DNA of 25,214 nt, from positions 1 through 25,214 of IMG/VR virus record IMGVR_UViG_3300027816_005126, one strand, 5' to 3'. The translations under genes and the position numbers were made by a program. Below the pieces are notes generated by a model. The model did no database searches. It saw nothing but the letters and a program-made list of their open reading frames with translations, and was not told where the DNA came from. The DNA comes from a virus. Within the stretch, counting starts at the first letter, position 1. The number at the start of each line of letters is the position of its first letter. This document shows, one piece after another, positions 1 to 25,214 of this stretch.

Positions 1-35
1 TAATAAAATATAGATCTTATAAGAAAGAAAATAGT

Positions 36-311
36 ATGAGCAGATCTTTTCTAGAAATTGGTACCAGTATTGGATCTTTAGTAGAAGAAAAAAATAAAGC
101 TTATGGATCTTCTTTTGAAAAAAGTGCTGAGATTATTAAGATCCTATATCCAAATGGTGTACAACCAGAACAGTATACAGATCTACTAGCTATTACTAGA
201 CTTATCGATAAGTTATTCAGGATCGCTACCAAGAAAGATTCTTTTGGAGAAAGCCCTTGGCAAGATATAGCCGGCTATGCTATCCTAGGTGTCAGTAAGG
301 ACGAGAAATGA
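36..311 (+). CDS. MazG-like / nucleotide modification-associated domain 1 small protein
   Basis: A 91-residue, largely alpha-helical protein. The stretch KNKAYGSSF near residues 19-27, followed by an Arg/Asp/Lys helix and a C-terminal D-I-A-G-Y-A-I-L-G helix, matches what I recall of the phage family 'nucleotide modification associated domain 1' (formerly DUF1599), an all-alpha MazG/dUTPase-like fold. Such proteins are thought to act on nucleotides in the cytoplasm. The substrate is unknown, and the link to modified nucleotides rests on family association only. ATG at 36 follows an A-rich leader with a weak AAGAAAG ribosome site. The stop overlaps the next start by 4 bases (ATGA), so the two genes are translationally coupled. 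The family call is from memory of the motif. Confidence 0.6.
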   Translation: MSRSFLEIGTSIGSLVEEKNKAYGSSFEKSAEIIKILYPNGVQPEQYTDLLAITRLIDKLFRIATKKDSFGESPWQDIAGYAILGVSKDEK

Positions 312-679
312 AGACAGTACCATACCAAAGAAAAAAGAAACCATATGGTACCAGAAAGTATTACTCTGTAATATCCAGATTAGAAAGTGAATCAAGAATT
401 AATGAGCAATGTCAGATCTTTCTAAATAAACTTTCTTTAGAAGAAGTAATAGCAGTTAAGTTAGAACTCTCTGCAAGAGCTTCAGGAGGCCATATATATG
501 GAATTCCACTGTGGTCAGCTATTACTAATATAGTAAGAGATGCTATGCTTAAATTTGCTATATCTGCAACACGTACAAAAACAGAAGCTGCTAGATTTTT
601 AGGTATGAATTTAGAGAGTTTTAATACGTATTTAAGACAATATGAAACAGAAAATTATTTTAATGATTCAGAAAAGTAA
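308..679 (+). CDS. Small protein with C-terminal Fis-like helix-turn-helix
   Basis: A 123-residue protein with a basic N terminus (several Lys/Arg in residues 1-20). Residues 82-112 resemble the C-terminal DNA-binding helix-turn-helix of Fis and NtrC-type proteins: a K-T-E-A-A-R-F-L-G-M recognition-like segment followed by S-F-N-T-Y-L-R. In the Fis family this segment binds DNA. Here it suggests a phage DNA-binding regulator or nucleoid-associated protein, which is inference. The middle (residues 40-80) is helical with no family I recognise. It starts in a 4-base overlap with the preceding MazG-like gene and is followed after 21 bases by a tRNA gene. Confidence 0.55.
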   Translation: MKTVPYQRKKKPYGTRKYYSVISRLESESRINEQCQIFLNKLSLEEVIAVKLELSARASGGHIYGIPLWSAITNIVRDAMLKFAISATRTKTEAARFLGMNLESFNTYLRQYETENYFNDSEK

Positions 680-700
680 ACTAGTTAAATAAAGGAATAT

Positions 701-777
701 GGGCTTGTAGTTAAAGTGGCGATAACGCTAGCCTTGCACGCTTGAATCGAGACTTCGATTTGTCTCCGGGTCCACCA
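701..777 (+). tRNA. tRNA-Ala(TGC) with an atypical T arm
   Basis: The acceptor arm 701-707 pairs with 767-773 and keeps the G3-U70 pair that identifies alanine tRNAs. The D stem is GTTA/TAAC. The anticodon stem has a 7-base loop CTTGCAC, giving anticodon TGC. Discriminator A and an encoded CCA are present (774-777). The T arm is odd: stem GAGAC/GTCTC encloses an 8-base loop TTCGATTT, and the closing 53-61 pair is C-G rather than the near-universal G-C. One mismatch (T-T) lies in the anticodon stem. It may be functional or starting to decay. Confidence 0.75.
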
Positions 778-786
778 AATAAACCT

Positions 787-1170
787 ATGATTAAAAAACT
801 AATATCAGCAATACGTAAAAAACAAAACGATCCATCAGTAAGACCGTGGGGAAATTATAAAATTCTTCATGAAGACGATAACTGCAAAGTTAAAATAATT
901 GAAGTTAATCCAGAAAAACGCTTAAGTCTGCAATCACATGAGAAACGCGAAGAAATATGGACAATAACAGAAGGCACAGGATTAATGACACTTGGTGTAA
1001 TGAAATTCACAATGAAGGCTGGTGATAAAGTAAAAATACCGTTTGGTACCAAACACCGTATTGAAAATATTGGCACAGTACCACTTAAATTTATTGAAGT
1101 TCAGACCGGTACCTATTTTGGAGAAGATGATATTATCAGATACGAAGATGACTTTGGGAGAGTAAAATGA
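787..1170 (+). CDS. Mannose-6-phosphate isomerase, type II-like cupin
   Basis: A 127-residue single cupin that matches the C-terminal isomerase domain of bifunctional ManC/AlgA enzymes. It starts with R-P-W-G-N-Y, then has the metal-binding cupin motif around Q-S-H-E-K-R-E-E-I-W-T and T-E-G-T-G, then G-D-K-V-K-I-P-F-G-T-K-H-R-I-E-N, and ends E-V-Q-T-G-T-Y-F-G-E-D-D-I-I-R. In the family this domain interconverts fructose-6-P and mannose-6-P, feeding GDP-mannose synthesis. No guanylyltransferase domain is attached. The frame is open upstream into the tRNA-Ala gene, so I place the start at ATG 787, just after the tRNA. The stop overlaps the next gene by 4 bases. It is a plausible feeder for the GDP-sugar genes far downstream, though standalone members could have other sugar-binding roles. 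Confidence 0.8.
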   Translation: MIKKLISAIRKKQNDPSVRPWGNYKILHEDDNCKVKIIEVNPEKRLSLQSHEKREEIWTITEGTGLMTLGVMKFTMKAGDKVKIPFGTKHRIENIGTVPLKFIEVQTGTYFGEDDIIRYEDDFGRVK

Positions 1171-1373
1171 AAATTAAAGTTGATAGTATTAAAGAAAATG
1201 GTGATGGTACAGTTACTCTAGACTTTGAAGTAGATGACGAAGCAGAGGCTGCAATTGCTAAAAGTTACGGAGTAACAGTAGAAGAATTAACTGAGGAACA
1301 ACTTCAAGAATTTGTAATTAAATCATTAAATGAAGCTGCAGCAAAAGCCGAACAAGAAAACAAACAAGATTGA
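1167..1373 (+). CDS. Small acidic hypothetical protein
   Basis: A 68-residue acidic protein, with an N-terminal beta-like segment (residues 1-22, including D-G-T-V-T-L-D-F) followed by Glu/Ala-rich helices. I do not recognise a family. It starts by a 4-base ATGA overlap with the isomerase gene and is the last gene before a hairpin terminator, so it closes this transcription unit. Its size, acidity and position are typical of conserved small phage proteins. No function is assigned. Confidence 0.7.
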   Translation: MKIKVDSIKENGDGTVTLDFEVDDEAEAAIAKSYGVTVEELTEEQLQEFVIKSLNEAAAKAEQENKQD

Positions 1374-1381
1374 TTAATGTG

Positions 1382-1424
1382 GTGCGTAATGTGGTATTAA
1401 CCGTGTTACGCACTATTTATTTTT
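1382..1424 (+). terminator. Rho-independent-type terminator
   Basis: An inverted repeat GTGCGTAA (1382-1389) / TTACGCAC (1406-1413) forms an 8-bp stem with a 16-base loop, followed by a T-rich tract (1414-1424). It lies 9 bases after the stop at 1373 and ends directly at the next start codon. Confidence 0.6.
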
Positions 1425-2375
1425 ATGAAAATTATTTTTGAGAAGAAGAAGAAAGGCGACCGCTGTACACGTATTGCAAAACGTAAATATGATGTATGGC
1501 CATCTGCTTATGCTTCTGGTGCTGTTGTAAAATGTCGCCAAGGTAAAATCTGGAAAGGCTTATCAGAAGAACAATTAACAGAAGAAATATTAAATATAAT
1601 TTCAGAAGAATTAGAATTTTTCTTAGAGAAGAAAAAGAAGAAGCCAGATTTTAAAAAAGAAAAAGAAAGTAGTTTGAGCGGATGGTTTTCACGTCAAGGT
1701 GGAAAAGGAAAAAGCAAAGGCTGGGTAGATTGTAATACTTGTCGAACAGATAAAGAAACAGGTAAAAAAACTTGTAAAACATGTGGTAGACAAGAAGGTG
1801 AAAAAAGAGCCAAATATCCTGCGTGTAGACCAAAACCAAGTGATTGTGATTCATCTGGTAAAGGTGAAGAATGGGGTAAGAAATCGGAATCGTTAGAAAT
1901 TAATGATGGTTTATTGGAAGAAGATAGACAATATATAAAAAATATTGTTTTAAGTGAACTTCATAAACTTTTTGAAGAAGAGGATCCAAAAGCTGTTGCA
2001 CAACAAGCAGTTAGTAATGCCAATAATATGATCAGAGATGCTGATTCTGAAAGAAAGGCTGCAGAGGCTCAAGAGAAAATGGCAAAAGACTCGGATAATC
2101 CAGAGATAATTAATTCAGCAAAATATAAAAAATTATCTGCAATTGAATTTCAAAAAGCTGCTAGAAAAGCTCAAAAAGACGCAAAAGAGATGGCAGCAAA
2201 ACCAGAAACTGTTGCTGAAGAAAAAAGCAATTTTCAGAAAGAAATGGAAAAGAAAGGCAAAGGTTGGAAGGTTCGCTTGTTAACAAAAGGAAAACAGCCG
2301 GCCGGTTCAGCTTATCCAAATAAGGCACCAACAGATAGAGCAAAAAGTGCTCCTCCCGGTGCAGGTGGTGTTTAA
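1425..2375 (+). CDS. Lys-rich protein with a Cys-rich DUF5872-like segment
   Basis: A 316-residue, very Lys-rich protein. Residues 10-45 carry a pattern I have seen repeatedly in T4-like phages (C-T-R-I-A-K-R-K-Y-D-V-W-P-S-A-Y-A-S-G then V-V-K-C-R). Residues 85-145 carry W-V-D-C-N-T-C-R, C-K-T-C-G-R and Y-P-A-C-R-P, a Cys-rich segment resembling DUF5872 and a possible zinc site. The second half is a long Ala/Lys/Glu helix with a low-complexity tail. No catalytic motif is visible. These proteins may be packaged or structural, which is inference. No Shine-Dalgarno is seen: the ATG sits 11 bases after the terminator stem. The next gene begins one base after its stop. Confidence 0.7.
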   Translation: MKIIFEKKKKGDRCTRIAKRKYDVWPSAYASGAVVKCRQGKIWKGLSEEQLTEEILNIISEELEFFLEKKKKKPDFKKEKESSLSGWFSRQGGKGKSKGWVDCNTCRTDKETGKKTCKTCGRQEGEKRAKYPACRPKPSDCDSSGKGEEWGKKSESLEINDGLLEEDRQYIKNIVLSELHKLFEEEDPKAVAQQAVSNANNMIRDADSERKAAEAQEKMAKDSDNPEIINSAKYKKLSAIEFQKAARKAQKDAKEMAAKPETVAEEKSNFQKEMEKKGKGWKVRLLTKGKQPAGSAYPNKAPTDRAKSAPPGAGGV

Positions 2376-2376
2376 A

Positions 2377-2973
2377 ATGAATGACATGAAAAAACTATTA
2401 CAAGAATTTAAAAAAAATATGTTGCAAGAAAGAAGCGAATCAACAATTCATCAAGATGCTGTTGATGTTTTAAAATATTTTGTAACCGAGTTCCAACCAG
2501 AACCAAACACTCCTGAAGCAAAAATTATTTCTCAAATACAAGAAATAGAAAACTTTGGAACACAATTAAATAGATCTTCTGGTCTTGTAACTGGTACGCC
2601 GGAAGAAGATGTAATTGCAGGAAGAAAAATATCAAATACACATGTGCACGATTACATAGAAAATCTTTTATTTAAAATAGGTCTAGATAAGGAAAATATT
2701 TCCGGGTTTAAAGCTTTCCTAGAACAGAAAGTAGAAGAGCCAGAAGAAATTACACAAGCAAGATTAGATCTACAAAAAAAAGAAGCTGGTGAAGAAGACT
2801 CTGAAGAAGACTCTGATGAAGACGAAGAAGAAAGAATTAAAGTTCAAGCAGCAAAACAAACTGCAATTGGAAGAGCAAAAAGACAACAACCAAAATCAAC
2901 CGTAATCAGTCCAGAAGATAGCGAAATTACTCGCCGCCGTGCAGCAGCACAAGGCAATAAGACACAACGATAA
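2377..2973 (+). CDS. Acidic helical hypothetical protein
   Basis: A 198-residue protein. Residues 1-130 are helical and mixed in charge. A very acidic Glu/Asp run lies near residues 135-155, followed by a basic Arg/Lys-rich tail. This layout resembles scaffold-like or nucleic-acid-contacting phage proteins, but I recognise no family. The open frame extends upstream into the preceding gene. I chose ATG 2377, one base after the previous stop; ATG 2386 is an alternative. It is followed by a strong promoter and tRNA-Ser, so it ends its operon with the Lys-rich gene before it. Confidence 0.7.
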   Translation: MNDMKKLLQEFKKNMLQERSESTIHQDAVDVLKYFVTEFQPEPNTPEAKIISQIQEIENFGTQLNRSSGLVTGTPEEDVIAGRKISNTHVHDYIENLLFKIGLDKENISGFKAFLEQKVEEPEEITQARLDLQKKEAGEEDSEEDSDEDEEERIKVQAAKQTAIGRAKRQQPKSTVISPEDSEITRRRAAAQGNKTQR

Positions 2974-2978
2974 ACCTC

Positions 2979-3007
2979 TTTACAAACCTTCAAGTTTGGT
3001 TTATGAT
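2979..3007 (+). promoter_or_regulatory. Sigma70-type promoter for tRNA-Ser
   Basis: The -35 box TTTACA (2979-2984) and -10 box TATGAT (3002-3007) are separated by exactly 17 bases. The predicted start is near 3014, only about three bases before the tRNA-Ser 5' end. Confidence 0.7.
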
Positions 3008-3016
3008 ACTTAAAGT

Positions 3017-3101
3017 GGGCAGATAGCCAAGTGGCTTACGGCACCGGATTACTAACCCGGCATACCGAGAGGTATCGTGAGTTCGAATCTCACTCTGCCC
3101 G
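3017..3101 (+). tRNA. tRNA-Ser(ACT), type II
   Basis: The acceptor 3017-3023 pairs perfectly with 3094-3100. The discriminator G (3101) is typical of serine. A 3-bp D stem, a long variable arm (ATACC/GGTAT with a GAGA loop), and a perfect T arm GTGAG-TTCGAAT-CTCAC support type II serine identity. The anticodon loop is TTACTAA, so the anticodon (3051-3053) reads ACT where GCT is expected for AGY codons. The 31-39 pair is an A-C mismatch. CCA is not encoded. Confidence 0.85.
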
Positions 3102-3111
3102 AGGAAAAAAA

Positions 3112-3765
3112 TTAAGGCACCTGCACGTTGGTTTTTTCTGCACGTTCAATATTTTGAATGACCAAGTCCTTAACAATTTTATAATATTTAATTTTATTGT
3201 TATTATTTAAATACTTACAAGATGAAGTATCAATTATACAAAGTTCTATTCCTTGTTCAAAACAGGCGATAATTTTTTGTTTATCGTTATTTTGAATTTT
3301 ATCAAGTTTTGAATTACCATAAATTGGTTCATAATGAAATATTCCATTTAATTCAAAAGCTAATTTTAATTCAGGTATAAAAATATCTAATTCTGATTGT
3401 ATCAATTCTTTTGAATTAAAAACAAATTTTAAAGATGGAAAATCATTTCTTAATTGTTCTTCTATATACATTTCTAATTTAGAGCGTCGAATACCAAAGA
3501 CTTTATTCTTATTATTGAAAGTCGCCGCGCATGATTTGGAACAAAAATTATTTTTTGTTTTTAAAATTTGATTTTGTTTTTTAAAAAAACTAGTATTACA
3601 ATTGCGACAGTTGACTTTGGTTTTTAAATTTTGTTGATACTGCTTATAACAGTTTTTAGAACAAAATTCCAAAATCATATTTTTATTTCTTCTGCTAGCT
3701 TCATCGCTTGAATTTCTAAGAAAATTACATTTACAAACAAGACAAGTTCTGTTATACATCTTCAT
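3112..3765 (-). CDS. Homing endonuclease, EDxHD/Vsr-like, with zinc fingers
   Basis: About 217 residues on the opposite strand to its neighbours. The N-terminal half has two Cys clusters (C8/C11 with C35/C39, and C53/C56 with C75/C79) of the 'CSKxC' treble-clef style found in phage endonucleases. The C-terminal half has a Vsr/PD-(D/E)xK-like core: E98, then S-E-L-D-I-F-I-P (D127), then A-F-E-L-N-G-I-F-H (E138, H144), then N-N-D-K (D161). This matches the EDxHD homing endonucleases related to I-Bth0305I. It lies between tRNA-Ser and a small ORF, as expected for a free-standing homing gene. The frame is open to 3840 with a TTG, overlapping the facing gene's start. I prefer ATG 3765, but no ribosome site is clear for either. 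Confidence 0.75.
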   Translation of the reverse strand: MKMYNRTCLVCKCNFLRNSSDEASRRNKNMILEFCSKNCYKQYQQNLKTKVNCRNCNTSFFKKQNQILKTKNNFCSKSCAATFNNKNKVFGIRRSKLEMYIEEQLRNDFPSLKFVFNSKELIQSELDIFIPELKLAFELNGIFHYEPIYGNSKLDKIQNNDKQKIIACFEQGIELCIIDTSSCKYLNNNNKIKYYKIVKDLVIQNIERAEKTNVQVP

Positions 3766-3841
3766 AACAGTAAATAGTTCAGAAGAATTGAAATTACGAT
3801 TTTGAATCTCTGTAATTCCGTTAAATATTTTGGAGCACAAT

Positions 3842-4090
3842 ATGAACGATCTTAAAGAAGTGGTTGAACAAAAACAAGGTCAACCGTGGAAAGTCGAAAA
3901 AGTCTGTGACAGTTTTGAAACAGCGGATTCTGTAAGAAAAAATTTGCTTACTGATAGCAAAGATGGACTAAAAGCAAAAGTAAAATTTCTACCATCGACT
4001 GGTAAATTTGTAGTTAAATCACGAAAGCCAGAAGAAATTGTTGTTGAGCAGAAATCTAAAAAAAATAAAAAACAAACGCCTACTGCTTGA
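3842..4090 (+). CDS. Small basic hypothetical protein
   Basis: An 82-residue Lys-rich protein with a short beta/alpha-looking middle (P-W-K-V-E-K, S-F-E-T-A-D, K-V-K-F-L-P-S-T-G-K-F-V-V) and a Lys/Gln tail. I recognise no named family. The start at ATG 3842 is backed by a GGAG ribosome site at 3832-3835; the frame opens slightly earlier at a TTG. The stop codon overlaps the -35 box of the promoter for tRNA-Ile. The upstream homing endonuclease gene runs in the opposite direction, so its insertion may have separated this gene from its original partner. Confidence 0.7.
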   Translation: MNDLKEVVEQKQGQPWKVEKVCDSFETADSVRKNLLTDSKDGLKAKVKFLPSTGKFVVKSRKPEEIVVEQKSKKNKKQTPTA

Positions 4091-4115
4091 CGCGCTCCCC
4101 AGATCGTGTTAAGAT
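4087..4115 (+). promoter_or_regulatory. Sigma70-type extended -10 promoter for tRNA-Ile
   Basis: TTGACG (4087-4092), a 17-base spacer, and TAAGAT (4110-4115) preceded by TGT, which is an extended -10. The spacer is much richer in G+C than the surrounding DNA. The -35 overlaps the upstream stop codon. Confidence 0.8.
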
Positions 4116-4117
4116 GG

Positions 4118-4149
4118 TTCACCAGATCGGCCCCAGACGGTTTGGTGGA
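4118..4149 (+). other. Hairpin leader before tRNA-Ile
   Basis: Bases 4118-4129 pair with 4138-4149 in a continuous 12-bp stem (three of the pairs are G-U) around an 8-base loop. It ends three bases before the tRNA. The predicted transcription start (about 4122) falls inside the 5' arm, so the full stem forms only on read-through RNA. No U tract follows. A processing signal is possible. Confidence 0.45.
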
Positions 4150-4152
4150 TGT

Positions 4153-4229
4153 GCTCCCGTAACTCAGTTGGTTAGAGTGTCGCTCTTATAAGGCGAAAGT
4201 CGTTGGTTCAAATCCAACCGGGAGTACCA
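4153..4229 (+). tRNA. tRNA-Ile(TAT)
   Basis: The acceptor GCTCCCG pairs with CGGGAGT (one G-U). D stem ACTC/GAGT, anticodon stem TCGCT/GGCGA with loop CTTATAA, T arm GTTGG-TTCAAAT-CCAAC, discriminator A and encoded CCA (4227-4229) are all present. The anticodon TAT reads AUA. Most bacteria and phages use a CAT anticodon modified to lysidine for this codon, so TAT is uncommon. Confidence 0.9.
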
Positions 4230-4245
4230 AATATATATAAATAAT

Positions 4246-4572
4246 ATGAATAACAATACTTTCGAAAATCATCATTTTGATTGTGATTGTCAAAGTGAAC
4301 AACACATTTTTCGTGTTACTTCTGAAAATGCTTGGGATAGAGATCTTCCACCGGAACTTTATATCTCAATTCAGTTAAACCAGTACAGAGGCTTGTTTAA
4401 ACGCTTTGTAACAGCCGTAAAATACCTCTTTGGTTATGAATGCAAATTTGGTCATTGGGATATTGCAACAATCAAAGAGGACGATTTAAACCGTTTAATT
4501 GTATTATTACATCAACATAGAGTAAAAGTAGAAAAATTCTATCTAGAGAAAGAAAAACAAAATGCAACCTGA
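4246..4572 (+). CDS. Conserved small phage protein, function unknown
   Basis: A 108-residue protein. It opens with a His/Cys-rich segment (F-D-C-D-C near residues 11-15 and H20), then L-Y-I-S-I-Q-L-N-Q-Y and R-F-V-T-A-V-K-Y-L-F-G-Y, then G-H-W-D and a C-terminal helix. I recall this pattern, a short metal-site-like head followed by a 'QLNQY ... KYLFGY ... GHWD' core, from many tailed-phage hypothetical proteins, but no function is known to me. The Cys and His residues could bind zinc. It starts 16 bases after tRNA-Ile and overlaps the next tiny gene by 11 bases. Confidence 0.7.
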   Translation: MNNNTFENHHFDCDCQSEQHIFRVTSENAWDRDLPPELYISIQLNQYRGLFKRFVTAVKYLFGYECKFGHWDIATIKEDDLNRLIVLLHQHRVKVEKFYLEKEKQNAT

Positions 4573-4699
4573 TACTTGGGCTGGTGCCGTTAGAGAATTC
4601 TTTAGACAATTTGGTGGCCTAGGGGCCCTACTAATTGTTTGTCTGACAGTTGGTCAATGTGTTGGTTTTGTAGATATTTATCGTTTGCTAGGAAAATAA
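4562..4699 (+). CDS. 45-residue small membrane protein
   Basis: A 45-residue ORF whose ATG at 4562 overlaps the end of the preceding gene by 11 bases. After a polar N terminus with charged residues to about 15, residues 17-38 are hydrophobic (G-G-L-G-A-L-L-I-V-C-L-T-V-G...), consistent with one membrane helix and a short basic C terminus. No family is recognised. Small one-helix proteins are common in phages and can act as lysis regulators or superinfection-exclusion factors, but nothing here shows which. Tight packing and overlap support that it is a real gene. Confidence 0.55.
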   Translation: MQPDTWAGAVREFFRQFGGLGALLIVCLTVGQCVGFVDIYRLLGK

Positions 4700-4705
4700 A
4701 AGTAT

Positions 4706-4782
4706 GCCCTGTTAGCTCAGTTGGACAGAGCAAACCGTTTCTACCGGTAAGGTCGGGGATTCGAATTCCTCACAGGGCACCA
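4706..4782 (+). tRNA. tRNA-Arg(TCT)
   Basis: Perfect acceptor GCCCTGT/ACAGGGC, D stem GCTC/GAGC, anticodon loop TTTCTAC (anticodon TCT, codons AGA/AGG), T arm GGGGA-TTCGAAT-TCCTC, discriminator A and encoded CCA. The outermost anticodon-stem pair (27-43) is A-A. AGA is a frequent Arg codon in many genes of this window, which fits the usual role of phage tRNAs. Confidence 0.9.
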
Positions 4783-4815
4783 AATTAGCATTATCGAGTT
4801 CAGATCATATTTCTT

Positions 4816-4968
4816 ATGCCACATTTTATTTCAAAATTACTACGTAAATTTCTTAAGCTGCCGCACCGTATGTGTGATACTTGTTTAAATGAGTTTCAAC
4901 ATACAACCTGTAAAGGTGAATGTTTGTGTGATATTTGTTATAAAAAGAAATTTAGAGGCAAGTCTTGA
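4816..4968 (+). CDS. 50-residue Cys-rich zinc-finger-like protein
   Basis: An ORF of 50 residues with a basic N terminus. Residues 20-42 hold the pattern C-x2-C, then C-x3-C-x-C-x2-C, enough ligands for one or two zinc ions. No family is recognised. Such mini zinc proteins in phages often bind nucleic acid or host proteins, which is inference. Its stop overlaps the TTG start of the next gene (TTGA), suggesting coupled translation. It follows tRNA-Arg by 33 bases. Confidence 0.55.
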   Translation: MPHFISKLLRKFLKLPHRMCDTCLNEFQHTTCKGECLCDICYKKKFRGKS

Positions 4969-5255
4969 AAGACGACGAATACGAAAAGATATTTGAATTA
5001 TCAGAAAGAATACAAAAATGTATTTCTGATATTACTGAAGCTGTGTATTATAATTTGCACGATGAAGATCCACAATCAGTATTGTTAGTTTATTCATCAT
5101 TATTGACTGTAACTGGTTATTTTGAGTTTAAATTAAGAAATGAAAATGTCGATAATGAAGCTATAGAAATGACAAAGAGCAGTGCAGAAAAATATCTCTT
5201 GTCATTAATAAGCCAAGAACTTGGTTCGGTTCAGCAGAAAAAAGGCGATGCGTAA
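4965..5255 (+). CDS. Acidic helical hypothetical protein, TTG start
   Basis: A 96-residue, acidic, all-helical protein of unknown family. The start is a TTG at 4965 overlapping the previous stop (TTGA), with a GAGGC-like ribosome site a few bases upstream. The next ATG in frame lies too far in to keep the protein intact. It overlaps the dCMP deaminase gene by 8 bases, so it belongs to a coupled run 4816-6450. No motif that suggests function is visible. Confidence 0.6.
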   Translation: MKDDEYEKIFELSERIQKCISDITEAVYYNLHDEDPQSVLLVYSSLLTVTGYFEFKLRNENVDNEAIEMTKSSAEKYLLSLISQELGSVQQKKGDA

Positions 5256-5673
5256 ATTTAAACTATCTTGGGATGATATCTGGATGCGACTTGCAAATGA
5301 TATCGCAACCCGCTCAAATGACCCACGATTAAAAGTGGGCGCTGTTATTGTCACGGAAGATAATGAAACCGTTTTAGCTATTGGTTATAATGGCGATGAA
5401 AAAGGTGGAGATAATAAGCCAGATAGTTTAGAACCTGGCTGTTCAAATTTCATTCATGCAGAAGTTAATGCCATAGCAAAAATGAACTATAATGATCCAA
5501 GACCTAGGAAGATATATATAACTCACGCTCCTTGTCCTGTTTGCGCTAGATTAATAATTAATTCTAATATTAAAAAAGTAATTTATTGTCTACCATATCG
5601 CAGTGAAAAGGGTTTAGATCTTCTCAAGAAAAGAGGAATAGAAATACTTTCCTGTCCAGAGCAATCAATATGA
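5248..5673 (+). CDS. dCMP deaminase
   Basis: A 141-residue zinc-dependent deoxycytidylate deaminase, which converts dCMP to dUMP and so supplies dTMP synthesis for an AT-rich phage genome. The signature is complete: H70-A-E72 (first zinc ligand and proton shuttle) and P95-C96-P97-V98-C99 (two Cys ligands). An N-terminal substrate-binding region has S-N-D-P-R-L-K-V-G-A and G-Y-N-G. The size is close to that of short phage and bacterial enzymes. The frame is open nine codons upstream, but I use ATG 5248, which gives the usual N terminus (W-D-D-I-W-M-R-L-A) and an 8-base overlap with the previous gene. It overlaps the next gene by 4 bases. Confidence 0.93.
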   Translation: MRKFKLSWDDIWMRLANDIATRSNDPRLKVGAVIVTEDNETVLAIGYNGDEKGGDNKPDSLEPGCSNFIHAEVNAIAKMNYNDPRPRKIYITHAPCPVCARLIINSNIKKVIYCLPYRSEKGLDLLKKRGIEILSCPEQSI

Positions 5674-5936
5674 AATTTGAATTAACCAGCGAGCAACAAG
5701 AAAAGATTAATAAGTGGTTAAAAAAAATTGATCAAGAAGTTATAGAAGAACAAAAAAATACTATGACTTTTGATGAGTGGTATGATTTAACTTGTGGCGG
5801 TAAATATGCATATTATGGCGCTATAGGTGGTGGAATAAGATATATTTTTATTCCAACTTCAATAGGAACAGTAACAAAAGTTATACATACGTATACAAAT
5901 AAAGAATTTGATGTAACAGAATATGATACCTGGTGA
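5670..5936 (+). CDS. Hypothetical phage protein (88 aa)
   Basis: An 88-residue protein. Residues 1-30 form a charged helix, residues 33-60 are aromatic and Gly-rich (F-D-E-W-Y-D-L-T-C-G-G-K-Y, then A-I-G-G-G-I-R-Y), and the C terminus looks like beta strands. I have seen similar short phage proteins but know no function. It is coupled to the deaminase by an ATGA overlap, with the next gene starting 5 bases after its stop. Confidence 0.65.
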   Translation: MKFELTSEQQEKINKWLKKIDQEVIEEQKNTMTFDEWYDLTCGGKYAYYGAIGGGIRYIFIPTSIGTVTKVIHTYTNKEFDVTEYDTW

Positions 5937-5941
5937 AAATT

Positions 5942-6256
5942 ATGTCAAACAAAACTCAACTAGAATTTTTAATTGAAATAATTAACGATACACACGTTGG
6001 ACAAAAGCGTATTAAACTCCGTAAATATATGGAAGCAGCATTTGTACCACAACATGGTATGGAAATATTAGATAGTGGAATTATTTTTCGTGTTAAAACA
6101 GTATCATTAGCCGGCTTATCTGGCTTGATGCATATAGCTTTTCCTATTTCACAAGAAAATAAAAAACTTATTTTACGTTCAAAAGAACCAAATGATAAAT
6201 GGTTAAATGAACAGTTAGAAACCCTAAAAAAACAAGGATGGTCGGTAGTTAAATGA
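5942..6256 (+). CDS. Hypothetical protein (104 aa)
   Basis: A 104-residue mixed alpha/beta protein with no recognised family. It starts with an N-terminal helix, has a hydrophobic middle (S-L-A-G-L-S-G-L-M-H-I-A-F near residues 55-67) too short and polar to be a clear membrane span, and ends in a helix before G-W-S-V-V-K. I use ATG 5942, with a GGTGA ribosome site upstream; a GTG at 5933 would add three residues. The stop overlaps the next gene by 4 bases. Confidence 0.6.
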   Translation: MSNKTQLEFLIEIINDTHVGQKRIKLRKYMEAAFVPQHGMEILDSGIIFRVKTVSLAGLSGLMHIAFPISQENKKLILRSKEPNDKWLNEQLETLKKQGWSVVK

Positions 6257-6450
6257 AGAAGATTGATGTTGAAACATTCCTAGAAATGATTCAAGAAGAC
6301 CTAGTAGAATTTGAAGAGAATGTACATTCAGGTACATTTCATAATCGCAATGCTCATGAGTGGTTTAAATTGCTTAATGATTGGGTAGAATATGGCTTTA
6401 ATCGCCGAGCAACAGATGAGTGGCAAGAATTTGATAGTGATGAAGACTGA
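6253..6450 (+). CDS. Small acidic hypothetical protein (65 aa)
   Basis: A 65-residue acidic protein rich in Trp/Phe/Glu (E-W-F-K-L-L-N-D-W-V-E-Y-G-F in the middle, then an Asp/Glu tail). No family is recognised. It is linked to the previous gene by an ATGA overlap and is the last gene before the promoter of tRNA-Leu(CAA), so it ends the small-gene operon that includes dCMP deaminase. Confidence 0.6.
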   Translation: MKKIDVETFLEMIQEDLVEFEENVHSGTFHNRNAHEWFKLLNDWVEYGFNRRATDEWQEFDSDED

Positions 6451-6456
6451 CTGCTC

Positions 6457-6485
6457 TTGACAGATCGCCTGCCCCGTGCTAAGAT
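6457..6485 (+). promoter_or_regulatory. Consensus sigma70 extended -10 promoter for tRNA-Leu(CAA)
   Basis: A perfect -35 TTGACA (6457-6462), a 17-base G+C-rich spacer, and -10 TAAGAT (6480-6485) preceded by TGC, which is an extended -10. The tRNA begins nine bases after the -10, so the primary transcript has almost no leader. It shares the GTG(C/T)TAAGAT core with the tRNA-Ile promoter. Confidence 0.88.
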
Positions 6486-6494
6486 GGGGCATAC

Positions 6495-6581
6495 GCCGGG
6501 ATGGTGGAACTGGCAGACACGGCAGACTCAAAATCTGCTGCTAGCAATAGCATGAGGGTTCGACCCCCTCTTCCGGCACCA
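6495..6581 (+). tRNA. tRNA-Leu(CAA), type II
   Basis: Acceptor GCCGGGA/TTCCGGC, 3-bp D stem GTG/CAC with GG in the loop, anticodon stem GCAGA/TCTGC with loop CTCAAAA (anticodon CAA, codon UUG), long variable arm TGCTA/TAGCA, T arm GAGGG-TTCGACC-CCCTC, discriminator A and encoded CCA. All leucine features are present. Confidence 0.93.
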
Positions 6582-6587
6582 TAAATT

Positions 6588-6830
6588 ATGATTACAAAAG
6601 AAAAAACTGATCAAATTGTTAGCTTTATCAAACAAATGCCTGAAATTGAAGATACTTTAAAATATCTTCTTGTTAATTACTTAAAAATTTCGACTGAATT
6701 TGTTAAAATTAAAACAGAAAACTTAAACCTTAAAAAAGAAAATGACGACCTCTTGACAGAAGCTGAAGATCTTGGTATGATGGTGCGGCAGCTGCAAGAG
6801 GAGCTAGACGGACTAAAAACGATTCATTAA
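6588..6830 (+). CDS. Small coiled-coil protein (80 aa)
   Basis: An 80-residue, all-helical protein. From about residue 38 to 76 it shows heptad-like spacing of Leu/Ile/Val with Glu and Lys between, typical of a coiled coil. No family is recognised. It lies between tRNA-Leu(CAA) and tRNA-Leu(TAA) and is probably read from the strong tRNA promoter just upstream. There is no obvious strong ribosome site in the seven bases between the tRNA end and the ATG; the tRNA 3' end itself precedes the start. Confidence 0.6.
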   Translation: MITKEKTDQIVSFIKQMPEIEDTLKYLLVNYLKISTEFVKIKTENLNLKKENDDLLTEAEDLGMMVRQLQEELDGLKTIH

Positions 6831-6836
6831 AACCAG

Positions 6837-6914
6837 GGGTATGTAGTCCAACCGGTAGGAGACAGTTGACTTAAAATCAATACAGTGTGGGTTCGAATCC
6901 CACCGTACCCACCA
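6837..6914 (+). tRNA. tRNA with Leu anticodon TAA but short variable loop
   Basis: Acceptor GGGTATG/CGTACCC, D stem GTC/GAC with a 12-base loop that holds GG, anticodon stem GTTGA/TCAAT with loop CTTAAAA (anticodon TAA), T arm GTGGG-TTCGAAT-CCCAC, discriminator A and encoded CCA. Leucine tRNAs have a long variable arm; here it is only five bases (ACAGT). The molecule is otherwise well formed. Confidence 0.85.
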
Positions 6915-6917
6915 AAA

Positions 6918-7370
6918 ATGAATGAAAAAGATAAATTACAAGAAATAGTTAAAGAGAGTTTTTCATATGCACAAGTATTAAAAAAATTAGATCTTAAGCC
7001 AATAGGTGGAAATTATAGAATTTTGCAAAGAAAAATAAAACAATTTAATTTAGATACTTCGCATTTTACTGGACAAGGCCACTTAAAAGGAAAGTCACAT
7101 AGTTGGAGTAAATCTCAATCTTTAAAAGATATATTAGTAGAAAATTCCACATATCAAACTTGTAAATTAAAAAAACGATTAATAAGAGAAAAATTAATTG
7201 TAAATAAATGTTCTGAATGTGGTCTACAAGACACTTGGAATGGAAAAAAGATTGTTCTTCAACTTGATCATGTTAATGGCAACAATTCTGATAATAGATT
7301 AGAAAACTTAAGAATACTTTGTCCAAATTGTCATAGTCAAACTGATACTTACGCTGGTAGAAATAAATAA
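6918..7370 (+). CDS. HNH homing endonuclease
   Basis: A 150-residue free-standing HNH endonuclease. The N-terminal half (residues 1-60) is a DNA-binding-type segment with S-Y-A-Q-V-L, G-G-N-Y-R-I-L and S-H-F-T-G-Q-G, seen in many phage HNH proteins. The C-terminal half has the zinc pair C-S-E-C-G, then L-Q-L-D-H-V-N-G-N-N-S-D-N-R-L-E-N-L-R, then C-P-N-C-H-S-Q, which is a full HNH site with its second CxxC pair. These genes spread by cutting alleles that lack them. The frame opens upstream inside the tRNA; ATG 6918, four bases past it, is the sensible start. It is inserted between tRNA-Leu(TAA) and tRNA-Tyr. Confidence 0.9.
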   Translation: MNEKDKLQEIVKESFSYAQVLKKLDLKPIGGNYRILQRKIKQFNLDTSHFTGQGHLKGKSHSWSKSQSLKDILVENSTYQTCKLKKRLIREKLIVNKCSECGLQDTWNGKKIVLQLDHVNGNNSDNRLENLRILCPNCHSQTDTYAGRNK

Positions 7371-7374
7371 ATTT

Positions 7375-7460
7375 GGGAAGTCGGTAACGATGGCGAGTTA
7401 CATCAGACTGTAAATCTGACGGCATTGCTTTAGGGAGTTCGAATCTCTCACTTCCCACCA
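7375..7460 (+). tRNA. tRNA-Tyr(GTA)
   Basis: Perfect acceptor GGGAAGT/ACTTCCC, D stem GTAAC/GTTAC, anticodon stem TCAGA/TCTGA with loop CTGTAAA (anticodon GTA), a 13-base variable region typical of bacterial tyrosine tRNAs, T arm GGGAG-TTCGAAT-CTCTC, discriminator A and encoded CCA. Confidence 0.92.
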
Positions 7461-7506
7461 AGAGTTTAAACTTTCTCTAAAAAAGTTATTTACTAAGGAA
7501 ATAAAT

Positions 7507-7752
7507 ATGTCATCAAATCGCGCTCTTACCTATCTCAAGTCCGAAATTCGTTCACGTGTTCTAGAGAATGGTACTGTATCTGCTGCTGATGTTGTAAATG
7601 TAATGCGCCTTCATTTTGAAGGATCAGAACGTGGTGGATTTGTTACCAAAGCCTTCCGTGATCTAATTTCTGAAGGTACTCTACGCCCAACTAATCGTAC
7701 CGAACTAAATCGTAATACCCGTCATCAGGTTACTGTTTATCGCGCTCGTTGA
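7507..7752 (+). CDS. Small basic winged-helix-like protein with distinct codon use
   Basis: An 81-residue basic protein. N-terminal helix, then V-L-E-N-G-T-V-S-A-A-D-V-V, a Gly-containing turn and helix (G-G-F-V-T-K-A-F-R-D-L), and a strand-like C terminus suggest a small winged-helix fold that might bind DNA; no family is recognised. All 12 Arg codons are CGT or CGC, while AGA is common in most neighbouring genes, so it may be highly expressed or recently acquired. AAGGA is a clear ribosome site. It sits alone between tRNA-Tyr and a perfect terminator hairpin, as expected for an abundantly made protein with its own 3' end. Confidence 0.7.
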   Translation: MSSNRALTYLKSEIRSRVLENGTVSAADVVNVMRLHFEGSERGGFVTKAFRDLISEGTLRPTNRTELNRNTRHQVTVYRAR

Positions 7753-7772
7753 TTTAAATAAAATTTAAAATT

Positions 7773-7803
7773 GTACAAAACCCACTTTATGTGGGTTTTG
7801 TAC
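7773..7803 (+). terminator. Strong rho-independent terminator
   Basis: A perfect 13-bp stem (7773-7785 with 7791-7803) around loop TTTAT. The core AAAACCCAC/GTGGGTTTT is symmetric, with A and U runs on both sides, so it could stop transcription from either direction. It ends the unit of the small basic gene and lies just before tRNA-Gln. Confidence 0.85.
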
Positions 7804-7806
7804 TTA

Positions 7807-7880
7807 TGGGGAATCGTCTAACGGCAGGACAACGGATTTTGATTCCGTTTATCTAGGTTCGAATCCTAGTTCCCCAACCA
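7807..7880 (+). tRNA. tRNA-Gln(TTG)
   Basis: Acceptor TGGGGAA/TTCCCCA, D stem GTC/GAC, anticodon stem ACGGA/TCCGT with loop TTTTGAT (anticodon TTG, codon CAA), T arm CTAGG-TTCGAAT-CCTAG, discriminator A and encoded CCA. The weak first pair U1-A72 is a known glutamine identity feature. It begins three bases after the terminator stem. Confidence 0.92.
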
Positions 7881-7913
7881 TTTAATTGACTTTTATTAGA
7901 TTATAACTATCTT

Positions 7914-8447
7914 ATGACAAACCGTAATCAAACACGTCGTGAACGCTATAATAATAAACAAAATATTTCAACTCGATTACCAATCGAAGTTTGTACTGTT
8001 AATTTTAAAGAAGAAGTTAATGTAGCATTTGTATTACGTAGTGCGGCTTGTTTTGGTGCTGCAGCCGTGAATGTTATTGGGTCAGTACCAAAAAGAAAAA
8101 CACTCGCAACACGATCCGGTACGTTACAAGATTATGTACCAATTAATCAGTTTAGTAATCCTCATGAATTTCTACAATATTGTAAAAATAACCACATTAA
8201 AGTTATTAGCGCAGAATTGGACCCAGAAGCTGTTTCAATTCATAAATATAATTTCAAGAATGATCTAACAGATTTTAAAAAGATCTGTATTGTTGTTGGT
8301 CACGAACAAATTGGAATTCCAGCAGATATATTAAATAATAGTCAAAAAATCTTTATTAATATGCCAGGAATTGGTTTTTGTTTAAATACAAGTCAAGCAG
8401 CAAATATTTTTTTATATGAAGCGACTAAACAAATTGTAGGTTTTTAA
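7914..8447 (+). CDS. SpoU/TrmH-family RNA 2'-O-methyltransferase (SPOUT)
   Basis: A 177-residue protein with the three SpoU motifs in order: motif 1 N36-V-A-F-V-L-R42-S (the Arg is catalytic in the family), motif 2 I-V-V-G-H-E-Q-I-G-I-P (127-136), and motif 3 I-N-M-P-G-I-G-F-C-L-N-T-S-Q-A-A-N-I (147-164), which form the knotted SAM site. It is near the minimal length, like TrmL and short TrmH forms, with a basic 20-residue N terminus. The family methylates ribose 2'-OH in tRNA or rRNA. Its place among phage tRNA genes suggests it modifies tRNA (position 18, 32 or 34), but the subfamily cannot be decided by eye. No strong Shine-Dalgarno is seen. Confidence 0.88.
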   Translation: MTNRNQTRRERYNNKQNISTRLPIEVCTVNFKEEVNVAFVLRSAACFGAAAVNVIGSVPKRKTLATRSGTLQDYVPINQFSNPHEFLQYCKNNHIKVISAELDPEAVSIHKYNFKNDLTDFKKICIVVGHEQIGIPADILNNSQKIFINMPGIGFCLNTSQAANIFLYEATKQIVGF

Positions 8448-8470
8448 TTATATCTACTAGATAGAAGTAT

Positions 8471-8542
8471 GCTGCTTAAGCATAGATAGCGATGCAGAGC
8501 ACTTGTAATGCTCAGAGATTGGCGCAAATCCAATAAGCAGCT
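8471..8542 (+). tRNA. Degenerate tRNA-Thr(TGT)-like gene
   Basis: All four stems pair well: GCTGCTT/AAGCAGC, GCAT/ATGC, GAGCA/TGCTC and ATTGG/CCAAT. The anticodon loop CTTGTAA gives TGT (codon ACA). The D loop AGATAGCG lacks the GG pair, and the T loop is CGCAAAT instead of TTCAAAT, so the usual G18-U55 contact and T54 are gone, while a G19-C56 contact remains possible. The discriminator is T and no CCA is encoded. It touches the stop codon of the facing protease gene. Confidence 0.65.
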
Positions 8543-9336
8543 TATTCAATATCTAGATCAGGTATCGGTGCTGATTCTATAAATTCTATAAATCTTTTAA
8601 GATCTTTCCAGGGTACTGCAATACAGATATTTTCAAATTCACTTACACCAGCATAGGTAATACCTATTAATTCTCCGTGTTCATTGAAGATTGCAGAACC
8701 GGAACTACCGCTCTTTGTGGGTATGGAATATAGGGAAGAGTTTGAACGAATTAGCGGTGAATAAAAATCGCCAGCATAATATCCTTCAAATAAAAGCACC
8801 GCTTTTCCATCTGAGATGCCAAGCGGTGCAGCTATATTAAAAACTTTTTCTCCTCTTAGTGGAGCAACCGGTGATATTATAGTTGCCGGTTGCTCTATTT
8901 TTTTTGTCAATACAACACATATATCGTGTTTATCATCAAATGCATAAAACAACATGTTATGTATTTCATTTTTTACATCAATAATGGTTGTATCATCTTT
9001 TATGGGAAATAGTTCTTCTGGAATTGTATCTACTTTACTCTCTAAACCAACACAGAAGTGTCGCGCAGTTAAAATTTTTGTATGGTTACTACCATGTGAA
9101 AGTATGACTCCTGAAGCAACTGAAGAAAATAAAATATTTCCATTCTTATCTGAAACGTTTTTAATCAACTTAACAAAAGAATCGTAAGGAAGTACTGTCT
9201 TATTATGAGTATGAGTAATATTTATTATTGAGTCTTTAATATCACCTAAACCAAGACAATTTGTATGTGAAGTACAGTTTAATGATAAAACAGACAATAA
9301 AAGAACAGCTAGTTTTAAGATGTGTTTAGTGACCAT
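8542..9336 (-). CDS. Exported trypsin-like serine protease
   Basis: A 264-residue S1-type (trypsin/DegP-like) protease. A short basic N terminus and hydrophobic residues 7-19 ending before N-C form a signal peptide; C21 could be a lipoprotein site, but the -1 residue is Asn, so this is doubtful. The catalytic triad is visible: L-T-A-R-H93, D-K-H-D138-I-C-V-V, and S-G-S-S212-G-S-A, followed by G-E-L-I-G-I. It would act outside the cytoplasm on an unknown substrate. I use ATG 9336 because it gives the signal peptide; the open frame continues to 9414. It is on the opposite strand to its neighbours and divergent from phoH, which suggests an acquired 'moron'-type gene. Confidence 0.85.
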   Translation of the reverse strand: MVTKHILKLAVLLLSVLSLNCTSHTNCLGLGDIKDSIINITHTHNKTVLPYDSFVKLIKNVSDKNGNILFSSVASGVILSHGSNHTKILTARHFCVGLESKVDTIPEELFPIKDDTTIIDVKNEIHNMLFYAFDDKHDICVVLTKKIEQPATIISPVAPLRGEKVFNIAAPLGISDGKAVLLFEGYYAGDFYSPLIRSNSSLYSIPTKSGSSGSAIFNEHGELIGITYAGVSEFENICIAVPWKDLKRFIEFIESAPIPDLDIE

Positions 9337-9371
9337 AAAATAACTAGTGTTCGAAAACCTAAAGGTACAAT

Positions 9372-10691
9372 ATGAAAAAAATATATGTTCTAGATACAAG
9401 TGTTCTCTTAACAAGTGCCAATTCTATCTTTTCTTTTGGAAAAGACGATATCGTACTCCCTCTAAAAGTACTAGAAGAAGTCGATAAACATAAAAACAGA
9501 CAAGATTCAGTAGGCCAAAATGCGCGTAACTCTATTAAAATTCTTGATACACTAAGAGAGTCTGGTTCCCTTCAAGAAGGAGTTAGAATTCAGAAAGGTA
9601 AAGGAGTTTTAAAATCTGCTGCCCTTGATGCATCACATTTTCCAAAAGATCTAGATTTATCGGTACCAGATCATGTAATTATTGCAACTGCATACGCTGT
9701 ATCTAAAGCACATTTAGATAAAAAGGTCGTCGTTGTTTCACGTGATGTTAATATGCGTGTTATTTGCGATGCAATTGGTTTGCAAAGCGAGTCATATGAA
9801 GCCAGTCAGGTTATTTCTGATTCAAGTGAATTGTACAGTGGTATATGTGAATTGGTTGTTGATGATGAGTTTATTGAGAGACTATATAGCGGTGAAGGAT
9901 TGACTTTGGAAGAAAAACAAGCTGATAAGCTATTTCCAAATCAGTTTATTACACTTATATCAAATAAAAATGCTAATAAAACCGCTCTAGCTAGATTCTT
10001 AGGAAAAGAATTGCCCTTGAAAAAGGTACCAGACTTTAAAGGTAGAAACAAAGCTGTATTTGGTGTTGAATCCAGAAATCGTGAACAGAGTTTTGCTTTT
10101 GACTTATTAATGGATCCAAGTGTACCAATTGTTACATTGGTTGGTAAGGCTGGTTCCGGCAAGACTCTATCAGCAGTCGCAGCAGGATTGGCTCAGTTGC
10201 TTGAAAAGCAGACGTATACTCGTCTGATAGTCTCAAGACCAGTTCAGCCATTAGGACGCGATATAGGCTTCCTGCCGGGTACTCTCGAAGAGAAGATGAT
10301 GCCTTGGTTGATACCAATTCAGGATAACTTGCAGTTCCTTCTCGGGAATGATAAAGCAACGTTGCAAGATTATATGACAAGAGGTGTTATCGAGATTGAA
10401 GCCCTTACCTATATTCGTGGTCGTTCAATTGCAAAAGCTTTTATGATTATCGATGAGGCACAAAATCTTACTGCTCACGAGTTGAAAACAATTGTTACTC
10501 GTGTTGGTGAAGGTACAAAGATTGTATTAACTGGTGATATTGAACAGATTGATAACATATATGTTAATGATACAAGCAATGGACTTGCATATGCTGTAGA
10601 AAAGTTTAAAACAGCATCTTTAGCTGGCCACGTCAGTCTGCAAAAGGGTGAACGTAGTGCTGTCGCAAGTTTGGCAGCAAAAGTACTTTGA
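9372..10691 (+). CDS. phoH: PhoH-family ATPase with N-terminal PIN domain
   Basis: A 439-residue PIN-PhoH (PhoH2/YlaK-type) protein. The PIN nuclease domain spans about residues 1-140, with acidic residues D8, E35/E36, D100 and D125 in the right motifs. The PhoH ATPase domain spans about 230-435, with Walker A G-K-A-G-S-G-K-T (258-265), a V-S-R-P-V-Q-P-L-G-R-D-I-G segment and Walker B F-M-I-I-D361-E-A-Q. Family members are RNA-unwinding and RNA-cutting enzymes. PhoH genes are very common in marine phages, but a link to phosphate starvation is not shown by this sequence. AAAGGT is a good ribosome site. It is followed by a small acidic gene that often travels with it in T4-like phages. Confidence 0.93.
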   Translation: MKKIYVLDTSVLLTSANSIFSFGKDDIVLPLKVLEEVDKHKNRQDSVGQNARNSIKILDTLRESGSLQEGVRIQKGKGVLKSAALDASHFPKDLDLSVPDHVIIATAYAVSKAHLDKKVVVVSRDVNMRVICDAIGLQSESYEASQVISDSSELYSGICELVVDDEFIERLYSGEGLTLEEKQADKLFPNQFITLISNKNANKTALARFLGKELPLKKVPDFKGRNKAVFGVESRNREQSFAFDLLMDPSVPIVTLVGKAGSGKTLSAVAAGLAQLLEKQTYTRLIVSRPVQPLGRDIGFLPGTLEEKMMPWLIPIQDNLQFLLGNDKATLQDYMTRGVIEIEALTYIRGRSIAKAFMIIDEAQNLTAHELKTIVTRVGEGTKIVLTGDIEQIDNIYVNDTSNGLAYAVEKFKTASLAGHVSLQKGERSAVASLAAKVL

Positions 10692-10699
10692 GGTTTAAA

Positions 10700-10981
10700 A
10701 TGACAGATATACTAGAAAATGAAACAGCCAAAAAAGTGGTCCTTCCAGAAGGACCATTGAAAGAAATGTTTGTTAATTATGTTGGCTCTAAGTTAGAACC
10801 AGAAAATGGCGAAGTAACAGTAGAGATGGTAGTAAGTGTCCTAGCAGAAGAATTTCCAGAATTTCTAATGCTAGTAGCTGAAGAAAATTTCCTAAGAGGA
10901 TATCAACAGGCTTTGGTAGATATAGAGAATTTTAGTGCTAAACAACAGGAAAGCAGTATAGAACAAAATTCACCAACTTGA
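10700..10981 (+). CDS. Small acidic phage protein next to phoH
   Basis: A 93-residue acidic protein. The middle contains L-E-P-E-N-G-E-V-T-V-E-M-V-V, then E-E-F-P-E-F-L, and A-E-E-N-F-L-R-G-Y-Q-Q-A-L. I recall this pattern from small proteins of T4-like phages of marine bacteria, without known function. The frame opens at 10688 by a non-ATG codon, but ATG 10700, nine bases after the phoH stop with TGAGG upstream, is the likely start. It is probably co-transcribed with phoH. Confidence 0.7.
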   Translation: MTDILENETAKKVVLPEGPLKEMFVNYVGSKLEPENGEVTVEMVVSVLAEEFPEFLMLVAEENFLRGYQQALVDIENFSAKQQESSIEQNSPT

Positions 10982-10993
10982 TTAATTATATTT

Positions 10994-11656
10994 ATGGTGT
11001 TTCCTATTATTAAAAATAATAATCCGATTGGTGAGTATCGAATAGGAGAAACTGTAATACTTGTTAAAAATAGTTTTACTGGTAATTTTGAAATTAACAA
11101 TGTTATACAAACAATAAAGAATCTGCCATATTCAATACTGAGTGTGGCAGATTCTATTTGTATTGGCGATTTTCCTTTTCTTAAAAAAAGACAAATAGAA
11201 GCCGTGTATAACGATAGAATGATATATATAACTAACAAGCAGAACAGCCCAGAGCAATTTTTAAAAAATCTCATTCATGAATTGGCTCACGGTTGTGAAG
11301 AGCAATACTATAATGATGTATATGATGATCATTCTATCAAACAGGAATTTATTTCTAAGCGCATTAAAATGTACGAAATTTTAACAGCATATGGATATGA
11401 TCAATTTAAAAAGGAAAGTTACTTAAACCCGGAATATGAAGAATCATTCGACAAATATCTTTTTCAAACTATCGGCTATGACAAACTTGGTAGTTTGGTA
11501 CGTGGGGTATTCTTATCACCTTATGCAGCAACATCACTCAGAGAATATTTCGCCAATGGATTTGAAAAATATTTTCTGGAAGGTGACGAAGAGATCAATA
11601 GAGTTTGTCCACAACTAGCCTCAAAGCTTGCTATGTTCGTGCAAAAGGTTGTTTAA
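10994..11656 (+). CDS. Zinc metallopeptidase-like protein (HExxH)
   Basis: A 220-residue protein with a gluzincin-type zinc site: H95-E96-L-A-H99-G near the middle and a downstream E184 in R-E-Y-F-A-N-G-F-E-K-Y-F, the third ligand. This layout, with 'E-Y/F-F-A' about 85 residues after HExxH, resembles anthrax lethal-factor-like (ATLF/M34-type) peptidases and related phage proteins. Residues 1-90 form a beta-rich N-terminal part. No signal peptide is seen, so it may act in the host cytoplasm or be packaged. The substrate is unknown. The start at ATG 10994 lies 12 bases after the previous stop; a strong ribosome site is not obvious. Confidence 0.7.
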   Translation: MVFPIIKNNNPIGEYRIGETVILVKNSFTGNFEINNVIQTIKNLPYSILSVADSICIGDFPFLKKRQIEAVYNDRMIYITNKQNSPEQFLKNLIHELAHGCEEQYYNDVYDDHSIKQEFISKRIKMYEILTAYGYDQFKKESYLNPEYEESFDKYLFQTIGYDKLGSLVRGVFLSPYAATSLREYFANGFEKYFLEGDEEINRVCPQLASKLAMFVQKVV

Positions 11657-11680
11657 TTTTGCCGGGGCCTGTGCTAGACT
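11652..11680 (+). promoter_or_regulatory. Possible extended -10 promoter
   Basis: TGC followed by TAGACT (11675-11680) resembles the GTGCTAAGAT core of the tRNA-Leu promoter, with a similar G+C-rich spacer. The -35 at 17-base spacing is TTTAAT (11652-11657), a poor match. It lies between the metallopeptidase and the nuclease gene. Confidence 0.4.
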
Positions 11681-11706
11681 GGTCCTACTGGTTTTCCGCA
11701 AGGATC

Positions 11707-11724
11707 ACCTCACTTAACAGAGGT
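11707..11724 (+). promoter_or_regulatory. Hairpin covering the ribosome binding site of the nuclease gene
   Basis: ACCTC (11707-11711) and GAGGT (11720-11724) form a 5-bp stem around loop ACTTAACA. GAGG is the Shine-Dalgarno of the gene starting at 11730, so translation could be damped when this stem forms. The stem is short, so the effect may be mild. Confidence 0.45.
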
Positions 11725-11729
11725 TTAAA

Positions 11730-12545
11730 ATGAGTTTAGATTATATTTCCTATTCTGCTTGGAAGGATTGGGTATTTTGTCCATTTAAATACAAAATTAC
11801 ACGTGTTGATAAGGTTCGCTTATTTCAAGGAAATGAATTTAGTGTATTTGGTACAGCAGTACATGATACTGTAGAACAGTCACTTCTTTTGGAAAAAAAG
11901 AGATCCCAACTTGGCCTTCTAAAAGATGATAGCGAAGAAATTGATAAGAAAAAATACTTCCAAAATCGATTTCTAGAAGAAATTACTAAATTAAAAGAAA
12001 ATGGTATAACTGTTTCTGCTGATTTGATAGAAGAAATGAAAAAGCAGGGAGACGAGTTGGTTGAACTTATTTTACCAGAAGTTAAAAATGTTTTTGGTGA
12101 ATACGAAGTAGTCTCAGCTGAAGAAGAAATAAGGCAGAATATCGAAGGAAATCCTAATTTTGATTTCTATGGTTTTATAGATTCAGTCCTAAAAACTCCG
12201 GATGGAAAGTATCACATTATTGACTGGAAGACTTGTAGCTGGGGTTGGGACATTGAAAAGAAAACAGAAAAAGAAACAACTTACCAGCTAACATACTATA
12301 AGCACTTTTTCTGTCAGAAACACAAGCTTGATCCAAAGAATGTTGAGACGTATTTTGGTCTACTAAAGAGAACAGCCAAAAAAGATAAAGTAGAAATCTT
12401 TCGCGTAACAAGTGGACCAAAAAAAGTAGATAATGCTCTTAAAATACTGGATACCTGTGTTAAAAACGTTGAAAAACAGAAGTTTATTAAAAATAAACTA
12501 TCTTGTACAAAATGTGAATTTCACAAAACAATTTACTGTCCATAA
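11730..12545 (+). CDS. Cas4/RecB-like PD-(D/E)xK nuclease with iron-sulfur cysteines
   Basis: A 271-residue nuclease of the RecB/Cas4/AddB type. I-S-Y-S-A-W-K (6-12) and F-G-T-A-V-H45 open the fold, D151 (G-F-I-D-S-V) and D165-W-K167 form the PD-(D/E)xK site. Cysteines C17, C259, C262 and C270 have the one-plus-three spacing of the 4Fe-4S cluster in Cas4 and AddB. Family members trim DNA ends for recombination or repair. There is no CRISPR array or other cas gene here, so a phage recombination or host-DNA processing role is more likely. Its ribosome site lies in a small hairpin. The first glycosyltransferase gene starts 16 bases downstream. Confidence 0.85.
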   Translation: MSLDYISYSAWKDWVFCPFKYKITRVDKVRLFQGNEFSVFGTAVHDTVEQSLLLEKKRSQLGLLKDDSEEIDKKKYFQNRFLEEITKLKENGITVSADLIEEMKKQGDELVELILPEVKNVFGEYEVVSAEEEIRQNIEGNPNFDFYGFIDSVLKTPDGKYHIIDWKTCSWGWDIEKKTEKETTYQLTYYKHFFCQKHKLDPKNVETYFGLLKRTAKKDKVEIFRVTSGPKKVDNALKILDTCVKNVEKQKFIKNKLSCTKCEFHKTIYCP

Positions 12546-12560
12546 ACAAAAGGAAAATAA

Positions 12561-13802
12561 ATGAATAAAAAAACAAAATTATTGATCATAAGTGATCATC
12601 CTTTGTCTAGTTCTGGCGTCGGCACACAAACGAAATATATGATTGACTACCTTCATAAAACAGGTAAGTATGAGTTTATTTGCTTGGGAGGTGCTGTAAA
12701 ACATCACGACTATAGACCACAAAAATTTGATGTTTATGGTGATGATCTCTTAGTAATTCCTGTTGATGGATACGGAAATCCAGATGTTATTCGTGCTATT
12801 CTCAGAGATCATAGACCCGATGCTATCTGGTTTATGACAGATCCGCGATTCTATGAATGGCTCTGGGATATGGAAGACGAGATTCGTGACAAGGTTCCTT
12901 TAATCTATTATCACGTTTGGGATAATTATCCATATCCAAAATTTAACAAGCCTTTCTATGATTCAACTGATATAATAGTTACAATATCTAAATTAACAGA
13001 TGATATTGTCAAGACAGTAGCACCAAGTGTTAAATCAGTCTATCTACCACATAGCGTAGATATGAATTTGTTTAGTAAATTGCCACAGCAAAACATAGAT
13101 AATATTCGTAAACAGCATTTTAATAATAAATTCCTTGTATTTTGGAATTCGCGAAATGCAAGAAGAAAAATGTCTGGTTCAGTAGTTTGGTGGTTTAAAG
13201 ACTTTTTAGATATTGTCGGTAAAGATAAAGCTTGTTTATTGATGCATACCGATCCTAAAGATGGTCACGGTCAAGATCTTGAGGCAATAATAGTTGAACT
13301 TGGTCTAACCAATGGAGAAGTAAAATTTTCTAAAAACAGATCACCACCACAAGAAATGGTAGCTATGTATAATGCCGCTGACGTAACAGTTTGTATATCT
13401 GATGCAGAAGGTTTTGGTTTGAGTTGTATGGAATCGCTTGCTTGTGAAACACCTGTAATTGCTAATATGACCGGAGGCTTACAAGAGCAAGTATTTAATG
13501 GGCAGGAATATTTTGGAGTTGGTATTAAACCGGCATCAAAAGCTGTGATAGGCTCACAACAAGTTCCTTACATCTACGAAGATCGAATTTCAAAAGAAGA
13601 CTTTGTTGATGCTTTGGTAAAATTATACAATATGTCTAAAGAACAAAGAGAAGAGTTGGGCAGAAAAGGCCGACAACATCTTTTGGACAATTATAATCCA
13701 GATATTTTATTACCACAATGGGATGTATTAATTCAAGATGCAATCAAGCCCGGTGTGTGGGAAAATAGAAAATATAATCGTTGGACACTTAAAACATTTT
13801 GA
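12561..13802 (+). CDS. GT4-type glycosyltransferase 1
   Basis: A 413-residue GT-B-fold glycosyltransferase of the GT4 type. The N-terminal Rossmann domain begins K-L-L-I-I-S-D-H-P and has a Gly-rich S-S-G-V-G-T loop near residues 16-22. The C-terminal nucleotide-sugar domain has E-G-F-G-L-S-C-M-E-S (about residues 282-291) and P-V-I-A-N-M-T-G-G. GT4 enzymes are retaining and use GDP-, UDP- or ADP-sugars. Acceptor and sugar cannot be read here. AAGGAAAAT precedes ATG 12561. It starts an eight-gene sugar run and overlaps the leader of the second glycosyltransferase. Confidence 0.88.
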   Translation: MNKKTKLLIISDHPLSSSGVGTQTKYMIDYLHKTGKYEFICLGGAVKHHDYRPQKFDVYGDDLLVIPVDGYGNPDVIRAILRDHRPDAIWFMTDPRFYEWLWDMEDEIRDKVPLIYYHVWDNYPYPKFNKPFYDSTDIIVTISKLTDDIVKTVAPSVKSVYLPHSVDMNLFSKLPQQNIDNIRKQHFNNKFLVFWNSRNARRKMSGSVVWWFKDFLDIVGKDKACLLMHTDPKDGHGQDLEAIIVELGLTNGEVKFSKNRSPPQEMVAMYNAADVTVCISDAEGFGLSCMESLACETPVIANMTGGLQEQVFNGQEYFGVGIKPASKAVIGSQQVPYIYEDRISKEDFVDALVKLYNMSKEQREELGRKGRQHLLDNYNPDILLPQWDVLIQDAIKPGVWENRKYNRWTLKTF

Positions 13803-13813
13803 TCGGAGAACAG

Positions 13814-15079
13814 ATGAAAAAGAAAGTAATTGTTAGAGGACCAGTATTAAGTAGAAGTGGTTATGGAGAAATGGCTCGTTTGGCTATTCATTCATTAGCA
13901 AGGTTCCCAGATCATTTTGATATTACTATCTTGCCAACAAATTGGGGAAGAACAGGAAATCTTCTAGAAACATCAGAAGAAGTAAAATTGCTGATGCCAA
14001 TTATTCTAGAATCACAAAAAAGAATCCAGAATAAGGAACAGTTTGATGTATCAATACAGATTTCTATACCAAATGAATTTGAAAAAATAGCGCCAGTTAA
14101 TATTGGCTATACTGCTGGTATTGAAACAACAAAAGTTTCTCCAAAATGGATTGAAAAATCCATACTAATGGATAAGTTTATTGTTATATCAGAACATTCT
14201 AGAGATGTGTTTAATAATACAGCTTATCAGGCTGTAAATCAGTCTACAAAAGAACAGTTTGAATTCCGTAATACTAAGCCAATAGATGTAGTTGGGTTTC
14301 CAGTTAAAAATTTGGTACCAGTTGTACCAGAATTAGAACTACCTAATGATTTTAATTTCTTGACAGTGGCTCAATGGGGACCAAGAAAGAATATAGAAGC
14401 AACAATTCGTGCTTTTGTTGAAGAATTTAAAGATGAAGAAGTTGGACTAGTAGTTAAGGCAAATTCAGTTAAAAATAATATTATGGATAAAACTCTAACA
14501 GAAGTTAGAATGAAAAATCTACTATCTACCTTACCTCAAGATAGAAAATGTAAAATCCATCTTCTTCACGGTAATATGACTGATGAAGAAATGGCTGGTC
14601 TTTATCAGCATCCAAAAATTAAGGCTTTTGTAAGTACAACGCACGGTGAAGGTTTTGGTATTCCTATGTTTGAGGCTGCATCAGCAGGATTGCCCGTCGC
14701 CGCACCATTTTGGAGTGGACAGACTGACTTTCTGAAAGCCCCGAAGAAAGAAAAGGATACCGGCAAGATTAAAATGCGCTCACACTGTGTTAAAATCGAT
14801 TTTGAGCTAAAGGAAGTACAGAAAGAAGCAGTTTGGGATGGAGTAATTCAGGCTGATTCTAAGTGGGCATATGTTAAACATAGTTCTGTTAGGGAAGCTA
14901 TGAGAGAATTGGTTAAGAACTATGCACCAAATCTTTCACAGGCGAAAAAGTTACAAGAACATGTATTGAAGACTTTCACCGAAGAAGTCGTTTTCAGGCA
15001 ATTTGCTGAAAGTGTTTGGGGCGGCTCATTAGAAAATAATACCGAAAATAAAGAAATGATTATTGGTGATTTACTGTGA
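13814..15079 (+). CDS. GT4-type glycosyltransferase 2
   Basis: A 421-residue GT4-type enzyme. The N-terminal S-R-S-G-Y-G-E-M-A-R segment lies at about residues 13-22, F-L-T-V-A-Q-W-G-P-R-K-N begins the C-terminal domain, and G-E-G-F-G-I-P-M-F-E-A-A plus P-V-A-A-P-F-W-S-G form the donor site. The W-G-P-R-K-N segment closely parallels the W-T-P-R-K-G of the third enzyme, suggesting old duplication. The open frame begins at a TTG (13799), but ATG 13814 has a GGAGA ribosome site and is preferred. The stop overlaps the GTG start of the third enzyme by 4 bases. Confidence 0.88.
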   Translation: MKKKVIVRGPVLSRSGYGEMARLAIHSLARFPDHFDITILPTNWGRTGNLLETSEEVKLLMPIILESQKRIQNKEQFDVSIQISIPNEFEKIAPVNIGYTAGIETTKVSPKWIEKSILMDKFIVISEHSRDVFNNTAYQAVNQSTKEQFEFRNTKPIDVVGFPVKNLVPVVPELELPNDFNFLTVAQWGPRKNIEATIRAFVEEFKDEEVGLVVKANSVKNNIMDKTLTEVRMKNLLSTLPQDRKCKIHLLHGNMTDEEMAGLYQHPKIKAFVSTTHGEGFGIPMFEAASAGLPVAAPFWSGQTDFLKAPKKEKDTGKIKMRSHCVKIDFELKEVQKEAVWDGVIQADSKWAYVKHSSVREAMRELVKNYAPNLSQAKKLQEHVLKTFTEEVVFRQFAESVWGGSLENNTENKEMIIGDLL

Positions 15080-16248
15080 AAAGATTATTGTTTGTCTCCA
15101 CATTCAGAGGACCGTCTGGATATTCTGTTGCAGCTAGAAGTTATTTAAAATGTTTAGATTCGTTTTTACAAATGAATCCGGGTGCTTTTGAATTAGGTCT
15201 TTATACTTGGAATTTTGAACAAGCCAAACTGTCCAAATCAGAAATACAATTAATTGAAAAATATGAATTAAAAAATAGTGATGAAATGGTAGAGTTTTGT
15301 AAAAAAGATTATGATGTTGCTTGGTTTTTAACACCAAATTTAATAATTGATCATTTAAAATTTGATCCCATTTTCCAAAATTCTAAAAAAAATACCAATA
15401 TGGTTGTTTGGGAAACAGATAGGGTACCGGCATTTTGGTTAGAAAATTATAAAAAATATTTTCACCAAATTATTGTACCTTGCGATTGGAATAAGCAAGT
15501 TTTTGAGTCACAAACGGGACTCCCTACGTATAAGATTCCATATTTGATTGATTTTTCTGAACCAATCAGAAAAGAACAGAAAAAAGTATTTAATATTCTA
15601 TCTATGTCTCAGTGGACACCAAGAAAAGGTTTTGATTTACTGATAAAAGCTTATTGTAGTGAGTTTTATCATCAAGAAGATGCTCTATTAACAATAAAGA
15701 CATATGGCTTTGGACCAGCGACTGGTAAGTTCGAAGAAGACAGAAATCACATATTATCAGAAGTTAAAAATTATAAAAATTCAATAAGTCATTATCTAGA
15801 TCCAATGAAATGCAAAATTAATGTAGTAACCGGTCTTTTATCAAAACAGGAAATTGACATAATAATAGATAATTCTAATTTATTTTGTTTGCCGACAAGA
15901 GGCGAGGGTTTTGGATTAACAATTGCTGAAGCTATAGGCCGAGAATTACCTGTGATGACACCAGATAAAGGTGGCCATATAGATTTTATTCATCCGGATA
16001 ATTTCTTTATAAATTCCAGGTTTATGACCTGTACCGGTGCTTTTACTAAGGATTACTCATCAGTAGAAATGAAATTGGTTGAAACAGATTTAGATGATTT
16101 ACGAAACCAGCTTAGGAAAGCATATAATTTGTGGAAAGAGAACCCTGAACAATTAAAACGAACCGGTATAGAATCACGTAAATTTTTGCAAGAGTATTGC
16201 AATCCACAAAAAATAACCCAAGATTTGGTCAATGTTTTATTGAATTGA
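15076..16248 (+). CDS. GT4-type glycosyltransferase 3, GTG start
   Basis: A 390-residue GT4-type enzyme starting at GTG 15076 within a GTGA overlap with the previous gene, so it is translationally coupled. It shows G-P-S-G-Y-S-V-A-A-R near residues 12-21, L-S-M-S-Q-W-T-P-R-K-G at the start of the C-terminal domain, and G-E-G-F-G-L-T-I-A-E-A with P-V-M-T-P-D-K-G-G as the donor-binding motif. It shares domain order and several motifs with the enzyme before it. Sugar and acceptor are unknown. The gmd gene follows after nine bases with its own ribosome site. Confidence 0.88.
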   Translation: MKRLLFVSTFRGPSGYSVAARSYLKCLDSFLQMNPGAFELGLYTWNFEQAKLSKSEIQLIEKYELKNSDEMVEFCKKDYDVAWFLTPNLIIDHLKFDPIFQNSKKNTNMVVWETDRVPAFWLENYKKYFHQIIVPCDWNKQVFESQTGLPTYKIPYLIDFSEPIRKEQKKVFNILSMSQWTPRKGFDLLIKAYCSEFYHQEDALLTIKTYGFGPATGKFEEDRNHILSEVKNYKNSISHYLDPMKCKINVVTGLLSKQEIDIIIDNSNLFCLPTRGEGFGLTIAEAIGRELPVMTPDKGGHIDFIHPDNFFINSRFMTCTGAFTKDYSSVEMKLVETDLDDLRNQLRKAYNLWKENPEQLKRTGIESRKFLQEYCNPQKITQDLVNVLLN

Positions 16249-16256
16249 GGAATAAA

Positions 16257-17234
16257 ATGACAAAACAAAAAGTAGCATTAATAACTGGAGTAAATGGACA
16301 AGATGGTTCGTATCTTGCCGATCTACTTCTTTCAAAAAATTATAAAGTAGTAGGCTTGCTAAGATATACTGCATCGAATGACACAGCAAAATTAGCCGGT
16401 ATACAACACAATTTAGCAAATCCAGATTTTTTGATTGAAACTGGAGACATTACTGATGCCTCTGCGATGTGGAGATTAATCGATAAACATAAACCAAATG
16501 AAATCTATAATCTTGCCGCACAATCACACGTTGGAGAGTCTTACCGTTCACCGATGAGTACAGTACATATTGATGCTGTAGGTCCAATGAATATCTTGGA
16601 AACAATTCGATGTATCGATAAAAGTATCCGCTTTTATCAAGCGTCAACATCAGAAATGTTTGGTGATATGCCTGGACCACAAAATGAAGATACTGTATTT
16701 TCTCCAATTTCACCATATGCTTGTGCTAAAGTTTTTGCACACAACCTAACTGCTACATATCGTAAATCATATGATATGTTTGCTTGTTCTGGTATTCTCT
16801 TTAATCACGAATCACCAAGACGTGGAGAGCATTTCGTAACTCGTAAAATTACAAAAGCTGCGGCTAATATTTTAGCTGGTAAACAAGATAAACTAGAATT
16901 AGGTCGTATTGATACAAAACGTGATTGGGGTTTTGCCGGCGATTATGTAGAAGCTATGTGGTTAATGCTTCAAAATAGTGAGCCAAGAGATTATGTTATT
17001 GGTACCGGTGAAACACACACCGTTAAAGAATTCGTAGAAGAAATCTTTACTCTTGCCGGCCTTGATCCAGAAAAACAAATGGTTTCAACTGAAACACTTT
17101 TTAGGCCACACGATGTTGCTTTCCTTTTGGCAGATCCAAAAAGAGCAGAACAGGAATTAGGCTGGAAACGTAAAGTAGGTTTTAAACAGCTAGCAAAAAT
17201 GATGTTTGAGCACGATAAAACTTCATTAAAATAA
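16257..17234 (+). CDS. gmd: GDP-mannose 4,6-dehydratase
   Basis: A 325-residue short-chain dehydrogenase-type enzyme that converts GDP-D-mannose to GDP-4-keto-6-deoxy-D-mannose, the entry to GDP-fucose, GDP-rhamnose and GDP-perosamine. The NADP loop T-G-V-N-G-Q-D-G-S-Y-L lies at residues 10-20, the catalytic S-T-S-E-M-F-G near 130-136, Y154-x3-K158 in S-P-Y-A-C-A-K, then N-H-E-S-P-R-R-G-E-H-F-V-T-R, which is diagnostic for Gmd, and W-G-F-A-G-D-Y-V. It is slightly shorter than most bacterial Gmd proteins. The open frame reaches back to 16197, but ATG 16257 has a GAGG ribosome site. Neither a GDP-fucose synthase nor an Rmd reductase is present in this window; an aminotransferase and an acetyltransferase are. 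Confidence 0.95.
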   Translation: MTKQKVALITGVNGQDGSYLADLLLSKNYKVVGLLRYTASNDTAKLAGIQHNLANPDFLIETGDITDASAMWRLIDKHKPNEIYNLAAQSHVGESYRSPMSTVHIDAVGPMNILETIRCIDKSIRFYQASTSEMFGDMPGPQNEDTVFSPISPYACAKVFAHNLTATYRKSYDMFACSGILFNHESPRRGEHFVTRKITKAAANILAGKQDKLELGRIDTKRDWGFAGDYVEAMWLMLQNSEPRDYVIGTGETHTVKEFVEEIFTLAGLDPEKQMVSTETLFRPHDVAFLLADPKRAEQELGWKRKVGFKQLAKMMFEHDKTSLK

Positions 17235-17235
17235 T

Positions 17236-18123
17236 ATGGGAAACAAAATTTTAATTATTAATTGTGGAGCAGGTGGTGATATTTTAAATTGTACACCAAT
17301 TGTAAAACATCACAAAATAGTAGAACCAGATTGTCAAATAACTTGGCTGACCAGTAAAAAATATGTACATATATTAAAAAATAATAAAAATATTGATAAT
17401 ATATTAATATATGAAAATATACACACAGGCGATGATTTGCATAGTTATGTAAATATGACCTTTTTTATCGAACAGAATGAGAAAGAGTTATTTTCAAAAT
17501 ATGATATAGTCAAGTTTGTAGCTCCATATTATTATTCTCTCAAGAACAGAATCGAACTTTCAAGACAAGAAGATAATTTATTGAATATCATAAAATATAA
17601 AACATCCGGAATTACAAATTTTGCTTGTGACTTTATTCCAAATATATTTTTAACTCAAGAAGAAAAACTAGAAGCACAACACTTTGTTAAAAGTATTAAT
17701 AATGATAAAAATAAGTTTATTTTATTAGAATATGAAAATTTCTCTAATCAATCTCCATTTAATTTAAATTATATAAAAATTTTGTGTGATTTTGCTGAAG
17801 ATAGAGGATATAGTATTATTTTTAGTGGAAAAAATAAGCCAGAATATTTTGATTCATTAGCAAAAAAATATGGAATAGATATCCATTTTTATAATGGTTC
17901 TTTTATGTCTAATGCAGAGTTGTACAATTTGGTCGATATGTTTATCGGCTGTTGTTCTGGATTAAGCTGTTTAACACATTCTGACTTTTGCGATATATCT
18001 AAGCCTAGAATTGAGGTAACACATGGCTTACATTGGAGTAGTTTTGAGTGGAAGCATATGCAAAATAAAACCATTGTTACAACAATTGATCAATTCAAAG
18101 AAAGTTTAAAAAATTGTATATGA
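17236..18123 (+). CDS. GT9-like (heptosyltransferase-type) glycosyltransferase
   Basis: A 295-residue protein with the outline of GT9 enzymes such as LPS heptosyltransferases: N-terminal C-G-A-G-G-D-I-L-N-C-T-P-I-V (about 10-23), then P-D-C-Q-I-T-W-L-T-S, and a C-terminal donor region N-A-E-L-Y-N-L-V-D-M-F-I-G-C-C-S-G-L-S-C-L. GT9 enzymes usually transfer ADP-heptose or GlcNAc onto lipid A-core. It is AT-rich and somewhat diverged, so the exact sugar is unclear. It starts one base after gmd and overlaps the acetyltransferase by 4 bases (ATGA), which ties it into the sugar operon. Confidence 0.75.
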   Translation: MGNKILIINCGAGGDILNCTPIVKHHKIVEPDCQITWLTSKKYVHILKNNKNIDNILIYENIHTGDDLHSYVNMTFFIEQNEKELFSKYDIVKFVAPYYYSLKNRIELSRQEDNLLNIIKYKTSGITNFACDFIPNIFLTQEEKLEAQHFVKSINNDKNKFILLEYENFSNQSPFNLNYIKILCDFAEDRGYSIIFSGKNKPEYFDSLAKKYGIDIHFYNGSFMSNAELYNLVDMFIGCCSGLSCLTHSDFCDISKPRIEVTHGLHWSSFEWKHMQNKTIVTTIDQFKESLKNCI

Positions 18124-18752
18124 AAAAAAAATATATATTTGGTACAAAAGGTTTTGCTAAAGAAGTAGAGTTCATAATTTATGAAAACTTTGGTAGCTTG
18201 GCAGATGTTGTTTTTGTAGCAGAAGATTCTTCTGAAGACTTAGGCACCCAAATTAATGGCAGATCTGTAATTTCAGAGAAAGATTTTTTTAATATTAATG
18301 AAGATATCGAGTGTTTTATAGCAGTTGGAAGTCCAAATATAAAACAAAAAATTTATTCTAAGTTAAAAAATAAAAATAATATTTCTTTTCCAAATCTTAT
18401 ACATAAATCTGTTGTATTAGATGAGCGATTTGTTAAGTTAGGTTTTGGAAATATATTATGTTCTCATGTATCTGTTACTACAAATATTGTAATTGGTAAT
18501 TTTGTACATATTAATTTAAATTGTACTCTTGGTCACGATTCTAGAATCGAAGATTTTGTTACCTGCTCGCCAGGTTGTAATATATCTGGAAATGTAAATA
18601 TACAAAATTTAGCCTATCTCGGTACAAATTGTATTATAATCGAAAATAAAAAAATTGCTAGTAATGTAATAATTGGTGCTGGAGCGGTAGTAGTGAAAGA
18701 TCTTTTAGAATCTGGCACATATGTTGGAATGCCTTGTAAAAAAATTAAATAG
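18120..18752 (+). CDS. PglD/NeuD-like sugar O/N-acetyltransferase
   Basis: A 210-residue acyltransferase of the left-handed beta-helix family. The N-terminal G-T-K-G-F-A-K-E-V (8-16) is the Rossmann-like entry typical of PglD/NeuD/PerB, followed by I-A-V-G-S-P. Hexapeptide repeats run from about residue 95 to 205, with catalytic-type H139 in L-G-H-D-S-R-I. Relatives acetylate the 4-amino group of UDP-bacillosamine (PglD) or GDP-perosamine (PerB). With gmd and a DegT aminotransferase alongside, an N-acetyl-perosamine role is attractive but inferred. The start is the ATG of the ATGA overlap; a TTG six bases earlier is less likely. Confidence 0.85.
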   Translation: MKKKYIFGTKGFAKEVEFIIYENFGSLADVVFVAEDSSEDLGTQINGRSVISEKDFFNINEDIECFIAVGSPNIKQKIYSKLKNKNNISFPNLIHKSVVLDERFVKLGFGNILCSHVSVTTNIVIGNFVHINLNCTLGHDSRIEDFVTCSPGCNISGNVNIQNLAYLGTNCIIIENKKIASNVIIGAGAVVVKDLLESGTYVGMPCKKIK

Positions 18753-18761
18753 GAGTTTAAT

Positions 18762-19070
18762 ATGGCGGATACACTAGGAAGTTTAATTGATAAATTATTT
18801 ACTATAGATACAAAAATGTGGAATAATCAAGAAGAAATATATAAAATTCGTAAAATGGATTTTGAACAATATAAGACAGAATACTTTTCGAATGAAGAGG
18901 GCGCTAAACGTCTTTGGGACTGTTTGAAAAGAGCAACAGATCTTAATGTTCAAAGAAACCAGTTGATTGACGAGATTGATCAAAAAGTAATTCTAATGAT
19001 TACCGAAGCTGCTGCAGGTAAAGAATTAGATGACGGTAAAAATATACAAAGAAAGCACAAAACATACTAA
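18762..19070 (+). CDS. Small DUF4254-like protein in the sugar cluster
   Basis: A 102-residue helical protein. T-L-G-S-L-I-D-K-L, then K-M-W-N-N-Q-E, then L-N-V-Q-R-N-Q-L-I-D-E-I-D resembles the pattern of short DUF4254-type proteins, which I recall being encoded beside glycosyltransferase genes in bacteria and T4-like phages. The function is unknown. AGGAG is a good ribosome site nine bases after the acetyltransferase. An AT-rich inverted repeat follows it before the aminotransferase. Confidence 0.65.
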   Translation: MADTLGSLIDKLFTIDTKMWNNQEEIYKIRKMDFEQYKTEYFSNEEGAKRLWDCLKRATDLNVQRNQLIDEIDQKVILMITEAAAGKELDDGKNIQRKHKTY

Positions 19071-19082
19071 GGAAATTAAAAC

Positions 19083-19108
19083 ATAGTATTATATTTTAAA
19101 AATACTAT
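19083..19108 (+). repeat. AT-rich inverted repeat before the aminotransferase gene
   Basis: ATAGTATT (19083-19090) and AATACTAT (19101-19108) form an 8-bp stem with a 10-base A/T loop in the 55-base gap before the aminotransferase. The stem is weak and has no U tract after it. It could be an operator or a minor terminator, or chance in AT-rich DNA. Confidence 0.35.
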
Positions 19109-19125
19109 AACTGATATATCAAAAT

Positions 19126-20238
19126 ATGATAAAAGTATACGATCCATTTATTAATGAAAAAACAAAAAAATATGCATATGAGGCTATAGAATCCGGATGG
19201 ATATCTTCGCAAGGCGAGTTCATACAGAGAGCAACAGATAAACTTAAGGAAGTATTGAAAACAGAAAATCTGTTTTTAGTAAGTAATGGTACTACCGGTA
19301 TGCATTGCGTCTCTAAAGCCATTCAGATTAAATATCCAAATATTAAAACACTAATAGTACCAAACAATTCTTATGTTGCAGCTTGGAATACTTTTTTATA
19401 TGAAGAAAAATTCTCTTTAGTATCTGTAGATTGTAATATTGATTCCTGGAACTATGATTTAAATGAATTATTTGAACTTTTAGACAAATCAGACTTACAT
19501 ACAACAGCTTTATTGTGTGTACATAATCTTGGAAATATAATAAATATTGATTTGATAAAAGAGAAATATCCAGAACTATTAGTTGTTGAGGATAATTGTG
19601 AAGGACTGTTTGGAAAATATAATGGTAAATTTTCCGGTACACAAACTTTTGCTTCTGCTGTTTCGTTCTTTGGTAATAAAACTATTACCTGTGGTGAAGG
19701 TGGAGCAGTCATAATCAATGATAAACAAATTCTAGAATATCTAAAATCTTTTATTAATCAAGGTAATACAAACCAAAGATTTAAGCATGATAAAATAGCT
19801 CAAAACTATCGCTTGACAAATGTACAAGCGGCGTTTTTATTAGGTCAACTAGAAAGTCTAGATGAAATATTAAATCTAAAAATAGATTTATACAATACAT
19901 ATACAAATTCTTTTAAAGATTTAGATTTTGTACAAGTTCAAGTACAAGAAACCAACACAGAACACTCCTGCTGGATGTTTGGTCTAAGATTTACAAATGG
20001 AATTACTTACAATAAAGCTCTTGGTTATTTTAATAAAAACGGAATAGACATAAGACCTATGTTTTATACTCATGAGAAGCAAGAATTCTTAAAAAATAAA
20101 ATAACTACGAACAGAACAAATCAGAATGGCAATTTAGTAAATAATTATTCTGTGGTTCTTCCTAGTTATCCTTCTTTACAAAAAGCACAGATTCAGCATA
20201 TAATAGAGACAGTCAAAAATATCAATAAAGATATTTGA
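19126..20238 (+). CDS. DegT/DnrJ/EryC1 sugar aminotransferase, perosamine synthase-like
   Basis: A 370-residue PLP-dependent aminotransferase acting on 4-keto sugars. The PLP lysine is K185 in S-F-F-G-N-K-T-I-T-C-G-E-G-G, the pyridine-binding aspartate is D156 in V-V-E-D-N-C-E, and the phosphate site is S-N-G-T-T-G-M-H (53-60). The S-F-F-G-N-K-T-I-T motif is close to that of GDP-perosamine synthases (Per/RfbE), which aminate GDP-4-keto-6-deoxymannose, exactly the product of the neighbouring gmd. Other keto-sugar substrates are possible. It lacks a strong Shine-Dalgarno, and an AT-rich inverted repeat lies upstream. Confidence 0.88.
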   Translation: MIKVYDPFINEKTKKYAYEAIESGWISSQGEFIQRATDKLKEVLKTENLFLVSNGTTGMHCVSKAIQIKYPNIKTLIVPNNSYVAAWNTFLYEEKFSLVSVDCNIDSWNYDLNELFELLDKSDLHTTALLCVHNLGNIINIDLIKEKYPELLVVEDNCEGLFGKYNGKFSGTQTFASAVSFFGNKTITCGEGGAVIINDKQILEYLKSFINQGNTNQRFKHDKIAQNYRLTNVQAAFLLGQLESLDEILNLKIDLYNTYTNSFKDLDFVQVQVQETNTEHSCWMFGLRFTNGITYNKALGYFNKNGIDIRPMFYTHEKQEFLKNKITTNRTNQNGNLVNNYSVVLPSYPSLQKAQIQHIIETVKNINKDI

Positions 20239-20259
20239 AACATTAATTGGAGTAAAGAA

Positions 20260-20439
20260 ATGAAATTATCAAAACAAGCTATGGGCTCATTAATGATGGC
20301 TCTACAAAAGAGTCTACTAGAACAAAGCGATATAGTTCCAGTATTAGAAGAATTAGAATGGGAAAGTGTTGATGGTAATCTTTTTGTTAAAAATCCACCA
20401 GCTTTCTCTGTTAACCAAGTTGAACACGAAGTAGACTGA
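20260..20439 (+). CDS. Small conserved phage protein (59 aa)
   Basis: A 59-residue ORF starting at ATG 20260 with a GGAG ribosome site. The N-terminal half is a helix with M-G-S-L-M-M-A-L-Q-K, then an acidic middle and V-K-N-P-P-A-F near the end. I recall similar short ORFs next to the late sigma gene in T4-like phages, but no function is known. Its stop overlaps the next start (ATGA), so it is coupled to the zinc ribbon gene. Confidence 0.7.
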   Translation: MKLSKQAMGSLMMALQKSLLEQSDIVPVLEELEWESVDGNLFVKNPPAFSVNQVEHEVD

Positions 20440-20687
20440 TGCCAGTTTATACATATAAATGTAAAAGCTGTGAACAGCAGTTCGATACTTTTCATGATAT
20501 GTCCACTCGCTTAACAGATTGTGAAAAGTGTGGAACAATAGATTCACTTAAGAAGGTATTAAGTTCTTCAATAACGGTTGCTCAAAAAAATAATAGTGGG
20601 CAATTAGTTCGAACATTTATTGAAGAAAATAAGGAAAGTCTTAAGGAAGATATGAAAAATATCAAGAGGCAGGACTATAATAAATGA
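20439..20687 (+). CDS. FmdB-like zinc ribbon protein
   Basis: An 82-residue protein starting M-P-V-Y-T-Y-K-C-K-S-C, with a second C-E-K-C-G near residue 30: two CxxC knuckles forming a zinc ribbon of the FmdB regulatory-protein type. The tail is charged and helical. FmdB-like ribbons are small nucleic-acid- or protein-binding modules, and T4-like phages often carry one beside the late sigma gene. It overlaps neighbours on both sides by a few bases (ATGA), showing an operon with the 59-residue protein, a membrane protein and the sigma factor. Confidence 0.8.
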   Translation: MPVYTYKCKSCEQQFDTFHDMSTRLTDCEKCGTIDSLKKVLSSSITVAQKNNSGQLVRTFIEENKESLKEDMKNIKRQDYNK

Positions 20688-21034
20688 CAATTGTTTTACT
20701 AATTTTACTGGCTATATCAATTGGTATTAATGTATTATTTGGTTGGTATGCTTTTAGATTAGTAAAACGTATTGTTCTTATACAAGAAACATTTCAAATA
20801 TTTGATTCACAAATATCTGATTTTACAGAGCATTTAACAAAAATTAATGAACTTGAAATGTTTTATGGTGATCCCACTCTTGAATCACTAGTTCAACATA
20901 CAAAATTTATAACACAAGCCTATTCTGATCTAAAACAGGATTATATGGTTGTAGCTGGAGAAATTGATGCCACGTCCGAAGAAGAGCCAGAGCCAAAACA
21001 GTTTGAATTCAAACCAAACAAACGTAACCTTTAA
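20684..21034 (+). CDS. Membrane-anchored coiled-coil phage protein
   Basis: A 116-residue protein. Residues 3-25 form a clear N-terminal membrane helix (V-L-L-I-L-L-A-I-S-I-G-I-N-V-L-F-G-W), followed by a helical, coiled-coil-like region and an acidic Glu/Pro-rich tail. This layout recurs in small T4-like phage proteins of unknown function. The sigma factor gene starts inside its last 68 bases in another frame, so its C-terminal coding DNA also carries the sigma gene's ribosome site and start. Confidence 0.7.
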   Translation: MTIVLLILLAISIGINVLFGWYAFRLVKRIVLIQETFQIFDSQISDFTEHLTKINELEMFYGDPTLESLVQHTKFITQAYSDLKQDYMVVAGEIDATSEEEPEPKQFEFKPNKRNL

Positions 21035-21728
21035 TAAAACAACTCAAGTAAGAACAACACAAGGAAAAATATATTTTTCAAAAGTTCATGAAGATGCAAT
21101 CGTACAATATGCTCAAGTACGAGATCCAAAAAAAAGACAAGAACTTTATGTTGCTTATATCGGCCCTGTTTTTAATGAGTTGGTAGATAAAATAGTTTTT
21201 ACTTATAAGTTCACTAGTTTACCAAATATTGAAGACCTAAAGAGCGAGTGCAAGGTTTGGTTAACAACCATATTGGATAAATTTGACCCATTAAAAGGCT
21301 CTAAGGCATTTAGTTACTTTTCAGTCATAACCAAAAATTGGTTTATTCATAAAGTCAAAAAGAATTCTCATCAAGCAAAACACGAAGTATATTTCGAAGA
21401 TATCAAAAAAGAGAGCGAAGAAGATAACCTATTGGTTCATAACACATATGATTCAGATAGAGAGGGAGAAGAATTTTGGGGCGCTCTTTGGAGCGAGATG
21501 AAAGAATGGGATTCAGAAGAATTAAAACAGAACGATGATAAAGTTTTACAAGCTGTTAAAATTTTATTGGAGAATCCTGATCGTATTGAAATTTTCAATA
21601 AAAAAGCAATCTATCTGTATATAAGAGAGATAACGAATCTAAATACCAAACAAATAGCTTCAAGTTTAAATCGATTAAGAGATAAATATAGAGATTTTAA
21701 ACTTGATTGGGAAAATGATATATTATGA
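20967..21728 (+). CDS. 55: T4 gp55-like late-transcription sigma factor
   Basis: A 253-residue protein resembling gp55 of T4 and related phages, the sigma subunit that directs host RNA polymerase to late promoters. The sigma-like core has V-Y-I/Y-I-G-P-V-F region helices (about 60-100), L-K-S-E-C-K-V-W-L and F-D-P-L-K-G-S-K-A-F-S-Y-F-S (about 100-130), matching sigma region 2, then a charged linker and a C-terminal helical domain. It is longer than T4 gp55. The start ATG 20967 is backed by GGAG at 20957-20960 and gives a 68-base overlap with the preceding gene. A short gene follows with a 4-base overlap. Confidence 0.82.
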   Translation: MPRPKKSQSQNSLNSNQTNVTFNKTTQVRTTQGKIYFSKVHEDAIVQYAQVRDPKKRQELYVAYIGPVFNELVDKIVFTYKFTSLPNIEDLKSECKVWLTTILDKFDPLKGSKAFSYFSVITKNWFIHKVKKNSHQAKHEVYFEDIKKESEEDNLLVHNTYDSDREGEEFWGALWSEMKEWDSEELKQNDDKVLQAVKILLENPDRIEIFNKKAIYLYIREITNLNTKQIASSLNRLRDKYRDFKLDWENDIL

Positions 21729-22027
21729 ATAATAAACAGATCGAAAAGTATCTTGAAGAAGCTATTGATAATATAAGAGAAGATCGTAAAAAAGCTGATA
21801 GTCTCTTAAGAGATATAGCTGTTTATATTGGTGGCAGTCAAGAACGTCATAGAGAAGTTGGCTTGACTGCTGCCAAATATCTTGAAACTCTACAGCGTTC
21901 AAATGAGCAATTAGTAAAAATAACAGACATACTAAAAAAATCCATTAAAAGTGAATATGGAGATTTAAATGAAAATGAGAAAAATAGTATGTATGATGAA
22001 ATAGAAGCTACCGGTAAAGAAGAATAG
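21725..22027 (+). CDS. Small helical protein after the sigma gene
   Basis: A 100-residue, highly charged, all-helical protein with Y-I-G-G-S-Q-E-R-H-R-E-V-G-L-T-A-A-K-Y-L in the middle. I recall this pattern from T4-like marine phages downstream of gene 55; the function is unknown to me. The start overlaps the sigma stop by 4 bases, which suggests a related role or balanced expression, though that is inference. Confidence 0.7.
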   Translation: MNNKQIEKYLEEAIDNIREDRKKADSLLRDIAVYIGGSQERHREVGLTAAKYLETLQRSNEQLVKITDILKKSIKSEYGDLNENEKNSMYDEIEATGKEE

Positions 22028-22046
22028 ATATCTAAATTATTTCAAT

Positions 22047-22075
22047 TCTAGATATTTATTCTAGAGGTTTCTAGA
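22047..22075 (+). repeat. Three TCTAGA copies before the virion module
   Basis: TCTAGA occurs at 22047-22052, 22060-22065 and 22070-22075, spaced 13 and 10 bases apart, in the 50-base gap before the peptidase gene. The first two copies flank TATTTAT. This could be an operator or promoter element; the last copy lies where the ribosome site would be expected. Confidence 0.4.
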
Positions 22076-22077
22076 TT

Positions 22078-23301
22078 ATGTCGAATAGAATTCTGAATCC
22101 AGAGGATGAGCCTTTTGGTCAAAATAATGCTTGGCCAAGAATAAGAAGAGCAAATCCGACCGACTCTGAACTCGAAAGATTAAAAAAAGATGAACATATT
22201 AGACCAGATGTTTCAAAGAACATTTCTGGTCCTTTGGTTGGTATTGCTTTAGAAAACGGCTATTATATTTATCCTCCATTTCCTGCTGAATATCAAAGTT
22301 CACAAATGCAGAATATTGATAAATTGATAGCAGTAAGAGCGCAAATAATAGAACAAGATAACTGTCCACATCCAGATCAGGGTATTAATTTTGATAATGG
22401 CGAAGAAATACCATCAGAAACATTAATGCCTCTTTTTGAAATATTTATTTCAGTATCTGATAAATTAGATCCTCCAAGTAAAGGTGATAAGATATTTGTT
22501 GATTATGAAAATCGTCTGTTTCGAACAAGACCAACTTATTATGGTATATCCAGAAAAGGATCAGAGACAGCAGGAAAAAAGAAAGACAAAAAAGCTTCAC
22601 AGATTACTTCACAACAAAATAATTTAACAGATAGTACAAAACCACCTTCTGGTTTAAATCCAATACCAAGTATCCAGCAACAGTCTTTTCCTGCTTCTGA
22701 ACAAAATGCTTGTATAGATTTAAAAAAAGCGAATCGGCAACCCGGTATATGGCCAATAACAACCGGTGGTCCACCTCCACCAAATGGATATGAAACAACA
22801 GAAATGGTTATAATACCAGGTAGTGCTTTTATATTATTTCCAAAGAAATATATAAAAGCTGTTGAAGCTATGATAGATGCATATAAAAAAGAAACCGGTC
22901 AAACTTTAGGTTTTACCAGTGGTTATAGAAATATAGATTTACAAAGGTGTATGTATCAAGACTGGCTAAGAAAAGGTCAACCATTTCCACAAGTTGGAAA
23001 TCCAGATAGAGGTAATTCAAAACATCCAGCTGGAAAGGCTATTGACTTTTCAACCGGCAGAGAAGGAAATTTGTTGTTTAAGCAATTTACTGACAGTTCT
23101 AGTTTTAATTCTTTACAGAGAGTTGATCAAAATTCACAGAGTTTTGAAAAAACAAAAAATGGTGACTTTGGTTTAGTTGCTAAATGGTTAGCAAGCAATT
23201 CACAGAGATTTGGTTTTATTTGGACCGGATGGTCTTTTAAAGAGTTGTGGCATTACGAATTTGATGAAAATGCTGCAAGAAGTTTAGGTTTAATTGAGTA
23301 A
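22078..23301 (+). CDS. Tail/baseplate protein with VanY-type (M15) peptidase domain
   Basis: A 407-residue protein. Residues 50-155 look like a beta-rich OB-type domain of phage baseplate or spike proteins. A Ser/Gln/Pro-rich linker (165-235) follows. The C-terminal domain (about 240-405) is a D-Ala-D-Ala carboxypeptidase-like M15B fold: S-G-Y-R near 281-284, zinc ligands H316 and D323 in S-K-H-P-A-G-K-A-I-D-F, and E389-L-W-H392-Y-E-F with the catalytic Glu and third ligand. It likely cuts peptidoglycan cross-links as the tail enters the cell. It plays the part of the gp5 lysozyme in T4, with a peptidase instead. It starts a run of virion genes. Confidence 0.85.
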   Translation: MSNRILNPEDEPFGQNNAWPRIRRANPTDSELERLKKDEHIRPDVSKNISGPLVGIALENGYYIYPPFPAEYQSSQMQNIDKLIAVRAQIIEQDNCPHPDQGINFDNGEEIPSETLMPLFEIFISVSDKLDPPSKGDKIFVDYENRLFRTRPTYYGISRKGSETAGKKKDKKASQITSQQNNLTDSTKPPSGLNPIPSIQQQSFPASEQNACIDLKKANRQPGIWPITTGGPPPPNGYETTEMVIIPGSAFILFPKKYIKAVEAMIDAYKKETGQTLGFTSGYRNIDLQRCMYQDWLRKGQPFPQVGNPDRGNSKHPAGKAIDFSTGREGNLLFKQFTDSSSFNSLQRVDQNSQSFEKTKNGDFGLVAKWLASNSQRFGFIWTGWSFKELWHYEFDENAARSLGLIE

Positions 23302-23303
23302 TT

Positions 23304-24290
23304 ATGGCAAATTTAAAACAGAAATTAGAACTTAATAAATTAACTGAAAAAGCAAGAGATGGATTCTCTGACTCTTCTACAATAGTTTCTTCAGCCGGTA
23401 TTGGTGGTGATGATATTGCAGAGCTATCTCCACGTTTTGCACAAGCACGATATGAAATATTATTACAAGGAAAACAAGACTCAACTATAGTTCTAGGTCG
23501 CGATAGAACTGGACCTTTTGATGGCTATGGTATTAATGGAAATACTTCCTGTGCAGCTATTGATATGGTGGTTGGTAGAAGAAGTGCAGATGAAAAATTC
23601 TTAATAGAACAAGATATAACCCATCCAGATTTTACTACAGATGCTGCAAGAATCTATTTAAGCCAAAAATCTGATATCGATAAAGCTCTTGGTATTCCTC
23701 CTGGAAATAGTGGTTTATCTATAGCTAGATCAACTGCGGCTTTAAAAGCCGATGCAGTTAGACTTGTTGGTAGAGAAAGTATTAAATTGGTTGTTGGCAC
23801 TGATCAAAAAAATTCTCAAGGTGGAAATATCGTTTCCAGATATGGTATTGAGTTATTGGCTGGTGATTTAGAGGACGGTGAAAGACTAATGATCACTGAA
23901 GAAGTAAGAGAAGCACAAATATCGGAAATAGAAGCCGGTGGTTTGCAGCCAATTCCTTTGGGTATTAATACTGTTTTTGCTCTTGACCAATTAATTGAAA
24001 AGGTTGATAAATTGAGTGCTATTGTAAGTACTGCCACTATGACAGTAATTGACTATATGAATGAAATGGCTTATCATAAACATAAAAATCCAGTAAATGA
24101 ATATTTTGGTATACCTGTTTTACCATCCGATGAATCTATCTATGCAAATAATGCAGCTGCTGCTCAATTATTAAGCTTTACAATAAATGATATTAAAATG
24201 TTTCGTATGGAACTAATTTCTTATAAGGGTGAACACTTAAATCCTGCTGGACCTTATTATATAAACAGCAGGTTTCACAGATTAAATTGA
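23304..24290 (+). CDS. Phage virion protein, spike/baseplate-like
   Basis: A 328-residue protein that I recognise only as a structural type. Residues 40-90 include R-Y-E-I-L-L-Q-G-K, G-P-F-D-G-Y-G-I-N-G-N. Residues 135-195 have repeated short strands (A-L-K-A-D-A-V-R-L-V-G-R-E-S-I-K-L-V-V-G, then G-I-E-L-L-A-G-D) like the beta-prism segments of membrane-puncturing spikes. The C terminus is helical. It starts two bases after the peptidase stop, which suggests the two proteins work together, possibly as parts of one spike split over two genes. No enzymatic motif is visible. Confidence 0.65.
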   Translation: MANLKQKLELNKLTEKARDGFSDSSTIVSSAGIGGDDIAELSPRFAQARYEILLQGKQDSTIVLGRDRTGPFDGYGINGNTSCAAIDMVVGRRSADEKFLIEQDITHPDFTTDAARIYLSQKSDIDKALGIPPGNSGLSIARSTAALKADAVRLVGRESIKLVVGTDQKNSQGGNIVSRYGIELLAGDLEDGERLMITEEVREAQISEIEAGGLQPIPLGINTVFALDQLIEKVDKLSAIVSTATMTVIDYMNEMAYHKHKNPVNEYFGIPVLPSDESIYANNAAAAQLLSFTINDIKMFRMELISYKGEHLNPAGPYYINSRFHRLN

Positions 24291-24310
24291 AAATGGTTGG
24301 TAAATAGATA

Positions 24311-25214
24311 ATGGCTCAAGAAATAACAAAAGATTTGTTAATACCTGGTTCTGTAGAAAATATATTTCCTCTTCAAACAGAGGTGACATTAGAAATTTCG
24401 AAATTACCAGAGTATGTAACTCAAATTAAGAAGCTATTTTCTTTTTATAATCAACAATTAGTTGCTTCTGAGAGTACAATCGTTGGGTATAATCTAGATT
24501 CAGAAATTGGCGGCTTGGTTCGATTTTTAGTAGATCTAGAGGCGGCAATCAAAACTTCAAATAATATAAAACCAATCATAGCATCAGAACCAGAAAAGAT
24601 ATCTATTGCTGATTATGAATTTGTCACTTTGAGACTAATCGGTGAAAACAAATTAGAACCCAGAGTTTTTTCTGATGGAGTTTCTAGAGATGTTATTTTA
24701 TATGATAGGATTGATTATGTCTATCTACAAAATAAAACATTTTCTAGGTCTTTAGCTGTTTTAACTACTCTAAAACAACCATTATTAATAAGTTCAAACA
24801 CAACGTTATCACTAGTTTTTAATTTACTTGAGATTATAAGACAAATAAATGCTCCAATACCGAGCAATCTTTTGTTGTGTCAAGGAAGAGAAACGAGTCT
24901 TTCAAAACTAGAAGACAGTTTATCTCTGCTGGGCTTTGGTGCTGGCGTTACTAGTAAAGTCTTACTAAAAGATTTTATAAATGCCTATATCCATCCACAA
25001 CAAAAGATTGAATCGCTTCCACAAATAAAACCAAAAGGCTGTACTCAGGAAGTAAGAGATAGAATCTCTACAACAAGGGCGCAGCTTAATTTATTAGAAA
25101 TACAAACAGCTTTTCCGGGGTTTGGTGGAACACCGGATCAGAAAAAAGCCTTAGAAGAGTTAAAGATAAAATTAATTGAATTAACAAAGGTCTGTCCGGA
25201 TCTTGCAAGTGAAA
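24311..25214 (+). CDS. Phage structural protein, incomplete at the window end
   Basis: The frame starts at ATG 24311, 20 bases after the previous stop, and stays open to the last base, giving at least 301 residues; the 3' end is outside the window. The visible part is mixed alpha/beta without a recognised motif (opening M-A-Q-E-I-T-K-D-L-L; later residues are rich in Leu/Ile helices). Its position directly after two baseplate-type genes suggests a virion or baseplate component. No strong ribosome site is seen. Confidence 0.65.
   Translation, partial: MAQEITKDLLIPGSVENIFPLQTEVTLEISKLPEYVTQIKKLFSFYNQQLVASESTIVGYNLDSEIGGLVRFLVDLEAAIKTSNNIKPIIASEPEKISIADYEFVTLRLIGENKLEPRVFSDGVSRDVILYDRIDYVYLQNKTFSRSLAVLTTLKQPLLISSNTTLSLVFNLLEIIRQINAPIPSNLLLCQGRETSLSKLEDSLSLLGFGAGVTSKVLLKDFINAYIHPQQKIESLPQIKPKGCTQEVRDRISTTRAQLNLLEIQTAFPGFGGTPDQKKALEELKIKLIELTKVCPDLASE

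Follow-up and report, generated by a model that had tools for sequence, protein, structure and literature searches.

In TrmH, Arg8 and Arg11 (TrmH residues are numbered here as in the T. thermophilus protein) serve in tRNA binding during the cycle and in AdoHcy release, and substitution of Ser150 nearly abolishes activity (PMC5372735). TrmL, in turn, has been described as lacking an N-terminal extension of the TrmH kind (PMC3763551). The TrmH-like protein VC_0803 of V. cholerae makes no Gm18 (PMC12588516); therefore, TrmH likeness alone is a weak guide to the methylated site. The modification of phage tRNAs is attributed to host enzymes (review, PMC13191261), and we found no earlier description of phage SpoU or TrmH genes in the open-access literature. 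The original prediction for the locus analyzed here called such genes unusual in phages, and they are indeed rare among isolate phages (INPHARED).

The DNA under study is a 25,214-nucleotide stretch of an IMG/VR virus record (hereafter, the window). It belongs to a large T4-like virus of bacteria that carries its own RNA ribose methyltransferase. The open reading frame at 7914-8447 matches essentially the whole of the Pfam domain SpoU_methylase (PF00588) at 2.5e-21 and 76.7 bits, against a curated cut-off of 29.7 bits. The AlphaFold2 model of its 177-aa product is confident (pLDDT 86.8, pTM 0.82), and Foldseek matches this knotted model to solved SpoU structures with a probability of 1.00. A SPOUT methyltransferase had been predicted at this position, and profile and model agree in assigning the product to the SpoU/SPOUT 2'-O-methyltransferase superfamily; a SpoU fold with its catalytic residues is evident from sequence and model with near certainty. 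The gene and its recognizable parts are as follows:

7914..8447, plus strand: SpoU-class SPOUT ribose 2'-O-methyltransferase, ATG start, 177 aa (Pfam, AlphaFold2, Foldseek, dN/dS)
7923..7967, plus strand: N-terminal arginine-rich helix, residues 4-18, with invariant T7, R8, R11, Y12 and K15 (helix 8-18 in the AlphaFold2 model)
8019..8057, plus strand: SpoU motif 1, NVAFVLRSAACFG, with N36 equivalent to TrmH Asn35 and R42 to the catalytic Arg41
8292..8321, plus strand: SpoU motif 2, VVGHEQIGIP, with E131 equivalent to TrmH Glu124
8361..8420, plus strand: SpoU motif 3, MPGIGFCLNTSQAANIFLYE, with invariant Cys156 where TrmH has Ser150, and N158 equivalent to Asn152

Throughout the phage family, the residue equivalent to Ser150 is Cys. 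The change of this essential Ser could mean that the SPOUT fold has decayed or moonlights and no longer acts as a methyltransferase. However, the other four catalytic residues (N36, R42, E131 and N158) and the motifs are invariant across 12 diverse aligned family members, and the gene is under purifying selection, with a dN/dS of about 0.1 (0.09-0.13 against three relatives), which makes such a loss of activity extremely unlikely. Nor is the motif-3 Ser universal, as Vibrio and Pseudoalteromonas SpoU homologues also carry Cys.

The gene was originally placed inside a tRNA cluster. ARAGORN finds eight tRNAs in the window, from 701 to 7880, and these are listed below together with the features around the SpoU gene:

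701..777, plus strand: tRNA-Ala(UGC) (ARAGORN)
3016..3102, plus strand: tRNA-Ser(ACU) (ARAGORN)
4153..4229, plus strand: tRNA-Ile(UAU) (ARAGORN)
4706..4782, plus strand: tRNA-Arg(UCU) (ARAGORN)
6495..6581, plus strand: tRNA-Leu(CAA) (ARAGORN)
6837..6914, plus strand: tRNA-Leu(UAA), 78 nt, without a long variable arm (ARAGORN)
7375..7460, plus strand: tRNA-Tyr(GUA) (ARAGORN)
7773..7803, plus strand: 13-bp hairpin just 5' of tRNA-Gln; hairpins also in L004 and L007
7807..7880, plus strand: tRNA-Gln(UUG), direct 5' neighbor of the SpoU gene, 33 bp gap (ARAGORN)
8471..8541, plus strand: 71-nt non-canonical cloverleaf resembling tRNA-Thr(UGU), without CCA, starting 24 bp past the SpoU stop codon
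9372..10691, plus strand: PIN-PhoH protein, bounding the conserved SpoU slot on its 3' side

By ARAGORN alone, the SpoU gene forms the 3' edge of the array, and neither ARAGORN nor the Rfam tRNA model RF00005 reports anything downstream of it, both missing 8471-8541. This segment folds as a cloverleaf with all 21 pairs intact and CUUGUAA as its anticodon loop, and its copy in the relative L003 (6553-6623) keeps 21 of 21 pairs, with five two-sided compensatory and two one-sided changes. Because this ninth, Thr(UGU)-like tRNA is present, and because a canonical tRNA-Thr(UGU) occupies the same position in L004-L006, the SpoU gene lies inside the array, as had been proposed. The D-loop of the Thr-like cloverleaf, AGNNAGCG, has no G18G19 and its T-loop reads CGCAANT; the D-loop GG is present in all eight ARAGORN tRNAs. 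Since its D-loop lacks GG, this neighbor cannot be a G18 substrate.

Several further features of the array were observed. Leucine charging of the 78-nt tRNA(UAA) is putative, read from its anticodon; short versions resembling it occur in L006 and L007, and the L004 version is normal, at 87 nt. The tRNA-Ser(ACU), whose A at the wobble position is unusual in bacteria, is conserved in L003, L004, L114, L126 and L127. An HNH endonuclease gene (6885-7370, plus strand) lies between tRNA-Leu(UAA) and tRNA-Tyr, and a reading frame (3112-3840, minus strand) with homologues at shifted positions in L003 and L004 lies between tRNA-Ser and tRNA-Ile; both are possibly mobile elements. The hairpin preceding the tRNA upstream of SpoU (7773-7803 in the window) recurs at about 5883-5906 in L004 and about 4078-4099 in L007, and its stem sequences differ across the three phages, so it is the structure and not the sequence that is kept. 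Finally, a trypsin-like protease gene (8542-9414, minus strand) lies between SpoU and PhoH, overlaps the start of the PhoH reading frame by 43 bp, and is retained in L003, L004 and L007 (56-59% identity).

Alignment-guided scans of viral contigs recovered the SpoU family in 28 IMG/VR contigs of uncultured viruses, at 78-84% identity among close relatives and 45-58% across the broader set, with TRxxRY at the N-terminus and the motif-3 form MPGxGxCLNT as signatures. Two long contigs with the family gene encode a T4-type Gp23 capsid protein; for the Gp23 contig of the window's own species, the nearest matches are Microcystis phage Mel-JY01, Rhodothermus phage RM378 and Flavobacterium phage immuto. 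Among isolate phages, no close copy was found (INPHARED tblastn gave only very distant matches and megablast none), and PHROGs holds no family matching the SpoU protein. In the search for a cellular donor, one scan of cellular genome contigs returned only Actinobacterial proteins (33-45% identity in a stretch of about 50 residues), each of which carries the motif-3 Ser, and 150 genomes of that phylum yielded no closer cellular relative. On sequence comparison, the family is placed as a virus-only clade outside every characterized SpoU subfamily.

Profile, curated-family and fold comparisons favor TrmH over TrmL or TrmJ. Against the curated models, the window protein scores 57.8 bits for TrmH, 44.5 for RlmB, 34.5 for TrmL and 16.1 for archaeal TrmJ, all far below the respective cut-offs (227, 160.15, 190.6 and 350 bits; those for TrmH and TrmL are equivalog cut-offs). 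The TrmH, TrmL and RlmB models match 12 of 12 aligned members, with the best E-value for TrmH. One family member, L064, scores higher with RlmB than with TrmH. In the PDB, the family profile reaches 63 bits with E. coli TrmH, 58 with A. aeolicus TrmH, 49 with human TARBP1, 49 with T. thermophilus TrmH and 43 with the best TrmL, and no TrmJ passes. Fold searching ranks TrmH structures first to third and TARBP1 fourth, with the first TrmL-type structure at rank 26 and the first TrmJ at rank 31. Moreover, some 20 residues with conserved arginines extend the phage protein at its N-terminus, so it is more than a SPOUT domain, and in the family profile alignment its invariant R8 and R11 align residue for residue with Arg8 and Arg11 of T. 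thermophilus TrmH. TrmJ is the weakest match (7-10 bits with the phage profile), and methylation at N32 is a very unlikely outcome.

Nevertheless, the phage enzyme is TrmH-like without being a TrmH: (i) Cys stands in place of Ser; (ii) the protein ends after the knot helix and lacks the C-terminal extension whose Arg168 and Arg176 act in initial tRNA binding, the equivalents of Lys32 and His34 also being lost; (iii) the score is low; and (iv) it forms a separate branch. Of the two alternatives named beside TrmL in the original prediction, TrmH therefore stood as the best match but not as the family to which the protein belongs, and TrmJ did not stand.

The phylogenetic placement that had been suggested as a check put the protein in none of the three candidate families. 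In a careful tree, the phage family is its own clade (support 98/97), and its sister (97/93) consists of uncharacterized cellular Pseudoalteromonas/Vibrio GCMN proteins together with phage WXIN; in motif 3 of the cellular sister pair, too, a Cys precedes M/L-N. Approximately unbiased (AU) tests speak against joining the phage clade to TrmH (p 0.03) or TrmJ (p 0.03) and gave p 0.057 for rRNA types and 0.09 for TrmL; the deep branches are weak. One rival reading is a new specificity, with the Cys-type clade, and perhaps its weak sister among cellular proteins, acting on a different tRNA position or on some other RNA and possibly blocking a host defense that cuts tRNAs. The separate clade, the Cys-bearing sister, the invariant Cys, the altered RNA-binding residues and the accessory character of the gene, whose slot is filled elsewhere by an unrelated SpoU, all fit such a change. 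The sister relation, however, involves long branches and is absent from a quick tree, and a T4-type RNA ligase was unmatched in 18 records, in a search that lacked a positive control and is uninformative. We consider this reading unlikely.

A second reading is that the enzyme 2'-O-methylates rRNA and thereby changes the host's ribosomes, for example, to favor phage translation or to resist a ribosome-targeting factor, and that its tRNA neighborhood is incidental. Among curated families, RlmB comes second overall and first for L064, and a contig of 100 kb (G203) has the gene with no tRNA detected. The clear grouping with 23S rRNA methyltransferases that had been named as evidence against the prediction was not obtained, and a grouping with rRNA-type enzymes is not clearly rejected either (AU p 0.057). 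Yet the 177-aa protein has no N-terminal L30e-like substrate domain as found in RlmB-type enzymes, TrmH is ahead in fold and profile searches, and the gene lies close to tRNAs, making an rRNA target rather improbable.

The SpoU gene lies near tRNAs beyond chance. A tRNA lies within 16-600 bp of the gene in 11 of 15 contigs, some of which have this neighbor as their sole detected tRNA. Random placement, counting the whole contig as available and thus speaking to location and not to function, gave combined p values of 3e-7 over all contigs and about 5e-5 over nine lineages. tRNAs were found in 13 of 14 gene-bearing records and 20 of 37 others (Fisher p 0.01), although many of these 51 records are fragments and absences are soft. 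After correction for relatedness, the association kept the expected direction with too few pairs and a median p of 0.5, and this underpowered result, like G203 and like G182, where the nearest tRNA is 41 kb from the gene, counts against a tRNA substrate.

The original prediction favored a TrmL-like enzyme acting on the wobble ribose (N34) of tRNA-Leu(CAA) and tRNA-Leu(UAA). Both tRNAs are encoded in the window, as stated, and in most close relatives, Leu-UAA being the direct 3' neighbor in L064/L112, L109, L126 and L127; the phage protein is short, and a clade with TrmL survives the AU test (p 0.09). However, TrmL scores lie well below those of TrmH, and the helix is of TrmH type. Leu-CAA/UAA is linked to SpoU in the window's branch and undetected in several others, all contigs being fragments: none was detected with the gene in the 95 kb of G013, the 100 kb of G203, the 93 kb of G206 or the 100 kb of G009. 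G013 and G206 have a single tRNA each, Thr and Asn, respectively. Apart from L065, the Leu-UAA carriers all fall on one branch of the SpoU phylogeny and so represent few independent events, and the window's own Leu-UAA has no long arm. As far as fragmentary contigs can tell, a strict need for phage Leu tRNAs is not supported. The TrmL assignment was rejected for its lower scores, the N-terminal extension and the lack of a consistent Leu tRNA pairing in these fragmentary contigs, and a wobble methyltransferase is decidedly improbable.

We therefore prefer, at a rough probability of 0.45, a TrmH-like tRNA ribose methyltransferase that probably acts on the D-loop (G18). The enzyme would be SAM-dependent and of TrmH-like build, with the N-terminal arginine helix and the knotted SpoU domain, presumably as a dimer. 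If it follows established SpoU chemistry, SAM would sit in the knot of the dimer and Arg42 would act as general base, deprotonating the ribose 2'-OH before transfer of the methyl group. Because of the gene position and the relatives, the substrate is probably tRNA, phage-made and possibly also the host's, modified at a ribose in the tRNA body. By its TrmH likeness, G18 in the D-loop would be the likeliest site, although as a specific assignment it is tentative and falls somewhat short of even odds. The points against G18 include the invariant Cys, the missing C-terminal extension and Lys32, His34, Arg168 and Arg176 equivalents, the AU test against a clade with TrmH (p 0.03), the RlmB preference of L064, the window's 3' neighbor tRNA-Thr, which has no G18, and the precedent of VC_0803. 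Methylation may steady or protect the tRNA pool on which the phage depends late in infection, and it could possibly shield tRNAs from tRNA nucleases; any benefit to the phage, including an anti-defense role, is one that we infer.

In most relatives, SpoU sits just upstream of a block of PIN-PhoH, a small protein, a metallopeptidase, PD-(D/E)XK and a glycosyltransferase, with no PhoH detected near SpoU in L057/L060 and L065. The tRNAs flanking this slot vary (Gln/Thr, Ile/Thr, Met/Thr, Thr alone, Leu-UAA or Ser). The SpoU of the slot is an accessory gene. Of 80 loci fetched through the glycosyltransferase, six (L118, L124, L151, L161, L162 and L174) have upstream of PhoH a different SpoU with a Ser-bearing motif 3 of the QYGSVRSMNVG type. 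This Ser-type group has 100% support, includes the 484-kb huge phage LR756508 and scores 24-45 bits with the family profile. Two unrelated SpoU lineages thus fill one slot upstream of PhoH in related phages. At its boldest, this would mean that the virus-only Cys-type SpoU has a new RNA target and that T4-like phages keep re-acquiring unrelated ribose methyltransferases at one tRNA-adjacent locus as the mark shields tRNAs from a tRNA-targeting host defense, a proposal that we regard as improbable in this full form. Either way, a family of phages with a ribose methyltransferase of their own at the tRNA locus, and with two unrelated lineages in one slot, offers a concrete means of testing whether phages edit tRNA modification and whether such editing bears on tRNA-attacking defenses, and the Ser-to-Cys change probes the role of the motif-3 residue in SpoU catalysis.

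Compared with known systems, the phage protein finds its best sequence and fold match in TrmH (E. coli 7edc, T. thermophilus 1v2x and A. aeolicus 1zjr), sharing the SpoU knot, the catalytic Asn/Arg/Glu/Asn and the Arg8/Arg11 helix, but it is only about 24% identical, has Cys at Ser150 and lacks the C-terminal extension. With TrmL (YibK; tRNA Cm34/Um34), it shares the fold, a similar length, the absence of a large extra domain and the presence nearby of the known Leu substrates, whereas TrmL is a bare SPOUT domain, the profile scores are low and the fragmentary contigs show no consistent Leu tRNA pairing. RlmB/TsnR-type rRNA 2'-O-methyltransferases have the same catalytic domain but add an N-terminal substrate-binding domain and score lower in most comparisons. 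Among phage proteins, the TrmH-family protein of Mycobacterium phage WXIN (WPH57748.1) likewise carries a SpoU annotation and comes from an isolate, but is distant (22 bits) and has no tRNA within 8 kb, and the Ser-type phage SpoU is of the same enzyme class in the same PhoH-upstream slot of related T4-like phages but is a separate lineage with Ser in motif 3. We found no phage ribose methyltransferase in the open-access papers searched. Phage tRNAs described as evading tRNA-targeting defenses (PMC10264068, PMC11555353) provide a similar setting, in which changes to tRNAs could help the phage, but they act through tRNA sequence or supply.
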